Below are positions 1 to 64,000 of a stretch of DNA of 64,000 nt, piece after piece. This stretch comes from Pseudoselenomonas ruminantium (GTDB lineage: Bacteria; Bacillota; Negativicutes; Selenomonadales; Selenomonadaceae), in the NCBI RefSeq assembly GCF_900142515.1, contig NZ_FRBC01000019.1, positions 1 through 64,000 on the forward strand. The letters run 5' to 3'. The notes beneath the pieces were generated by a model. It was not told the DNA's origin, ran no database searches, and saw only the letters and a program-made list of their open reading frames with translations. Position numbers and translations under genes: made by a program. How positions within the stretch are numbered: the stretch's first letter is position 1; every line of letters starts with the position of its first letter.

Positions 1-2
1 TG

Positions 3-146
3 TGCCATGTTTGCGGCTACCAAAATAATGAAACCAGAGACTTATCAGTGCGGGAGTGGGATTGCCCTAAGTGTGGTAGTCACCATAACCGTGACAAGAA
101 CGCCGCAATAAACATTCGAGAAGAAGCTAGGCGAATATCTGCCTGA
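3..146 (+). CDS. tnpB: IS200/IS605-family TnpB, C-terminal end (partial)
   Basis: Only the last 47 codons lie in the window, and the gene continues upstream of base 1. The visible protein has a four-cysteine zinc ribbon (CHVCG, then CPKCG) followed by HHNRDKNAAINI, the signature that closes TnpB and Cas12f-like RuvC nucleases; the Asp of that motif is a catalytic RuvC residue. TnpB is an RNA-guided DNA nuclease carried by IS200/IS605 and IS1341 elements and uses an RNA made from its own 3' end and the element right end. The right-end hairpin follows at 256-277, which fits. Whether the missing N-terminal part is intact cannot be seen. Confidence 0.9.
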   Translation, partial: CHVCGYQNNETRDLSVREWDCPKCGSHHNRDKNAAINIREEARRISA

Positions 147-286
147 CGTAACTCATAAAATACCGTGGGTCGCACGGGAATCTACGCCTGTGGAGAGAGT
201 ATAAGTCGCCGCAACTCTTCGGAGTATGCAGTGCTGTTCTCGTTGAAGCAGGAAGCTCCCGCCTCTATAGGCGGGGGTACGTTCAC
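147..286 (+). ncRNA. Putative TnpB guide RNA (reRNA/omegaRNA) scaffold and transposon right end
   Basis: After the tnpB stop the sequence holds successive hairpins: CCGTG/CACGG near 163-177, ACTC-TTCG-GAGT near 214-226, and a GC-rich 8-bp stem at 256-277 (CTCCCGCC, six-base loop, GGCGGGGG with one wobble), then TACGTTCAC. This is the usual IS200/IS605 right end, where the reRNA scaffold ends and the flanking DNA supplies the guide. Position and fold support the call. The exact 5' end of the RNA and the transposon boundary (placed near 286) are inferred. Confidence 0.6.
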
Positions 287-460
287 GCAGCGGCGGAAAA
301 ATTCGATATATAAATATAGAGGATTTTCCCTCTGGCTGGAGAATTATACCAATATAATTATTGGCAAAGGACTCTCAGGATGCCGACAGCAAGCAGCGTA
401 TGTGGTTTATGGTGGGAAAGGTTTTCTGACCATCCACGAATAAGGCTGAGAGAAAATAAT
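287..460 (+). other. Structured intergenic stretch, no gene recognised
   Basis: This lies between the transposon end and a terminator and has no convincing reading frame. Visible pairing: a local hairpin CCAATA/TATTGG near 349-364, a TGG-GG/CC-TCCA hairpin near 400-438, and a long-range match of CTCTCAG (372-378) with CTGAGAG (446-452). The pattern resembles a leader RNA ahead of an attenuator, but it matches no riboswitch class I can recall. Glycine, TPP and c-di-GMP motifs were considered and do not fit. Confidence 0.3.
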
Positions 461-467
461 TCAAATG

Positions 468-514
468 GGCAGTTTGACTTGTCAAATGTTGACAAGTCAA
501 GCTGCCTGTTTTTG
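468..514 (+). terminator. Strong intrinsic terminator
   Basis: An 11-bp perfect stem (TTGACTTGTCA / TGACAAGTCAA, loop AATGT) is extended by GGCAG/CTGCC after one mismatch and followed by a T-rich run. It separates the transposon region from trmL. Confidence 0.85.
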
Positions 515-617
515 CTTTTATCCCATAATGCGTATCCGATAGGTCAACCAGCGTCCATGGGGAGTGAGGTGCGTTAGCAATGGATTCGCTTTTTTTTGTG
601 GGATTTGCAGAGTTTTA

Positions 618-646
618 TTGCCCTTTTGGTTATAATTCGCTATAAT
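618..646 (+). promoter_or_regulatory. Sigma-70 promoter for trmL
   Basis: A -35 TTGCCC at 618-623 and a perfect -10 TATAAT at 641-646 are separated by 17 bp. Transcription would begin near 653, leaving a leader of about 27 nt before the TTG start of trmL. Confidence 0.65.
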
Positions 647-679
647 AGGGGCGTTGAAAAAAATTCGAGGTGTACGAGA

Positions 680-1171
680 TTGCATATTGTATTGATAGAG
701 CCGGAAATCCCCGGCAATACGGGCAATATTGCCCGACTTTGTGCCGCTACCGGCATTGAACTCCATCTGGTCAAGCCCTTGGGCTTTTCGACGGATGACA
801 AGCATTTGAAACGAGCTGGCTTGGACTACTGGCATCTGGTCAAGGTTCATTACCATGAGAATTTTGCCGAAGTGTTGGAAAAGTATCCGGACCATAATTT
901 CTACTACTGTTCCACGAAAGCGCCTCATGCCCATACAGAAGTCCAGTATACTTCTGAGGATATGCTGGTCTTTGGCAAGGAGTCGGCAGGAATCCCCGAG
1001 GAAATATTGAATGAGCATTGGGATTCCTGCGTGCGCATTCCCATGATTGAGGATGCCCGTTCACTGAACCTGTCCAATGCCGTGGCAGTGGTGGCCTATG
1101 AAGCCCTGCGGCAGTTGGATTTTGGCCAGCTGGCAGAAACCGGCCCGGGCCTGCGCATGTGGAAAAAGTAA
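680..1171 (+). CDS. trmL: tRNA (cytidine/uridine-34 2'-O)-methyltransferase
   Basis: This SPOUT-family enzyme methylates the ribose of the wobble base in tRNA-Leu isoacceptors, using S-adenosylmethionine. The protein starts MHIVLIEPEIPGNTGNIARL, the N-terminal family motif. The C-terminal trefoil-knot motifs are present (LVFGKESAGIPEEIL and IPM...SLNLSNAVAVVAYEALRQ). At 163 aa it has the usual TrmL length. The TTG at 680 is preferred because GAGGTG at 667-672 gives good spacing and the family N-terminus begins there; an in-frame start further upstream would precede the -10 box. The gene has its own promoter, and murB follows after 38 bases. Confidence 0.9.
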   Translation: MHIVLIEPEIPGNTGNIARLCAATGIELHLVKPLGFSTDDKHLKRAGLDYWHLVKVHYHENFAEVLEKYPDHNFYYCSTKAPHAHTEVQYTSEDMLVFGKESAGIPEEILNEHWDSCVRIPMIEDARSLNLSNAVAVVAYEALRQLDFGQLAETGPGLRMWKK

Positions 1172-1209
1172 GAACATCAAAGCAAAGAAGATAGGAAGAG
1201 AAAGCAATC

Positions 1210-2124
1210 ATGATAAACGAAAAATTCCTGGCGGCATGCCGTGAATTCCTCCAGCCGGAACAAATCATGCTGGACGCTCCCATGAGCGAGCATACCACCT
1301 TTAAGATTGGCGGCCCTGCTGACTGCCTGCTGAAACCGGCCAGTCTGGAGGAAACGCAGAAGATTCTCCAGTTGGTCAAGAAATATGAACTGCCTCTGAC
1401 TTTCGTGGGCAATGGTTCCAATATGCTCGTGCGGGACAAGGGCATCCGTGGGGTAGTGGTGAATTTTGCCGATACCATTGCGGACATCAAGGTGGAAGGC
1501 ACGAAAATGACAGCAGGGGCCGGTGCTTTGCTGAAGGATGTAGCTGAGGCCGCTGCCCAGCACAGCCTTGCCGGCATGGAATTTGCCTGCGGCATTCCGG
1601 GAAGCATTGGCGGAGCAGTATTCATGAATGCCGGCGCCTATGGCGGTGAGACCAAGAGCGTGGTCAAGCTTGTCCACGCTGTTACCCGCGAGGGTGAGAT
1701 CAAGACCTACACGCTGAATGAGCTGGAACTGGGTTATCGTCACAGCATTTTCCAGAGCAATGGTGAGGCGATTGTGGAAGTAGAACTGGAACTCACCCCC
1801 GGCAATGAGGCGGAAATCCGGGCCGGCATTGCTGATTATACCAACCGGCGGGAAAGCAAGCAGCCTTTGGAGATGCCCAGTGCTGGCAGCACCTTCAAAC
1901 GTCCTGAAGGCTACTTTGCTGGGACGCTTATTGATCAGACAGGATTGAAGGGGTTAACCGTAGGTGGTGCCCAGGTATCCACCAAACATGCTGGTTTCGT
2001 GGTAAACAAAGGCGGCGCTACGGCAGCTGATGTGGTAAACCTCATCCATGAAGTGCAGAAGCGCGTCAAAGATGCCCATGGCGTAGAACTGCAGCCGGAA
2101 GTCCGGATGATTGGCGAAAAATAA
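1210..2124 (+). CDS. murB: UDP-N-acetylenolpyruvoylglucosamine reductase
   Basis: MurB reduces UDP-GlcNAc-enolpyruvate to UDP-MurNAc with NADPH and FAD, the second committed step of peptidoglycan precursor synthesis in the cytoplasm. The FAD-binding PCMH-type domain is visible (HTTFKIGGPAD, VGNGSNMLV, GMEFACGIPGSIGGAVFMNAGAYG). The C-terminal MurB domain contains SAGSTFKRP, whose Ser is the catalytic acid, and a final QPEVRMIG. Lack of the extra loop of E. coli MurB and the 304-aa length point to the type II form of Firmicutes. The ATG has AGGAAGAG upstream. The gene is probably co-transcribed with trmL and is followed by a terminator. Confidence 0.95.
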   Translation: MINEKFLAACREFLQPEQIMLDAPMSEHTTFKIGGPADCLLKPASLEETQKILQLVKKYELPLTFVGNGSNMLVRDKGIRGVVVNFADTIADIKVEGTKMTAGAGALLKDVAEAAAQHSLAGMEFACGIPGSIGGAVFMNAGAYGGETKSVVKLVHAVTREGEIKTYTLNELELGYRHSIFQSNGEAIVEVELELTPGNEAEIRAGIADYTNRRESKQPLEMPSAGSTFKRPEGYFAGTLIDQTGLKGLTVGGAQVSTKHAGFVVNKGGATAADVVNLIHEVQKRVKDAHGVELQPEVRMIGEK

Positions 2125-2139
2125 AATAAACGTCGCGCG

Positions 2140-2184
2140 AAACTGTGAGAAAGCAACCGGCAGGAAACTTTTTCACAGTTTTTT
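2140..2184 (+). terminator. Intrinsic terminator after murB
   Basis: The inverted repeat AAACTGTGA-AAAG / CTTTTTCACAGTTT is followed by TTTT and closes the trmL-murB transcript. Confidence 0.75.
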
Positions 2185-2299
2185 ATGCTCGTTGCCTTTT
2201 TTTACATGTTCCAGTAAGAATTTTGTGGATTTTTCGGTTGATTTTGTTGGATATCGTAAGGAAAAAAGGCTAAATAAAAAATATTTAACCTAAAATAGC

Positions 2300-2328
2300 T
2301 GGATTTTATAGTCGACATAGACTATAAT
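2300..2328 (+). promoter_or_regulatory. Probable promoter of the mmd operon
   Basis: A perfect -10 TATAAT lies at 2323-2328, about 48 bases before the mmdA start. The matching -35 region (TGGATT at 2300-2305, 17-bp spacer) is poor. A GTCGAC palindrome sits between the boxes. A strong AGGAGG precedes mmdA. Confidence 0.5.
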
Positions 2329-2375
2329 ATACTTTGTGACACGGTAGTGTAAAAAACCGTCATAGGAGGTATACA

Positions 2376-3905
2376 ATGGCTACTGTTCAAGAGAAAATCG
2401 ATTTAATGCATGCTAAGAAAGAACATATCATGCAGGGCGGCGGTGCGGCCCGCATTGAGAAGCAGCATGCCAAAGGTAAGCAGACGGCGCGTGAGCGTAT
2501 CGCCAAGCTCTTTGATGAGGGCACCTTTGTGGAACTGGATATGTTCATGAAACATCGTTGCACCAACTTCGGCCAGGAAAAGAAAGAGCTCCCGGGCGAA
2601 GGCGTAGTAACCGGTTACGGCACGGTTGACGGCCGTCTGGTTTATGCTTATGCTCAGGATTTCACGGTTGAGGGTGGCTCCCTGGGTGAAAAGCATGCCC
2701 ATAAGATTTGGAAGGTAATGGATTTGGCCATGAAGATGGGTGCTCCCTGCATCGGCATCAATGATTCCGGCGGTGCGCGTATTCAGGAAGCTGTAGATGC
2801 CCTGTCCGGTTATGGTGGTATTTTCTTCCGCAACACGGCGGCTTCCGGTGTAATTCCGCAGATTTCCGTTATCATGGGGCCATGCGCAGGCGGTGCTGTA
2901 TATAGCCCAGCAATCACGGACTTCATTTACATGGTCAAGAACACCAGCCAAATGTTTATCACCGGTCCGGCGGTTATCAAATCCGTTACGGCTGAAGAAG
3001 TGACGGCAGAAGCTCTCGGCGGCGCAATGACGCACAACACTCGCAGTGGTGTAGCACATTTCGCAGCTGAAGATGAAGACGACTGCATCCAGCAGATTCG
3101 TTACCTGCTGTCCTTCCTGCCCTCCAATAACATGGAGGATGCACCGGTTGTGGAAACCGGTGACGATCCGGACCGTCAGGATGAAAGCCTGAACACGGTT
3201 ATTCCGGACAATCCGAATGCGCCGTATGATATGAAGGACGTTATCCGTTCTATCGTTGATAATGGTGAATTCTATGAAGTGCATGAGCACTTTGCCACGA
3301 ACATCATCTGCTGCTTTGCCCGTTTCGATGGCCGCAGCGTTGGTATCATCGCCAATCAGCCGAGTGTGATGGCTGGCTGTCTTGATGTTGATGCATCGGA
3401 TAAATCTGCACGTTTCATCCGCTTCTGTGATGCGTTCAATATTCCTCTTGTCAACCTCGTTGATGTACCGGGCTTCCTGCCGGGCGTCGATCAGGAATAC
3501 AATGGCATCATCCGTCACGGTGCTAAGATGCTTTACGCATACAGTGAGGCTACTGTACCTAAGGTTACGGTCATCACGCGTAAAGCGTATGGCGGTTCCT
3601 ATATCGCTATGTGCTGCCGTGAACTCGGCGCTGACCAGGTTATGGCTTGGCCGACGTCCGAAATCGCAGTTATGGGTCCGGCTGGTGCAGCCAACATCAT
3701 CTTCCGCAAGGATCCGGACAAGGATGCCAAGACGGCAGAATATGTGGACAACTTCGCTACGCCGTATGTAGCTGCTGAACGCGGTTATGTTGATATGGTC
3801 ATTGAGCCGAAGGAAACGCGTCCTTACATCATTACGGCCCTGAATGCTCTTGCCAGCAAGCGTGAAGTTGGCCCGGCTAAGAAACACGGGTGCATTCCGC
3901 TCTAA
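2376..3905 (+). CDS. mmdA: Methylmalonyl-CoA decarboxylase alpha subunit (carboxyltransferase)
   Basis: This subunit transfers the carboxyl group from (S)-methylmalonyl-CoA to the biotin of the carrier protein, making propionyl-CoA; in Veillonella-type decarboxylases the carboxybiotin is then decarboxylated with Na+ export. The 509-aa sequence is a typical acyl-CoA carboxylase beta-chain fold: an N-terminal crotonase-like half (FTVEGGSLGEKHAHKIWKVMDLA, GARIQEAVDALSGYG, GPCAGGAVYSPA) and a C-terminal half (DASDKSARFIRFCDAFNIPLVNLVDVPGFLPG, GGSYIAMCCR). The mmdE and mmdC genes follow closely, which favours decarboxylase over propionyl-CoA carboxylase. The family does not reliably separate these enzymes, so function rests on context. 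Confidence 0.88.
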   Translation: MATVQEKIDLMHAKKEHIMQGGGAARIEKQHAKGKQTARERIAKLFDEGTFVELDMFMKHRCTNFGQEKKELPGEGVVTGYGTVDGRLVYAYAQDFTVEGGSLGEKHAHKIWKVMDLAMKMGAPCIGINDSGGARIQEAVDALSGYGGIFFRNTAASGVIPQISVIMGPCAGGAVYSPAITDFIYMVKNTSQMFITGPAVIKSVTAEEVTAEALGGAMTHNTRSGVAHFAAEDEDDCIQQIRYLLSFLPSNNMEDAPVVETGDDPDRQDESLNTVIPDNPNAPYDMKDVIRSIVDNGEFYEVHEHFATNIICCFARFDGRSVGIIANQPSVMAGCLDVDASDKSARFIRFCDAFNIPLVNLVDVPGFLPGVDQEYNGIIRHGAKMLYAYSEATVPKVTVITRKAYGGSYIAMCCRELGADQVMAWPTSEIAVMGPAGAANIIFRKDPDKDAKTAEYVDNFATPYVAAERGYVDMVIEPKETRPYIITALNALASKREVGPAKKHGCIPL

Positions 3906-3932
3906 GCTGTAATTTTTCGGAGGTCTTTTACC

Positions 3933-4088
3933 ATGAAAACTGAAGCAAATGGCGCTTCGCCAGAAGTGGTAGCAGCTATTACCGCTGCTGTCCAGATGAT
4001 GATGGGTAACAAGGTCATTGCTGTACGCATCAAGCGCAGTGATGTCTGGGCTCTGTCTGCCCGCGGCGGCCTGGCTCGCCCGTTCTGA
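3933..4088 (+). CDS. mmdE: Methylmalonyl-CoA decarboxylase epsilon-like small subunit
   Basis: This 51-aa gene lies between mmdA and mmdC, with a good CGGAGGT site at 3918-3924. The product begins MKTEANGASPEVVAAITAAV and ends VWALSARGGLARPF. The tail W-x-x-S-x-R-x-G-L-x-R-P-F resembles the C-terminus shared by the delta and epsilon subunits of Veillonella methylmalonyl-CoA decarboxylase. In Veillonella MmdE helps stabilise the complex and is about 55 aa. No membrane segment is visible, so it is not the OadG-like anchor (delta). The function is assigned from position, size and tail motif. Confidence 0.7.
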   Translation: MKTEANGASPEVVAAITAAVQMMMGNKVIAVRIKRSDVWALSARGGLARPF

Positions 4089-4128
4089 TGCTTGTTATCG
4101 CGACAAATCTACTATGGGGGAATAACGA

Positions 4129-4518
4129 ATGAAAAAGTTCAATATCACGGTTAATGGTACGGCTTATGAAGTAGAAGTCGAAGAAGTGAAATCCGCTGTT
4201 GCAGCTCCGAAAGCTGCTCCGGCTGCACCGAAAGCAGCACCGGCTCCTGCAGCACCGGCTGCACCGGCAGCTCCGAAGAAGGCTGCTGTAGCCGCTGGCG
4301 CTGGTGAGCATTCCATCGATGCTCCGATGCCGGGCAAGATTGTGAAGCTCGTAGCTAGCGAAGGTCAGGCTGTCAAAGCTGGCGAAACGCTGCTGATTCT
4401 CGAAGCTATGAAGATGCAGAATGAAATCGCAGCAGATGCTGACGGCGTCGTCAAGAGCTTCAATGTGGCTGCTGGCCAGAGCGTAAAAGCTCATGAATCC
4501 TTGGTTATCCTGGGTTGA
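4129..4518 (+). CDS. mmdC: Methylmalonyl-CoA decarboxylase gamma subunit, biotin carrier
   Basis: This 129-aa biotinyl protein carries CO2 between the carboxyltransferase and the membrane decarboxylase. Residues 1-20 form a short N-terminal strand region, residues 22-58 are a flexible Ala/Pro/Lys linker built from repeated AAPK-type units, and residues 59-129 are the biotinyl domain with the canonical EAMKMQNE. Lys95 is the predicted biotinylation site. GGGGG lies upstream of the ATG. A terminator follows directly, so the operon ends here without mmdB or mmdD. Confidence 0.93.
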
Positions 4519-4533
4519 TTGAATTAATGCATG

Positions 4534-4566
4534 AAAAAAAGAGGCTGGAATCAGCCTCTTTTTTGT
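4534..4566 (+). terminator. Intrinsic terminator of the mmd operon
   Basis: The stem AAAAGAGGCTG / CAGCCTCTTTT is followed by TTTTG, 16 bases after the mmdC stop. Confidence 0.9.
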
Positions 4567-4635
4567 TATAGAAGAAGATCATTTCTTTTTGCAGTGTGAG
4601 ATAAGGTAGCATGGATCATATGTGTGAAAGAAACA

Positions 4636-4664
4636 AAAACACCCTCCGTCAAGAGGGTGTTTCT
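4636..4664. terminator. Terminator-like hairpin near the left element boundary
   Basis: AAACACCCT / AGGGTGTTT has A-rich and T-rich flanks and could work on either strand. It lies just outside the left repeat of the integrated element. Confidence 0.6.
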
Positions 4665-4702
4665 CATTCCTAAGTCAACTTTTGGTCAACCTGCTTTTTA
4701 CT

Positions 4703-4829
4703 AAATATCGCATTTTATAAACCGTGACTGACTTTGACGAATCACGGGAAGATACAAAAATGGTGCGCTCGGCGGGAGTCGAACCCACGCTTTCAGCTCC
4801 GGAGGCTAACGTCCTATCCACTGGACTAC
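4703..4829. repeat. Left attachment-site repeat with truncated tRNA-Arg copy
   Basis: It matches 10419-10545 at 120 of 127 positions. The core 4758-4829 (72 bp) is identical and holds the tRNA-Arg 3' end, CCA, T arm, anticodon arm and D arm. Beyond 4829 the acceptor 5' strand is replaced by unrelated bases that cannot pair with the 3' strand, so this copy is not a functional tRNA. The part outside the tRNA keeps the CCGTGA/TCACGG hairpin that would terminate the tRNA transcript. Confidence 0.9.
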
Positions 4830-4988
4830 AGCTCCGTTCACAGTCTACCTATGCTATACACGGTTCATTCTTTGGTGTCAAGCAATGTGGGCAGCTTTGA
4901 TTGCAATTTACCGATAATGATAAGTTGTCATAAGCCCTATGTATGGATTAGCAATGCTTATACACCGTCTGACTTATGACAAAATCAC

Positions 4989-5011
4989 AGGTCACATCTA
5001 GGTCACATCGA
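4989..5011. repeat. Left integrase arm-type site (tandem TAGGTCACAT-like units)
   Basis: Two 11-bp units (AGGTCACATCT and AGGTCACATCG) stand in tandem and overlap the integrase stop codon. The same 23-bp block recurs at 10387-10409 with one mismatch, near the other end of the element. Paired tandem sites near both ends are what arm-binding sites of an integrase with an N-terminal arm-binding domain look like. Confidence 0.6.
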
Positions 5012-6118
5012 AAAAATTACCTTTTGCATGGCCTTAGTAGCGGCCTCATCGGTGCTATGTGCATAGACGTATAGCAATGTCTTTGGAGTGCTCCATCCGC
5101 CTAATCTTTGTACCGTTGGTATATCAACGCCCCCGGCGATTAGTTCCGTGGCGAACGTATGACGAACACAATGCAAGGTCAATTTTTCGTCAATGTTAGC
5201 TAATCGTCGAATAATGGCAAAAGCATTGTTGACACTTGATAGGGACACCCACGGCAGCTTTGAATATACTTTGGGCTTAAATACATAGCTGCTCGGTAAG
5301 GGCTTGTATTTATCGAAGTTTTCCTTTAGTACCTTTATTGCTTGGTCAGATATAGGAATAAGGCGAACACTCTCGGGCGTTTTCGTTTCCCCTACAAATT
5401 CCGTATACAGGCCGTTGTCATCCCCCCGGCAGATGGCTTTGTTAATGCTTATACGCTGGTTGAGAAAATCCACGTCCTCCCATTTTAGGGCTACAAGTTC
5501 GCCCCTACGGCATCCGGTTTGAAAATACATGAAAAACAAGAAGTACCATTTTTGAGAATAGCTTTTTGCCGCTGCAAGGAATTTCCTTTTCTCTGCCTGT
5601 GTAAACGCCCTGCGCTTGCTTATAGGTGTCTTATGCAGGTCTATGTGATATAACAGGGGATTTTCTTCTATTGCCCCCTGTTCTACGAAATAGGCATACA
5701 TGGCACGAAACCGCCGTATCCCTGCCCGTATGTGTTCCTTGCTATTCTGCCGTTGTTCCTGTACCGACAATAAAACATCTTGCCATAACTGGTGGTCTAT
5801 ATGGTCAATCTGTACATTGCCCAATATACCGCCTATTTTTCGTGCAAACACTTGGAAGTTATAGAGGGTAGAGGGCTTAACCTTGGCTCTGTACCGCCGT
5901 TCTATGAATATCTCAACGGCTTCATTAAGGCGTGGCACATGGTCAAAATGTTCCGTTACCCTGCTCCTTGTTCTCTTTACAAGCAACATATTGCGGTAGC
6001 TTATGGCGGTTTCAAGGCTGACAAAAGATTTATACACCTTTTCCCCGTTTACCGTCATTCTAACCGCATAGAGCCTTTTTTCTTCCCTGTATGTAATGTA
6101 TTTGTAATCTGTTTGCAT
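5003..6118 (-). CDS. int: Tyrosine recombinase/integrase
   Basis: This integrase joins attP and attB at the tRNA-Arg 3' end and, with an excision factor, reverses the reaction. Of 371 aa, residues 1-50 form a small basic AP2-like arm-binding domain (YITYREEKRLYAVRMTVNGEK), residues 60-155 a SAM-like core-binding domain, and residues 170-371 the catalytic domain. Catalytic residues are visible: Arg204 in TGCRRGELVALKWED, His316 and Arg319 in LTLHCVRHTFATE, and the nucleophile Tyr352 in LLYVYAHST. The ATG has GGGAAGGA upstream. It lies 48 bases behind the XRE gene and is probably co-transcribed with it. Confidence 0.95.
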   Translation of the reverse strand: MQTDYKYITYREEKRLYAVRMTVNGEKVYKSFVSLETAISYRNMLLVKRTRSRVTEHFDHVPRLNEAVEIFIERRYRAKVKPSTLYNFQVFARKIGGILGNVQIDHIDHQLWQDVLLSVQEQRQNSKEHIRAGIRRFRAMYAYFVEQGAIEENPLLYHIDLHKTPISKRRAFTQAEKRKFLAAAKSYSQKWYFLFFMYFQTGCRRGELVALKWEDVDFLNQRISINKAICRGDDNGLYTEFVGETKTPESVRLIPISDQAIKVLKENFDKYKPLPSSYVFKPKVYSKLPWVSLSSVNNAFAIIRRLANIDEKLTLHCVRHTFATELIAGGVDIPTVQRLGGWSTPKTLLYVYAHSTDEAATKAMQKVIFSM

Positions 6119-6166
6119 TGTTTTTCCTTCCCTTCACATAGTAAGGGATTGAGTTTTACACGCCTG

Positions 6167-6718
6167 TTACTTTGGTTGAACCTCAAACGCTTCATAGTCT
6201 ATATCCTCATTTGGGTTATACTCTACTTCCTCAAATTCTGGAATCTCTGGGGGCATAAGAACAGGGCTTTGGTTACGTTCATAGCACCCACGGGCATACA
6301 GGTTAATAAATGGCGGTTTTATGTCGTTGTGAAAATTCCTTGGCTCTTTTTCTGCCCCCTTGCAAAGTTCGACAAATTCTTCTCTGGTCATAATAACCGC
6401 CGGGGCAAATGGCGGGGAATCAAGAATATTAAGGGTTACTAAAACCTTACCGTGTTTACCCTCTTTGATAGTTCCTATACCGTCAACATTGAATTTCTTT
6501 ACATAGTATTTGAACCAATCTATTTTTCTTCCTAAGAGTACATCAAAGGAAACATTAAGGGTTTCAGCTATTTTGTATAAATTTTCTTCACTTGTCCATG
6601 TGCCTTTGGTTTCATAGTTTACATAGGTCTGGTATGGAATCCCCGCAAGGGTAGCAAATTGCTTTGCCGTGTACCCTGTCGATTCCCTACACTTCTTCAA
6701 GTTATCCTTTAGGCTCAT
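6167..6718 (-). CDS. XRE-family repressor-like protein
   Basis: This is probably the regulator that controls the element. Residues 4-60 are a helix-turn-helix of the Cro/CI type (LKKCRESTGYTAKQFATLAGIPYQTYVNYETKGTW is the core), ending in LNVSFDVLLG, a common XRE end. Residues 65-183 are an acidic tail with no domain I recognise, without the Ser-Lys protease motif of LexA-like CI proteins. The RBS is AAAGGGGGG. It is read leftward from its own promoter, back to back with a rightward promoter, the usual lysogeny-type switch arrangement. Confidence 0.82.
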   Translation of the reverse strand: MSLKDNLKKCRESTGYTAKQFATLAGIPYQTYVNYETKGTWTSEENLYKIAETLNVSFDVLLGRKIDWFKYYVKKFNVDGIGTIKEGKHGKVLVTLNILDSPPFAPAVIMTREEFVELCKGAEKEPRNFHNDIKPPFINLYARGCYERNQSPVLMPPEIPEFEEVEYNPNEDIDYEAFEVQPK

Positions 6719-6742
6719 ATCAAGGCCCCCTTTCTGTTTTTG

Positions 6743-6771
6743 ATTATATCACGATAAAAGATTTATGTAAA
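6743..6771 (-). promoter_or_regulatory. Leftward promoter for the XRE-int transcript
   Basis: On the minus strand TTTACA (6771-6766) and TATAAT (6748-6743) are separated by 17 bp, just upstream of the repressor gene. Confidence 0.75.
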
Positions 6772-6788
6772 ATACTTATTGTCAGATA

Positions 6789-6817
6789 TTGATTTTGTTG
6801 GCATGTAATGATATTAT
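6789..6817 (+). promoter_or_regulatory. Rightward promoter facing the XRE promoter
   Basis: TTGATT (6789-6794) and TATTAT (6812-6817) are separated by 17 bp; an overlapping TATAAT ends at 6820. It would start transcription near 6824 toward the small genes. The 18 bp between the two divergent promoters is a natural place for repressor operators. Confidence 0.55.
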
Positions 6818-6829
6818 AATAATTGTCGG

Positions 6830-7123
6830 TTGGCGGAATATGATTTTAAAAGGACTGAAGGTATTGACAAAGAAGAACTAGAAGTGGTATCCCTGGTTGC
6901 TGACTGTATAGCCGTGGAGGGATACAAAGGCAAGCAAGGTGGACGATTAGTATGGCTTATGGATTGCCTAAACACCATAGCTATACAGATGAATGAGAGT
7001 GACGAAAAAGCCGCCGTGGAATCTATGACGGGTATCATGGGTAGCCTTAGTGACCGGGAGGACTTCGCTCTGCCCTTGCGCTTCATTGGTCACAGGTTGA
7101 ACGATATAGCGGTGACTATGTAA
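6830..7123 (+). CDS. Hypothetical element protein, 97 aa
   Basis: I do not recognise this protein. It is acidic and probably helical, with Cys at residue 26 and no membrane segment. The only early start in frame is TTG at 6830, which has no Shine-Dalgarno site and lies only a few bases past the predicted start of transcription, so translation would be nearly leaderless or start later (for example at an internal GTG). The next gene follows after 14 bases with a good AAAGGAG, so the two probably share a transcript. The start is uncertain. Confidence 0.5.
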   Translation: MAEYDFKRTEGIDKEELEVVSLVADCIAVEGYKGKQGGRLVWLMDCLNTIAIQMNESDEKAAVESMTGIMGSLSDREDFALPLRFIGHRLNDIAVTM

Positions 7124-7137
7124 AGGAGAAATGACAC

Positions 7138-7443
7138 ATGGGAAAAATTTATGATTTTGTAACACGCAATTTTACAAAAGAAACACCGATAACATTAAAA
7201 GCATTAGAAAAAGAGTTGCCCGAAGTAGCTAAGTTAGGAATTCTTTTTCCTGATAGGATGGAATATTCTTCATTTGAAGAAATGAATGAGAAGGTAAGTA
7301 TTCCTAGATATGAATTTGATTATCTCACGGAAGCGCTTGATAAACTGGTGTGCTTAGCAAAGAGAGGTAATTTTATTGACGAGGAAACTTTTAAGGCTAA
7401 TATTTTAATGTGCATGGGTATTACCGAAAAAATATATGGATAA
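7138..7443 (+). CDS. Hypothetical element protein, 101 aa
   Basis: An unrecognised small protein beginning MGKIYDFVTRNF and ending MGITEKIYG, acidic and probably all-helical, without membrane segments or clear motifs. AAAGGAG stands 8 bases before the ATG. The local sequence is more AT-rich than the chromosomal flanks, in keeping with acquired DNA. A hairpin follows the stop. Confidence 0.65.
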   Translation: MGKIYDFVTRNFTKETPITLKALEKELPEVAKLGILFPDRMEYSSFEEMNEKVSIPRYEFDYLTEALDKLVCLAKRGNFIDEETFKANILMCMGITEKIYG

Positions 7444-7449
7444 TACCGC

Positions 7450-7478
7450 TCGCCCCTGCTTCTGGTGGGGGCTTTGGT
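7450..7478 (+). terminator. Hairpin after the early genes
   Basis: GCCCC (7452-7456) pairs with GGGGC (7468-7472), followed by TTTGGTCT. It is a moderate terminator. The downstream text (GCTTTGG...ATGAACGT) recurs after the hairpin at 9817-9840. Confidence 0.5.
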
Positions 7479-7598
7479 CTATCTATGAAAAAATGAACGT
7501 TCAGAATCGCCTGTAAGCGTTGTGTACCCATAAGGGTATACATGGTATAGGGCAAAGTAGAAAAAGCCCTTCTAGGGTCAATTAGGAGGTTTAACCGT

Positions 7599-7952
7599 AT
7601 GACTAAATTCACAAAGTACACTGCACCTAAGGACATTATAAAAGCATTATCGCCGGGAGCCTGCAAAGTTCTGTTACTACTAATTCAAAATAATAATCTG
7701 CGCGGGAATAATGCAATAATGTTCCGCAATAACAGTAAGCCGGTGCCTCAATGCTATATAGCTGAAACATTGGGCGTGAGCAAAAGTCGCATTAGTAAAA
7801 TATATTCAGAATTAGAAAATATAGGCGTTATAGCAAAAGGACAGACTAATGGTAAGCAATGTTATTATTTGAACCCTGCTATAGCCACCACCAAAGCAGA
7901 ACTTACCATAGAGGACATGAAAAATATGCCCATATTCAAAGAAAAAGTTTAA
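7599..7952 (+). CDS. Winged-helix DNA-binding protein
   Basis: This 117-aa protein has a helical start (ALSPGACKVLLLLIQNNNL) and a helix-turn-helix (CYIAETLGVSKSRISKIYSEL) with a wing (IGVIAKGQTNGKQCYYLNP). The fold resembles MarR/GntR-like winged helices and small plasmid replication or copy-control proteins; no ligand domain is present. AGGAGG precedes the ATG. It is the best candidate in the element for a replication or maintenance regulator, but that is inference from fold and context only. Confidence 0.65.
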   Translation: MTKFTKYTAPKDIIKALSPGACKVLLLLIQNNNLRGNNAIMFRNNSKPVPQCYIAETLGVSKSRISKIYSELENIGVIAKGQTNGKQCYYLNPAIATTKAELTIEDMKNMPIFKEKV

Positions 7953-8051
7953 TATTAGGGTTGCAAAGGATAAAAGTTTCCTATGGGGAAAGTAAATAGT
8001 TTCTTATATGTAAACATTTTTAAGGAAAAGTTTCTTTTGAGTCAACCCAGA

Positions 8052-8098
8052 AAAACCGTCGAATCCCTTGTGCAAGTAAGGAAAGACGGTTATTTTTT
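8052..8098 (+). terminator. Intrinsic terminator
   Basis: AACCGTC / GACGGTT is followed by ATTTTTT, with an inner CTTG/CAAG hairpin. It ends the winged-helix transcript. An outer match GGGTTG (7958-7963) / CAACCC (8043-8048) encloses the preceding 90 bases. Confidence 0.8.
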
Positions 8099-8204
8099 AT
8101 TACTTTGTCTATCTTATTTTATGGAGGGCAAACCCGAACATAAAACTTGTACATCGGTGGGTATAGGGATTACTATGGTTATTCTATGGAGTATCACAGG
8201 ATAA

Positions 8205-8870
8205 TACAAAGAAAAATACTTGCCGATAGGCAACAAAACACCGGTAGGTGTACCCCGTGAAGGGGGCAGGGGCATTGCTTTTCCTTGGTTGGGCGTTAGT
8301 ATCACACGGTAGGGGCTATGGTATAACAATGTTTACCCTTCATTGAATTTCATAGAAAAACCGTACAGACCAACGGAAACCAAGCGACTAACAATGTTAG
8401 TCCCCCTCCCCCTCGCTTCGCTCGTTGCGCTGGGGCGCATATAACCGTGTGAAACCTTTTTCTTTTCCCTCCCTGGCTGGTGCTTTGGTTATCTATGTAT
8501 TACTATGATGTGCCCAAAATTGGGCTCATGTCCCCCACAAGGCTATAACTAAGATACACTCAAAAATGAGTAAAAGTACCGTTTTGGTATCTTTGAAAAG
8601 CTGATGACTACAATGTAGTGGTCAGGTCTGACGGTGGACTTTTGGGGAATCCGTGAAAAGTTCCGTGGGGAACAATCTTCTCCACAGGTCAGTACATTGT
8701 TTCTTGTTTTCCCTATGGCACGATACCACGGAAACACCATATTTTAGTTGCGGTTATCAATCGTTATCCCTTGTCATTACTGGGGCAGGACTATTGATAC
8801 ACACATGGTACAACAACGCCCCCGTAACGCCCTGTAACGTACTTATGCAAGGCAGGGTATATACAAGGTA
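8205..8870. other. Hairpin-rich non-coding stretch of the element
   Basis: No convincing gene is seen here. Short perfect hairpins are frequent: TGCC-GATA-GGCA (8221-8232), ACACC-GGTA-GGTGT (8238-8251), CCCC/GGGG (8253-8265), GCCCAA/TTGGGC (8512-8525), ACTCA-AAAA-TGAGT (8558-8571) inside AAGATAC/GTATCTT (8551-8593), and CTGA..CTAC/GTAG..TCAG (8601-8625). Such density suggests a replication origin, recombination region or structured RNA rather than spacer, though none can be named. Confidence 0.4.
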
Positions 8871-8895
8871 TAGCACGGTAGCAAAAAAGGCTTAC

Positions 8896-8935
8896 ACAGG
8901 CTCACAGGCGGTCACAGGGCGTATAGGGCTTATTT
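8896..8935 (+). repeat. 40-bp direct repeat, copy 1 (upstream of the serine recombinase)
   Basis: It matches 9944-9983 at 38 of 40 positions. Weaker similarity extends about 45 bp upstream in both copies (GGGTATATA...ACGGT...AAAA-GGCTT). A third, diverged module near 7538-7575 shares that upstream part. The two good copies flank the recombinase gene. Confidence 0.75.
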
Positions 8936-9121
8936 TTTGTACGGTAAAGAAGTTTCGCAGGCGGCTCTGGTACAAAGATTGTTGGTATCAGGAGTATACA
9001 AATTTTCAGCAGCGAAAGACTGTGCATTGAAGTATACTTGAAAATACATATTTTGACATGGCCTCAACTATGTTTATCAAAGTCAAAAACAAAATAAATA
9101 TACAAATGTTTCACGATGTTA

Positions 9122-9150
9122 TTGACTTCAAAATACACATGTGGTATTAT
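9122..9150 (+). promoter_or_regulatory. Promoter of the serine recombinase
   Basis: TTGACT (9122-9127) and TATTAT (9145-9150) are 17 bp apart, 27 bases upstream of the start codon. Confidence 0.75.
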
Positions 9151-9177
9151 AAGGTCAAAGAAAAGGAGGTCATGGCA

Positions 9178-9744
9178 ATGGCAAACATCGGTTATGTACG
9201 AGTATCAACCGCCGAACAAAACACAGGCAGACAGTTCGCAGACTTTTGCGAAAAAGGAATACACCTTGATAAAGTCTTTGAGGAACACATAAGCGGCAAA
9301 GACAGACAACGCCCTCAACTGGCTGCAATGATTGATTATGTACGAGAAGGGGACAAGGTATACATTGAGTCCTATTCAAGGCTTGCTAGGAACACAAGGG
9401 ACTTATTGAACCTGGTTCACGAACTGGAAGAAAAGGGCGTGACCGTGGTAAGTCTTAAGGAAAACTTTGATACTTCGACACCGCAAGGGCGACTGATGGT
9501 TACATTCATGCAGGGCATAGCACAGTTTGAACGTGACATGATAAAGGAACGGCAAGCGGAGGGCATAGCAATAGCAAAGGCACAAGGCAAGTTTAGTAAG
9601 CCCATTACACCGAAGCCCGACAACTGGAAAGAATTGTATAACCAGTATAGGCAAAGGGAACTAACGGCGGTATCCTTGGCGAACAAATGCGGGATAAGCC
9701 GTTCCCTGCTTTATAAATGGATTAAAGAGGAAAAGGAGGGCTGA
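9178..9744 (+). CDS. Serine recombinase, resolvase/invertase family
   Basis: This 188-aa small serine recombinase cuts and rejoins DNA through a phosphoserine link. The N-terminal catalytic domain starts MANIGYVRVSTAEQNTGRQ, with nucleophile Ser10 in YVRVST, and keeps ESYSRLARNTRDLLNLV and the long E helix (GRLMVTFMQGIAQFERDMIKER). A Hin-type helix-turn-helix ends the protein (TAVSLANKCGISRSLLYKWI). The ATG at 9178 is 8 bases after AGGAGG; the ATG at 9172 is too close. Possible roles are multimer resolution of the excised circle or an inversion switch. The 40-bp repeats on each side are candidate target sites. Confidence 0.92.
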   Translation: MANIGYVRVSTAEQNTGRQFADFCEKGIHLDKVFEEHISGKDRQRPQLAAMIDYVREGDKVYIESYSRLARNTRDLLNLVHELEEKGVTVVSLKENFDTSTPQGRLMVTFMQGIAQFERDMIKERQAEGIAIAKAQGKFSKPITPKPDNWKELYNQYRQRELTAVSLANKCGISRSLLYKWIKEEKEG

Positions 9745-9746
9745 CA

Positions 9747-9803
9747 ATGATACATATTATTTGCGTTACAATCGGTGTATTCTGGTTGCTACTGAAACTT
9801 TGA
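9747..9803 (+). CDS. Possible 18-aa hydrophobic peptide
   Basis: Two bases after the recombinase stop a frame encodes MIHIICVTIGVFWLLLKL, almost wholly hydrophobic and long enough to span a membrane. AAAAGGAGG ends 8 bases before its ATG, inside the recombinase gene, a better ribosome-binding site than most genes here. A terminator hairpin follows the stop. It could be a small membrane toxin, a leader peptide or chance; only length, hydrophobicity and the RBS support it. Confidence 0.35.
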   Translation: MIHIICVTIGVFWLLLKL

Positions 9804-9816
9804 ACATACAAATTTA

Positions 9817-9846
9817 CCCCCTGTCAATCACGGCAGGGGGCTTTGT
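9817..9846 (+). terminator. Terminator after the recombinase
   Basis: CCCCCTG (9817-9823) pairs with CAGGGGG (9834-9840), followed by CTTTGTT. Confidence 0.7.
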
Positions 9847-9943
9847 TATGCTCTGGTAAAATATGAACGTCATAAACTGGCTACAAGGGCGTTATAGGTG
9901 CATGGGTATATAAAGTGTTGTACGGTGGTCTAAAATGGCTTGT

Positions 9944-9983
9944 ACAGGCTTACAGGAGGTCACAGGGCGTATAGGGCTTATTT
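9944..9983 (+). repeat. 40-bp direct repeat, copy 2 (downstream of the serine recombinase)
   Basis: Near-identical to 8896-8935, same orientation, 1,048 bp apart. The stretch 9847-10060 has no gene; besides this repeat it holds only the weaker upstream part of the same module. Confidence 0.75.
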
Positions 9984-10061
9984 CTGTACATCACAGGGGC
10001 ATGGGTGCGATTTTTTCTACCAATGGCGGGAACATTTATAGCTTTGGTGGGGGCATGGTTG

Positions 10062-10301
10062 ACCGTGCGTAACGACGGTATATTGAAAGTTTTTGACGGC
10101 GGAAAATTCCGCTACGAACCTTAACGGTATTAAGGTTGGTAATACCCTTGGTATCGCCAATTTTGGCCACACCTTTTTGGTTGCTGAAAATTTAGCAGCG
10201 AAATTTTCCGTAGGTAACAATCTTACCCACGGCATCACATTCCCATTTTGGGATTGACTTTGCCCCTTTGGGTGGGAACATTGTTCCACACAAGTGTGGA
10301 A
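10062..10301. repeat. Tandem array of nine or so small hairpins
   Basis: In 240 bp there are consecutive inverted repeats at 10062-10079 (5 bp), 10099-10112 (6 bp, loop AA), 10117-10137 (8 bp, loop CGGTA), 10142-10154 (5 bp), 10156-10167 (5 bp), 10186-10208 (8 bp), 10208-10232 (9 bp with one mismatch), 10241-10253 (5 bp), and 10275-10301 (overlapping 5- and 8-bp stems). No gene is supported on either strand. The stems differ in sequence, so this is structure without sequence repetition. Confidence 0.6.
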
Positions 10302-10316
10302 ACTATTTTATACAAT

Positions 10317-10356
10317 AAAAAACACCTGCATACTATGAAGTACACAGGTGTATAAA
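10317..10356. terminator. Hairpin at the right end of the element
   Basis: ACACCTG (10322-10328) pairs with CAGGTGT (10345-10351), with an A-run before and TATAAAA after. It could act in either direction. Confidence 0.5.
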
Positions 10357-10386
10357 ACTCAATCCCTTACAATTCACTGACTTCTT

Positions 10387-10409
10387 AGGTCACATTTAGG
10401 TCACATCGA
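10387..10409. repeat. Right integrase arm-type site
   Basis: This is the same tandem 11-bp units as 4989-5011 with one mismatch and the same orientation, starting 10 bp inside the right attachment repeat. Confidence 0.6.
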
Positions 10410-10418
10410 ATTTCAACA

Positions 10419-10545
10419 AAATATCGTATTTTATAAACCGTGACTGATTTTGACGAATCACGGGAAACCGCATAAATGGTGCGCTCGGCGGGAGTCGAAC
10501 CCACGCTTTCAGCTCCGGAGGCTAACGTCCTATCCACTGGACTAC
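10419..10545. repeat. Right attachment-site repeat
   Basis: This copy includes most of the intact tRNA-Arg and about 58 bp past its 3' end. It differs from the left copy at 10427, 10448 and five positions within 10467-10473, all outside the tRNA. The post-tRNA part is inside the element and carries its own copy of the tRNA terminator hairpin. Confidence 0.9.
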
Positions 10546-10551
10546 GAGCGC
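10477..10551 (-). tRNA. tRNA-Arg(CCG)
   Basis: Read on the minus strand, the acceptor GCGCTCG pairs with CGAGCGC. The D arm is GTCC...GGAC, the anticodon stem TTAGC/GCTGA has one wobble and loop CTCCGGA (anticodon CCG, reading CGG), and the T loop is GTTCGACTC. CCA is encoded. It is intact only because the element supplies an identical 3' part. A CCGTGA/TCACGG hairpin with a T-rich tail follows as terminator. Confidence 0.95.
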
Positions 10552-10564
10552 AACAACAGGTATT

Positions 10565-10594
10565 ATGATAGCATACATATTATTGATTTGTCAA
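10565..10594 (-). promoter_or_regulatory. Promoter of tRNA-Arg
   Basis: A consensus TTGACA (10594-10589) and TATCAT (10570-10565) with an 18-bp spacer lie just upstream of the tRNA 5' end. Confidence 0.65.
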
Positions 10595-10641
10595 TACTAA
10601 TGGACAAGTTTGCTTAAATTTTTTTGGAAATTCCTTTATTC

Positions 10642-10670
10642 GGGACAGATAAGGTGAGATATGATATAAT
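10642..10670 (+). promoter_or_regulatory. Promoter of hfq
   Basis: An extended -10 (TGATATAAT, hexamer 10665-10670) with GGGACA 17 bp upstream. Confidence 0.6.
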
Positions 10671-10716
10671 GACAGGGGATACAGAATGAATCGTATATCA
10701 CATGGAGGGGTTATTT

Positions 10717-10953
10717 ATGCCAGTAAAAGCGATTAACTTACAAGACACATTCCTCAATCAGGTGCGGAAGGAAAATATTGAAGTAACCATTCACCTCGTC
10801 AATGGGTTTCAAATTAAAGGCAAAGTAAAAGGTTTTGATAATTTCACAGTAGTTCTCGACGTTTTAGGGAAGCAGCAGATGGTTTATAAGCATGCAATTT
10901 CTACCATTACGCCGGCCAAGCCTGTGAATTTTGCGGCAAAAGAAGAAGGTTGA
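10717..10953 (+). CDS. hfq: RNA chaperone Hfq
   Basis: Hfq forms a hexameric ring that binds small RNAs and U-rich mRNA ends. The 78-aa protein has both Sm motifs: [40 protein letters not shown] holds Sm1, and the Sm2 strand [12 protein letters not shown] carries the conserved YKHA(I/V)ST. The C-terminal tail is short. The ATG at 10717 follows GGAGGGG; an in-frame ATG at 10702 would overlap that site. In many bacteria hfq follows miaA; here the left neighbour is the tRNA and the inserted element. Confidence 0.95.
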
Positions 10954-10964
10954 GTTGAAAACGG

Positions 10965-10992
10965 GCCTTCCCCCCAGCGGGGAAGGCTTTTT
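10965..10992 (+). terminator. Intrinsic terminator after hfq
   Basis: GCCTTCCCC / GGGGAAGGC is followed by TTTTT. Confidence 0.92.
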
Positions 10993-11017
10993 CATTGATG
11001 GTTTGAGGGAGTTTTGC

Positions 11018-11476
11018 ATGAAATTACGAGGTTTTGAGGTTGTCAGCAGTTGGCGGGAAAAGGATATCCATTTACCGCAGAGGAAGACTGCAGCCAGTGC
11101 TGGCTATGATATAGAGGCAGCGGAAGATATAACAATCAAGGCTGGCGGGACGGTTCTGGCAGCTACGGGGCTGAAAGCCTATATGCAGGCTGGCGAGGTT
11201 TTGACCCTTAACATCCGTTCCAGCATGGCCGTTAAGCATCAGTTGATCTTGAGCAACAGTGTGGGCATTATCGATGCGGATTATTATGACAATCCGGACA
11301 ATGAAGGTCATATCATGGTGGCACTGACCAACCTGGGGCAGGCGGATTTCCAGATTCATAAGGGTGACCGGATTGCTCAGGGGATTTTCCTGTCTTATCT
11401 GACCATAGATGATGATACGGCAGGTGTCGGTGCGCAGCGTCAGGGCGGTTTTGGCTCTACGGGTACAGGTGATTGA
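11018..11476 (+). CDS. dut: dUTP diphosphatase
   Basis: This trimeric dUTPase hydrolyses dUTP to dUMP, keeping uracil out of DNA and feeding thymidylate synthesis. At 152 aa it carries motif 1 (SAGYDIEAAED), motif 2 (IRSSMAVKH), motif 3 (GIIDADYYDNPDNEGHI), motif 4 (GDRIAQGIF) and the C-terminal lid motif 5 (RQGGFGSTG). The ATG at 11018 has GAGGGA 7 bases upstream. Only one base separates its stop from rarA, so the two are translationally close. Confidence 0.95.
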   Translation: MKLRGFEVVSSWREKDIHLPQRKTAASAGYDIEAAEDITIKAGGTVLAATGLKAYMQAGEVLTLNIRSSMAVKHQLILSNSVGIIDADYYDNPDNEGHIMVALTNLGQADFQIHKGDRIAQGIFLSYLTIDDDTAGVGAQRQGGFGSTGTGD

Positions 11477-11477
11477 G

Positions 11478-12827
11478 ATGGCAGAGGAACTTGATTTATT
11501 TTCGGCCGCAGCGGCCAGCAACAGTGGCAGTGCCAGCGGGGCAGGGCAGCGGTTTGCACCCCTGGCCCAGCGGATGCGTCCGCGCAATTTCCAGGAGTTC
11601 ATCGGTCAGCAGGAGGCAGTGGGCGGCGGCCGTTTCCTGCGGCAGATGATTGAGAAAGACCAGATTTCCTCCATGATTTTCTATGGGCCGCCGGGCACAG
11701 GGAAGACCACTTTGGCTCAGATGATTGCGGGCATGACAGGCAGTGAGTTCAAGAAGCTCAATGCGGTGGCCGCAGGCATCGGCGATATCCGGCAGATTGT
11801 CAAAGAAGCGGATGAGGCCCGGAAGTTTTATCAGAAGCGCACGATTGTGTTCATCGACGAAATCCATCGTTTCAACAAGAGCCAGCAGGATGTGCTGCTG
11901 CCCTATGTGGAGGATGGGCGGCTGATCCTGATTGGTGCCACTACGGAAAATCCGTTCTTTGAGGTCAATCATGCGCTGCTTTCGAGAGTGCGGATTGTAC
12001 GGCTCTATCAGCTTACTGATGGGCAGTTGGTCAAGATCTTGCGGCAGGCATTGACGGATAAAGAGCGGGGACTGGGAACCCAGGCGATAACCGTCAGTGA
12101 TGAGGTGATGCTGGCCATGGCACAGATGGCTGGCGGTGATGCCCGCATGGCGCTGAACATCCTTGAAGGCACGGCTTCCATGCTGCCGCTTACAGGCGGA
12201 GAAATCACGCTGGACATGGTGCAGGAGATTCTCGGCCAGCGGGTACAGCGCTATGATAAGACTGGAGACAACCATTACGATACGGTGTCGGCCTTCATCA
12301 AGAGCATGCGAGGGAGCGATCCGGATGCGGCACTGCATTATCTGGCACGGATGCTCGCTGCCGGGGAAGATGTGAAGTTCATTGCCCGCCGCGTGGTCAT
12401 CTGTGCGTCGGAGGATGTGGGCAATGCCGATCCCATGGCGCTGGTGCTGGCTATGAATGCGGCCAATGCCGTACAGTTCGTGGGCATGCCGGAAGCCCGG
12501 ATCATTCTGGGGCAGGCAGTGAGTTATATCGCTTCGGCACCCAAGAGCAATGCGGCTTATATGGCCATTGATGCGGCTCTGCAGGATGTGCGCAGCAGGA
12601 ACTGTGGAGCGGTGCCCCTGCATCTGCGGGATGCGCATTATAAGGGAGCGGCCAAACTTGGTCATGGGACGGAGTATATCTATCCCCATGACTATCCGGG
12701 GCATTTTACGGAGCAGGTTTATTTGCCCAAGGAAATTCAAGGCGCCCATTACTATCAACCAAGTGACAACGGCCAGGAAAAGCGCATGGGGGATTATCTG
12801 CGCCAGTGCTGGCCCAAGCGGTTTTAG
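11478..12827 (+). CDS. rarA: Replication-associated recombination protein A (AAA+ ATPase)
   Basis: RarA/MgsA is a tetrameric AAA+ protein, related to clamp loaders, that acts at stalled replication forks. The 449-aa protein shows the N-terminal PLAQRMRPRNFQEFIGQ, Walker A GPPGTGKTTLAQ, Walker B IVFIDEIHRFNKSQQD, sensor 1 LIGATTENPFFEVN, the Arg finger region SRVRIVRLYQL, and the C-terminal MgsA domain (ARMLAAGEDVKFIARRVVICASEDVGNADP). It starts one base after the dut stop. The Mur genes follow after 12 bases and may be in the same transcript. Confidence 0.95.
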   Translation: MAEELDLFSAAAASNSGSASGAGQRFAPLAQRMRPRNFQEFIGQQEAVGGGRFLRQMIEKDQISSMIFYGPPGTGKTTLAQMIAGMTGSEFKKLNAVAAGIGDIRQIVKEADEARKFYQKRTIVFIDEIHRFNKSQQDVLLPYVEDGRLILIGATTENPFFEVNHALLSRVRIVRLYQLTDGQLVKILRQALTDKERGLGTQAITVSDEVMLAMAQMAGGDARMALNILEGTASMLPLTGGEITLDMVQEILGQRVQRYDKTGDNHYDTVSAFIKSMRGSDPDAALHYLARMLAAGEDVKFIARRVVICASEDVGNADPMALVLAMNAANAVQFVGMPEARIILGQAVSYIASAPKSNAAYMAIDAALQDVRSRNCGAVPLHLRDAHYKGAAKLGHGTEYIYPHDYPGHFTEQVYLPKEIQGAHYYQPSDNGQEKRMGDYLRQCWPKRF

Positions 12828-12839
12828 GGAGTGTAATGA

Positions 12840-14189
12840 ATGAAGCATGACGAGTTGGGGAAAAAGTTATTTGCGATATTAGGCGGCCGGGAGAATATCA
12901 CCCATGCCTATAATTGCATGACGCGGCTGCGGGTGCAGCTGAAGCAGAAGGACGAGGCACTGCTAGCGGCTGTCAAGAATGTGCCGGGGGTCATGGGAAT
13001 CCATGATGCTGAGGAAGAACTGCATATCATCCTGGGGCCGGGAACGGCCACGCAGGTAACAGCTGTGGTCAATGAACTGCTGGGGGACAGCCCTAAACCG
13101 AAAATCGGTGACGGCAAGGAACTGCATCAGCAGATTCGGCAGCGCAATGCCACGCCGGCAAAATTGATGCTCAAAAAGATTGCTGGCATCTTTGTGCCGC
13201 TGATTCCGGGATTTATCGCCTGTGGTCTGCTCACTGGCATCTTGGGCGTTATGGCGAAAATCTCGCCAGAGGTAACGGCTTCGCCCATCTGGCAGCTGGC
13301 GGCAGTGGCAGGCAATGCGGTGTTCTGGGGCATGAACCTCTTCGTGGGTTATAATGCGGCCAAGGTCTTTGGCGGCACGCCCATCTTGGGCGGGGCACTT
13401 GCGGCCTTGATCAGCCATCCGGGGCTGGCCAATGTTACCATCGCCGGGGATAAACTGGTTCCTGGCCGGGGCGGCGTGATTGCCGTGATATTGGTGGCCT
13501 TTATTGGGGCCTGGCTCGAAAAGCATCTGCATCGTTTGGTGCCGACGATTTTTGACTTGTTCCTGACGCCGTTGCTTTCCTTCCTGTTAGCTGGCATGGC
13601 GGCGATTTTTGTCCTGCAGCCTTTAGGCGGCATGATTTCCACCGCTATCGGAACGGCGGCCACGGGAGCAGTGGGTTCCGGCGGTGCTGTGGTGGGCTTC
13701 ATCTTGGCTGGGATGTGGCTGCCGCTGGTGATGATGGGCATACATCAGGCTCTGACGCCTATCCATGCGGATTTGATTGCCCAGTATGGCGTGACCATCC
13801 TGCTGCCAATCCTGGCCATGGCAGGGGCTGGTCAGGTAGGCGCGGCGGTAGCGGTCTATGTCAAGAGCAAGAATCAATTCCTCCGGAAAACCGTGGCCTC
13901 GGCTTTGCCCGTTGGTCTGATGGGTGTCGGTGAACCTTTGATTTATGGCGTTACCCTGCCTTTAGGACGTCCTTTCATTGGTGCTTGCATCGGTGGTGCC
14001 TTTGGCGGTGCTGTGCAGGCACATTTCATGGTCGGTGCTTCGGCTATGGGGATTTCCGGTTTGCCTTTGGCGGGGACGACCAATAACATTCCGATTTACT
14101 TATTGGGAATCCTGATTGCCTATATTGCTGGGTTTATCGCCACCTATCTGTTGGGGTTCGATGACCCCGCTGAAGAAAGGGAGTCGTAA
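12840..14189 (+). CDS. murP: PTS transporter, N-acetylmuramic acid-type EIIBC
   Basis: This 449-aa membrane permease imports and phosphorylates MurNAc, or a MurNAc-containing disaccharide, at the 6 position. Residues 1-90 are an EIIB domain with the phosphorylated Cys26 in [10 protein letters not shown]. From about residue 105 a glucose/sucrose-superfamily EIIC domain of roughly ten membrane helices follows, with the substrate signature [18 protein letters not shown]. There is no EIIA domain, so EIIA comes from elsewhere, as for E. coli MurP. Adjacent murQ and mupG make the MurNAc specificity likely. Confidence 0.88.
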
Positions 14190-14196
14190 TCATTTC

Positions 14197-15105
14197 ATGA
14201 TAGATTTGCAGAAATTAAGTACAGAAAAACGCAATCCGGCCACGACCCATATCGATGAATTATCCACGTTAGCCATGCTGCAGGTTATCAATGAGGAAGA
14301 TCAGAAGGTTGCATTGGCGGTGGAAAAAATCCTGCCGGAAATTGCCAGCGCCGTGGACGTGATAACGGACAGGCTATCCAAGGGCGGGCGGCTCTTTTAT
14401 ATGGGAGCTGGCACCTCCGGGCGGCTGGGCATTCTCGATGCTTCGGAATGCCCGCCCACCTACGGTGTGGAGCCGGAACTGGTGCAGGGGCTGATAGCTG
14501 GGGGAATCCCGGCTATCTTCAAGGCGCAGGAAGGGGCTGAAGACAGCCCGGAGCTGGCGCAGAAGGATTTGCAGGAAAGGGATTTTTCAGCTGAGGATGT
14601 ACTGGTGGGAATCGCTGCTTCCGGGCGCACGCCTTATGTCATTGGCGGCCTGCAATATGCGCAGGAAACAGGTGCGGCGACGATTGCTCTGGCCTGTTCG
14701 CCAGAACCTGCCATCGGTGCCTTTGCCGATATCGTGCTGACGCCTGTTACCGGGGCGGAGGTGGTTACAGGTTCCACGCGCATGAAGGCGGGCACGGCAC
14801 AGAAATTGGTGCTCAATATGCTGTCCACAGGTACCATGATCAAGTTGGGCAAGGTCTATGGCAATCTGATGGTGGATGTCAAAACCTCCAACAAGAAATT
14901 GGAGGAACGGGCACGGCGCATCGTGATGGAGGCCACGGGCTGCAGCCGGGAGGAGAGCATCGCGGCGCTTGCAGAAGCACAGGGCAATGCCAAATTGGCC
15001 ATCTTTATCCATCTGACGGGGACGGATTTTGCCACGGGTCAGGCAGCTTTGGCCAAGGCTCAGGGCCATTTGGGTGCAGCTTTGCGGCAGAGGGGGTTAA
15101 GCTGA
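14197..15105 (+). CDS. murQ: N-acetylmuramic acid 6-phosphate etherase
   Basis: MurQ cleaves the lactyl ether of MurNAc-6-phosphate to give GlcNAc-6-phosphate and D-lactate, a cytoplasmic step of cell-wall recycling. The 302-aa protein begins with [20 protein letters not shown]. It has the SIS-domain phosphosugar motif [21 protein letters not shown] and the family block [19 protein letters not shown]. The ATG at 14197 is 7 bases after the murP stop, with AAAGGGA upstream. Its stop overlaps the mupG start by one base. Confidence 0.95.
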
Positions 15106-16178
15106 TGGAAAATGGTATTTCGCTGTATCCGGGACTGGACAATACGCTGGCGGAGAATCTGCAGCTGTTGGAGACGGCGGCTGCCTGTGGCATTCGCCGA
15201 GTGTTCACATCCCTGCATATTCCCGAAACCGACACGGATGTGCTGAAAAAAGAACTGGCCACCATCTTGCAGGCCGCCAGAGAACACGATATGGAGATCA
15301 TTTCCGATATTTCTCCGAGGACTTTGGATATGCTGGACATGCCGGAATTCAGTCTGGAGGCGTTCCAGAAGCTGGGGATTACTACCTTGCGGCTTGACTA
15401 TGGTTATGAAGCCGGGCAGATTGCGGAGCTCAGCCATAATACGCTGGGTATCCGCTTGCAGCTCAACGCCAGTACTATTACCGAGGAGATACTAACGGAT
15501 TTACAGGCGGCTGGGACGGATTTTTCCCATATCGATGCCCTGCATAATTTCTATCCCCGTCGGGGGACGGGGCTTAGCGAGTCGGCCCTGTGCAAGAAAA
15601 ATACCATGCTCAAGCAGGCAGGAATAAAAGTGGGCGCCTTCGTGCCCAGTCACGGCAAGCAGCGTGGCCCTCTCTTTGAAGGCCTGTCCACGTTGGAGGC
15701 TCATCGCCTGTGGCAGACGGATAGGGCGGCCCGGCATATGGCGGCCTTGGGGATGGATTCGGTATTCCTGAGTGACAGTCTGCCCTTGCCATCAGAATTG
15801 CAGGCTCTGGGTAAATTGCGTGCCGATGAGGTGGCCGTAGAGGCTGTCTTCCTGACCGAAGACGAAGGGCAGCGGGAACTTCTGCGGCACACCTTTACGG
15901 CCCGGGAAGACGAAGCCCGGGATGCCATCCGTGCGCAGGAGAGCCGTGGCCTGTTGAAGGGGACGGTGGTAGAACCGGAAAATAACAAGGAGCGCCGGCG
16001 GGGAGCCATCACCATCGATAACAAGGATTATCTGCGCTATATGGGCGAACTGCAGATCATCAAAAAATCCCAGCCCCCCGATACACGGGTGAATGTAGTG
16101 GGCCGGGTGTCCGAATGTGAACTGTTCATGCTGAAATACATCACGCCAGGACGCAAGTTCTCTTTTGTATGGGGATAA
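15105..16178 (+). CDS. mupG: 6-phospho-N-acetylmuramidase, MupG/DUF871 family
   Basis: This cytoplasmic hydrolase splits MurNAc-6-phosphate-GlcNAc, the product of PTS uptake of the cell-wall disaccharide, as described for S. aureus MupG. The 357-aa protein has a TIM-barrel part (GISLYPG at the start, IISDISPRTL, LRLDYGYE, NASTITEEIL, HNFYPRRGTGLS, VPSHGKQRGPLFEGLSTLE) and a C-terminal cyclophilin-like domain (from about residue 240). The start overlaps the murQ stop; AGGGGG is 8 bases upstream. Gene order murP-murQ-mupG supports the role. Confidence 0.88.
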   Translation: MENGISLYPGLDNTLAENLQLLETAAACGIRRVFTSLHIPETDTDVLKKELATILQAAREHDMEIISDISPRTLDMLDMPEFSLEAFQKLGITTLRLDYGYEAGQIAELSHNTLGIRLQLNASTITEEILTDLQAAGTDFSHIDALHNFYPRRGTGLSESALCKKNTMLKQAGIKVGAFVPSHGKQRGPLFEGLSTLEAHRLWQTDRAARHMAALGMDSVFLSDSLPLPSELQALGKLRADEVAVEAVFLTEDEGQRELLRHTFTAREDEARDAIRAQESRGLLKGTVVEPENNKERRRGAITIDNKDYLRYMGELQIIKKSQPPDTRVNVVGRVSECELFMLKYITPGRKFSFVWG

Positions 16179-16224
16179 AGCAGGATGAAAGGGTTTTCTG
16201 CAATCTGAGGAAGACAAAAGAAGG

Positions 16225-16281
16225 AAAAATCCACTTCTTTACGGAATTATTACTATATAAATCCGAAAGGAGTGGATTTTT
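16225..16281 (+). promoter_or_regulatory. Hairpin leader overlapping the RBS of the metallo-hydrolase gene
   Basis: An 11-bp perfect inverted repeat (AAAAATCCACT at 16225-16235, AGTGGATTTTT at 16271-16281) ends immediately before the ATG at 16282. The 3' arm overlaps the last two bases of the AAAGGAG site (16266-16272) and covers the spacer to the start codon. It could terminate the mup transcript (T-run included), gate translation of the next gene, or both. Confidence 0.6.
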
Positions 16282-17898
16282 ATGCGTTTGGAATTTTTAG
16301 GCGCAGCTCATACCGTGACGGGGTCCTGCTATCTGTTGGAAACGCAGGAACGGCAATTTTTGGTAGATTGCGGGATGTTCCAAGGTTCAAAGCGGATCCG
16401 TGAGTTGAATTATGAGAATTTCCCTTTTAATCCGGCGGGGATTGAGGCCGTGATTTTGACACATGCCCATGTAGATCATTGCGGACTGATTCCCAAATTA
16501 GTAAAAGATGGTTTTAAGGGGACGGTGTATGCTACACAGGCTACTTGTGATTTAGCACAGATCATGCTTCCGGATTCTGCATTCATCCAGCAATCTGATG
16601 CGGAGTCCTTCAATCGCAAAAACCAGCGGCGGGGCGAAGAACCGGTGGAGCCGATCTATTCCTTGGAAGATGCGGCTGAGGCATTGAAGCATTTTGTTTC
16701 TGTACCCTATGAACAGGAATTCATGTTGGGGGATAATGTGAAAATAAAGTTCTTTGATGCGGGGCACATTATCGGTTCAGCCATTGTGGACTTGCAGATT
16801 ACAGAGGGAGATAAGACAACCAAACTGGTCTTTTCAGGGGATTTGGGCCAGCCCAAGCAGCCTATCATCAAAGATCCTGCCATAATCAATGGAGCAGATT
16901 TTTTGGTGGTAGAATCCACTTATGGTGACAGGCAGCATAAACTCTATGACAAAGAGACCAAATTGTTGGAGATTGTCAATGACACTATGGACAGGGGCGG
17001 CAATGTGATTATCCCCTCCTTTGCAGTGGGTCGTACGCAAACCTTGTTGTATTATTTTCATAATCTTTGGAAACAAGGGCGGCTGGATGGTGATATTCCC
17101 ATCATCCTGGATAGTCCCCTGGCTATCAATGCCACGCGCATTTTTATGAAGAATTTCCAGGACTTCGATGAAGAAGCGCTTCAGATGTTTGGTGATAATG
17201 GCGAAAGATTGACGGAATTCCCGCAGCTCAGGATCTGCAAGACGCCTGAGGAATCGAGAGCACTCAATAGTTCAGAAGGCTCGGCAATCATCATCTCCGC
17301 ATCTGGCATGGCTGATGCAGGCCGTATCCTGCATCATCTGAAACACAACCTCTGGCGGCCGGAATCTACCATCTTGTTTGTAGGCTATCAGGCTGAAGGC
17401 AGCTTAGGACGCAGGTTGGTAGAAGGAATCAAGAGGGTCAGGGTTATGGGCGAGGAAGTGGCTGTAAAAGCCCAGATCCAGGTACTGAATGGTTTTTCGG
17501 CCCATGCGGATACCAATCAGCTGATGGAATGGATCGATAATTTCCAAAAGCCTAAACCAGCGAAGATTTTTATTGTCCATGGCGAAGCACAGGGACAGGA
17601 ATTCTTGAAGAGCCGTATCCAGAAGGAGTATCAGGGAGAGGCTTATATTCCATTTCGGGGAGATGCAGTAGTGATCCATGGCCGGGCTTGTGAATTGCAG
17701 CCGTCCAATATTCCGGAAGTATCTGTGGAAGTGGAAATGGAGGAACAGCTTGCCATCTTTGATGCAGAGTATCGCAACCTACGTCATAAGGTCCTGCAAC
17801 TGGCCGTTCGTCAGCCCAAGACAATGGAACCGCTGTTGAAGGCCATCACGAAAGGATTCAATTATCTCAAGAAACTTTTTGCACCATTCAATATATGA
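16282..17898 (+). CDS. MBL-fold beta-CASP RNA-metabolising hydrolase
   Basis: The 538-aa protein is a zinc-dependent nuclease-like enzyme of the CPSF73/Ysh1 group. Metallo-beta-lactamase motifs are intact: HAHVDHCGLIPKL (motif 2), a histidine in DAGHIIGSAIVDL (motif 3) and Asp in FSGDLGQPKQPI (motif 4). The beta-CASP insert and RNA-specificity region follow (VIIPSFAVGRTQTLLYYF, IIISASGMADAGRILHHL, NGFSAHADTNQLMEWI, IFIVHGEAQGQEFL). Residues 470-538 are an extra C-terminal tail of unknown role. It is distinct from RNase J, and its substrate cannot be deduced. Confidence 0.85.
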   Translation: MRLEFLGAAHTVTGSCYLLETQERQFLVDCGMFQGSKRIRELNYENFPFNPAGIEAVILTHAHVDHCGLIPKLVKDGFKGTVYATQATCDLAQIMLPDSAFIQQSDAESFNRKNQRRGEEPVEPIYSLEDAAEALKHFVSVPYEQEFMLGDNVKIKFFDAGHIIGSAIVDLQITEGDKTTKLVFSGDLGQPKQPIIKDPAIINGADFLVVESTYGDRQHKLYDKETKLLEIVNDTMDRGGNVIIPSFAVGRTQTLLYYFHNLWKQGRLDGDIPIILDSPLAINATRIFMKNFQDFDEEALQMFGDNGERLTEFPQLRICKTPEESRALNSSEGSAIIISASGMADAGRILHHLKHNLWRPESTILFVGYQAEGSLGRRLVEGIKRVRVMGEEVAVKAQIQVLNGFSAHADTNQLMEWIDNFQKPKPAKIFIVHGEAQGQEFLKSRIQKEYQGEAYIPFRGDAVVIHGRACELQPSNIPEVSVEVEMEEQLAIFDAEYRNLRHKVLQLAVRQPKTMEPLLKAITKGFNYLKKLFAPFNI

Positions 17899-17909
17899 AC
17901 GGCACATGA

Positions 17910-17959
17910 AAGCCCTATTTGTGCGATATCTTGTATAGGATATCGCACAAATAGGGCTT
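17910..17959. repeat. Perfect 21-bp inverted repeat abutting the pfl promoter
   Basis: Arms 17910-17930 and 17939-17959 are exact reverse complements around the loop TTGTATAG. Neither side has a T-run, so it is an atypical intrinsic terminator. The right arm ends one base before the -35 box of pflB. Within the arms, TTGTGCGATATC/GATATCGCACAA resembles a large operator. It could be a regulator site, a cruciform or a 3'-end stabilising hairpin for the upstream mRNA. Confidence 0.8.
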
Positions 17960-17960
17960 A

Positions 17961-17989
17961 TTGACAGAGAAGAGGGGGATGCGTATAAT
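17961..17989 (+). promoter_or_regulatory. Consensus promoter of pflB
   Basis: TTGACA (17961-17966) and TATAAT (17984-17989) have a 17-bp spacer: a full consensus match, expected to be very strong. The 35 bases to the ATG include AGGAGG. Confidence 0.92.
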
Positions 17990-18023
17990 TAGTAGCAGGT
18001 AATAAAACAGGAGGATTTTTTAA

Positions 18024-20255
18024 ATGAACGAGATTTGGCAGGGATTCCGTCCCGGAAAGTGGCAGACAAAGATTGATGTGCGTGATTTCATCCAGAAGAA
18101 CTACACGCCTTACGAAGGGGGAGCAGACTTCCTCGCCGCTGCTACGGACAACACTGCAGAAGTTTGGGAAACATGCAAGCAGCTGCTGGCTGAGGAACGC
18201 AAAAAGGGCGGCGTGCTGGATGTAGATACCGAGACGGTTTCCACCACCATTTCCCATGCACCGGGTTATATCGATAAGGAACATGAGACTATCGTTGGTT
18301 TGCAGCTGGATGCACCTTTGAAACGCGGTCTGATTGTCAACGGCGGCCTGCGCATGGCACAGCAGGCCGCAGCTGCCTATGGTTATAAGGTCAGTGATGA
18401 GATTACGGAAATCTATTCGAAACATGTGAAGACGCATAATGAAGCGGTATTTGAGCTCTATACGCCGGAGATGCGCAAGGCGCGTCATTTGGGCCTGCTC
18501 ACTGGCCTGCCTGATGCTTATGGCCGCGGCCGTATCATCGGCGACTATCGCCGGGTAGCGCTCTATGGTGTAGACCGCTTGCTGGAGCAGAAGAAGCTGG
18601 ACAAGGAAGAGATGTTCAGCGGTGCTATGGATGCGGAGAAGATGCGTGCCCGCAGCGAGCTTGCCCAGCAGATCAAGGCGCTTAATGACCTCAAGAACAT
18701 GGCTGCCAGCTATGGTTTTGATATCAGCGTACCGGCGAAGAATGCAAAAGAAGCCGTGCAGTGGGTGTATTTCGGCTATCTGGCTTCGGTCAAGGAGCAG
18801 AATGGTGCAGCTATGTCCATCGGCCGCGTGTCCACGTTCCTGGATATCTATATGGAGCGTGATTTGGCAAATGGTGTCATTACAGAGGCTGAAGCGCAGG
18901 AACTTATGGATCAGCTGGTCATCAAGCTGCGTATGGTGCGCATGCTGCGTACACCGGAATACAATGAGCTCTTTGCTGGTGATCCCATCTGGGTTACGGA
19001 ATCCGTGGGCGGCATGGGGGAAGATGGCCGTACATTGGTCACGAAGAACTCCTTCCGTATCCTGCATACGCTGGAAAACCTCGGTCCCTCTCCGGAACCG
19101 AACCTCACGGTGCTCTGGTCCAAGCGCCTGCCAGCTGGCTTCAAGAAATATGCGGCAGAGATTTCCATCAAGACCAGCGCTATCCAGTATGAGAATGATG
19201 AAGTGATGCGTCCGGCTTATGGCGATGACTACGGCATCACCTGTTGCGTATCCGCCATGAAGCTGGGCAAGATGATGCAGTTCTTCGGTGCCCGTGCCAA
19301 CTTGGCAAAATCCCTGCTGCTGGCCATCAACGGCGGTAAGGATGAGAAGAGCAATGAACAGCTGGCTCCGGAAATCCCTCTGCCGACGGGCGAGGTGCTG
19401 GATTATGCAGAAGTCCGTCATAAGTATTCGCAGGTGTTGGCATGGCTGGCCAAGCTCTATGTGAATACCATGAATGTGATTCATTATTCCCATGACCTGC
19501 ATGCTTATGAAGCTGGCCAGATGGCCCTCCATGACAGCAAGATCGAACGTCTGATGGCCTTTGGCGTGGCCGGCTTGTCCTGTGCTGTAGATTCCCTGTC
19601 GGCTATCAAGTATGCCAAGGTAACGCCCATCCGCAATGAATTTGGCGTAGCTACGGATTTCCAAGTGGAAGGTGACTTCCCGAAATTCGGCAATAACGAT
19701 CCCCGCGTAGATGAGCTGGCTCATGAGCTGACGCATGAGTTCATCACAGAACTCAGAAAACATAAGGCATATCGCGGTGCGGAACACACCCTGTCCATCC
19801 TGACCATCACGTCTAATGTCATGTATGGCAAGAAGACCGGTACTACGCCGGATGGCCGCAAGCTCGGTGAGCCGCTGGCTCCGGGGGCGAACCCCATGCA
19901 CGGCCGGGATAAGAGCGGGGCGCTGGCTGCGATGAAGTCCATTGCCCATCTGGATTATGCTGACTGCCGGGATGGTATCTCCTATACGTTCTCCATGATT
20001 CCCTCGGCTCTGGGCAAGACAGAGGAAATCCGCGTACAGAACCTTACGGCGATGTTGGATGGTTACAGCGGCTATGAAGCCCATCATATCAATATCAATG
20101 TGCTGGACAGAGCGGTATTGGAAGATGCTATGGAGCATCCGGAGAATTATCCGCAGCTGACCATCCGCGTGTCCGGTTATGCCGTGAACTTCATCAAGCT
20201 GGACCGTCCGCACCAGCTGGAAGTGATTCAGCGTACCTTCTACGAAGCAATGTAA
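18024..20255 (+). CDS. pflB: Formate C-acetyltransferase (pyruvate formate-lyase)
   Basis: PFL turns pyruvate and CoA into acetyl-CoA and formate without redox change, the main anaerobic route of pyruvate. The 743-aa protein has the family N-terminus ([28 protein letters not shown]). It also has the adjacent catalytic cysteines in [14 protein letters not shown] and the glycyl-radical motif near the end ([18 protein letters not shown]; Gly of SGYA). It has its own very strong promoter, and the activating enzyme follows one base after the stop. The formate made here can feed the formate dehydrogenase encoded at 37-42.6 kb. Confidence 0.97.
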
Positions 20256-20256
20256 G

Positions 20257-20991
20257 ATGGTAAAGGGATTTTATCATTCTAAACTGAGCTTTGGCACGGT
20301 GGATGGCCCGGGAATCCGTTATGTGCTGTTTCTGGCCGGCTGTCAGATGGGCTGCGCATTTTGTCATAATCCTGACACCTGGGCGAAAGGACAGCAGTTG
20401 ATTACGGCGGAGGAAGTATTGCAGGATGTGGAGGATTATCGCCAATTCTACGATTCTTCAGGGGGCGGTATCACCATTTCTGGTGGAGAGCCGCTTCTGC
20501 AGCCGGAGTTCGTGGCTGATCTGCTGGGCAGGGCCAAGGCCCGGGGGCTGCATACGGCCATTGATACCTGCGGTCTGGCCAGCAAAGAGGCCATCATGCA
20601 GGTGCTGCCGCACGTTGATCGGGTACTGTTTTCGCTGAAAGGCAGTACGGAGGGCAGCTATCAGGCTTTGACCAAGGCAGGATTGCAGGATATCCTGGGG
20701 AATCTGCGGCTGATTGCGGCCCGCAAGCCGGTGACTTTACGCTATGTGCTGATTCCTGGCTATACAGATGGCAAGGATAGTCTGTCCGCTCTGATTGGTA
20801 TCGTGCGTGCTTTGCCGCAGACTGTGGAATTGGAAGTCTTGCCCTATCATACCATGGGCATTGCCAAGTGGGATGAACTCGGCTGGGATTATACGTTGCA
20901 AGATGTACCTGAACCAGCTAAGGGTGAGGTGGATGCTTTCCGTCAGTCCCTGCGTCAGGCTGGGATAAGGCTGGCCGCTACAGAAAACTGA
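20257..20991 (+). CDS. pflA: Pyruvate formate-lyase activating enzyme
   Basis: This radical-SAM enzyme installs the glycyl radical on PFL. The 244-aa protein begins with HSKLSFGTVDGPGIRYVLFLAGC. It has the cluster motif CQMGCAFCHNPDTW (C-x3-C-x2-C), the GGE-type motif ISGGEPLLQPEF, and YHTMGIAKWDELG near the C-terminus, typical of PflA. It starts one base after the pflB stop with no separate promoter, so the two are an operon. Confidence 0.96.
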   Translation: MVKGFYHSKLSFGTVDGPGIRYVLFLAGCQMGCAFCHNPDTWAKGQQLITAEEVLQDVEDYRQFYDSSGGGITISGGEPLLQPEFVADLLGRAKARGLHTAIDTCGLASKEAIMQVLPHVDRVLFSLKGSTEGSYQALTKAGLQDILGNLRLIAARKPVTLRYVLIPGYTDGKDSLSALIGIVRALPQTVELEVLPYHTMGIAKWDELGWDYTLQDVPEPAKGEVDAFRQSLRQAGIRLAATEN

Positions 20992-21001
20992 GGAAATGAA
21001 G

Positions 21002-21035
21002 CGAAGCTGTCTCATTATGGGGCAGCTTTGTTTTA
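21002..21035 (+). terminator. Terminator after pflBA
   Basis: AAGCTGTC / GGCAGCTT (with a wobble) is followed by TGTTTTATTT. Confidence 0.75.
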
Positions 21036-21036
21036 T

Positions 21037-21065
21037 TTGCGGTGACAGAGGCAGACGTCTATAAT
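21037..21065 (+). promoter_or_regulatory. Promoter of recG
   Basis: TTGCGG (21037-21042) and TATAAT (21060-21065), 17-bp spacer. It predicts transcription from about 21072, which excludes the GTG at 21042 as the recG start. Confidence 0.7.
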
Positions 21066-21107
21066 AGTAAGGGAATACTATGTGAAAAGAATTTTGGATG
21101 TGATTAT

Positions 21108-23174
21108 TTGCAACTGACGGATTCGATACAATATGTGAAGGGCGTGGGCCCGAAAAAAACAGCGGAGCTCAAGCGACTGGGATTACATACGGTGTACGAT
21201 TTGCTGACGTATTTTCCCCGTACGTATGAAGATCAGAGTGTGCTGACGAAAATAGCGGATCTGCAAGCCGGAGAAACCGCTACCGTAGGGGGAACAATCA
21301 CGAATGTTTCCGAACGGCAGGGCGGGCGCAGGGGAATGACAATATTGACAGCCTTGATTGGTGACGGCACTGGGATCCTGCAGGTTACGTGGTTCAACCA
21401 GAAATATCTGAAAAACAAGCTGAAAGTGGGCAGAAAGGTATTTGCGACCGGCAAAGCTGCCTATGCCTATGGCGGGCGGGGGCAGTTTGCCATGAGCCAG
21501 CTGCATAGCTTTGAGATCCTGGATGAAGAAGCAGAACCAGCCAGCCGGACGGGAATCGTGCCGGTTTACCCGGCGACGGAGAAGCTCAATCAGAAATTCT
21601 TCCGCAAGGTCATTGTCGGATTGTTCGAAGAGGAGCTGGCTATCCATGATCTGATTCCCCAGCGGGTGATGAGAGCTTATGGATTGCTGACGCGGCAACA
21701 GGCGCTGCAGGATATGCATTTTCCCGCAGATTTCACGGCATTGCAGGCGGCCCGGAAGCACTTGGCCTTTGAAGAACTCTATCTGATCCAATGCGGTCTG
21801 TTGCTGCTCAAACGACAGGCGCGGGAAAACAGCAAGGGCATCCGGCATCTGCTTAGCAGTGAGCTGGTTGCCAAGGTCAGGGGCGCCTTGCCGTTTCGGC
21901 TGACGGATGACCAGGCGCGTACCTGGCAGGAAATCCAGCGGGATATGGAAAGTCCGTTGCCTATGCGGCGGCTGGTGCAGGGCGATGTAGGCTCGGGTAA
22001 GACGGTCATTGCTATGCTGGCACTGGTCAAAACGGTAGAAAACGGCTATCAGGGTGCATTGATGGCTCCGACGGAAATCCTGGCCAGCCAGCATTATGAA
22101 GGTTTCCTCCGCCAACTGGAACCGTTGGGGATTCGCATCGGCTTTCTTTCGGGGAGACTCACGAAAAAGAAGCGAGAGGAAATGTATGCGCGGATTGTGG
22201 CGCAGGAGGTTGATATCGTAATCGGGACCCATGCATTGATACAGGAGGGCGTGTCATTTGCCAAACTCGGCCTTGTGGTGACCGACGAGCAGCATCGTTT
22301 CGGCATTGCCCAGCGGGCGGAGCTGGAGAAGAAGGGACATTTACTGCCGGATGTATTGGTCATGACAGCGACGCCGATTCCGCGTACGATGACCCTGACT
22401 GTTTATGGCGATCTGGATGTATCCCTGATCCAGCAACTGCCGCCGGGACGCCAGCCCATCCGCACTTTTGTCAGGAAGCCGGACCGGCGGGAACTCATAT
22501 ACGATTATGTTCATCAGCAACTCGCGGCCGGACGGCAGGCCTATGTGGTCTGTCCCCTGATTGAGATGAATGAGGAAAGTGATTTACCCTCAGCGGAGGA
22601 AGTTTATGATGAACTGCGCTACGGAATCTTCCGGGATATGCCCTGCGGTCTTGTCCATGGCAAGATGAAGGCGGCAGACAAGGAACAGGTGATGCAGGAC
22701 TTCTACGAGGACAAGATAAAACTTTTGGTATCCACTACGGTAATCGAAGTGGGTGTCAACGTCCCTAATGCCAGCATCATGGTAGTGGAGCATGCGGAAC
22801 GTTTTGGTCTGGCACAGCTGCATCAGCTGCGGGGACGCATTGGCCGCGGGCAGTATAAGTCCTATTGCATCCTCGTATCGGAGATGAAGACGGAAAACGC
22901 CCGGGAACGGCTCAAGATCATGGCAGAAACCAGTGATGGGTTCAAGCTGGCCGAAGAAGATTTAAGACTGCGGGGCCCGGGGCAGTTCTTTGGCTCCATG
23001 CAGCATGGCCTGCCTGATTTGAAGGTGGCGGATGTGCTGGGGGATATGGATATCCTTCTGAAAGCCCGGCAGGCAGCGCAGGAAACCGTGGCGAGCCGCG
23101 AGGAACGGCAGGACATCCTGCCCATCCTGGCACTGCAGTATAAAGAGCAGTTTGAAAATATCACGGACATTTGA
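21108..23174 (+). CDS. recG: ATP-dependent DNA helicase RecG
   Basis: RecG remodels stalled forks and branch-migrates Holliday junctions. The protein has an N-terminal wedge/OB domain (LTDSIQYVKGVGPKKTAELKRLG, then GGRRGMTILTALIGDGTGILQVTWFNQ) and SF2 helicase motifs: Walker A GDVGSGKTVIAM, motif Ia APTEILASQH, Walker B TDEQHRFG and motif III TATPIPRTM. QLRGRIGRG and the C-terminal AEEDLRLRGPGQFFG motif complete it. The TTG at 21108 is chosen because the frame upstream lies before the predicted transcription start and RecG proteins begin near there, giving 688 aa. The RBS is weak (GGATG), so the start is moderately certain. Confidence 0.92.
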   Translation: MQLTDSIQYVKGVGPKKTAELKRLGLHTVYDLLTYFPRTYEDQSVLTKIADLQAGETATVGGTITNVSERQGGRRGMTILTALIGDGTGILQVTWFNQKYLKNKLKVGRKVFATGKAAYAYGGRGQFAMSQLHSFEILDEEAEPASRTGIVPVYPATEKLNQKFFRKVIVGLFEEELAIHDLIPQRVMRAYGLLTRQQALQDMHFPADFTALQAARKHLAFEELYLIQCGLLLLKRQARENSKGIRHLLSSELVAKVRGALPFRLTDDQARTWQEIQRDMESPLPMRRLVQGDVGSGKTVIAMLALVKTVENGYQGALMAPTEILASQHYEGFLRQLEPLGIRIGFLSGRLTKKKREEMYARIVAQEVDIVIGTHALIQEGVSFAKLGLVVTDEQHRFGIAQRAELEKKGHLLPDVLVMTATPIPRTMTLTVYGDLDVSLIQQLPPGRQPIRTFVRKPDRRELIYDYVHQQLAAGRQAYVVCPLIEMNEESDLPSAEEVYDELRYGIFRDMPCGLVHGKMKAADKEQVMQDFYEDKIKLLVSTTVIEVGVNVPNASIMVVEHAERFGLAQLHQLRGRIGRGQYKSYCILVSEMKTENARERLKIMAETSDGFKLAEEDLRLRGPGQFFGSMQHGLPDLKVADVLGDMDILLKARQAAQETVASREERQDILPILALQYKEQFENITDI

Positions 23175-23195
23175 TGTATTTTTGTCAAGAACATC

Positions 23196-23225
23196 TTGAC
23201 ATAACACGTAGACATAGTATACAAT
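23196..23225 (+). promoter_or_regulatory. Promoter of dapB-asd
   Basis: Consensus TTGACA (23196-23201) with TATACA (23218-23223, 16-bp spacer) or TACAAT (23220-23225, 18-bp spacer). Confidence 0.75.
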
Positions 23226-23260
23226 ATTTTCAGCTTAAACATGCATAGGAGGCGTGTATC

Positions 23261-24055
23261 TTGGTAACAGTATTGGTGAATGGTGCCTGTGGCCGTATGG
23301 GGCAGGCTGTATTGAAAGCTGTGCAGGAGGCAGAGGATTTGCAGCTGGTTGGCGCTGTGGATATTCACGGTGGGGCTGACTGTGGCGAATTGGTCGGTTT
23401 GCCGAAAAGCAATGTGACGGTGGAAACGGATCTCACCGCAGCGTTGGAACGGCTCAAGCCGGAAGTCATGATTGACTTCACTCGCCCGGATGTGGTTTTT
23501 GGCAATGTGATGACAGCACTCAAGGCAAAGGTCAGTCCGGTGGTAGGCACGACAGGGCTTAGCGAAGAACAGAAGGCAGAAATCCGCAATCTGGCAGAGG
23601 AAAACGGCACGCCGGCTTTCATTGCGCCGAATTTTGCCATCGGTGCGGTCCTGATGATGGTTATGGCCAAACAGGCAGCCAAATACATGCCTGAGGTGGA
23701 GATCATTGAACTCCATCATGACAATAAACTGGATGCTCCCTCAGGCACGGCTGTGCAGACGGCAGCGATGATTGCTGAGGTGCGGGCGGCACATAAGCAG
23801 GGTCATCCGGAGGAAAAGGAAAAGATCGCAGGTGCCCGTGGCGCAGACTTCGAGGGCATGCATATCCATAGCGTACGCCTGCCGGGCTATGTGGCACATC
23901 AGGAAGTCATCTTCGGCGGTCTGGGGCAGACACTTACGATCCGTCATGATTCCCTGAACCGGGAATCCTTCATGCCCGGTGTTGTGCTCGCAGCACAGAA
24001 GGTTCGCAATCTCAAGGGCTTGACTGTCGGTTTGGATAAACTCCTGGAGTTTTAA
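23261..24055 (+). CDS. dapB: 4-hydroxy-tetrahydrodipicolinate reductase
   Basis: DapB reduces the DapA product to tetrahydrodipicolinate with NAD(P)H, on the path to diaminopimelate for peptidoglycan and to lysine. The 264-aa protein has the N-terminal Rossmann motif NGACGRMGQAV, the catalytic block ELHHDNKLDAPSGTA (Lys and following PSGT contact the substrate) and the C-terminal FMPGVVLAAQKV. It starts with TTG, preceded by AGGAGGCG. asd follows after 41 bases, so the order is the reverse of the pathway. Confidence 0.96.
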   Translation: MVTVLVNGACGRMGQAVLKAVQEAEDLQLVGAVDIHGGADCGELVGLPKSNVTVETDLTAALERLKPEVMIDFTRPDVVFGNVMTALKAKVSPVVGTTGLSEEQKAEIRNLAEENGTPAFIAPNFAIGAVLMMVMAKQAAKYMPEVEIIELHHDNKLDAPSGTAVQTAAMIAEVRAAHKQGHPEEKEKIAGARGADFEGMHIHSVRLPGYVAHQEVIFGGLGQTLTIRHDSLNRESFMPGVVLAAQKVRNLKGLTVGLDKLLEF

Positions 24056-24096
24056 ATAACACAAAAAAGGCATAAGCAGCGAAAGGATGAAGGCTA

Positions 24097-25128
24097 ATGA
24101 AAAAGTATAATGTGGCAATCTTGGGGGCAACGGGTGCCGTTGGTCAGGAATTCCTGAACCTTATCGAGGAACGCAATTTCCCCTTTGCTGATTTGAAGAT
24201 GCTGGCTTCCAAGCGCAGCGCTGGCAAGAAAATCCAGTTCATGGGCAAGGAATACACGGTAGAGGAAGCTACGGTGGATTCCTTCAAGGATGTGGATATC
24301 GCCCTGTTCGCAGGCGGCAGCGCCAGCAAGGAATTTGCGCCGGCAGCTGTAAAGGCTGGTGCCGTGGTCATCGACAACTCCAGCACGTTCCGTATGGACC
24401 CGGAAGTTCCTCTGGTTGTTCCTGAAGTCAACCCGGAAGCCATCGCCCAGCACAAGGGAATCATTGCCAATCCGAACTGCTCGACGATTATCATGGTAAT
24501 GGCCTTGAAGCCGCTCTATGATATTTCCAAGATAAAGCGTGTGGTCGTTTCCACCTATCAGGCAGTATCTGGCGGCGGCAAAGAAGCAATGGCAGAACTT
24601 GAACAGCAGGTGGCCGATATCGTAGCGGGCAAGCCTGTTACGGCCAATATCCTGCCGGGTGCCGCACTCAAGAAACATTATCAGATTGCCTTCAACCTGC
24701 TGCCGCAGATCGACGTCTTCAAAGAGAATCTTTATACCAAAGAGGAAATGAAGATGATCGATGAAACCAAGAAGATCATGAGTGATGACGATATGCGCAT
24801 CACAGCTACGACGATCCGCGTACCGGTATACCGCAGCCATGCGGAATCCGTCAATGTGGAATTCGCTGATGAAGTCAGCCTCGAAGCTGCCCGCAAGGCA
24901 CTCGAAGCATTCCCGGGCGTAGAAGTTGTGGACAATCCGGATGAACAGCTTTATCCGCAGCCGCTGGAAACCTCCGGCAAGAATGATGTAGCTGTGGGCC
25001 GTCTGCGCAAGGACTATTCCATCGAGAATGGCCTCAACATGTGGATCTGCGGTGACCAGATCCGCAAGGGGGCAGCACTCAACGCCCTGCAGATTGCCGA
25101 ATACATGATTGAACATGATATGGTGTGA
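24097..25128 (+). CDS. asd: Aspartate-semialdehyde dehydrogenase
   Basis: Asd reduces aspartyl phosphate to aspartate semialdehyde with NADPH, the branch point for lysine/DAP, threonine and methionine. The 343-aa protein has the NADP motif ILGATGAVGQEFL, the catalytic Cys in NPNCSTIIMV, and the active-site HAESVNVEF region with its His. The RBS is AAAGGA. A terminator follows the stop, closing the dapB-asd unit. Confidence 0.96.
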   Translation: MKKYNVAILGATGAVGQEFLNLIEERNFPFADLKMLASKRSAGKKIQFMGKEYTVEEATVDSFKDVDIALFAGGSASKEFAPAAVKAGAVVIDNSSTFRMDPEVPLVVPEVNPEAIAQHKGIIANPNCSTIIMVMALKPLYDISKIKRVVVSTYQAVSGGGKEAMAELEQQVADIVAGKPVTANILPGAALKKHYQIAFNLLPQIDVFKENLYTKEEMKMIDETKKIMSDDDMRITATTIRVPVYRSHAESVNVEFADEVSLEAARKALEAFPGVEVVDNPDEQLYPQPLETSGKNDVAVGRLRKDYSIENGLNMWICGDQIRKGAALNALQIAEYMIEHDMV

Positions 25129-25147
25129 TTGGTAATCCTTGAATATG

Positions 25148-25184
25148 AAAACAGCCATCCTTATAAAAGGATGGCTGTTTTTTC
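25148..25184. terminator. Bidirectional terminator between asd and narK
   Basis: AACAGCCATCC / GGATGGCTGTT with an A-run before and T-run after serves two converging genes. Confidence 0.9.
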
Positions 25185-25193
25185 ATGGAAGTG

Positions 25194-26537
25194 TCAGCAA
25201 TGCTGACCAGAATTCTTGCGGTCATAAAAATACCAGGTAATCAGGATGGTGATGGCAGTGAATGCAATCAAGATATAGAATGCAGGAGCAACACTTTGGT
25301 AGCTGGCGTAGGCCCAGCCAAAGATCTTAGGAATGAGGAAGGCCCCATAAGCGGCAATCGCGGCGGTAAAGCCTGTAACCAGCGAAGCGTGGAATGGATT
25401 GTTGAAAATATAGGGAATCATGCGGAAAGAGGCTCCATTGATGAATCCTGTGGTCAGGAATAATAGCAGGAAGGAAGCGAAGAACATGACGAAATTATGT
25501 GCCTGGATGCCCATAAGCGTCACAAGACTGGCTGCTAACATGACAAAGAGAGAAAGCAGGGTGACACGTGAGCCACTATTCATCTTGTCAGCCAGCCAGC
25601 CCCCGATAGGACGTACACCTGCGCCGATAAAGGGGCCCAGGAAGGCTGCCATGGAAAAAGATACTTCAGGGAATTCTTTCGCAACCAGCAGGCCGAGTGC
25701 GGCTGAAAAACCAATGAAGGAGCCAAAGCCGCAAGTGTAGATCCAACACATCAGCCAGGTGTGTTTATTCCCGAAGATGGACAGGATACTTTTGGGGTTC
25801 TGCTTTGGCAAGGGCAGATTATCCATAAACAGCCAGATCAGTGCCAGGGTGATCACCGTGGGAATCGCCCAGAAATAGCAGACATTTTGCAGATAGACCA
25901 TACTGCCATTGCTGTTTACGAGACCATCTCCAAAGAGCGCGGACAAGTTCCAGCCCAGGAGCAGAGGCGCGGTCAGATAGATAAGAGATACGCCCAGGTT
26001 GCCGACCCCTGCATTGATGCCTAGTGCCAGGCCTTTATTGGCTTTGGGAAAGAAGAAGCCGATATTGGCCATGGAGGCCGAGAAGTTCGCTCCGGCAATA
26101 CCGATAAAGGCGACCAGCAAAACAAACGTATCGTAGGAAGTGGAGGTATCCTGAAGTGCATGGCCTAAGCCGATGATTGGCAGCAGCAGCAAGGCTGTAG
26201 TGATGAAGGTGGAGGTCTTGCCGCCTAAGATTCCCGGCAGATACGTGTAGAAGAGACGTCCTGTGGCACCAACCAGTCCGGGAAGAGCTGCCAGGGTGAA
26301 GATCTGCTCATCACTGAAGTGGAAGCCAACGGTATTGAGCTTGGCTGCAATGGTGGCCCAGAGTGTCCAGACCACGAAGGATAATACCAAAGCCCAGGTG
26401 GAAACCGCTAGATTCTGATTGGCAATTTTCTTGCCATATTGCTGCCAAAAATCGGCGTTTTCCGGGTTCCAGTTCTGCAATATCTCTCGTCGAGAAGGAT
26501 TTTCGCTTAAGATAGAGAAGTCTTTAGCTGTTGACAT
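25194..26537 (-). CDS. narK: Nitrate/nitrite transporter (MFS, NarK family)
   Basis: NarK brings nitrate in and exchanges it for nitrite. The 447-aa protein has about twelve membrane helices. Its nitrate-signature segments are GANFSASMANIGFFFPKANKGLALGINAG-type helix 5 and, in the second half, a matching glycine-rich AYGAFLIPKIFG; an Arg in helix 2 (GATGRLFYTYLPGILGGK) fits the substrate site. The N-terminal 40 residues are polar, as in type I/II NarK. It is divergent from the Fnr gene and close to an Fnr-like box. Confidence 0.93.
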   Translation of the reverse strand: MSTAKDFSILSENPSRREILQNWNPENADFWQQYGKKIANQNLAVSTWALVLSFVVWTLWATIAAKLNTVGFHFSDEQIFTLAALPGLVGATGRLFYTYLPGILGGKTSTFITTALLLLPIIGLGHALQDTSTSYDTFVLLVAFIGIAGANFSASMANIGFFFPKANKGLALGINAGVGNLGVSLIYLTAPLLLGWNLSALFGDGLVNSNGSMVYLQNVCYFWAIPTVITLALIWLFMDNLPLPKQNPKSILSIFGNKHTWLMCWIYTCGFGSFIGFSAALGLLVAKEFPEVSFSMAAFLGPFIGAGVRPIGGWLADKMNSGSRVTLLSLFVMLAASLVTLMGIQAHNFVMFFASFLLLFLTTGFINGASFRMIPYIFNNPFHASLVTGFTAAIAAYGAFLIPKIFGWAYASYQSVAPAFYILIAFTAITILITWYFYDRKNSGQHC

Positions 26538-26592
26538 TTGTTAATCACCAGTCCTTTGTTAGCACAGTATTATTGATCTGTATTAAGTATAA

Positions 26593-26606
26593 TTGAAAAT
26601 TATCAA
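26593..26606 (-). promoter_or_regulatory. Fnr-type box upstream of narK
   Basis: TTGAAAATTATCAA matches TTGAT-N4-ATCAA at nine of ten fixed positions. Its centre is about 40 bases from a start predicted near 26560 by a TAATAC -10 (26572-26567), the class II activator position. Confidence 0.6.
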
Positions 26607-26633
26607 TATGTAAGTAACAAAGCTTACTGAACC

Positions 26634-26649
26634 TGTAACAATTCTCACA
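26634..26649 (+). promoter_or_regulatory. Fnr-type box upstream of fnr
   Basis: TGTAACAATTCTCACA fits TGTGA-N6-TCACA at nine of ten positions. A TATGCT -10 at 26671-26676 puts the start near 26683, so the box centre is at about -41.5. It suggests autoregulation. Confidence 0.6.
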
Positions 26650-26714
26650 GTTACAGAAGGGAATTTTTAGTATGCTAAGGGGAGTATACAGATAATAAGA
26701 GAGGTAATAAGGTC

Positions 26715-27389
26715 ATGGAAACATTGGTTCGTCAGTTGTATGAGATTCCTGGCAAGGTGATTATGCTGCATGATGGTGAATATCTATTCCGCGAGGGCGA
26801 TCCGGCAAAGTATTTTTATATTGTGCGGACGGGACAGATCTTTATCACAAAATATGCTTCCAGCGGGCGGGTTCTCTCCCTGAGGTTGGCTGCACGCAGC
26901 AGCATAATAGGGGAATTGCCCTTGTATGAAGAAAATCCTACCTATATCTTCAATGCGATTGCGCAAAGTGCAGCAGAGGTTTATGCGATTGAGTTTCCCA
27001 CCTTGCAGGATTATTTGGAAAAGCGGCCGCATCTGGCTGTGAATATCCTGCAGATCATCAGCGCGCATATGCGTAAACAGCATACAAAATTTCGGGATCT
27101 ATTGCTTTATGGCAAGAAGGGGGCACTCTATTCCACATTGATCCGGCTGGCAAACAGCTATGGCAAGGAGATGGATGACGGTATCCTGATTTCTGTCCCT
27201 TTGACCAATCAGGAGCTGGCTAATTATTCGGCTACTGCCCGGGAAAGTCTTAATCGCATGTTGGGAGAACTGAAGAAAGCAGATGTCATCGAATATAGAG
27301 GCCATCTTATTTTCATCAAGGACATAGATTATCTAAAAGAGGCCATACAATGTGAAAATTGTGGTCGTGAGGTATGTAACATTGAATAG
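26715..27389 (+). CDS. fnr: Crp/Fnr-family regulator with C-terminal cysteine cluster
   Basis: This is the likely oxygen-responsive activator of the nearby respiratory genes. Of 224 aa, residues 12-110 are a cyclic-nucleotide-like sensor fold, a long dimer helix follows, and residues 160-195 form the helix-turn-helix (LTNQELANYSATARESLNRMLGELKKADVI). The tail holds Cys213, Cys216 and Cys221 in QCENCGREVC. That C-x2-C-x4-C arrangement is the 4Fe-4S site of Bacillus subtilis Fnr; the N-terminal cluster of E. coli FNR is absent. It lies divergent from narK. Confidence 0.88.
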   Translation: METLVRQLYEIPGKVIMLHDGEYLFREGDPAKYFYIVRTGQIFITKYASSGRVLSLRLAARSSIIGELPLYEENPTYIFNAIAQSAAEVYAIEFPTLQDYLEKRPHLAVNILQIISAHMRKQHTKFRDLLLYGKKGALYSTLIRLANSYGKEMDDGILISVPLTNQELANYSATARESLNRMLGELKKADVIEYRGHLIFIKDIDYLKEAIQCENCGREVCNIE

Positions 27390-27497
27390 ATAAAAATATG
27401 AAATCATAAAATTATGAAAATACAGCAGGAAGTTTCACTTTTTCGTAGAAATATTTTGTAGAAATATTTAAACTGAAGACAACGAGGAGTGGGATTT

Positions 27498-29594
27498 ATG
27501 TCGAATGAATTTACCGGAACATTTCACAGCGTAAAACTCAAGATGTGTCTTTCCCTGCTTCCTCCAATCATCATTGGTCTTACTGTCCTCACAGTCCTGG
27601 TGGGATACAGCAGCTATGACAGTATTGCCAATCTGACGGAGCAGAGCACGTATCAGACCATCAAGGCAAACGCCTTGGATATTCATGAACGGCTAACGCG
27701 CATGAGGATGGTTTGCGAGAATTTGGCAGGGAACATAGAGACCGACTGTTTGAAGAAAAACCAGGAGGAACTGGCTAAGGAGATGGCAGACGGTCTGAAA
27801 AATGAAGAGATGGCCAACGGCGGCGGGGTATGGTTTGAACCTTTTGCCCATACGCCGAATACGAAATATGTCTGCCCATTCATTTTCCGGGAAAATGGTA
27901 CGTTCAAGGTTTCCTATGACTATGTGGCCGAAAGCGGTGATTACCTGCCTACTGACTGGTATAAAATGGGTAAAGCAGCACATCATGGCGAGGCAGCGAT
28001 GACGGAACTGCCGTACTATGATCCATCAGCCAAGGTCATGATGGTTACGTATACGTCTCCGCTTTACACGAGCGGTAAAGATGGAAAGTTTATCGGTAAT
28101 GTGACAGTTGACATTTCCTTGGCTTCAATTGCAGAGATGGTCAGTGGGATTACGATTGGCGGAAAGGGATACGCAATACTGACCGCGCCAGACGGGACTT
28201 ATATTGCCGGTGTAAGCCAGGAAAAACTCAATGGCGAGACCAATGCCATACAGGATGAAAATGCTTCTTTTGCGGCAGCGATGAAGCAGATGGTTTCTTC
28301 ACAGGAAGGGAAGACTCAGTTTGAGGACGAACATGGCGAAGAAATGTTTGTCTATTACCAGACGGTACCTGATCTTAACTGGCATTTCGGTGTTATCATT
28401 CCCCGGTCTGAGCTGTATGCGGATGCCAATCATCTGATTATGATGTTGGCGGGAATTGCGGTGCTGGTACTTTTCCTGCTTATGTTGATGGCTTATCGTA
28501 CGGTTTCCAATTTTGCAGAACGCATCGGCATAGACCAGAAGTTTGCAGAAGACTTGGCAGAGGGCAATTATGCCCGTTCGGAGGCCGTGATCCAATCCAA
28601 TGACGAAATCGGCCGTCTGGGCGATGCCATCAATCGTATGTTCCGGCAGACGAAAAAAGTACTCCATGCTATTTCTGACCATTCGAGCAATATGAATACC
28701 TCCAGCAGGACTTTGGAGGTATCAGCAGAGAAGCTGACGAAGGGGATAGATGAGATCCAGCACAAGATGACGTACATCAGCGATGCCATGATGAACGCCA
28801 GTTCCGCCACAGAGGAAGTCAATGCTTCTGTGGAAGATGTTGCCTCGGCGGTAAACCTGTTGTCGAATGAAGCTGCCAATGGGCTCAAGCAGGCGGAGGA
28901 TGTCCGTCTCAGAGCAGAACAGGTAGAGAGAAACTCTGTTGAAGCCAGCCGCTCAGCAGAAAAGCTGGCCAAGGAATTCAGCGCTAACCTTGCTGCCTCG
29001 ATTGACAAGGCAAGGACTGTAGAACAAATCGGCACGATGGCGGCAGCAATTTCCGGTATCGCCGAGCAAATCAATCTGCTCTCCCTGAATGCCTCTATTG
29101 AAGCGGCCAGAGCCGGTGAGTCTGGACGAGGCTTTACGGTCGTGGCTATGGAAGTGGGCAAGCTGGCCAAGGAGACAGCTGATACGGTGGAGGAAATCCA
29201 GCAGAATATCCACTCTGTACAGGAAGCTTTTGCCAGCCTTTCCGATGATGCCAAGGCAATCCTGGGCTTCTTGAACGATACGGTAGCTCCTCAATATGAT
29301 GAATTCGTCGGCATTGCTGAACAGTATGGAGCTGATGCCGAAGTTTTCCGGACGGTTTCGCAGAAAATCGCGGAAACCAGCCGGAATGTCAATGATACGA
29401 TGGAGCAGGTCAGCAAGGCCATGCTTCAGATTGCCAATTCTGCTGAAGAGACTGCGGCACTCTCTGTGGAGATTTCCGGTTCGGTCAGCAATGTATCGGA
29501 GTCCGTGAAAGATGTCGATACGATCAGTCAGCAGCAATCCTCCATTGCGGAGAGTTTGCTTGAAGCGGTCAAACATTTCAAATTGAAGCAGTGA
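27498..29594 (+). CDS. Methyl-accepting chemotaxis protein with Cache-type sensor
   Basis: This 698-aa transmembrane chemoreceptor has a first membrane helix at about residues 18-38 and a long periplasmic region with dCache features ([32 protein letters not shown]). The second helix is near residues 310-330, a HAMP-like segment follows, and the signalling domain has hairpin tip [22 protein letters not shown]. The ATG at 27498 sits 8 bases after AGGAGTGGG. The ligand is unknown; the place between fnr and nar genes is suggestive only. A direct repeat GTAGAAATATT lies twice just upstream. Confidence 0.88.
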
Positions 29595-29604
29595 TTCGCA
29601 CAAA

Positions 29605-29660
29605 AAGAGAACCTGTGTTATCTTGCCATGATGGCGGGATAACACAGGTTCTTTCTTTTT
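29605..29660. terminator. Bidirectional terminator between chemoreceptor and narI
   Basis: AAGAGAACCTGTGTTATC pairs with GATAACACAGGTTCTTT, with T-runs on both strands. Confidence 0.9.
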
Positions 29661-29674
29661 GGTAAGAACGAATA

Positions 29675-30340
29675 TTATTTTTTACGGTAGATGATATTGC
29701 TCCTGAGCAGGTATTCCAAGGGGAAACTCAGGCAATGTACCAACCGGGTAAAGGGGAACAAGATAGCGGTCAGCATCCATGTCAGCATATGGACTTGGAA
29801 AACGAGGGGGACGTTTTCCATCAGGCTCACATCCGGCTGCAGCATAAGCAGTGAGCGAAACCAGGGGGATATGGTTTCGCGGTAATCAAAGCCGCCGGGA
29901 ATATTGCTGACCGTACCAATCGTACCAGAGACGATAGTCAGCAGCAGTACGAGATAAAGCAGCTTGTCTATGCCGCTGGTATTCACCTTCATGCGGTCAT
30001 TGCCGGCAAAACGCCGCTGGCAGAGCCACAGGAAACCGCCGAGGAAGAGTACCGCTGCCGGCAGGCCGCCTGCGAGGCTTATAAGATGATACATATGCTC
30101 ATCCGTGCCTGCTGCCTCGGTCACGAACTTTGGCACAAGGATGCCGACGCAGTGGCCGCCAAGGGCCATCAGCAGGCCGATGTGGAAAATAGGGTTCGCC
30201 CATTTCAGGTCGCGTTTGGAGAGAAATTCACTGGATTTTGTCGTCCAGTTGCGTTCGTAGATGGTGTAGCGCATCATGGTGCCGCCCACGAAAATTGTCA
30301 GGGCGATATAGGGCAGCACTCCATACAAAAATTCATTCAT
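29675..30340 (-). CDS. narI: Respiratory nitrate reductase gamma subunit (cytochrome b)
   Basis: NarI anchors the complex, oxidises menaquinol at the outer face and passes electrons inward through two b hemes. The 221-aa protein has five membrane helices and the expected histidines in IFHIGLLMALGGHCVGILVP and near the end (QVHMLTWMLTAILFPFTRLVHCLS). It overlaps narJ by four bases and is the last gene of narGHJI. Confidence 0.95.
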   Translation of the reverse strand: MNEFLYGVLPYIALTIFVGGTMMRYTIYERNWTTKSSEFLSKRDLKWANPIFHIGLLMALGGHCVGILVPKFVTEAAGTDEHMYHLISLAGGLPAAVLFLGGFLWLCQRRFAGNDRMKVNTSGIDKLLYLVLLLTIVSGTIGTVSNIPGGFDYRETISPWFRSLLMLQPDVSLMENVPLVFQVHMLTWMLTAILFPFTRLVHCLSFPLEYLLRSNIIYRKK

Positions 30341-30873
30341 GCGGTTGCTCCCTCCATTTCATCTGTTTCCGTCAAGATTACATCCAGCAGGAAAGTATGG
30401 GCAAGTCTTGCCTCAACAAACCGCTGGCGTAGCAGTTCAACCTTAGGCTGCATTCTGGCCAGTACCTTGCATGCCTCTGCAGCAGGCAGATGAGCAGCCA
30501 GTTCCAGCAGAGCAGGAAGGAAATCGGGCAGTTCCTTGTTCAGGTCATAGCCGTTATCCAAAAAGAGATTCTTGAATTCCAGCATTTCCCGGGCCTGCTT
30601 GCCGAAGTCCGTGCGGTCATGCATGGTCAGATAAAGATTGGTGTTATTGGAAAACTCGAAGGTGCGGACATAGAGTTCTTCGTATTCTTTATGCCCCATG
30701 ACTTCGATATAGTCCAAAGTGTCCAGGATGATCTGCCTGTTCTGTGGGTTAGCAAGGCTGTCTGCTGTCTTACGGCAGTAAGGAAGATTGTCCCACCACT
30801 CATCATGGGGATAGGCAAAGAGATGGGCCACCAACGACAGCGTTTTCGGATATTCTGTTGCCTGGGTCATCAT
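30337..30873 (-). CDS. narJ: Nitrate reductase assembly chaperone
   Basis: NarJ binds the NarG N-terminus and helps insert the molybdenum cofactor and the FS0 cluster; it is not part of the final enzyme. The 178-aa protein has the TorD/NarJ helical fold with the family blocks LVAHLFAYPHDEWW, YVRTFEFSNNTNLYLTMH and LPDFLPALLELAAHLP. GGGGGG stands 5 bases before the chosen ATG, which overlaps the narH stop by one base; an in-frame GTG two codons earlier is less well placed. Confidence 0.92.
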   Translation of the reverse strand: MMTQATEYPKTLSLVAHLFAYPHDEWWDNLPYCRKTADSLANPQNRQIILDTLDYIEVMGHKEYEELYVRTFEFSNNTNLYLTMHDRTDFGKQAREMLEFKNLFLDNGYDLNKELPDFLPALLELAAHLPAAEACKVLARMQPKVELLRQRFVEARLAHTFLLDVILTETDEMEGATA

Positions 30874-32291
30874 CAGCACCCCCCTGGACAGTTATAGCCG
30901 CAGGAGCCTTGCAGTTCCCGCAGTTTATCTTCCGCCTGTTCCTGCAAGCCCGCAGGGATGTTGAAGCGGTCTTTATACTTGGCAATGCCCATCAGGCGGT
31001 ACATGGCTTCATAGGTCTCTACGTCATATTCCAGCTGGCGGGTGAGTTTTTCGCCGGTGTCCTTTGTGCGCATGACCATGCGCATATCCAGGAGCCGTTG
31101 CAATACGTTCTCCACCACGGTCACATTGCCTGCGGCAAAGAGCTCGGCAATATAGGAGAGGGGAATACGCATTTCCTGTATGTTCGGCAGGTAGACATCC
31201 GCTTCCGCCCGTCGGGTGATAGGGGAGAGCGGCGGTACATACCAGACCATGGGCAGGGTGCGGTATTCTGCATGCAGGGGCAGAGCCACCTGCCAATCCT
31301 TGATTAGCCTATAGACCGGGGACTCCTGGGCTGCCTTGAGCCAGTTGGCAGGAATGCCAGCTGCTTTCGCCGCCTTGATGACCTCCGGATCATGGGGGTC
31401 CTGGATGATATCCAGCATGCTGTGATAGATTTCACCTTTATCCGGCGTTGACGCCGCATCTTTGACTTTATCCATATCATAGAGCAGTACGCCCATATAG
31501 CGCAGGCGTCCTACACAGGTGTCGGCACAGACGGTCGGCAGGCCGTTTTCGAGGCGCGGGAAGCAGAAGATGCACTTCTCGGCCTTATTGGTCTTCCAGT
31601 TGAAATATACCTTCTTATAGGGGCAGGCCGGAATGCAGTGACGCCAGCCGCGGCAGCCGTCCTGAGAGACCAGAACCACGCCGTCTTCATCCCGCTTGTA
31701 GATGGCACCGGACGGGCACGCAGCCACGCAGGCGGGATTCAGGCAATGATTGCAGGTGCGCGGCAGGTACTTCATGAAGAGGTCATGGAATTCTAACGTG
31801 ATATCTTCGGCGATATTCTTGAAATTGTAATCCTGTCGGGCGCTTTCGCCTGCAGCCAGATCGTCTTCCCAGTTCGGGCCCCATTTGATTTCCATGCGTT
31901 TTTGGGTAATCAGGGAGCGGGGACGGGCAATGGGCTGATGATTCTTGCGCTGGGAGGTGATCAGGGTTTCATAATCATAGGTCCAGGGCTCGTAATAATC
32001 ATCCATTTCTGGCTGGTCGGGATGGTAGAAGAGCTTGGCAAGCCGTTCAACCTTATTGCCAGAACGAAGCTGCAGATGGCCGTTCTTGAGTTCCCAGCCG
32101 CCTTTCCATTTTTCCTGATTTTCCCATTGCTTGGGGTAGCCGATGCCGGGTTTTGTCTCCACATTGTTGAAGTACATGTATTCCGCACCAGGGCGGTTGG
32201 TCCAGACATTCTTGCAAGTGATGGAGCATGTATGACAGCCAATGCACTTGTCCAGATTCATGACCATGGAAATCTGTGCTTTAATCTTCAA
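30873..32291 (-). CDS. narH: Respiratory nitrate reductase beta subunit (iron-sulfur)
   Basis: NarH carries electrons from NarI hemes to NarG through four Fe-S clusters. The 472-aa protein has the expected cysteine groups: CIGCHTCSITCK, CNHCLNPACVAACPSG, CRGWRHCIPACPYKK (the Trp marks the 3Fe-4S site) and CIFCFPRLENGLPTVCADTCVGR. It is a little shorter than E. coli NarH, ending in a cysteine-rich GSCGYNCPGGC. It overlaps narG by 11 bases. Confidence 0.96.
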   Translation of the reverse strand: MKIKAQISMVMNLDKCIGCHTCSITCKNVWTNRPGAEYMYFNNVETKPGIGYPKQWENQEKWKGGWELKNGHLQLRSGNKVERLAKLFYHPDQPEMDDYYEPWTYDYETLITSQRKNHQPIARPRSLITQKRMEIKWGPNWEDDLAAGESARQDYNFKNIAEDITLEFHDLFMKYLPRTCNHCLNPACVAACPSGAIYKRDEDGVVLVSQDGCRGWRHCIPACPYKKVYFNWKTNKAEKCIFCFPRLENGLPTVCADTCVGRLRYMGVLLYDMDKVKDAASTPDKGEIYHSMLDIIQDPHDPEVIKAAKAAGIPANWLKAAQESPVYRLIKDWQVALPLHAEYRTLPMVWYVPPLSPITRRAEADVYLPNIQEMRIPLSYIAELFAAGNVTVVENVLQRLLDMRMVMRTKDTGEKLTRQLEYDVETYEAMYRLMGIAKYKDRFNIPAGLQEQAEDKLRELQGSCGYNCPGGC

Positions 32292-35200
32292 GCCAATCTA
32301 CCTCCTCCAGCTTGCGGGCCACCACATACATATCCCGCTGGTTGCCTGTGGGGCCATAATAATTGAATCCATAGCTTAATTGTCCATAGCCCCCGATCAT
32401 ATGGGTGGGCTTCATATGGATGCGCGTCGGCGTATTGTGTGTGCCGCCGCGGGTTCCGGAAATCTTGCTGCCCGGTACGTTGATATGACGGTCCTGGGCA
32501 TGGTGCATATAGACCACGCCGCGGGGCAGGCGCGGGGAGACCACGGCTCTTGACGTCACCACGCCATTATGGTTGTAGAGTTCCACCCAGTCGTTGTCCT
32601 TGACGCCGATTTCAGCGGCATCCTTTTCATTGAACCAGACGGTCTGGCCGCCACGGAAAAGCGTCAGCAGCTGCTGGCTGTCAAAGTACATGGAATGGGT
32701 GCTCCATTTGTTATGGGGCGTCAGATACTTCAGGGTGATTTCCTTCGTGCCGCCCAATTTATTCTTGATGGGCAGATAATCGAGGATAGGCTTATAAGTA
32801 GCCATGGATTCACCCATCTCATGGATCATCTCATGGTCGAGGAAGAAGGACTGGCGCCCCGTGATGGTACGGAAGGGGACAAGTTCTTCTACGCTCGTGG
32901 TGAACGGCGTATAGCGCCGGCCCTGATTGCTGCCCGTAAAGGTCGGGGAGGTGATGGTTTCCCTTGGCTGCACGGCAACCTGTTCAAAGGTAAAGCGTTC
33001 ATCTTCGCGGTCCTTGGCCAGCTTTGTGAGGTCATCAAGGCCGGTTTCCTTTTCCAGGGATTTCCAGGCCTTGACGGCGACTTTGCCGTTGGTGGTCGTG
33101 GAAAGGCCCAATACCGCATCAGCGGCCTGTTTGGCATCTTCAATGGAAGGCATGCCATAGGAGATATAATCCTTGTTCTGGATCGTGCCATTGCGCTGCC
33201 CGATTTCTGTGTATTCCGCAGAAGAATCCCAACTCATGGTCAGGCTGCCCATCTTTTCCGATACGCCGGGGCCAAGGGCAATCCACTTTTCGTAGACCTT
33301 GGTGAAATCCAGTTCCGTTTCAATGAGGTTCGGCATGGTCTTGCCGGGGATGGGGTCACATTCTCCCTTGCTCCAGTCGCGGATGCGGCCTTCGGCCTGT
33401 GCTGTTTCGCCTTCGCTGTCATGCTGGATAGGCATGGCCACTACATCATGGTAAGGTTTGACATTGGCTTCCTTAGCCACTTCCGAAACCTTTTTCGCTA
33501 AGGTCTTGAAGATTTCCCAGTCGGTTTTGGCCTCCCAAAGAGGATCGACTGCGGCCTGGAAAGGATGTACGAAGGGGTGCATATCCGTGGAGGACAAATC
33601 ATCCTTCTCATACCAGGTGGCCGTGGGCAGTACCACATCGGCATAGAGGGCAGAGCTGGCCATGCGGAAGTCGAGGTCAATCAGCAGATCCAGTTTGCCG
33701 TTTGCGGCACCGTCCGGCCGATGGAGTTCCTCGTCTTCGCGCCATTTGATTTCCGCAGGACGCTGAGGGCATTCTTCTTCGGCGAACAGGCCGTTTTTCG
33801 TGCCCAAAAGATACTTCAGGAAGAATTCGTGGCCTTTGGCCGATGAACCAATCAGATTGTTGCGCCAGATAAAGAGATTGCGTGGGAAGTTGGCCGGATT
33901 ATCCGGATCTTCCACGGCAAATTGCAGGCTCTTGTCCTTGAGGCTGTTGACGATATACTTTTTCACATCCATGCCGGCGGCTTTGGCCTCGTCATGGAGC
34001 TGCTGGCCGCCCTTGTTGAAGGTGGGGTAGGAGGGAAGCCAGCCCATGCGGGCCGCCAGCACGTTGTAGTCACCGGCATGGCGGTAACGGGGCTTTTGGC
34101 CTGCGGCTGTGAGGTCAGCTATGTCGACTTCCTCACTGCGCCACTGGTCGGTGGCAAAGTAATAGAATGATGTGCTGTTCTGCAGGCGGGGCGGTTTCTT
34201 CCAGTCAAGGCCTGTCATGATGCGCTGCCAGCCTTCTGCCGGACGCAGCTTCTCCTGACCGACATAATGAGCCCAGCCGCCGCCATTGCGGCCTTCGGCG
34301 CCGACAAAGAGGAGCAGGTTCAGGATGGTGCGGTAGACCACATCGGCATGGAACCAGTGATTGATGCCGCCGCCCATGATGACCATGGTACGGCCCTTGG
34401 TCTTGAGGCTGTTATCGGCAAATTCTCTGGCCGTATGGATAACCGTTTCCATAGGTACGCCCGTGTATTTTTCCTGCCATTTCGGCGTATAGGGAACATC
34501 ATCCTCATAAGAGGTAGCTGTTTCGCCGCCAATTCCCCGGTCGATGGCATAGTTGGCCAGCGTCAAATCATAGACGGTGGTTACCAGGACTTCACCCTTG
34601 GCGGTTTTGATGCTCTTAGCGGGAACCGCTCTGCTCAGCAGCCGTTTTTCCCGTTCATTGCCGAAATAGGGCAGCTGGATTTCCACTACTTTATCCATGG
34701 AACCTAGGACGGAGAGCTGCGGCGTAATGGCATTGCCATTATCGCTGTTTTCTTCTTTGAGGTTCCATTTTTCCTTGCGGTCCCAACGATCACCCATGGT
34801 GCCATTAGGCACGACAAGCTTGCCTGTCTTTTCATCAATCACATAGTGCTTGAAATCGGCATGCTTATCCTTGCGGCCCATATCCTGACCATTCAGGAAG
34901 CGGGTTGCCTGATACTTGCCGTCCTTTTCTTCCAGACGCACGAGGAAGGGGAAGTCCGTATACTTGCGCGTGTATTCTACAAAGAACTCTGCCGGTTCGC
35001 CCCAATAATATTCATTGAGGATGACATGCCCCATGGCCATAGCCATCGCCGCATCACTGCCGACTTTCAAGGGAATCCATGTATCGGCAACGGTCGTGGA
35101 TTCGGCATAGTCCGGGGCGATGGAAACGACTTTGGTTCCCTTGTAGCGGGCTTCCACTAAGAAATGAGCATCCGGTGTGCGCGTCAGGGGCACGTTGGAA

Positions 35201-35958
35201 CCCCAGGTGATGATATAACCGGCATTATACCAGTCCGAAGACTCCGGCACATCGGTCTGATCGCCCCAGACCTGCGGGCTGGCGGGCGGCAGATCCGCAT
35301 ACCAGTCGTAGAAGGACAGGCCAGCACCGCCCATCAGCTGCATGAAGCGCAGGCCGCCGGCATAGGACAGCATGGATTTTGCCGGAATCACGGAGAAGCC
35401 GAAATTTCGGTCCGGGCCATATTTTACGGCAGCATGGATCATGGAAGCCGCTACGATTTCGGAGGCTTCTTCCCAGCTGGAACGCACAAAACCGCCGAGC
35501 CCACGAACTTCCTTGTACTTTTTCATCTTGGCCGGATCATTGGCGATACTTTGCCATGCTTCGAGCACCGTCTTGTGATTTTTCTTCGCTTCCCGCCAAA
35601 GCTCGGCCAGCTCACTGCGCAGGTATGGATACTTGATGCGGTGGGGACTGTAGAGATACCAGGAAAACGAAGCGCCACGAGGGCAGCCACGCGGTTCAAA
35701 ATCCGGCATATCCGGCGCTGTTTCCGGATAATCGTGGATTTGATTTTCCCAGGCCACCAGACCATTCTTTACATAAATATTCCAGCTGCAGGAACCTGTG
35801 CAGTTCACACCGTGGGTGGAGTGCACACACTTGTCAAAAGACCAGCGGTCGCGGTAGGTATTCTCCCACTCACGGCCGCCTTCGCTCAGTTGTTGATGTC
35901 CATCGCCAGAATGCTCTTTCGGAATAAGATATTTGAACTTCTGAAAGATATTGCTCAC
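32281..35958 (-). CDS. narG: Respiratory nitrate reductase alpha subunit (molybdenum)
   Basis: NarG reduces nitrate to nitrite in the cytoplasm with a bis-MGD molybdenum cofactor. The protein has the FS0 motif HSTHGVNCTGSCSWNIYVKN (His-x3-Cys-x3-Cys), CPRGASFSWYLYSPHRIKYP, and molybdopterin-binding segments such as NAGYIITWGSNVPLTRTPDAHF (Asn/Asp region). The length, 1,225 aa, is usual. The GTG at 35958 is preferred because GGGGAGG lies 9 bases before it; a TTG six codons earlier overlaps that site. It is first in narGHJI, with an Fnr-like box at 36032-36047. Confidence 0.96.
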   Translation of the reverse strand: MSNIFQKFKYLIPKEHSGDGHQQLSEGGREWENTYRDRWSFDKCVHSTHGVNCTGSCSWNIYVKNGLVAWENQIHDYPETAPDMPDFEPRGCPRGASFSWYLYSPHRIKYPYLRSELAELWREAKKNHKTVLEAWQSIANDPAKMKKYKEVRGLGGFVRSSWEEASEIVAASMIHAAVKYGPDRNFGFSVIPAKSMLSYAGGLRFMQLMGGAGLSFYDWYADLPPASPQVWGDQTDVPESSDWYNAGYIITWGSNVPLTRTPDAHFLVEARYKGTKVVSIAPDYAESTTVADTWIPLKVGSDAAMAMAMGHVILNEYYWGEPAEFFVEYTRKYTDFPFLVRLEEKDGKYQATRFLNGQDMGRKDKHADFKHYVIDEKTGKLVVPNGTMGDRWDRKEKWNLKEENSDNGNAITPQLSVLGSMDKVVEIQLPYFGNEREKRLLSRAVPAKSIKTAKGEVLVTTVYDLTLANYAIDRGIGGETATSYEDDVPYTPKWQEKYTGVPMETVIHTAREFADNSLKTKGRTMVIMGGGINHWFHADVVYRTILNLLLFVGAEGRNGGGWAHYVGQEKLRPAEGWQRIMTGLDWKKPPRLQNSTSFYYFATDQWRSEEVDIADLTAAGQKPRYRHAGDYNVLAARMGWLPSYPTFNKGGQQLHDEAKAAGMDVKKYIVNSLKDKSLQFAVEDPDNPANFPRNLFIWRNNLIGSSAKGHEFFLKYLLGTKNGLFAEEECPQRPAEIKWREDEELHRPDGAANGKLDLLIDLDFRMASSALYADVVLPTATWYEKDDLSSTDMHPFVHPFQAAVDPLWEAKTDWEIFKTLAKKVSEVAKEANVKPYHDVVAMPIQHDSEGETAQAEGRIRDWSKGECDPIPGKTMPNLIETELDFTKVYEKWIALGPGVSEKMGSLTMSWDSSAEYTEIGQRNGTIQNKDYISYGMPSIEDAKQAADAVLGLSTTTNGKVAVKAWKSLEKETGLDDLTKLAKDREDERFTFEQVAVQPRETITSPTFTGSNQGRRYTPFTTSVEELVPFRTITGRQSFFLDHEMIHEMGESMATYKPILDYLPIKNKLGGTKEITLKYLTPHNKWSTHSMYFDSQQLLTLFRGGQTVWFNEKDAAEIGVKDNDWVELYNHNGVVTSRAVVSPRLPRGVVYMHHAQDRHINVPGSKISGTRGGTHNTPTRIHMKPTHMIGGYGQLSYGFNYYGPTGNQRDMYVVARKLEEVDWLED

Positions 35959-36031
35959 GTTAACATCCCTCCCCAAAATTTAATAACACGATATAATGGT
36001 TATTATTTTATCGGATTGTTATTTTCTTTCA

Positions 36032-36047
36032 TGTGACAAACATCACT
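36032..36047 (-). promoter_or_regulatory. Fnr-type box upstream of narG
   Basis: TGTGACAAACATCACT matches TGTGA-N6-TCACA at nine of ten positions. A TAAAAT -10 on the minus strand (36010-36005) predicts a start near 35998, placing the box centre at -41.5. Confidence 0.7.
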
Positions 36048-36210
36048 CCTGGATATTTTGATACAAAACAAAAGTGAAATACGGTATAAATATCATTAAG
36101 TTTATGAATAAATTTTGATTATAATAGACATTTTTAGGCATAAATGGCAATCTTGCCATAGGGAATAATTTTTGTTAATATGGCGTTGTCAGATGATTAT
36201 TGTTTTGTCC

Positions 36211-36226
36211 TGTGACATAAATCATC
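36211..36226 (+). promoter_or_regulatory. Fnr-type box upstream of fdhD
   Basis: TGTGACATAAATCATC matches eight of ten positions. A GATAAT -10 at 36248-36253 predicts a start near 36260 and a box centre at -41.5. An 11-mer TTGCGAATAAT at 36264-36274 recurs at 37155-37165 before fdnG. Confidence 0.6.
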
Positions 36227-36293
36227 GATATGAATAAGAAATAATGAGATAATAGGCGCAATCTTGCGAATAATGTTACAGGGAGGGGTACTG

Positions 36294-37076
36294 ATGGAGC
36301 CGCGCTGGGAAGAATGTGAATTTATGCCTGTCCGGCGTTATGCAGCAGGAAAGGGGAGATGGCTGGAGGATAGCAAGGCGACATCTGTTGAACAGGTGTT
36401 GCGGATTGAGCTGAATGGTGAGTCGGTTGCGGAAATCCTTTGCTCGCCAGGAGATCAGCTGGATCTGGTTGTCGGTTGGCTGGCACAGAAAGGAGTTTTG
36501 CAACGGAAAGCTGACATCAGCCGTTGGGGGATCTTTCATGGCACAGCCCGATTGGAAACCACCGATTTAGCGCAGGCACGGGTTGTTCATAGCCTGGCTG
36601 ACCCTCGTTATTACAGCTTGTCCAGATTGCGAGCTTGGCAGCAGAAGCCTGTCATGCCGGATGATTTGCGTGTAAAGGCCATGAAGATGCTGCAGACAGC
36701 CAATACGCTTTTAGGTGAGTTGGCAGCTACGCACGAGCGTACCAATGGGGTACACAGTGGTGTGATCTATGATCCCGCTGCCGACAGGATACTCGTTTTT
36801 CGGGAGGATATTGGCCGGCATAATGTTTTTGACAAGCTTTGCGGCTGGGCAATCCGCAATGAGATATCTTTGCTGGATAAGGCCATAGTTTTCAGCGGCC
36901 GCTGTTCCACGGAAATGGTGCTGAAACTCTGGCGGATGGGCTGCAGGATGGTGCTGGCCAAGTCTGTACCTACGACACTTTCCCTGGAATTAGCAGAGAA
37001 ACTTGGCATTACTTTGATGGCCAGACTGACAAAGGATGGGTTTTCAGTTTATACCCACCCGGAGAGAGTAGATTAA
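36294..37076 (+). CDS. fdhD: Formate dehydrogenase accessory sulfurtransferase FdhD, CxxC-less
   Basis: FdhD passes sulfur from a cysteine desulfurase to the molybdenum cofactor so that formate dehydrogenase becomes active. The family core is clear: NGVHSGVIYDPAADRILVFREDIGRHNVFDKL, then SGRCSTEMVLKLWRMG and the C-terminal GFSVYTHPERV. The CGVCG-type motif that provides the two transfer cysteines in E. coli FdhD is missing; the corresponding stretch (YYSLSRLRAWQQ) has no cysteine. The ATG at 36294 follows GGGAGGGG. The protein has 260 aa, and the gene lies directly before fdnG. Confidence 0.85.
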   Translation: MEPRWEECEFMPVRRYAAGKGRWLEDSKATSVEQVLRIELNGESVAEILCSPGDQLDLVVGWLAQKGVLQRKADISRWGIFHGTARLETTDLAQARVVHSLADPRYYSLSRLRAWQQKPVMPDDLRVKAMKMLQTANTLLGELAATHERTNGVHSGVIYDPAADRILVFREDIGRHNVFDKLCGWAIRNEISLLDKAIVFSGRCSTEMVLKLWRMGCRMVLAKSVPTTLSLELAEKLGITLMARLTKDGFSVYTHPERVD

Positions 37077-37137
37077 AAAAATTATCCTTTTCCGATACTT
37101 TTTTTACATAAAATCATAAATTATTTTTATATAGCTA

Positions 37138-37153
37138 TGTAACAATGATTAGT
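37138..37153 (+). promoter_or_regulatory. Weak Fnr-like box upstream of fdnG
   Basis: TGTAACAATGATTAGT keeps only part of TGTGA-N6-TCACA. A TATAAA -10 at 37172-37177 would place its centre near -39 to -41. It is accepted only because of position. Confidence 0.3.
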
Positions 37154-37230
37154 TTTGCGAATAATAGGCTGTATAAAGATCCTATGATTTTGATAAATAA
37201 GCAATGATTACCATGAAGGAGGAAATTTTG

Positions 37231-40200
37231 ATGGATTTAAGCAGACGCGACTTCTTGAAAGCCACGGGGCTTACCGGTGTGGGGGTGGCCCTGGCAAGTT
37301 TGGGGCTGGATATGCCCCGCGTGAAGGCTGCTGCCAAGGAATTTAGGCTCAAGGGGGCCCGGGAGTTTACCTCCATCTGCCATTTCTGCGCCTGCGGCTG
37401 TGGGGTGATTGGCTATGTGAAGGACGATAAGCTCATCAACCTCGAAGGAGCCAGCGACAATCCTGTGAACCGCGGCGCCCTTTGCTCCAAAGGGCTGGGC
37501 TATGGACAGATCCCCAATTCTGACCAGCGTGCGACCAAACCGTTGTACCGTGCACCGGGCAGTGACCATTGGGAGGAAATCAGCTGGGATGAGGCCATCG
37601 ATAAGGCGGCTAGGGCCATGAAGAAGGCACGCGACGAGAACTGGAAGCAGACAGAAGTCATTGGCGGCGAGACGGTGGATGTGCACCGCACAGACGCTCT
37701 GGGCTTCATCGGTGGTTCCCAGATCAACAACGAGGAGTGCTATCAGAATATCAAGATGGCCCGCGCTCTCGGCGTGACCTATATCGACAACCAGACGCGC
37801 GTCTGTCATGCCACGACGCCGCCGGCCATGAACGCTGCCTTTGGCCGTGGTGCCATGACCAACCATTGGGGCGACCTCAAGCATGCCAAGCTCATCTGGA
37901 TTGAGGGTTCTAATATCGCCGAATGTCATCCCATGGGCCTCAAGAATGTCATGAAGGCCAAGAATAACGGGGCGAAGATCGTGCATGTGGATGTGCGCTA
38001 TACGAGAACCTCCAAGATTGCCGACCACTTCTTCCAGCTGCGTCCTGGCACAGATATTGCTTTTTTGGGCTATATCATCAGCCATATCATTGAGCACAAG
38101 AAGTATGATGAATCCTATATCCGCCGCAATACCAATGCTTATTGCATTTTGCGGGACGATTATCAGTTTGAGGATGGCATTTTCTCCGGCTATGATGCAG
38201 AAAAACACAAATACAACATGGAGACCTGGGGCTATGCCCTGGGGCCTGACGGCAAGCCGCAGAAGGCCAATGATCTCTTTGCGCCGAACACGGTCATGAG
38301 TCGTATGAAGGAGCATTTCTCCCGTTATACGCTCGATAAGGTGTCCGGCATCACGGGCATGAGCAAGGAAGATATCGAGCTGGCGGCCCAGATTTTCTGT
38401 GAGCATTCGCCGACGGTCATGATGTATGCGCTGGGCATGACGCAGCATACCGTGGGCGTGGAAAATATCCGTTGCTTTACGATCTTGCAGCTTCTGCGCG
38501 GCAATATTGGCGTGCCAGGCGGTGGCATCGATGCCATGCGCGGCCAGCCCAATGTGCAGGCTTCCACGGACTTTGGCATCATGTTCCAGTATTTCCCGGG
38601 CTATCTCTCCTTCCCGACGGAAAAGACCAATACGCTGGAAAAATGGACGAAGGCTTCGGGGACATTCCGCGCCAAATGGCTCAAGAATATGCTCAAGGCG
38701 TGGTTCGGCGATTATGCCACTCCGGAAAATGACTATGGCTTCAACCTGATTGGTGTGCGCAACAGCAGCCATAACGATTCCATCTACGGCCTGTTCGAGG
38801 ATGCTTATCGCGGTACGGTCAAATGCCTCTATCTCTGCGGCCAGAACCCCCATGTGACCAATGCCAACGCCGGCATGGTGCACGATGGCCTCTGCAAGAT
38901 GGACACGGTGATTGCGCAGGATATCTTCGTCAACGAAACGGCGGAATTCTGGAACCGTCCCGGCGATAATCCGGCCGATATAAAGACCGAGGTCATCTTC
39001 CTGCCGGCCTGCTCTTATCTGGAACGTCGCGGCACGATCACCAACTCCATGCGCATGATCCAGTGGCGCATGGAAGGGCCGAAGCCTTTGGGCGATTCCA
39101 AGCCGGACTACGAGATCAACAATCTCCTGTGGCGCAAGATTCGCGAGCTTTACCAGGATTCTACCGATCCGAAGGATGAAATCATCAAGCGTATGACCTG
39201 GAACTATTCCGATGATCAGACCGTGGAAGATATCCTCAAGGAAATCAATGGTTACGACCTGACCACGGGCAAGCTGGTGACCGGTATCGGCCAGCTCAAG
39301 GACGATGGCACGACAAGTTCCGGCATGTGGATCTATGCCGGTGTCTATGGCGATGGCGAGCACAAGGCACAGCGTCGTGGGCAGGAAGACGAGGGAGGCC
39401 TTGGCATCTATCCGAATTTCGGCTGGACGTGGCCCGATAATATCCATCTGCTCTATAACCGTGCTTCCTGCGATGAGAACGGCCAGCCTGTGGATCCCGA
39501 CCATAAGATTGTCTGGTGGGATGCAGCCAAGGGCCGATGGGATGGCTATGATGTGCCTGATGTGGGCAATCGCAGCGCCGCACCGGGCACGCCGGATGGC
39601 AACAAGCCCTTCCGCATGACCGGTGAAGGCTATGGCCGTCTTTTTGCCGCCGAATACAGTGACCTCAACCCAGACGGCATGACGCGTGACCATTCCTATA
39701 CGCCGGTGGATGGCCCGTTGCCGGAATTCTATGAGCCGGTGGAAAGCCCCACGAAGAATGCCCTGCATGAGGATACACGCGCGCAGTTCAACCCCTGTGT
39801 GGTCTATCCGCGCCTGCCGGAAAAACAGCGCATCGGTACGAAGGATGAATTCCCTTATGTGCTCTGCAGTTCCGGCATTGCCGAGCATTGGTGCTCCGGT
39901 ACGGTCACGCGCAATATCCCGTGGCTCAATGAACTGGTCAAAGAACCGTTTGTGGAAATGAGCCACAAGTTAGCCGATAAATTAGGCGTCAAGATCGGTG
40001 ATAAGGTCAAGGTCAGCTCGGCCCGCAGCGAAGTCACGGTCAAGGCCATGGTCACCGACCGTGCCCAGCCGCTGACCATCAACGGCGAGGAGACACATAT
40101 GGTCTGGATGCCCTATAGCTGGGGCTTCAAGGGACTTTCCAAGGGCCCTTCCACCAACTATCTGACCATTGATGCCCTTGACCCCAATGTGCAGGAACAG

Positions 40201-40239
40201 GAATTCAAAGCCTGTCTGGTCAATATCACCAAGGCATGA
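37231..40239 (+). CDS. fdnG: Formate dehydrogenase alpha subunit, cysteine form, Tat-exported
   Basis: This 1,002-aa molybdenum enzyme oxidises formate to CO2 on the outer face of the membrane. A Tat signal is present (SRRDFLKATGLTG). The 4Fe-4S site is CHFCACGC (Cys50, 53, 57) plus Cys85. At the position of selenocysteine in E. coli FdnG (QTRV-x-H) this gene has Cys192, codon TGT at 37804, so no recoding is needed. Family blocks include FGRGAMTNHWGDLKHAKL and the C-terminal dihydropyranopterin-binding domain. AAGGAGG precedes the ATG at 37231. fdhE, fdnH and fdnI follow. Confidence 0.95.
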   Translation: MDLSRRDFLKATGLTGVGVALASLGLDMPRVKAAAKEFRLKGAREFTSICHFCACGCGVIGYVKDDKLINLEGASDNPVNRGALCSKGLGYGQIPNSDQRATKPLYRAPGSDHWEEISWDEAIDKAARAMKKARDENWKQTEVIGGETVDVHRTDALGFIGGSQINNEECYQNIKMARALGVTYIDNQTRVCHATTPPAMNAAFGRGAMTNHWGDLKHAKLIWIEGSNIAECHPMGLKNVMKAKNNGAKIVHVDVRYTRTSKIADHFFQLRPGTDIAFLGYIISHIIEHKKYDESYIRRNTNAYCILRDDYQFEDGIFSGYDAEKHKYNMETWGYALGPDGKPQKANDLFAPNTVMSRMKEHFSRYTLDKVSGITGMSKEDIELAAQIFCEHSPTVMMYALGMTQHTVGVENIRCFTILQLLRGNIGVPGGGIDAMRGQPNVQASTDFGIMFQYFPGYLSFPTEKTNTLEKWTKASGTFRAKWLKNMLKAWFGDYATPENDYGFNLIGVRNSSHNDSIYGLFEDAYRGTVKCLYLCGQNPHVTNANAGMVHDGLCKMDTVIAQDIFVNETAEFWNRPGDNPADIKTEVIFLPACSYLERRGTITNSMRMIQWRMEGPKPLGDSKPDYEINNLLWRKIRELYQDSTDPKDEIIKRMTWNYSDDQTVEDILKEINGYDLTTGKLVTGIGQLKDDGTTSSGMWIYAGVYGDGEHKAQRRGQEDEGGLGIYPNFGWTWPDNIHLLYNRASCDENGQPVDPDHKIVWWDAAKGRWDGYDVPDVGNRSAAPGTPDGNKPFRMTGEGYGRLFAAEYSDLNPDGMTRDHSYTPVDGPLPEFYEPVESPTKNALHEDTRAQFNPCVVYPRLPEKQRIGTKDEFPYVLCSSGIAEHWCSGTVTRNIPWLNELVKEPFVEMSHKLADKLGVKIGDKVKVSSARSEVTVKAMVTDRAQPLTINGEETHMVWMPYSWGFKGLSKGPSTNYLTIDALDPNVQEQEFKACLVNITKA

Positions 40240-40249
40240 GGAGAATGTT

Positions 40250-41080
40250 ATGAACGCAATGGAAAAAAATATACATGCGCATCTGGAAAAGCACCCCTTT
40301 CTGGCAGAAACAGCTCTGCTGCATATGACAATGGCTGCCCGGGTAAGAGCGTTGGTAAAGCCGCTGGATTGGGAACTTACGGCAACAGAGGCAAAGACAC
40401 TGCAAGAACCGCTCCTGCAGCAGGCAAAGTGGCAGCAGCCCATAGTTGAGGCGGCTGCTGCAGCCCTGCCAGCAGTGCTGCCCACGCTGGAGAATATCGG
40501 CTATCCTGCCCGTCTCGTGGAAGCCATTGCCGCCTTCAACACATGGGTGAAGCAGGCGGATAAAGATACGCGGAAAACATTTTTTGTCCACCTGCTGCAG
40601 GGCGGGGGAGCACTGCCGGAACTGAATCCTGCGCTGTTGGGCATTTTAGGCTGGCAGATACTGGAAGCGCTGATTCCCGCACCGCTGAAAGACCATGCAT
40701 TCTGGCAGCAGGCGGGCTGGACGAAGAACGCCTGTCCCGTCTGTGGACGTCAGCCCGTGCTGGCCCATCTGCGCAAGGAAAAGGAAGGCCGGGCAAGATT
40801 CCTGACCTGCGATGGCTGTCATACGGAATGGCCCTTTGCCCGGATTGGCTGCGCTTATTGTGGCAATGAGGACCTTACGCAGATGCATATCTTAGAGCCT
40901 GAAGGCCTGCCGGCCATGCGTATCGACGTTTGCGATGCCTGCAGGAATTACCTCAAGACCTATAACGAGGAAGGGCAGGAAGATGTCTACCTTACGGACT
41001 GGGCCACCTTGCACCTCGATATGTTAGGGGAAGAAGCAGGATTTACGAAAAAAGGCAGCATTTTGCTGGAGAATAGTTAA
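40250..41080 (+). CDS. fdhE: Formate dehydrogenase accessory protein FdhE
   Basis: FdhE interacts with the catalytic subunits of respiratory formate dehydrogenases and is needed for their maturation. The 276-aa protein has a helical N-terminal half and a C-terminal rubredoxin-like half with four CxxC pairs: CPVC, CDGC, CAYC and CDAC. GAGGAGA lies just before the ATG, 10 bases after the fdnG stop. Its place inside the fdn operon, between alpha and beta genes, differs from E. coli, where fdhE is separate from fdnGHI. Confidence 0.92.
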   Translation: MNAMEKNIHAHLEKHPFLAETALLHMTMAARVRALVKPLDWELTATEAKTLQEPLLQQAKWQQPIVEAAAAALPAVLPTLENIGYPARLVEAIAAFNTWVKQADKDTRKTFFVHLLQGGGALPELNPALLGILGWQILEALIPAPLKDHAFWQQAGWTKNACPVCGRQPVLAHLRKEKEGRARFLTCDGCHTEWPFARIGCAYCGNEDLTQMHILEPEGLPAMRIDVCDACRNYLKTYNEEGQEDVYLTDWATLHLDMLGEEAGFTKKGSILLENS

Positions 41081-41098
41081 GACGAGAGGAGAGCAACT

Positions 41099-41878
41099 AT
41101 GGCTCAAGAAATAACGATGCTCCATGATGTGGCGCGCTGCAGTGCCTGCCGCGCCTGCATGGTGGCCTGTAAACAGTGGCATGACCTGCCCGCCGATATG
41201 TCCACGTCCTTTGAAGGGCAGTATCAGTCCCACAAGGATCTGACCTCCCATACCTGGAATCTGATTCAGATGCAGGAACGCATCGACAGCAAGGGGAGGT
41301 TCCATTGGGATTTCTTCAAGAAACAATGCATGCACTGCGGCGACCCTGCCTGTCTGAACGGTTGCCCCGAAGAGGCCATCGAGAAAAAGCCTTCGGGCGC
41401 AGTGGTCATCAACGAGGATAAATGCGTGGGCTGCGGCTACTGCACGACCAACTGTCCCTTCGGCATCCCCAAGGTTGATGCAGACCGGAACAAATCCACC
41501 AAATGCGACCTGTGTTTTGACCGCATCGAGCAGGGCATGCAGCCATCCTGCGCCAAGACCTGCACGGCAGATGCCATCCTCTTTGGTACACGGGAGGAAA
41601 TGCTGCAAAAAGCTGAAGAGCGTTTGCGGATGGTCAAGGCAGATCATCCCGATGCCAACATCTACAATCCGCAGGGCGTGGGCGGCGTGCATATGATGTA
41701 TGTATTGCCGGAAAAACCAGCGGTCTACGGTCTGCCCGAGACCCCCGCAACCCCGTCTTCCATCAGCATTTGGAAAGACTTCGTGCGCCCTGTAGGTCAG
41801 CTGGCCAGCGTGGGGGCTATCGCAGGCGTGTTAGGGCTGACGGCCCTGACTGCTATGCGCAGAAAGGGGGATAAATGA
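41099..41878 (+). CDS. fdnH: Formate dehydrogenase beta subunit (iron-sulfur, membrane-anchored)
   Basis: This subunit carries electrons from FdnG to the cytochrome through four 4Fe-4S clusters. The 259-aa protein has cysteine groups CSACRACMVACK, CMHCGDPACLNGCP, CVGCGYCTTNCPFG and CDLCFDRIEQGMQPSCAKTC, and one C-terminal membrane helix at about residues 233-253 (LASVGAIAGVLGLTAL). The stop overlaps the fdnI start by four bases (ATGA). Confidence 0.95.
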   Translation: MAQEITMLHDVARCSACRACMVACKQWHDLPADMSTSFEGQYQSHKDLTSHTWNLIQMQERIDSKGRFHWDFFKKQCMHCGDPACLNGCPEEAIEKKPSGAVVINEDKCVGCGYCTTNCPFGIPKVDADRNKSTKCDLCFDRIEQGMQPSCAKTCTADAILFGTREEMLQKAEERLRMVKADHPDANIYNPQGVGGVHMMYVLPEKPAVYGLPETPATPSSISIWKDFVRPVGQLASVGAIAGVLGLTALTAMRRKGDK

Positions 41879-42567
41879 TGCTTGTCAACAAGAAATATGT
41901 CAAACGCCATGCGAAAGGCTTCGTGTATCTGCATTGGATCAACGCCATCTGCTTCTTTATGCTGTTTTTGACGGCGTTGCCGCTCTATGCCGATACCTTC
42001 AGATTCCTCTATGATATGTTTGGTGCGAAAACCCTGCAGAATGCGCATCGCTTCTTTGCTGTTCTCTTCGTGCTGAATCCTGTTATCGGCCTGTTCACCG
42101 CCAGAGGCGGCATCTGGCGCATGTTCTCCGAAGTCTTTAAGTTCAACGGCAAGGATGTGACCTTCCTGGTCAAGTTTCCCCTGGAACTCATCGGCAAGCA
42201 CCCCGAGGGCATTCCCAAGCAGGGCTTCTATAACGGCGGCGAACGCATGAACATCGCCCTGCAGCTGGCCACCTGGGCTGCCCTGGTTGTTTCCGGCGCT
42301 CTCCTGTGGTTTGGTGACGGCCTTATCGATAATAGCATCCGTGCCTGGATGATACCCATCCATAGCCTTTGCGCCGGCATCGGCTTTGCCGGCTCCATCG
42401 GCCATATCTACCTGGCCCTTGTCGCCAACCCCGACTCCGTTCACGGCATGCAGGACGGCACCATCAAAGTAGACTACGCCAGCGCCCACCACGGCGAATG
42501 GATTGACGATATGGTGAGGGAAGGGAAGATCCGGCAGAAAGACCTTGACGAAGTACTGAAACCATAA
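41875..42567 (+). CDS. fdnI: Formate dehydrogenase gamma subunit (cytochrome b556)
   Basis: FdnI takes electrons from FdnH and reduces menaquinone. The 230-aa protein has four membrane helices with the heme-ligand histidines in FVYLHWINAICF, NAHRFFAVLF and IPIHSLCAGIGFAGSIGHIY. Two adjacent ATG codons (41875 and 41878) both follow the ribosome site GAAAGGGGG. It is the last gene of fdnG-fdhE-fdnH-fdnI; a 604-bp palindromic region follows. Confidence 0.94.
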   Translation: MMLVNKKYVKRHAKGFVYLHWINAICFFMLFLTALPLYADTFRFLYDMFGAKTLQNAHRFFAVLFVLNPVIGLFTARGGIWRMFSEVFKFNGKDVTFLVKFPLELIGKHPEGIPKQGFYNGGERMNIALQLATWAALVVSGALLWFGDGLIDNSIRAWMIPIHSLCAGIGFAGSIGHIYLALVANPDSVHGMQDGTIKVDYASAHHGEWIDDMVREGKIRQKDLDEVLKP

Positions 42568-42635
42568 AAAGGAAAAATTGCAGTTTGTAGTTTAGTTCGT
42601 GCTGAAGGTATCCCGTTCATACGCAGCAGGGGTTC

Positions 42636-42817
42636 ACGGGGGAGTGCTTTTTCTGTTTCCGCTAAACGACCCTCCCTGTAAGGTTAGAGCTGTTTAGCTG
42701 GATTGCGCCGGGCAGGCCAGCGGCGCGTTTTTCAGCGTGCTCTTTAGCTGCTGTCTGCGTCGGGCCGGTCTTCGCTGCGCTCAGACGGTCGCTTCCACAG
42801 AAAAAGCACTCCCCCGT
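42636..42817 (+). repeat. Palindromic unit A
   Basis: This unit is bounded by a perfect 20-bp inverted repeat (42636-42655 with 42798-42817; GGGGGAGTGCTTTTTCTG in the left arm). The interior is GC-rich and contains further stems. Confidence 0.75.
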
Positions 42818-42939
42818 TCGCCCCCCGTCACGATTTTGGCAATTGACACGAATTCGGTTCTCCTGTAACAAGAACATCGATGTGCTTGCACCTTACAGTC
42901 GGAACATAGCAATATACTCAAACGTAACGGTGGGTGGAG

Positions 42940-43119
42940 GTGGGGATGCTTTTTCGCCGACGGAACGACTGTCCGAACGAAGTGAGGACTGGCCCGCAAA
43001 CAGTATATGCTTGACGCTTCGTTGACAGGAGCGCCGCCGGCCTGCCCGGCGCAGGTAGCTGGAAGATGCGTAATTCTGCTGGCGGGTCATTTAGTGGAGC
43101 GGCGAAAAAGTATTCCCAC
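42940..43119 (-). repeat. Palindromic unit B, inverted diverged copy of unit A
   Basis: This unit is bounded by a 20-bp inverted repeat with two mismatches (42940-42959 with 43100-43119; GGGATGCTTTTTCGCCG in the left arm). In reverse complement it aligns with unit A over most of its length, best over the GCGCCGGGCAGGCC block. Confidence 0.7.
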
Positions 43120-43206
43120 CGCCGCCCCACTGCTTTGTAACGAATTGTGTTCCAGCTCGCACCAACAAACTGCAATTTATGGTGCGGATAATTAGATAGT
43201 AAAAAC

Positions 43207-43252
43207 AAAGAAGGCGTGTTGAGTGGAAATGACTCAATACGCCTTCTTTTTG
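43207..43252. terminator. Bidirectional terminator-like hairpin
   Basis: AAAGAAGGCGTGTTGAGT pairs with ACTCAATACGCCTTCTTT (one wobble), with A- and T-runs outside. It contains the stop of the small minus-strand frame below. Confidence 0.85.
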
Positions 43253-43368
43253 AGCAGGTGCATGAATTCTGGCTTGCCGATAGCAGGATTTTGGGCGGCT
43301 TGTGCAGAATTAAAGCGGAAAGCAGCCGCACTCAGAGCCGCCAGCAGGGCGAGTCTTTCCAGATATAT
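43234..43368 (-). pseudogene. Remnant or unusual-start small secreted peptide
   Basis: A 44-codon minus-strand frame encodes a signal-peptide-like sequence: LERLALLAALSAAAF, then FNSAQAAQNPA with a good AQA cleavage site, ending HLLKKKAY. AAGGAG (43382-43377) stands 8 bases before an in-frame ATA at 43368, where an ATG would be expected; no ATG, GTG or TTG is in reach. The stop lies inside a terminator. Either the start codon has mutated, ATA is used, or the resemblance is chance. Confidence 0.3.
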
Positions 43369-43529
43369 AGGAAAAACTCCTTCTTTTCCGAAATCATATT
43401 CTTAATTAGAAGGTGTTCTGGCGGTGAAAAGAGCCACGTCATGGTGGCCCGAAGGATGGTAGAATATTGGGACTGGGGAATTTTTGTGGGAAATGCTGAG
43501 GATGTTGTTACAGGGAAGGAAGTGTTAAT

Positions 43530-45092
43530 GTGAATGAGCAAGAGACGATTGCCGGTTTGATCAAGAAACTGCTCAAGCAGATTTTCGTGATGGTGGTGGG
43601 GGTTGTGGCCATTGTGGGGGTCAGCCTGTTCCTGTTCACGAGTTATGTAGCTCTCGTCAATGACGCCGGCGTGGTGCGCGGCGGCAGCCAGCGCGTGGTG
43701 AAGCAGGTATTGGCCGGGGCGGATGCCTCTAAGACCACGGCCATGGTCGAAGGGCTGCTGACGGACATGAAGGGCCGCATGCATCTCGGCAGCTTCCCGA
43801 GCCGCCGGGATGAGGTCGAAGCTTATTGGCAGAGCGAGGTCAAGCCCGCCATTGCCGATTATCAAAAGACGAAGAATCCGGCCCATCTGCTGGAAGTCAG
43901 CGAGACGTATTTTGGCAAGACCAATGCCATGGTGGATGCAGCCCAGACCATGGTGGATGTGATGGCCGTGATTCTCTATCTTTTGCTGGCAGCATTTATC
44001 GGGGCCGTGTTTATCGTGCTGAAGCGCGTGACGGGGACTTTCGAGGAGCGGGTAGTCCAGCCGCTCTCTGCGCTGGAAGGCAGCGTGAATCAGCTGGCCA
44101 AGGGGCATATGTCCCAGAAGCTTGCTTATCCCCGCAAAGATGAGATTGGCGCGCTCTATGACCTGCTCAACGAGATGCGTCAGGAAATCTTAGGCTATGT
44201 GCAGGATATTGAAAAGAATCTCGATACCATGGCCAGCGGTGACCTTGTGAGCACCACGGACATGAAATACATCGGGGACTATGCGCCTATCCAGCAGAAT
44301 ATCAATCATATCCGCCAGACGCTCTGTCAGGAAATGCAGAGCATGGGCGAGATGGCCAGCATGGTGGCGGTGAGTGCCGGGGAAGTTTCCAAGGTTTCCC
44401 AGAGCCTGGCTGAAGGCGCCATGAGCCAGAACGAGACAGTGCAGGATCTGCAGACCAAGATTGGCGAGGCCATCGAGGAAAATGCCAAAGTGGACACGCT
44501 GGTGGACAATGCGCTGGCGGCCCGGATGCAGACCAAGGATGGCATTGCGGCTACGCAGGAGCAGATGGACAACGTGGTGACGGCCATGCAGGAAATCAGC
44601 GATGCTTCCAATGAAATCCGCTCTATCCTGGGGACGCTGGACGAAATCACGGGACAGACGGCACTCCTGTCCCTGAATGCCTCTATCGAAGCAGCGCGGG
44701 CGGGCGAAGCAGGCCGGGGCTTTGCCGTGGTTGCCGAAAATGTCCGCAAGCTTGCCGAGCAGTCTGCCGACTCCACCCAGAATATCCAGCAGCTCATCAG
44801 CCGTGCTTTGGCCGCTATCGACCGGGGGACCAAGGTGGTCAATACCGCCGCGGAAGCTCTGTCCAGCACGGGAAAGAATACGGAAGTGGTCGACGAAGCG
44901 TTCCGCAAGCTCAAGGAACAGAGTGCTGCCCAGCAGGTGAAGATGGAAGCGGTCAATTCCTTGTCCAGCGACATCCTGGGTGTGGTTACCGACAACAGTG
45001 CTGTATCTGAAGAATGTGCGGCATCCAGTACGGAGCTTTCGAATTTCTCCGATTCCTTGAAGGAAAGCGTGAACAAATTCCGTACATCATGA
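43530..45092 (+). CDS. Methyl-accepting chemotaxis protein with NarX/PilJ-like sensor motif
   Basis: This 520-aa chemoreceptor has membrane helices at about residues 18-40 and 143-164 and a short, probably four-helix, periplasmic domain of about 100 aa. Its first helix holds [16 protein letters not shown] (residues 43-58), which resembles the P-box of NarX/NarQ and PilJ-type nitrate sensors. HAMP segments follow, then the signalling domain with tip [22 protein letters not shown]. The start is GTG (an overlapping ATG is followed at once by a stop); GGAAGGA lies 9 bases upstream. Nitrate sensing is an inference from motif and neighbours. Confidence 0.85.
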
Positions 45093-45135
45093 TTCGATGC
45101 CAATCGGGTTGAAACGAGATATAGAAATAGATAGG

Positions 45136-45170
45136 CAGAAAACCAGCAGGGGAGACCTGCTGGTTTTTTG
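45136..45170 (+). terminator. Terminator after the chemoreceptor
   Basis: AAACCAGCAGG / CCTGCTGGTTT is followed by TTTT. Confidence 0.9.
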
Positions 45171-45278
45171 TTGTTTGGCTATGATTGTAGGAGCTGTTCG
45201 GGAGCATTCTTTATAGTTTGTTCTTTATTTCACAATATAAAGAAAATTTTATTCAATTTTTAGCAGGAAATAAAAATC

Positions 45279-45295
45279 ATATGACGAATTCATAT
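45279..45295 (+). promoter_or_regulatory. Possible operator before lctB
   Basis: ATATGA-CGAAT-TCATAT is a 6-bp perfect dyad, ending 6 bases before the AGGAGGG ribosome site of lctB. Its position suits repression of the lactate operon, but no regulator gene is adjacent. Confidence 0.3.
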
Positions 45296-45316
45296 AGACA
45301 AGGAGGGTGAATAGCG

Positions 45317-46108
45317 ATGAATATTCTTGTGTGTATCAAACAGGTTCCAGGTTCTAACAAAGTTGAGGTTGATCCCGTGACTGGTGTGTTGAAGCGTAAT
45401 GGTGCGGATGCGAAAATGAATCCGTATGACCTTTACGCCTTGGAAACAGGCTTACGCCTCAAGGAGCAGTATGGTGGCACGCTTAGCGTATTGACGATGG
45501 GGCCGCCGCCGGCAAAAAAGATTCTTTATGAAGCCTTTGCAATGGGGGCGGATAAAGGCGCACTCATTACGGACCGTAAATTCGGTGGTGCTGATGTGTT
45601 GGCTACCAGCTATACTCTTTCTCAGGGAATCAAGCGCTTTGGTGATTTTGACCTGATTCTCTGTGGTTTGCAGACTACAGATGGTGATACCGCACAGGTT
45701 GGTCCGGAAGTTTCGGAACAGTTGGGGATTCCCTGTGTATGCAATGTGAAACAGGTAGAAAAGGTGGAAGGTGATGCCATCCTGGTTGATATGGAAATGT
45801 CCGAGGATGTGGAACGCCTGAAAGTAAACTTCCCATGCCTGCTGACTGTGCAGAAGGATATTTGCGAACCGCGTCTGCCTTCCTACAAAAAGTCCAAGGA
45901 GACAGCTGCCCGTGAGATTGAAACGTATACCTTGAATGACATGGCGGATGTAGATGAACATCATTATGGACTCAATGGATCACCTACACAGGTACAGCGT
46001 ATTTTCCCGCCGGAAACACATAAGGCCCGGGAAACCTGGCAGGGAAATGGCGAGGAATTAGCTGATCGCATGTATGATCTGTTGAAGAGTCAGAAGTTTA
46101 TTGCATAA
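45317..46108 (+). CDS. lctB: Electron-transfer flavoprotein beta subunit of bifurcating lactate dehydrogenase
   Basis: The 263-aa protein has the EtfB N-terminus MNILVCIKQVPGSNKVEVDP, the block NPYDLYALETGLRLKEQYGG and the FAD/AMP-binding region LCGLQTTDGDTAQVGPEVSEQL. In Acetobacterium woodii the LctBCD complex drives NAD+ reduction from lactate by co-oxidising reduced ferredoxin; here EtfB would hold the bifurcating FAD with EtfA. AGGAGGG precedes the ATG. lctC begins 19 bases after its stop. Confidence 0.9.
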   Translation: MNILVCIKQVPGSNKVEVDPVTGVLKRNGADAKMNPYDLYALETGLRLKEQYGGTLSVLTMGPPPAKKILYEAFAMGADKGALITDRKFGGADVLATSYTLSQGIKRFGDFDLILCGLQTTDGDTAQVGPEVSEQLGIPCVCNVKQVEKVEGDAILVDMEMSEDVERLKVNFPCLLTVQKDICEPRLPSYKKSKETAAREIETYTLNDMADVDEHHYGLNGSPTQVQRIFPPETHKARETWQGNGEELADRMYDLLKSQKFIA

Positions 46109-46127
46109 CACCGTGGGAGGTTTCATA

Positions 46128-47321
46128 ATGGGTAAATTAGTTGTACATCAGGATAAAATTCAGGATATCAAGGCATTGATGGCAATTTGTCCTTTTGGTG
46201 CCATGACCGAAAACAATGGTAAAGTGGAAATCTCTGCTGCCTGCCGTTTATGCAAACTCTGCGTAAAGAAAGGCAATGGAGCCATGGAATTTGTGGAAGA
46301 TGAGCCCAAGGTACAGATCGATAAAAGCAAGTGGCAGGGGATTGCCGTTTATATCGATCATGTAGATGGCCGTGTGCATCCTGTCTCTTATGAACTCCTG
46401 GGCAAGGCCCGGGAACTGGCGGATAAGATACACCAACAGGTTTATGCTCTTTTCATGGGGCATGACATCGGGAAGGCTGCTGAGGAAATACTTCATTATG
46501 ATGTGGATAAGGTTTTTGTCTGCGATAAGGAATCCTTGGGACAATTCAATATGGAATCGTATGCCAAAGTCTTTGAGCATTTCATCAACCAGGTGAAGCC
46601 TGCGGCTATTCTCGTAGGTGCAACGCCGGTAGGCCGTCAGCTGGCTCCCCGTGTAGCGGCCCGTTTCCACACCGGACTCACTGCTGATTGCACGGTGCTG
46701 GATATCCATGAAAACTCAGATCTGGTACAGATCCGTCCCGCTTTTGGCGGCAATATCATGGCTGAGATCCTGACGCCGAACACGCGGCCGCAGATGGCTA
46801 CGGTGCGTTATAAGATCATGGATGCACCACAACGCAGCGAGACGACGCACGGTGTGATCGAACACTTTGATCTGCCGGATGCTTCCTTGAAATCGCGTAT
46901 TGCGGTGTTAGGAATTACCAAGAAGCCTAAGGAAAAGAGCATTGAACATGCAGATGTGCTGGTAGTGGCTGGCCGTGGCATCAAGAAAAAAGAAGATTTG
47001 GAACTGGTATATCAGCTGTCCGAAGCATTGGGCGGTGATTTTGCCTGCACCCGTCCGCTGATTGAAGCGGGCTGGATGGACCCGCGGCGGCAGATTGGTC
47101 TTTCCGGGCGTACGGTAAGACCGAAGCTGATTATAACTTGTGGTGTTTCTGGTGCCATCCAGTTTGTTGCCGGCATGGAGCATTCCGAAGAGATTTTTGC
47201 CATTAACAGTGATCCGAAAGCGGCGATTTTCAAGGTGGCCAATTATGCCGTAGTAGGAGATTTGTATGAGATTGTACCACAGCTGATTGCCGATATCCAG
47301 CAGGGGAGGAAGATCGCATGA
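46128..47321 (+). CDS. lctC: Electron-transfer flavoprotein alpha subunit with ferredoxin-like cluster
   Basis: The 397-aa EtfA has an extra N-terminal iron-sulfur module: CPFGAM (Cys21) and [11 protein letters not shown] (Cys39, 42, 45), as in LctC of Acetobacterium and related bifurcating Etfs. The EtfA body follows, ending in the FAD-binding domain ([66 protein letters not shown]). The ATG at 46128 has GGGAGG upstream. It overlaps lctD by four bases. Confidence 0.92.
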
Positions 47322-48721
47322 TGGAATATAAACAGATCAAGCAAGAGGATTTAGAGGTTATTGCCGGTTTTATCGATAGAGAACGTCTGTTGTTCGGTGA
47401 GGAAATCAACGAAGAATACAGTCATGACGAATTGGCCAGTGAGCGTTCCTATCCCTCTCTGGTGGCCCGGGTTATATCTACAGAAGAAGTATCGAAGCTG
47501 ATGGCTTATGCCAATAAAAATCATATCGCTGTGACGCCCCGCGGGGCTGGCACGGGACTGGTGGGAGCATCCGTAGCCGTGGAACATGGCATTATGATCG
47601 ATACGACCTTGATGAATCATGTGTTGGAACTCGATGAAGAAAATCTTACGTTGACTGTGGAACCGGGCGTGTTGTTGATGGAACTGCGGAATTTCGTGGA
47701 AGAACGGGGCTTTTATTATCCGCCTGATCCAGGCGAAAAGTCGGCAACCATTGGCGGCAATATCAGCACAAATGCGGGCGGCATGACGGCTGTGAAATAT
47801 GGTGTTACCCGTGATTACGTGCGTGCACTGGAAGTCGTGCTGGCAGATGGTACCATCATGCAGCTTGGCGGCAAGGTAGTAAAGAACAGTTCCGGTTATG
47901 ACCTCAAGGATATGGTGATTGGTTCAGAGGGTACATTGGCATTTGTCACGAAGGCCGTTCTGAAGCTCCTGCCGTTGCCGAAGAAGAATGTAACCCTGCT
48001 GGTTCCCTTTCCCACGCTGGAACAGGCCATTGGCACTGTACCGCTGATCATTCAGGCAAAATCCGTACCTACGGCCATTGAGTTTATGGAGAGAGAAGTC
48101 ATTCTGGATGCAGAAGAATATCTGGGGCGGAAATTCCCGGACAATCAGGCGGATGCTTATCTGCTGTTGAAATTCGATGGCAATACGATGGAGGAAATCG
48201 CTTCCTATTATGATGAAACCGCGCAGATATGTCTCGATCAGGGAGCCATCGATATCCTTATTGCGGATACAGAAGAACGCAGCCTGCCCGTCTGGAAGAC
48301 CAGAGGCGCCTTCCTGGAAGCAATCAAGGCTTCTACCAGCATGATGGATGAGGTGGATGTAGTCGTACCCAGGAATCGGGTCAATGACTTTGTGGAGTTT
48401 GTCCATCAGCTGCGGCAGGAAATTGGTATCCGGATCAAATCCTTTGGTCATGCGGGGGATGGGAACCTGCATGTTTATATCCTGCGGGATGATCTGCCGA
48501 ATGAAAAATGGCAGGAGCTGTTGGGCATTGCCATGAATCGTATGTATGATAAGGCACGTGATTTGCGGGGGCAGGTCTCTGGTGAACATGGCATAGGGCT
48601 GGTAAAGAAACCGTATCTCAATGAGTCATTGCCTGAAGCCAGCCTGGTGCTGATGAGAGGAATCAAGAAGGTCTTTGATCCCAATAACATCTTGAATCCG
48701 CACAAGGTTTGCCAGGCTTAA
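47318..48721 (+). CDS. lctD: FAD-linked lactate dehydrogenase (GlcD/LctD family)
   Basis: This subunit oxidises lactate to pyruvate and hands electrons to LctBC. The 467-aa protein has the PCMH FAD-binding domain ([62 protein letters not shown]). It also has the C-terminal GlcD cap with metal/substrate motif [17 protein letters not shown] and [15 protein letters not shown]. Two adjacent ATG codons (47318, 47321) are possible. A terminator follows. Glycolate is the main alternative substrate; the Etf genes favour lactate. Confidence 0.92.
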
Positions 48722-48744
48722 AGAAACTTCAGATCAGCAATCAA

Positions 48745-48784
48745 TGGAAGAGGAACGATGTGGTCATGGTTCCTCTTCTTTTAT
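48745..48784 (+). terminator. Terminator of lctBCD
   Basis: GAAGAGGAAC / GTTCCTCTTC is followed by TTTTATAT. The following 130 bases contain a TATAAT at 48845-48850 that may serve mfrA. Confidence 0.85.
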
Positions 48785-48916
48785 ATTGGATTTTCTAATA
48801 AGGCGTATAAGAAGTATGTATTTTTCTTATAGCATTTATTTATATATAATAGATTTAGTTAATCTCGTTTGGGATGAATTGAGAAAGCCTATTTTATTTT
48901 AGGAGGGAAAAGAAAT

Positions 48917-50764
48917 ATGGCAACGGAAATTTCGCGCCGCACATTCATCAAAGGAGCGGCAGCGGCCGGTGTTGTACTGGCAGCAGGCTCGTACTTTGCC
49001 TGGGATGGTAAGAATATTCCGGAAAAAGTGAAGACGGGTGATGTAACCTATGATGTTCTGGTAATCGGCAGTGGTGGTGCCGGCATGCGTGCCGCTCTCG
49101 CTGCAGCTGAGCGCAAAGACCTGAAAGTGGCTGTGATGACGAAACTGGTTCCCACCCGTTCCGCATCCACTATGGCACAGGGCGGTATGAACGGCGTTAC
49201 GGGTGTGAGCGACCCCACGGACACCGTCGAGTCTCATGTCTTTGATACCATCAAGGGCGGTGACTACCTTTGCGACCAGGATGCGGTGGAATATTTCGCT
49301 GAACATGCTGGCGAAAACATCTATGAGATGGATTATATGGGCTATCCTTATAACCGTCAGAAGGATGGTGCTTTCCATCAGCGCAAGATGGGCGGTCACA
49401 GCCATCCCCGCGCTTCCTACTTCGAAGACCGTGCTGGCCATGCGATGGTGCACACCCTCTTCGAGCAGTGCCTGGAAAACAATATCGACTTCATTTCCGA
49501 ATGCCAGATGCTGGAAATCAGCATGGATGGCGATAAACTCAACGGTGTTATCGCCATGGATATGCGCAGCGGCAACCTGATTGGCGTGCCGGCAAAATCT
49601 ATCATCATCGCCACCGGCGGCTATGGCCGTGTTTACTGGGTGCGTACTTCCAATCCGTACAGCTCCACTGGTGATGGTATCGTAGCTGGTATGAATGTAG
49701 GTATTCCGTTCAAAGATCCGGAAATGGTGCAGTTCCATCCCACGGGTCTGGCTGCCAACGGCGTACTGCTGTCCGAGTCCAGCCGTGCAGAAGGTGCTCT
49801 GCTGGTCAACAAGGACGGCGAGCGCTTCATGGCTAAATACGCACCGGAAAAGATGGAACTGGCTACCCGCGACATCGTAGCCCGTGGTATTGCCACGGAA
49901 ATCGAACAGGGCCGTGGTGTAGGCGAAGGCATCCATGCTGGTGTATACCTTGATTTCACGAAGATTCCGGCTGAGCGCATCCATGAGCGTCTCGGTCAGG
50001 TTTATGATCTGTCCCGCCGCTTCGCTGGCGTTGATATCACCAAGGAACCCGTGCTGATCAGCCCGACTTGCCATTATTCCATGGGCGGCCTCGAAATGGC
50101 GGACTACAAGACTGGTGAAAGCCGTGTCAAAGGCATCTATGTAGCTGGTGAATGCAGCTGTGTATCCGTACATGGTGCGAACCGTCTGGGGGCAAACTCC
50201 CTGTCGGAAGTGCTGGTCTTCGGTCATACGGCTGGTGATGGCGCTGCTGAATTTGCCAAGGCCAACAAGTATGAGGGCAATCAGGACAGTCTGGCCAAGG
50301 CCTGCGAGAAGTGGAAAGAAAGATTCGATACGGCGACCAACCGTGGCAAGGAAGGCAACAAGACTGTGCCGGAAATCCGCGATGCCATGATCAATACCAT
50401 GTGGTACAAGGCCGGTGTATTCCGCGAGGAAAGCCAGCTGCTGGCTGCTACTGCCGAGTTGGAAGCATTGGATAAAGAGTATGAGCATTGCTATGTAGGC
50501 GATAATTCTCATGTGTATAACACCGCTTTCGAGCAGTATGTAGAGCTGGGCAACCTGCTGCAGATCTCCCATGCCATCGTGCAGGGGGCCCTGGCCCGCA
50601 AGGAAAGCCGCGGTGGTCATTCCCGTCGTGACTTCCCGAAACGTGATGATGCAAACTTCCTGAAACACACCTTGATTTTCAAGGACAAGGATACGGGCAA
50701 ATATCGTGCCGAGTATAAAGATGTCGTAATCACGAAATACCAGCCGAAAGAAAGGAAGTATTGA
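48917..50764 (+). CDS. mfrA: Methylmenaquinol:fumarate reductase flavoprotein, Tat-exported
   Basis: The 615-aa flavoprotein belongs to the SdhA/FrdA family and starts with a Tat signal (SRRTFIKGAAAAG), the mark of the periplasmic Mfr enzyme known from Wolinella. FAD motifs are VLVIGSGGAGMRAALAA and the His-containing SASTMAQGGMNG region. Active-site blocks include VQFHPTGL, GGHSHPRASYFEDRAGHAM, HYSMGGLEM and the C-terminal GANRLGANSLSEVLVFG. It reduces fumarate to succinate outside the cytoplasmic membrane. AGGAGGG lies upstream of the ATG; mfrB follows with two bases between. Confidence 0.93.
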   Translation: MATEISRRTFIKGAAAAGVVLAAGSYFAWDGKNIPEKVKTGDVTYDVLVIGSGGAGMRAALAAAERKDLKVAVMTKLVPTRSASTMAQGGMNGVTGVSDPTDTVESHVFDTIKGGDYLCDQDAVEYFAEHAGENIYEMDYMGYPYNRQKDGAFHQRKMGGHSHPRASYFEDRAGHAMVHTLFEQCLENNIDFISECQMLEISMDGDKLNGVIAMDMRSGNLIGVPAKSIIIATGGYGRVYWVRTSNPYSSTGDGIVAGMNVGIPFKDPEMVQFHPTGLAANGVLLSESSRAEGALLVNKDGERFMAKYAPEKMELATRDIVARGIATEIEQGRGVGEGIHAGVYLDFTKIPAERIHERLGQVYDLSRRFAGVDITKEPVLISPTCHYSMGGLEMADYKTGESRVKGIYVAGECSCVSVHGANRLGANSLSEVLVFGHTAGDGAAEFAKANKYEGNQDSLAKACEKWKERFDTATNRGKEGNKTVPEIRDAMINTMWYKAGVFREESQLLAATAELEALDKEYEHCYVGDNSHVYNTAFEQYVELGNLLQISHAIVQGALARKESRGGHSRRDFPKRDDANFLKHTLIFKDKDTGKYRAEYKDVVITKYQPKERKY

Positions 50765-50766
50765 TC

Positions 50767-51723
50767 ATGGATGTGAAACTTAGAATCCATCGCTTCGTAG
50801 AAGGCAAGAAATGGGAACAGGACTACACCGTAACCATGAAAGTCGGCATGACCGTCCTTGAAGCCCTGATTGAAATCAAGGAAAAGCAGGATCCGACGCT
50901 GTCCTTTACGTGCTCCTGCCGTTCCAGTATCTGTGGTGCCTGCGCCGTTCGTGTAAACGGCAATGCAGAACTGGCCTGCGAGATTCTCGTGGAAAATCTC
51001 GTGAAGCGCTATGATACCAATGAACTCACCATTGAGCCGCTGGGCAACTTCAAGGTCATCCGCGACCTGATCGTGGACTGGGATCCGAAATATGCCCGCA
51101 TCAAGAAGATCAAACCCGTGGTGCATCCGAAGGATGAGTTTTCCAAAGAAAAGGGCTGCAAGCAGTCGCCGGAGGACTTCAACAAGTATAAGAAGTATGC
51201 TGGTTGTATTCTCTGTGGCTCCTGTGTATCCGAATGCAACAAGAACACCCTGAACCAGGATGACTTCCTCGATCCGTTCGTGTTTGTCAAAGCAGAAAAG
51301 ATCGTGGCCGACAGCCGCGACAAGAGTCCTGAGGAACACCTGAAGGCAGTTGTAGACGCCGGTCTCTGGCGCTGCTTCAACTGTCAGGAATGCACAGCGA
51401 AATGCCCGAAAGGGTTAGACCCTGCCGGCGCTATCGAAAAGCTCAAGGAAGCTACCTTCAAGAAAGGTCTCGATGATAATGTCGGTGCCCGCCATGCCAA
51501 AGCCATCTATGAGGATATCAGCGAATCCGGCACGCTGGATGAATCCAAGCTGAACATCAAGTCTGAAGGCTTCTTCATGGCCGGCCTCCGTGCGCCGATG
51601 GCTATCCGCCTCATGCGTGTCGGCAAAATGAACCCGCTGGACAAGCATCCAGTGAATCCCGAAATCGAAACCATCCGTAAGATTGTGAAAAATGCCGAAG
51701 CGGCAGCGAAGGAGGCTGAATGA
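50767..51723 (+). CDS. mfrB: Methylmenaquinol:fumarate reductase iron-sulfur subunit
   Basis: The 318-aa protein has the plant-type 2Fe-2S domain (CSCRSSICGACAVRVNG) and two ferredoxin-like groups (CILCGSCVSECN, and CFNCQECTAKCPKG). It links MfrA to MfrE. A tail of about 90 residues beyond the last cysteine group is longer than in FrdB. The ATG at 50767, 9 bases after AAAGGAAG, is better than an in-frame TTG two codons earlier. It overlaps the next frame at ATGA. Confidence 0.93.
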   Translation: MDVKLRIHRFVEGKKWEQDYTVTMKVGMTVLEALIEIKEKQDPTLSFTCSCRSSICGACAVRVNGNAELACEILVENLVKRYDTNELTIEPLGNFKVIRDLIVDWDPKYARIKKIKPVVHPKDEFSKEKGCKQSPEDFNKYKKYAGCILCGSCVSECNKNTLNQDDFLDPFVFVKAEKIVADSRDKSPEEHLKAVVDAGLWRCFNCQECTAKCPKGLDPAGAIEKLKEATFKKGLDDNVGARHAKAIYEDISESGTLDESKLNIKSEGFFMAGLRAPMAIRLMRVGKMNPLDKHPVNPEIETIRKIVKNAEAAAKEAE

Positions 51724-51725
51724 TT

Positions 51726-52592
51726 ATGAAGTACGCATTATTTCCGGGCTGCGTGCTGGAAGGTGCAGCAGCTGAAGCCTACACTTCGCTGAAGAAGGTC
51801 TGTGAGAAGTTAGGCATTGAAGTCGAAGATATCCCCAACTGGACTTGCTGCGGTGCATCCCATGCCCAGGGCGTCAATGATTTTGCCGCGCTGGTGGTCA
51901 ACGCCCGCAATATTTCCATTGCTGAGAACATGGGGCTGGATATCATGACGGTCTGCAACACCTGCACCCTGCAGCTGCGCACCGCCAAAGCCCGCCTTGA
52001 TAAGGATGCCAAGCTCAAGGAAAAGGTCAACAAGGTCCTGAAAGAATCTGGCCATCCTTATGAGTACAAAGGCACCAGCAAGGTGACGCACTTCCTCTGG
52101 ATTCTGGATGATCATCCGGAACTTCTGGATGGCAAGGTGGTCAATCCCCTTACCGGCGTCAAGATTGCCGGCTACTATGGCTGCCATATCCTGCGCCCGC
52201 AGGAAGTCATGAATCATGGTGACGGCAAGCACCCGGAATATCTGGAACGCCTGATCCGCAAGCTGGGCGCAGAACCGGTCTGGTTCGATGCCAGCCGCAA
52301 GTGCTGCGGTTTCCATGCCCAGCTGGCTGCTGAACATGATGTACTGACCGTGACTGGCCAGATCGTGGACAGCGCTGACCGAGCAGGGGCAATGGCCATT
52401 GCCACCCCGTGCCCGCTGTGCCAGATGCAGCTGGATATGTACGAGCCGGAAGGCCGTGAAGCGGTTCATTCCCAGGCTCAGGTACCCATCCTGCACTTGC
52501 AGCAGCTCGTAGGTTTTGCTCTCGGCATGACCAAGACGGATATGGGCTTTGACCGCCATGTATCCGCTCAGGAAAAACTGAAAATCGGCTGA
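51726..52592 (+). CDS. mfrE: Methylmenaquinol:fumarate reductase CCG-domain subunit
   Basis: The 288-aa protein carries two CCG domains of the HdrB/SdhE type: WTCCGASHAQG with CNTCTLQL, and RKCCGFHAQLA with CPLCQMQL. MfrE takes the place of a cytochrome b anchor in SdhABE/MfrABE-type enzymes and probably handles quinol oxidation. It starts MKYALFPGC. An ATG two codons earlier (51720) overlaps the mfrB stop and is also possible. A strong terminator follows. Confidence 0.9.
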   Translation: MKYALFPGCVLEGAAAEAYTSLKKVCEKLGIEVEDIPNWTCCGASHAQGVNDFAALVVNARNISIAENMGLDIMTVCNTCTLQLRTAKARLDKDAKLKEKVNKVLKESGHPYEYKGTSKVTHFLWILDDHPELLDGKVVNPLTGVKIAGYYGCHILRPQEVMNHGDGKHPEYLERLIRKLGAEPVWFDASRKCCGFHAQLAAEHDVLTVTGQIVDSADRAGAMAIATPCPLCQMQLDMYEPEGREAVHSQAQVPILHLQQLVGFALGMTKTDMGFDRHVSAQEKLKIG

Positions 52593-52615
52593 TATCGTCG
52601 AACAGCAAAATTAGC

Positions 52616-52655
52616 GAGGCCTGACCGGTCAATTGACTGGTCAGGCCTCATTTCT
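52616..52655 (+). terminator. Terminator of mfrABE
   Basis: GAGGCCTGACC / GGTCAGGCCTC surrounds an inner GGTCAATTGACT palindrome, followed by ATTTCTC. Confidence 0.85.
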
Positions 52656-52768
52656 CGTTGCTTCATCCTGTCCTGTTATCTTTTTTGAAACTGTTTCTGG
52701 TTTTGCAAAATTCAATGCAGGATATTGTAGTTTTTTGCCGAATAGGCATATTAATTTAGTAAACTGAT

Positions 52769-52797
52769 TTGTCATACTATATAAAATGTGTTATAAT
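52769..52797 (+). promoter_or_regulatory. Promoter of the YkvI-like gene
   Basis: TTGTCA (52769-52774) and TATAAT (52792-52797) with a 17-bp spacer. Confidence 0.8.
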
Positions 52798-52838
52798 TTA
52801 TTAATATAAATGCTGATTTTATTATAGGAGGCGATTGA

Positions 52839-54173
52839 ATGAATCGATTGCATATAAGTAAGGAAGCATTGTCTATTGCTATGGCTTATGTAGGTGTTTT
52901 GGTAGGGGCAGGACTTTCTTCTGGTCAGGATCTGCTGCAATATTTCCTGTGTTTTGGTGAGATGGGGCTGGTCGGGGTAGTGCTTTTGGGAATCCTGAAT
53001 GTGATTTTTGGCCGGATCATCGTGACACTGGGTTCACATTATCAATCGACTAATCATCAGGAAGTGCTGGAACAGATTGCTCATCCAATCATCAACCGTA
53101 TCATTGATATAACGTTGGTGATTTCCTGCTTTGTGGTGGGGTTCGTGATGGTGGCCGGTGCCGGAGCCAATCTGCAGCAGCAATTCGGCCTGCCCAGCTG
53201 GTTGGGAGCGCTCCTTTGTTCTGTGTTGGTGGCTGTCATTGCGTTTTTGGATTTTGATAAGATTACCCGGGTCTTGGGGGTGTTCACACCTGTTATCGTT
53301 GTGATGATCCTGGTGGTAGCTGGTGTTACGTTCTGGGGCAAGTCCTATGATTTTGAGGCTCTGGATATGGCTGCTGCGACCATAAAGCCTGCAATGCCCA
53401 ATGTATGGCTGTCCGTGGTGAATTATTTCGCGCTTTGTGCGATGAATGGTGTATCGATGGCGTTGGTATTGGGAGGCTCTGTCGTTCGTATCGGTGATGC
53501 GGAAAAAGGCGGTGCTTTGGGGGGAATCATCATTGGCTTGATCGTAAGCTGTGCAGCATTGGCCTTATTTGCCCATCTGGACACGGTCAAAGATGCCGAG
53601 ATCCCCATGTTGATGATCGTCAATCATATTCATCCGGCGTTTGCTTTCGTCTATGCGCTGGTTATCTTCGCCTTGATTTTCAATACAGCCTTCAGTCTGT
53701 ATTACGCTACCGCCTGCCGGTTCGGCGGTGATGATATGAAGAAGAAGCGCCGTCTGTTGATTGGGATTGTGGCTGCTGGTTATGTCTGCAGTTTCGGTGG
53801 TTTTACCACGCTGGTGTCTTATATGTATCCTCTGCTGGGATATATGGGGATCCTGCTGCTGGTGGTGCTGTCCGTAGCTTGGGTTGAAGAACGGGAAAAT
53901 ATCATCAAGGAAAAATTCCTGCGCCGCAAGATGATGCGTCTGCTGTTCCGTAAATATGATGATGATTATGAATTTACGGCAAAGCACAAGAAAACCTTTC
54001 AGAAACTGGGAGAAATGTCTGCTGCGGATACGGAGACATTGAAGGAAGATATCAAGGCCTATGTAGAAGAGGTGGTGGAAAACCATGATGACCTGCAGGC
54101 CTATGCCAAGGAACATCTTTCTATGGAAGGTTCGCCATTGAAAAAAGAATTGGAACCGAAGGACAAGAAATAA
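52839..54173 (+). CDS. YkvI-family membrane protein, LeuT-fold transporter-like
   Basis: The 444-aa protein has about ten membrane helices in residues 8-365. The first helix contains the broken-helix pattern YVGVLVGAGLSSGQDLLQYF typical of LeuT-fold carriers and of Bacillus YkvI. The cytoplasmic tail (365-444) is strongly charged, with a helix rich in Lys/Glu. The substrate is unknown. AGGAGG precedes the ATG; the gene stands alone between its promoter and a terminator. Confidence 0.75.
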   Translation: MNRLHISKEALSIAMAYVGVLVGAGLSSGQDLLQYFLCFGEMGLVGVVLLGILNVIFGRIIVTLGSHYQSTNHQEVLEQIAHPIINRIIDITLVISCFVVGFVMVAGAGANLQQQFGLPSWLGALLCSVLVAVIAFLDFDKITRVLGVFTPVIVVMILVVAGVTFWGKSYDFEALDMAAATIKPAMPNVWLSVVNYFALCAMNGVSMALVLGGSVVRIGDAEKGGALGGIIIGLIVSCAALALFAHLDTVKDAEIPMLMIVNHIHPAFAFVYALVIFALIFNTAFSLYYATACRFGGDDMKKKRRLLIGIVAAGYVCSFGGFTTLVSYMYPLLGYMGILLLVVLSVAWVEERENIIKEKFLRRKMMRLLFRKYDDDYEFTAKHKKTFQKLGEMSAADTETLKEDIKAYVEEVVENHDDLQAYAKEHLSMEGSPLKKELEPKDKK

Positions 54174-54182
54174 TAAATAAGA

Positions 54183-54214
54183 TGAAAAGCTGCTGACAGG
54201 GCGGCTTTTTTTCT
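54183..54214 (+). terminator. Terminator after the YkvI-like gene
   Basis: AAAAGCTGC / GGCGGCTTTT (one wobble) is followed by TTTT. Confidence 0.75.
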
Positions 54215-54263
54215 GGGCAAATGGCAGAAGCATAAGGAAGGTCTTTTTTACTATAGACAGTTA

Positions 54264-54272
54264 TGTTATAAT
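54264..54272 (+). promoter_or_regulatory. Extended -10 promoter of pepT
   Basis: TGTTATAAT (TATAAT at 54267-54272) has the TGN extension; no good -35 is seen. Confidence 0.55.
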
Positions 54273-54316
54273 AAAACGTTGTATGATAGAACAAAATTTA
54301 TTTCGAGGTGTTTTTC

Positions 54317-55570
54317 ATGGAATTAAGCATGGATATTTTGGTGAAACGGTTCAAGGATTATGTAAGCTTTGATACCCAGTCTGATGAGGACAACGACAAG
54401 GCTTGCCCCAGTACGCCGGGACAGCTGGTGCTGGCAAAGCACTTGGCCGAGGAGCTGAAGGAAATCGGGCTTAGCGAAGTGGAACTCGATAATCATGGCT
54501 ATGTGATGGCCACCCTGCCTGCCAATGGTATGGAAGAAGCGCCAGTGGTAGGTTTTATCGCGCATGTAGACACCAGCCCGTCGGCTTCCGGCAAGGATAT
54601 CAAGCCGCAGATCGTCAGAGATTATGATGGTAAGGATATCGTGCTCAATCCGGAACAGAACATTGTGTTCTCTACGAAGGCTTTTCCAGAAGTGCTGAAA
54701 TATAAAGGGCAGGACATCATGTTCACCGATGGTACGACGCTTTTGGGGGCCGATGATAAGGCTGGCGTGACGGCTATTGTCAGTGCTATGGAATATTTGG
54801 TACAGCATCCGGAAGTGAAACATGGTAAGATTCGTATTGGCTTTACGCCTGATGAAGAAACGGGCCGTAGTGCTGACCTCTTTGATGTGGAAAAATTTGC
54901 CGCTGACTTTGCTTATACCATTGATGGTGGTGAGCTGGGCGGCCTGGAGTATGAGAACTTCAATGCGGCCAACCCTGTGATCACCTTCCATGGTGTCAGT
55001 GTCCATACCGGTGATGCCAAGGACAAGATGATCAACGCCCTGACCATGGCCTGCGAATGGCAGCAGATGCTGCCGGCTGGTGAGAAGCCGGAGTATACGG
55101 AAGGCCACGAGGGCTTCTTCCATGTCTATAAGATGAGCGGTGATGTGGAAACCTGCACCATGAGCATGCTGATCCGCGACCATGATAAGGAGAAGTTTGA
55201 GCAGCGCAAGGCTTATCTCGACCAGATGGCAGCTTTCTTCAATCAGAAGTATGGCGAAGGCCGCGTGGAAGTGAAGCATCATGATGTGTACTTCAACATG
55301 CTGGAAAAGATTGAAGATGGCAATATGTATGTGGTAGAATTGGCCAAAGAAGCGATGAGAGCTGCCGGTATTGAACCGGATGTACAGCCTATCCGCGGTG
55401 GCACGGATGGTGCACGCCTGTCCTTCATGGGGCTGCCCTGCCCGAATATCTTCACGGGCGGCGCCAACTTCCATGGCCGCTTTGAATACCTGCCGCTGGA
55501 ATCCCTGAAGAAAGCCGGGGAGACGGTATTGCAGATTGCCGTAGGCGCAGGCAGATTAAATAAGAAGTAA
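54317..55570 (+). CDS. pepT: Peptidase T (tripeptide aminopeptidase)
   Basis: PepT is a cytoplasmic di-zinc M20 peptidase that removes the N-terminal residue of tripeptides. The 417-aa protein shows zinc and catalytic motifs VGFIAHVDTSPSASG (His, Asp), TTLLGADDKAGVTAI (bridging Asp), FTPDEETGRSAD (Glu pair), and PIRGGTDGARLSFMGLPCPNIFTGG near the end. The ATG at 54317 is used because the upstream GTG overlaps the CGAGGTG ribosome site. def starts 9 bases after the stop. Confidence 0.95.
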   Translation: MELSMDILVKRFKDYVSFDTQSDEDNDKACPSTPGQLVLAKHLAEELKEIGLSEVELDNHGYVMATLPANGMEEAPVVGFIAHVDTSPSASGKDIKPQIVRDYDGKDIVLNPEQNIVFSTKAFPEVLKYKGQDIMFTDGTTLLGADDKAGVTAIVSAMEYLVQHPEVKHGKIRIGFTPDEETGRSADLFDVEKFAADFAYTIDGGELGGLEYENFNAANPVITFHGVSVHTGDAKDKMINALTMACEWQQMLPAGEKPEYTEGHEGFFHVYKMSGDVETCTMSMLIRDHDKEKFEQRKAYLDQMAAFFNQKYGEGRVEVKHHDVYFNMLEKIEDGNMYVVELAKEAMRAAGIEPDVQPIRGGTDGARLSFMGLPCPNIFTGGANFHGRFEYLPLESLKKAGETVLQIAVGAGRLNKK

Positions 55571-55579
55571 GGAGTATGT

Positions 55580-56047
55580 ATGGCTTTATTAGAAGTGTTG
55601 AAGGCGGGCAATCCCGTCCTGAAGCGGGTATCGGAACCCGTAGAACGTATCGATAAGAAGTTGAAGAAACTCATGGATGATATGGCCGAGACCATGTATG
55701 AGAATGACGGTGTTGGCTTGGCCGCACCGCAGATTGGCCAGAATATCCGCCTCGTGGTCATTGACTGCCAGGATGAGCATGGGCTTCTGGAACTGATAAA
55801 TCCCGTGATTACCTTCAAGGAAGGCGAAGAAGTGGATACGGAAGGTTGCCTGTCCGTACCGGAGATCTATGGTGAGGTCAAGCGCGCTGCCAAGGTCAAG
55901 GTAGAATTCACCAACCGACGGGGCAAGCGTCAGCATCTGACGGCAACAGGCCTGCTGGCCCGCTGCATCCAGCATGAGCTGGATCATCTCGAAGGTCAGT
56001 TGTTCATTGATATTGCGACCAGCGTCCATAGGGGGAATAAGTCGTGA
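55580..56047 (+). CDS. def: Peptide deformylase
   Basis: Def removes the formyl group from new proteins. The 155-aa protein has all three motifs: GVGLAAPQIG, EGCLSVP (metal-ligand Cys) and QHELDHLEG (two metal His and catalytic Glu). AAGGAG stands upstream. It overlaps fmt by four bases (GTGA), pairing the enzymes that add and remove the formyl group. Confidence 0.97.
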   Translation: MALLEVLKAGNPVLKRVSEPVERIDKKLKKLMDDMAETMYENDGVGLAAPQIGQNIRLVVIDCQDEHGLLELINPVITFKEGEEVDTEGCLSVPEIYGEVKRAAKVKVEFTNRRGKRQHLTATGLLARCIQHELDHLEGQLFIDIATSVHRGNKS

Positions 56048-56979
56048 AGAAATTCCGTGTAGTTTTCATGGGCACGCCGGAATTTGCCGTACCGTGCCTG
56101 GCAGCCCTGCACGAACAGTGTGAGGTCATTGCCGTTATCACCCAGCCGGATAAACCCAGAGGGCGCGGCCAGAAGATGCTGCCGTCGCCGGTCAAGGCCT
56201 GGGCAGTGGAACACGACCTGCCGGTCTATCAGCCGGAGAAGATCAAGACGGAAGAGTTTACCGCCAAATTGGAAGAAATGAAGCCGGATTTGATGGTGGT
56301 CGTGGCATTTGGCCAGATCCTGTCCCAGCGTATTCTGGATATCCCCGAATACGGATGCATCAATGTCCATGCCTCCCTGCTGCCCCGCTACCGCGGTGCG
56401 GCGCCCATGCAGTGGTGTGTGATCAACGGTGAGGAAAAGACCGGTGTGACCACCATGTTTATGGATGCAGGTCTGGATACGGGCGATATGCTCCTCAAGG
56501 CGGAATTCCCTATTGGCGAGGATACGACCTTGGAGGAAGTCCATGACGGGCTCATGGGCATGGGAGCCAAGGTGCTGATGGATACATTGGCACAGTTGTC
56601 TGACGGTACTTTGCAGCGCACGCCGCAGCCGGAGGAATCCAATTATGCCCCGATGCTGACGAAAACCACTGGTCAGATCGACTGGTCCAAAACGGCACAG
56701 GAAGTGCATAATCTGGTACGCGGCCTGAATTCCTGGCCCGGTGCCTATACCAGCCTTGATGGTGCCAAGTATAAGATCTGGCGCACCCGCCGTACGGGTG
56801 AGCAGGCAACGGCACCTGCTGGTACGATCGTGAAAGCCGACAAGAAAGCCGGCCTCTTTGTGGCTGCTGGGGATGAACTGCTGGAGATCCTGGAGTTGCA
56901 GGCGCCTGGCAAGAAGAAGATGCGGGCGGCTGATTACCTGAATGGCCACGGCTTTGCCGATGGTGCTTGCTTCAATTGA
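56044..56979 (+). CDS. fmt: Methionyl-tRNA formyltransferase
   Basis: Fmt formylates initiator Met-tRNA with 10-formyl-THF. The 311-aa protein has the N-terminal FMGTPEFAVPCL, the formyl-THF domain signature INVHASLLPRYRGAAPMQW (Asn-His and SLLP), a conserved D in MDAGLDTGDML, and the C-terminal OB-fold. It starts with GTG inside the def stop. Confidence 0.97.
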   Translation: MKKFRVVFMGTPEFAVPCLAALHEQCEVIAVITQPDKPRGRGQKMLPSPVKAWAVEHDLPVYQPEKIKTEEFTAKLEEMKPDLMVVVAFGQILSQRILDIPEYGCINVHASLLPRYRGAAPMQWCVINGEEKTGVTTMFMDAGLDTGDMLLKAEFPIGEDTTLEEVHDGLMGMGAKVLMDTLAQLSDGTLQRTPQPEESNYAPMLTKTTGQIDWSKTAQEVHNLVRGLNSWPGAYTSLDGAKYKIWRTRRTGEQATAPAGTIVKADKKAGLFVAAGDELLEILELQAPGKKKMRAADYLNGHGFADGACFN

Positions 56980-57021
56980 GCGTGTTATGGAAGGCAAGGG
57001 GGAGAGTTGTTGGAGGTTTTA

Positions 57022-57837
57022 ATGACAGATTCTACCCAGAAACATAAAATGGAAAACTTCAAATTGTCGGGCAGACATAAGAAAAGACTCTTCATTGGCA
57101 TCCTGCTGTTGACTACGGTTTTGACCGCGATGCTGCTTGGTGGCATCTGGTATATTGCCCGGTTAGGACTGGCAGAGATCGCTGAGCCTTTGCCGTTGAT
57201 CGTAGGCGGGCTTTTTGCTTTCATCAGCGGGGGGGCCTTGCTGGCAATCCTCAACATGGTATTGGCAGTAAAAGGCTGGCCTTATCTGCCTTTCCTGCAA
57301 CGGCAAAACTATGAGCTGATCAACCTGCTCTTTCCCATAGCGGTCTATGTGGCGAAAATCTTTGGCATCGGCAAGCGGCAGCTGGAGGGTTCTTTCATTG
57401 TCACGAGCAATCTGATGTTCAATCGCATGGGCATAAGAGTACCGGCGGATAAACTGCTGGTGGTGACGCCTCATTGCCTGCAATTGGCCACTTGTCCCCA
57501 TAAGATTACCCGTGACCCGCATAATTGCAAGCGCTGCGGCGGCTGTGATATCGGTTCGCTGGTGACACTGGCCGATGAGATGGGGTTCCATTTCTTTGTG
57601 GCTACAGGTGGTACGCTGGCCCGGCAGGTTGTCTACAATACCCGGCCCAAGGCCGTACTGGCCATCGCTTGTGAGCGTGACCTGATGAGCGGCATTCAGG
57701 ATGTCTATCCTCTGCCGGCAGTGGGGGTATTGAATATCCGGCCAAACGGCCCCTGTTATAACACCCATGTGGACATGGAGGAAGTCCGTGCCCAATTGGA
57801 GAAAATCATTATTCCCAAGGAGCAAGATAATGGATAA
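57022..57837 (+). CDS. DUF116-family membrane protein
   Basis: The 271-aa protein has two N-terminal membrane helices (about residues 26-50 and 58-80). The DUF116 domain follows, with conserved cysteines CLQLATCP and CKRCGGCDIG (probable metal or Fe-S ligands), GGTLARQVVYNTRPKAVLAIACERDL and NGPCYNTHVD. The biochemical role is unknown; Firmicutes often place such a gene beside fmt and rsmB, as here. The ATG at 57022 has TGGAGG five bases upstream. Its end overlaps rsmB by eight bases. Confidence 0.85.
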   Translation: MTDSTQKHKMENFKLSGRHKKRLFIGILLLTTVLTAMLLGGIWYIARLGLAEIAEPLPLIVGGLFAFISGGALLAILNMVLAVKGWPYLPFLQRQNYELINLLFPIAVYVAKIFGIGKRQLEGSFIVTSNLMFNRMGIRVPADKLLVVTPHCLQLATCPHKITRDPHNCKRCGGCDIGSLVTLADEMGFHFFVATGGTLARQVVYNTRPKAVLAIACERDLMSGIQDVYPLPAVGVLNIRPNGPCYNTHVDMEEVRAQLEKIIIPKEQDNG

Positions 57838-59164
57838 AGCGCGGGAAATCGCGATCAAGATATTGAATGAAGTGCATGAGGAAGGGGCCTATGCCAATGT
57901 GGCATTGGCCCGCCATCTGCGCAAGGCGGAGCTTTCCGACCAGGACCGCCGTTTTGTGACGGAGCTGGTCTATGGTGCGGTCAAGGCCGGGGATACGCTG
58001 GACTGGATCCTGCGCCGGTATGTGAACCGTCCGTTGAAGAAGATTCCGCCGATGGTACGGGAAATCCTGCGTCTGGGGCTTTACCAGATCTTTTATCTGG
58101 ACAAGGTGCCTCATTCTGCGGCCTGCAATACGGCGGTGGAACTGACCAAGAAATACAGTCATGCGGGCACGGTGAAATTTGTCAATGCCGTGTTGCGCAC
58201 TGCTGTGCGGGAACCGGAGAAGTCGGCTTTCCCGGAAGGCAAGGGCAAGGCAACCGAAGGTTTGGCCTTGAAAAGCCAGCATCCATATTGGCTCGTCAAG
58301 CGCTGGGTCAAACAGTTTGGCTTTGAAGAAGCGGAGAAACTCTGCGCTTTTGATAATGGCCAGCCGGTGTTGTCTGTGCGCACGAATACGCTCAAGACAA
58401 ACCGGAAAGATTTGCTGGCAGCTTTGCAGGCTGCCGGGGCAGAGGTGCAGGAAAGCCAGTGGACGCCGGAGGGCATCCGTGTGACGGCCCATGGTGCCTT
58501 GGATAATCTGGCCCCCTTGCAGGAAGGTCTTTGCCAGGTACAGGACGAAAGTTCCATGCTGGTAGCCCATGTGGTTGACCCGCAGCCCGGGGAGCTCATC
58601 ATCGATTGTTGCAGTGCACCCGGTGGCAAGACCACTCATATGGCGGCACTGATGAAAAACGAAGGCCGCATCGTGGCTGGCGATATCTATGAACATAAGT
58701 TGGAGCGTATCGAGGAGAATGCCCGGCGTTTGGGTATAGAGATCATCGAGCCGACCTTGCTGGATGCCAGGGAAGTGGGCGAGGAATATGAGGATATGGC
58801 CGATCGTGTGCTGGTGGATGCGCCTTGTTCCGGTTTAGGGGTGCTCCGGCGCAAGCCCGATGCCCGCTGGAATAAGAGTGCCGAGGAAATCGCTGCCTTG
58901 CCGCCTTTGCAGGGGGAAATCCTCGACAGTTCCGCCAAAGCCTTGAAAGCTGGCGGCGTGCTGGTCTACAGCACCTGTACCATTGACCGTTCCGAAAATG
59001 ACGAGGTGGTGGAGGCCTTTTTGGCCCGTCATCCGGAGTTCACCTTGGAACAGACCGGTGCTTTCCTGCCCCATAAACGGGAGGACATGATGGTGCAGCT
59101 CTATCCTCAGCGGGATGGCACGGATGGATTCTTTATTGCGCGGATGCGCAAGGCGAAAGGATAA
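57830..59164 (+). CDS. rsmB: 16S rRNA (cytosine-967 C5)-methyltransferase
   Basis: RsmB methylates C967 of 16S rRNA with SAM. The 444-aa protein has an N-terminal NusB-like RNA-binding domain (AREIAIKILNEVHEEGAYANVAL, DRRFVTELVYGAV) and a C-terminal methyltransferase with SAM motif IIDCCSAPGGKTTHMA. Catalytic and release cysteines are in VLVDAPCSGLGVLRRKPD and VYSTCTIDRSEN. The start overlaps the DUF116 gene; AAGGAG is upstream. rlmN follows after six bases. Confidence 0.95.
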   Translation: MDKAREIAIKILNEVHEEGAYANVALARHLRKAELSDQDRRFVTELVYGAVKAGDTLDWILRRYVNRPLKKIPPMVREILRLGLYQIFYLDKVPHSAACNTAVELTKKYSHAGTVKFVNAVLRTAVREPEKSAFPEGKGKATEGLALKSQHPYWLVKRWVKQFGFEEAEKLCAFDNGQPVLSVRTNTLKTNRKDLLAALQAAGAEVQESQWTPEGIRVTAHGALDNLAPLQEGLCQVQDESSMLVAHVVDPQPGELIIDCCSAPGGKTTHMAALMKNEGRIVAGDIYEHKLERIEENARRLGIEIIEPTLLDAREVGEEYEDMADRVLVDAPCSGLGVLRRKPDARWNKSAEEIAALPPLQGEILDSSAKALKAGGVLVYSTCTIDRSENDEVVEAFLARHPEFTLEQTGAFLPHKREDMMVQLYPQRDGTDGFFIARMRKAKG

Positions 59165-59170
59165 GAGATA

Positions 59171-60217
59171 GTGACGAATTTATTTGGCATGACCTTAGAG
59201 GATTTGCAGGAGGCGCTGGCTCCCTGCAAGGTGCCGAAATACAGGGCCAAGCAGATTGCGGAATGGCTCTACCAGCGCGGGGCGGCGGATTTTGATGCCA
59301 TGGCCAATCTGCCCAAGAACCTGCGGAGCGATCTGGCGGAGCAATTCACCATTGGCCGCCCGAATATCAAGGCCCGCCTGGATTCGCAGGATGGGAAGAC
59401 CACCAAATTCCTGCTGGAGTTTGCTGATGGCATTGCCATTGAGACGGTGCTTATGCGTCAGCCTTACGGCAACAGTATCTGCGTGTCCACGCAGGCAGGC
59501 TGCAATATGGGGTGTGCGTTCTGCGCTTCGACCCTGCATGGCATGGCCCGTAATCTGACCTGTGGAGAGATCCTCTCGCAGGCGGTGGTCATCAACGATA
59601 TGCTGCGGGAAGAATCCGGCAGCAAGGTGGATACCATGGTGATCATGGGTAGTGGCGAACCCTTGATGAATTACGAGGAAGTCGTGAAATTCCTGCATTT
59701 GGTGCATGAATCTTATACGCTGGGGCTGGGTTATCGCAATATCACCCTGTCCACTTCGGGCATTGTGCCGGGCATGTATAGCCTGGCGGAAGAGGGAATG
59801 CCTATTTCCCTGTCGGTGTCACTGCATGCGCCCAATCAGGAACTGCGTTCGGAAATCATGCCCATCAATCGCAAATATCCCTTGAAGGATGTGGTGGCGG
59901 CGGCGAAGAATTACGCGGACAAGACCAAGCGGCGGGTGACCTATGAATACATCCTGATTGACCAGCTCAATGATGGCGAGCAGCAGGCAAAGGAATTGGT
60001 TTCTTTATTGCATGGCCAGCTGGCCAGTGTCAATCTGATTCCCATCAATCCAGTGGTAGAACGCAATCTATTGCGGCCCTCCAAGGCACGGATCGACTGG
60101 TTCGAAGGGTATCTGGCCAGCCATCATGTCAATGTCACCGTGCGTCGGGAAATGGGCACGGATATTCAGGCCGCCTGTGGTCAGCTGCGCAATAAGCATC
60201 TGCAGGATAAAGATTGA
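59171..60217 (+). CDS. rlmN: Dual-specificity rRNA/tRNA adenine C2-methyltransferase
   Basis: RlmN is a radical-SAM enzyme that methylates A2503 of 23S rRNA and A37 of some tRNAs. The 348-aa protein has the cluster motif CNMGCAFCAS (C-x3-C-x2-C), the GSGEPLMNYE motif, ISLSVSLHAPN, and the two mechanistic cysteines: CGEILSQ near residue 120 and the one in DIQAACGQLR near the end. The GTG start follows AAAGGA. Confidence 0.96.
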   Translation: MTNLFGMTLEDLQEALAPCKVPKYRAKQIAEWLYQRGAADFDAMANLPKNLRSDLAEQFTIGRPNIKARLDSQDGKTTKFLLEFADGIAIETVLMRQPYGNSICVSTQAGCNMGCAFCASTLHGMARNLTCGEILSQAVVINDMLREESGSKVDTMVIMGSGEPLMNYEEVVKFLHLVHESYTLGLGYRNITLSTSGIVPGMYSLAEEGMPISLSVSLHAPNQELRSEIMPINRKYPLKDVVAAAKNYADKTKRRVTYEYILIDQLNDGEQQAKELVSLLHGQLASVNLIPINPVVERNLLRPSKARIDWFEGYLASHHVNVTVRREMGTDIQAACGQLRNKHLQDKD

Positions 60218-60267
60218 AATATTGGCGGGCTTTTTAAGGAATTTTTAAAGGGGGAGGTGTAGCATAG

Positions 60268-61014
60268 ATGGGTATTGGCAAATGGGAATCCTTTTTGGAA
60301 AATCATATCGAGGGATTCTTCAATAAAAAATTCAGCAGTGATCTGGAGCCGGTGGAGCTTTCCAAGGCACTGGAAAAGGAAATTGCCCGGCAGGGCAAGG
60401 GCAAAGCCGGACGGCAGGTGCCCAATCAATATGTCTTTTTCCTCGCCCGGGAGGATTATCAGCGGCTCTGTGCCAAACGGATCATCGAGGAACTCTATGG
60501 AGTAGCAGAAAAGCAGGTTATCCTGCAGGATTATGTGATGCCTGGCAATTTGGCAATCCTTTGTCAGGTGGATGCGGAAAAACAGCGGGGCATTTTTGAA
60601 CTTAAAGCCCGCATTACCGAGGAACGCGAAGAGAAGGCAACCTGCGAAGAGCCCAATACGCTGGTGCTGACCAAACCGGCCTTCCCCGGTGGCAGCCAGC
60701 CTTTGAACCTGCCGCAGGAGCGGAAGATCGTTTCGCTCAAGGTGGTGGAGGGGCCAGATCTTGACGCTTATCTGGAATTCGGTGAAAATCAGATTTACAT
60801 TGGCCGCCGTGAAAAGAATGAATTCATCCTGACGGATACGAAGGCATCGCGGCTTCATGCCTGGATCGCCTACGAAAATCACCGCCATGTGATCTATGAT
60901 GCGCAGAGCACCAATGGTACTTTTGTGAACGGTGAGCCGGTGGAGTCCTTGTGCCTGTGTGCCGGTGATGAAATCCAGATCGGGGAAACGGTGCTTATAT
61001 ACGAGGTGATTTGA
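60268..61014 (+). CDS. fhaA: DUF3662/FHA domain protein (FhaA-like)
   Basis: The 248-aa protein has an N-terminal DUF3662 domain (residues 1-125, KWESFLENHIEGFFNKKF) as in mycobacterial FhaA, a linker, and a C-terminal FHA phosphothreonine-binding domain (IYIGRREKNEFILTDTKASRLHA, STNGTFVNGEPV). FhaA proteins link Ser/Thr kinase signalling to cell-wall synthesis. The gene overlaps the second FHA gene by one base and lies before stp, a SEDS gene and a PBP gene, the usual company. Confidence 0.9.
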   Translation: MGIGKWESFLENHIEGFFNKKFSSDLEPVELSKALEKEIARQGKGKAGRQVPNQYVFFLAREDYQRLCAKRIIEELYGVAEKQVILQDYVMPGNLAILCQVDAEKQRGIFELKARITEEREEKATCEEPNTLVLTKPAFPGGSQPLNLPQERKIVSLKVVEGPDLDAYLEFGENQIYIGRREKNEFILTDTKASRLHAWIAYENHRHVIYDAQSTNGTFVNGEPVESLCLCAGDEIQIGETVLIYEVI

Positions 61015-61466
61015 TGCAAGGTGCAGCAATGGCCATCAAGGTGGCAAGGGTAGCACTGGAATATGGAATGCTTCTGTGGCTGATCTATTTTACGGTCAGC
61101 CTGTCGAAAAAGATGTTCGGTGAAGTGAAGCAGGAGATGAAAAAGCAGAAACGGCCGGTGATAAAACAGAATGAAGCCGTGCTGATGGTGATGGAGGCCA
61201 GTGAAGAAAGTCTCAGTGGACGGCGGTTTGCCTTCCATGATGAGATAACCATTGGCCGGGGAGCAGAAAATGATGTAATCATTCCGGAGAACTTTGTATC
61301 CCATCGTCATGCCACGATATTCTTGCACGGTGCCCAATATGTGATTGAAGATCTGGGCTCTGTGAATCATACATATGTGAATGGCCAGATGCTGGAGGGA
61401 AAAGCCTATTTGAAACCCAATGATGAGATTCGCATTGGCATGGTTACCCTGAAATTCGAGAGGTGA
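61014..61466 (+). CDS. fhaB: FHA domain protein with membrane anchor (FhaB-like)
   Basis: The 150-aa protein has one N-terminal membrane helix (about residues 13-31), a basic linker and an FHA domain (EITIGRGAENDVIIPENFVSHRHATIF; DLGSVNHTYVNGQML). The key Arg, Ser and Asn positions of FHA domains are present. CGAGGTG lies 6 bases before the ATG. It would bring phosphothreonine partners to the membrane near the FtsW/PBP pair. Confidence 0.88.
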   Translation: MQGAAMAIKVARVALEYGMLLWLIYFTVSLSKKMFGEVKQEMKKQKRPVIKQNEAVLMVMEASEESLSGRRFAFHDEITIGRGAENDVIIPENFVSHRHATIFLHGAQYVIEDLGSVNHTYVNGQMLEGKAYLKPNDEIRIGMVTLKFER

Positions 61467-62182
61467 ATAAGTTGCAGCAAGTTTATAAAGCCACCGATGT
61501 GGGTTTAGTGCGCAGGGGCAATGAAGATAACTTCGCCGTATTTGATACCGTCTACGTTGTTGCCGACGGCATGGGCGGCGAAGCTGCCGGTGAAGTGGCC
61601 AGCCAGATGCTGGTAGACACGGTGCGGCAGGAACTATCCGGTCAGGGAGAGCTCGATGCGGGTGTGATGCAGTCTGCTATCCTGAAAGCAAATCAGGCAA
61701 TCCGTCAATATGTCTGGGATCATCCGAGCTGTGAGGGGATGGGGACTACAGCGACCATCCTGCATATCACACCGGATGACAGGCATGCTTTTTGGGCGCA
61801 TGTGGGCGACAGCCGCCTGTATCTCCTGCGTGCTGGTCAGGAGCAGCTGGAACAGCTGACGCAGGATCATTCCTATGTGGAAGATTTGGTGCGGGAAGGC
61901 AGCATAACCCGGGAGGAAGCAAAACATCATCCTCAGCGCAACATGTTGACCAGGGCTGTAGGAGCTATGGAAAATCTGGTTGTGGATACGGGTGAACTTA
62001 CCGTGGAACAGGGCGATATGTTCCTGTTAGCCACGGATGGGCTGATGAAGCATATGACGGATGAAGAGATTGCCCGCTTGCTGCGCCAGGGCGAAGCCGA
62101 CCCTGCCCAGAGCCTGGTGCAGACCGCACTGAATGCCGGGGGCCGGGATAATGTGACCGTTGTGGTGGTGAGTCTCACATGA
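61463..62182 (+). CDS. stp: PP2C-family Ser/Thr protein phosphatase
   Basis: This enzyme dephosphorylates targets of the PASTA-type Ser/Thr kinase. The 239-aa protein has the PP2C motifs VRRGNEDNFAVF, YVVADGMGGEAAGEVAS, MGTTAT, HVGDSRLYLLR, LATDGLMKH and GRDNVTVVVV, with the metal-binding aspartates intact. It starts with GTG, overlapping the previous stop by four bases; a TTG three codons later is an alternative. No kinase gene is visible; it may lie beyond the window end. Confidence 0.94.
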   Translation: MNKLQQVYKATDVGLVRRGNEDNFAVFDTVYVVADGMGGEAAGEVASQMLVDTVRQELSGQGELDAGVMQSAILKANQAIRQYVWDHPSCEGMGTTATILHITPDDRHAFWAHVGDSRLYLLRAGQEQLEQLTQDHSYVEDLVREGSITREEAKHHPQRNMLTRAVGAMENLVVDTGELTVEQGDMFLLATDGLMKHMTDEEIARLLRQGEADPAQSLVQTALNAGGRDNVTVVVVSLT

Positions 62183-63450
62183 AAAATTGGGGACTTCTGA
62201 CGGCACCGTTGGGAATCTTTCTCTGCGGCATGGCCATCCTTTATCTGAAAATGCAGGGATCTGTGCAAAAAGTGACAAATAACACTTTGCAAGATCCGTT
62301 GACTTATGTACCCTATTTAGCAGTGGCGGTATTTTTGACCATCATCATCCAGTTGGTGGTTATCCGCCGCAAGCTGGATACCTTCATCCTGCCGATTATC
62401 CTGATGCTCGTGAGCATCGGTCTGGTGGAGATTGCCCGGCTGAAGCCGGCTTTGCTGTTGCGGCAGCTGCAATGGCTCTGCATTGCCATGCTGGTGATGT
62501 TTTTGGTCATCCGGTTATGGCCCAAGTTCCGGCAGATGCTGGATTATCCTTATCTGTTAGGAATCGGCTGTGTGTTCCTTCTGGGCTTGCCGCTGGTTTT
62601 TGGGACGGAAATCGGTGGCAGCAAGAACTGGCTGGTTTTAGGGCCGGTTTCCCTGCAGCCTTCGGAATTTGGCAAGATCGTACTGCTGTTTTTCCTGGCC
62701 TCGTATCTGTCAGACCATCGCAAGGTACTGACCTTGCCAGCACATAAGATCTTGTTCTTACGTTTGCCGCCTTTGCGCTTCATTGCACCCCTGATCTGTA
62801 TCTGGGGCATGGCGGTATTGATGTTTGTGGTGGAGAAGGATTTGGGTTCGGCCCTGCTGTTCTTCGGCATGGCGGTGCTCATGACCTACATGGCCACGGG
62901 CAGCAAATCCTATGTATTCCTGGCTTTGGCATTTATGGGCATTGCAGCAGCGGCCAGCTATGCCATGTTTGGTCATGTGCGGGTGCGCTTTGACATCTGG
63001 CTGGACCCGTGGGCTGATCCCAACGGCATGGCCTATCAGGTGGTACAGTCGCTTTTTGCTATCGGTACCGGCGGCCTTTGGGGGACAGGCTTTGGCTTCG
63101 GTCATCCTGGTTTTATCCCTGAGGTGCACACGGACTTCATCTTCTCTGCCATTGTGGAGGAGATGGGCCTGACGGCAGGGCTGATGCTCATCATCTGCTA
63201 TGCGCTGTTGTTCTGGCGGGGCATCAAAGGTGCCCTGCGGCTCAAGAACACGACAGAAGCTCTTTTGATGGCAGGATGCGGTGTGCTGATCCTTCTGCAG
63301 ATGTTCATTATCGTGGCTGGTGTGACGAAATTCCTGCCACTTACTGGTATTACTCTGCCCTTTGTAAGCTATGGGGGCAGTTCCATGGTCTCCAGCTTTA
63401 TCCTGCTGGCCATGTTGTTATCATTGACCAAGGAGCAGAAAAATGTCTGA
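62179..63450 (+). CDS. SEDS-family peptidoglycan glycosyltransferase (FtsW/RodA)
   Basis: The 423-aa integral membrane protein has about ten helices and polymerises lipid II. It carries GGSKNWLVLGPVSLQPSEFGKI, the catalytic-type Asp in VEKDLGSALLFF, LFAIGTGGLWGTGFGFG, and LPLTGITLPFVSYGGSSM near the end. Sequence alone does not split FtsW from RodA safely. The adjacent class B PBP and the actinobacteria-like order FHA-FHA-stp-SEDS-PBP recall the RodA-PbpA set. It overlaps stp by four bases. Confidence 0.92.
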   Translation: MKNWGLLTAPLGIFLCGMAILYLKMQGSVQKVTNNTLQDPLTYVPYLAVAVFLTIIIQLVVIRRKLDTFILPIILMLVSIGLVEIARLKPALLLRQLQWLCIAMLVMFLVIRLWPKFRQMLDYPYLLGIGCVFLLGLPLVFGTEIGGSKNWLVLGPVSLQPSEFGKIVLLFFLASYLSDHRKVLTLPAHKILFLRLPPLRFIAPLICIWGMAVLMFVVEKDLGSALLFFGMAVLMTYMATGSKSYVFLALAFMGIAAAASYAMFGHVRVRFDIWLDPWADPNGMAYQVVQSLFAIGTGGLWGTGFGFGHPGFIPEVHTDFIFSAIVEEMGLTAGLMLIICYALLFWRGIKGALRLKNTTEALLMAGCGVLILLQMFIIVAGVTKFLPLTGITLPFVSYGGSSMVSSFILLAMLLSLTKEQKNV

Positions 63451-64000
63451 TTGGAAATTAAAACGGCAAATATTGCAGGTTGGTGCTTTCCTGCTCCTGA
63501 TGGTGGCGGTGCTTTCGCTCTATATTGGCTATCTGGCGGTGTGGAAAGGGCCGGAACTGGCAGAAAATCCGCTGAATATGCGGGGCGCGGCAGCCAAGGC
63601 CGATATCCGGCGGGGAACCATCCTGGATGCCCATGGACGGGTGCTGGCACAGACCAATGATGATGGTTCGCGCAATTACCCTTTGGGCAATGTGATGGCT
63701 CAGGTAACCGGCTATAATGGCGAAAACATCGGCAGTGCCGGGTTGGAAGGACATGCCAATCGGGAACTTTTAGGGCTGACCGCAGATATGACGCGGCTGG
63801 GGCCAATGTCTCAGCTGTTGCAGACCGAACGGGGCAACGATTTGAAAACCACCATTGAAGCCGATGCCCAGCAGGCCGCTTTTGATGGCCTGGCTGGGCG
63901 CAAGGGCGCGGTAGTGGTGCTCGATGCAGACACAGGAGCAGTGCTGGCTATGGTCAGCTCACCGTCTTATGATCCCAATAATGTTGAGGCTAATTGGAAG
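63443..64000 (+). CDS. Class B penicillin-binding protein, N-terminal part (cut by window end)
   Basis: The first 186 codons are in the window. After a short cytoplasmic start there is a single membrane helix (residues 13-33), then RGAAAKADIRRGTILDAHGRVLA, the start of a PBP dimerisation domain. GSAGLEGHANRELLG and LKTTIEADAQQAAFDGLAGRKGAVVVLD follow, the latter opening the transpeptidase domain. The SxxK serine is beyond the end. It overlaps the SEDS gene by eight bases, so the pair is translationally linked, as expected of a SEDS-PBP glycosyltransferase/transpeptidase couple. Confidence 0.9.
   Translation, partial: MSDWKLKRQILQVGAFLLLMVAVLSLYIGYLAVWKGPELAENPLNMRGAAAKADIRRGTILDAHGRVLAQTNDDGSRNYPLGNVMAQVTGYNGENIGSAGLEGHANRELLGLTADMTRLGPMSQLLQTERGNDLKTTIEADAQQAAFDGLAGRKGAVVVLDADTGAVLAMVSSPSYDPNNVEANWK

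Follow-up and report, generated by a model that had tools for sequence, protein, structure and literature searches.

It is still an open question how intergenic repeats persist in bacteria, and the usual answer is that a transposase must have moved them. REP sequences are palindromes of about 20-40 bp with a conserved head, and REPINs are about 100 bp long. The closest described systems are the REPINs and REP-BIMEs that accompany RAYT transposases (PMC3116915), and the element reported here resembles them in being an extragenic inverted doublet of a palindromic unit that occurs in many copies and is predicted to form hairpins in single-stranded DNA. Unlike REPINs (PMC3116915), it is about 604 bp long with nested units and terminal inverted repeats, it does not depend on a Y1/RAYT transposase (none is present in the copy-rich genomes G017, G011 and G012), and its copies become alike and change orientation while their sites stay fixed. 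Bacterial MITEs and MITE-like repeats such as ERIC, YPAL and Bcr1 (PMC2267715) are likewise intergenic, non-coding and able to form stem-loops. Our element shares terminal inverted repeats and internally deleted short forms with MITEs, but it is three to five times longer than ERIC, YPAL and Bcr1 at the sizes given in PMC2267715, and it has two inverted units, no target duplications at the copies inspected and, by exact pattern in three genomes, no autonomous partner with the same ends. REPs are themselves known as targets of insertion sequences, including ISPpu9, ISPpu10 and others (PMC1525189). The literature on Selenomonas repeats yielded nothing relevant, and the nested-palindrome family seems to be undescribed so far.

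Architecture and distribution of the element

In the window (the whole stretch of 64,000 nucleotides that was analysed), the element is intergenic, lying between a cytochrome-b-like dehydrogenase subunit gene with its stop at 42567 and a methyl-accepting-type gene starting at 43530 (Table 1). The first-pass annotation had described outer arms that match exactly over 14 bp, a pair of inverted units, each about 180 bp long with closing arms of 20 bp, and symmetry about 42877, and all three were borne out. The outer arms are 100% complementary over 14 nt, and the 604 bp are nearly symmetrical about 42877, with a small central palindrome centred at 42878.5, about 2 bp from the geometric centre of the element. 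Unit 1 has wider arms of 28 nt at 89% (42629-42656 / 42797-42824), of which the inner 20 nt are exact and bound a unit of 180 bp; the unit 2 arms match at 86% over 28 nt. As had been anticipated, the homology of the two units extends beyond their end repeats: unit 1 and inverted unit 2 are 68.9% identical over 196 columns of the family consensus (E 7e-12) and 68% within the window copy, with inverted cross-unit matches at 42704-42737 / 43020-43053 (82%) and 42800-42835 / 42920-42955 (75%). The longest open frame varies between copies, the lengths of which differ by 1-2 bp.

Table 1. Coordinates of the element, its parts and neighbouring features in the window
Feature	Position	Strand	Remarks
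Complete copy of the dispersed nested-palindrome element	42575..43178	+	604 bp; ends match copies at other sites
Left terminal inverted repeat AAATTGCAGTTTGT	42575..42588	+	Repeat finder
Right terminal inverted repeat, reverse complement of the left	43165..43178	-	Repeat finder
Unit 1	42637..42816	+	Exact 20-bp arms 42637-42656 / 42797-42816; arms covary across 88 copies
Unit 2, inverted diverged copy of unit 1	42932..43127	-	Arms 42932-42959 / 43100-43127; arms covary
Inner G+C-rich hairpin GCGCCGGGCAGGCCAGCGGCGC of unit 1	42704..42737	+	Inverted counterpart 43020-43053; junction of the ~278-bp G017 short forms falls nearby
Central near-perfect palindrome CAAGAACATCGATGTGCTTG	42869..42888	.	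ACATCGATGT nearly invariant across species
Counterpart of one mirror-image IS1182 target site of G017 (GTTCGCCCC)	42816..42824	+	
Counterpart of the other IS1182 target site of G017 (GGGTGGCGG there)	42932..42940	+	
Terminator-like hairpin AAAGAAGGCGTGTTGAGT / ACTCAATACGCCTTCTTT, outside the element	43207..43249	+	Repeat finder

The genome to which the window belongs (G000) was searched with each half of the element, which was found at about 30 places, at intergenic sites and in many cases at full length. The copy number is at least 25-30 in this genome and about 25-40 per genome across carriers. Among 40 relatives plus G000, the whole element matched 15 of the 22 Selenomonas genomes (G000 included) with identities of about 70-86% and a conserved length (597-613 bp among extracted copies), whereas seven genomes of the genus showed no match and none of the 19 genomes outside it matched. 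A scan of 84,980 species genomes for the end pattern returned 46 stretches, all Selenomonas, whose titles name S. ruminantium in 45 cases and Selenomonas sp. AE3005 in one. None of the viral contigs scanned has the end pattern and the phage collection gave only a weak chance match, and a phage origin of the element was rejected. The 604-bp palindrome is one copy of a non-coding, dispersed family of nested DNA palindromes that occurs only in rumen Selenomonas, in the S. ruminantium group, and the earlier suggestion of a Selenomonas-type repeat family is strongly supported. Many contig ends fall inside copies, and the family accounts for breaks between contigs in assemblies of Selenomonas.

Short one-unit forms of 261-300 bp were observed in G017 (L156, L157 and L158) and G000 (L159 and L160). 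The junction of the G017 short forms has a 17-bp overlap, which fits a deletion from one inner G+C-rich hairpin to the other. Copies seem to lie just upstream of rRNA operon promoter regions at L096 and L099 (G017) and at L008 (G000). Many copies adjoin terminator-like hairpins of the same sort as the one at 43207-43249; a recurrent hairpin of this kind, AGTCCGCTGAC ... GTCAGCGGACTTTTT (e.g. at L010, L011 and L063), looks like a repeat family itself.

Fixed sites, random orientation and homogenised copies

Flanks were compared for the copies in G000, G017 and G011. Judged by their flanks, most G000 sites are the same loci in G017, and at 18 comparable sites the element was inverted at 10 and in the same orientation at 8, a count that includes some sites across contig ends (each flank on its own contig) and some placed by one flank only. 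At G000/G017 junctions conservation of the flanking bases reaches right up to the terminal repeat, and at some sites the outermost bases remain those of the site despite the reversed body (AATATgtagattt at L161/L100, CAACTTgtat at L015/L157), indicating that the exchange lies inside the terminal repeats. Genome G004 has an inverted element at the site of the window copy, at the uvrB site and at the site of G017 copy L092, the last with flanks conserved almost to the base. Full and short forms alternate at one site, as in L006 (full) and L156 (277 bp), or L025 (261 bp) and L098 (full). No gene-direction preference of the copies was apparent, and no replichore preference was seen when copy strands were compared with skew switch points. 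Origin-proximal clustering, apparent in G011 by coordinate, was dropped because GC skew puts the origin near 0.5 Mb.

Sites differ between more distant species, and some real insertion or loss of sites therefore occurs. Clean empty sites were sought at several loci, where the relative mostly had an element (often inverted), other DNA or no such locus; a probable empty site, L101, has AAATT where homology ends on the left side. Near 15,760-15,910 of G000 contig C55 (L200 ~1870-2020), a different palindromic repeat, CCCCCTTTAGGGGGA ... TCCCCCTAAAGGGGG, lies where G017 and G004 carry the element. The left and right flanks of one G017 site (L154) are found at two different G000 copies (L012 and L043), which suggests a rearrangement through recombination between copies.

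A tree of full copies clustered them strictly by genome and species; a diverged G000 copy, L019, fell outside the main G000 cluster, yet not with the copies of another genome. Copies within G017 are 93-97% identical. The identity of orthologs, set against the mean of the other copies, was 86.0% vs 87.0 for L003/L105, 86.9 vs 86.1 for L011/L094 and 84.7 vs 84.8 for L014/L093, and G011 orthologs were likewise no closer than other copies. Strict clustering by species together with orthologs that are no closer than other copies indicates that the sites are fixed while the bodies are homogenised and the orientation is randomised. Copies are thus homogenised within a genome, and the orientation at a given site is effectively random between species. 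Where the first-pass annotation spoke of old copies, this is true of the sites and the architecture; the copies within a genome are instead young or homogenised, as the identities in G017 illustrate.

We lean, by a modest degree, towards a lineage-specific DNA palindrome family that is maintained by recombination between its copies, with gene conversion and flipping at the inverted ends. The palindromic units would extrude or form hairpins or cruciforms during replication, and stalls or breaks at the hairpins would be repaired by gene conversion with other copies as template. As each end is an inverted copy of the other, repair, or a template switch between the ends, would often flip the element in place. 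Survival of the family would then depend mainly on copies that recombine with one another while staying in place, sites being gained or lost now and then, and not on an active transposase. A related but unlikely possibility is that a trans-acting recombinase of the host or of a parasite drives a homing-like cassette replacement without transposition, in which one element is copied over another in either orientation at random and the sites remain fixed.

Transposition, inversion and host function

It is also possible, though doubtful, that the element is a non-autonomous transposon of the MITE-like kind, with a transposase that recognises the AAATTGCAGTTTGT ends moving it in trans, and that the apparent fixed sites are hot spots re-entered either way, possibly at AAATT targets. 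The terminal inverted repeats, the lack of coding capacity, the intergenic spread, the random orientation, the shorter derivatives of 261-300 bp and the AAATT at the left flank of L101 all suit such a transposon. However, every exact occurrence of AATTGCAGTTTGT in G000, G017 and G011 lies at or beside a copy of the element, and no transposase gene flanked by exact terminal repeats was seen in these three genomes. The search, in which reversed controls gave zero, covers the exact pattern; by this pattern, an autonomous partner with the same ends was rejected, though a partner may have divergent ends. Target-site duplications, which had been proposed as a check, did not appear as direct duplications at the copies inspected; a 4-bp AATT inside the ends may be one. 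Moreover, from one species to another the body changes at sites that are otherwise preserved almost to the base. The element may nevertheless be descended from a MITE. A RAYT/REP model was rejected because the Y1/RAYT transposase (PF01797) is absent from G017, G011, G012, G001 and G002, all of which have many copies, and the unit of about 180 bp and the element of 597-613 bp are outside the REP and REPIN size range. The first impression that the locus is neither a simple REP nor a usual MITE therefore stands.

The near 50:50 orientation goes beyond what would be favoured by ordinary RecA gene conversion across 600 bp, which leaves room for a dedicated recombinase. Like an invertible segment, the element has inverted repeats and differs in orientation at the same site between species, and a site-specific recombinase acting on the terminal repeats would make the copies a genome-wide set of such segments. 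Inversion at about half of the 18 sites comparable between G000 and G017 would follow from this, as would crossovers inside the 14-21-bp ends that leave the outermost bases with the site. Nevertheless, we consider this distinctly unlikely, since flipping alone leaves homogenisation unexplained, no conserved internal reading frame would make a switch useful, the terminal repeats are imperfect in many copies, and no site-specific recombinase was identified in a search for Y1 alone.

The strong conservation of the arms and the central palindrome across species that are only about 70-75% identical overall could point to a host-maintained DNA site with a BIME-like role: a binding site for nucleoid proteins, gyrase or structural-maintenance proteins, an orientation-independent insulator or a bidirectional terminator. 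The fixed intergenic sites, often beside terminators, and the irrelevance of orientation would agree with this, and any host role, whether as a BIME-like protein or gyrase site or as an insulator beside terminators, would need to be independent of orientation. Such a function appears quite improbable, however, given that 7 of the 22 genomes of the genus are without a match, that sites turn over between more distant species and that no binding protein is known.

Pairing within units, IS1182 insertions and the pSR1 record

The predicted single-strand fold of the element is about 14.8 s.d. better than that of shuffles and is nearly strand-symmetric. Across 88 copies, the unit arms had 65 and 132 double changes where shuffles averaged 17 and 52, with 0-12 in slid controls, whereas cross-unit pairing gave 71 against a shuffle mean of 60 and a maximum of 77, which is no excess. 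One long fold-back hairpin was rejected as the functional structure, since the cross-unit pairs lack covariation. An RNA would tolerate G-U pairs on its own strand. The ratio of G-U to A-C was 65:91 in the unit arms, showing no G-U excess, and that of G-T to A-C mismatches was 11:13 in a strand-neutral pair set. Strong arm covariation free of a G-U bias indicates that constraint or correction acts on DNA pairing within each unit, and the comparison of copies demonstrates that it is the pairing of DNA, unit by unit, that is selected or repaired, and not an RNA or one long hairpin. The covarying arms could instead be protein-binding half-sites. A large structured RNA, as the first-pass annotation had allowed, with about 30 copies encoding it, is hardly tenable despite the strong predicted fold, because no Rfam family matches the element at gathering or relaxed thresholds, the fold is nearly the same on both strands, covariation with G-U tolerance on one strand was not found, orientation relative to genes is random, and the cross-unit pairs of the minimum-energy fold do not covary.

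Genome G017 (C1, L151-L155, e.g. L151:1228-2938) carries an IS1182-family element (NF033551) of 1711 bp in six essentially identical copies, five of them inside the palindrome element and one at another place. Both orientations occur among the five insertions. The target is GGGYGGCGG of unit 2 in four cases and, in the fifth, its mirror image GTTCGCCCC within unit 1. Target duplications of 9 bp could be read for four insertions; for L154 the right junction was not resolved. As with the REP-targeting insertion sequences (PMC1525189), an insertion sequence chooses a palindromic repeat as its target, but here the target is a new palindrome family with two mirror-image positions and 9-bp duplications.

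The published S. ruminantium plasmid record pSR1 (NC_002139.1, L061), of 4692 bp, corresponds in length and ends to G000 C49:9811-14503, which lies between two HindIII sites, each inside a direct copy of the element, and its flanks are 100% identical to the G000 chromosome over 805 and 941 bp. To judge from this identity, the record is not independent of the chromosome; it is probably not a plasmid, and would be either a piece of the chromosome that was cloned or a circle excised between the two copies.

With old sites, young copies and random orientation, the family separates copying from insertion. It gives a clear example from nature of bacterial concerted evolution at fixed sites and with random orientation, and it offers a test system for palindrome-driven gene conversion in bacteria.
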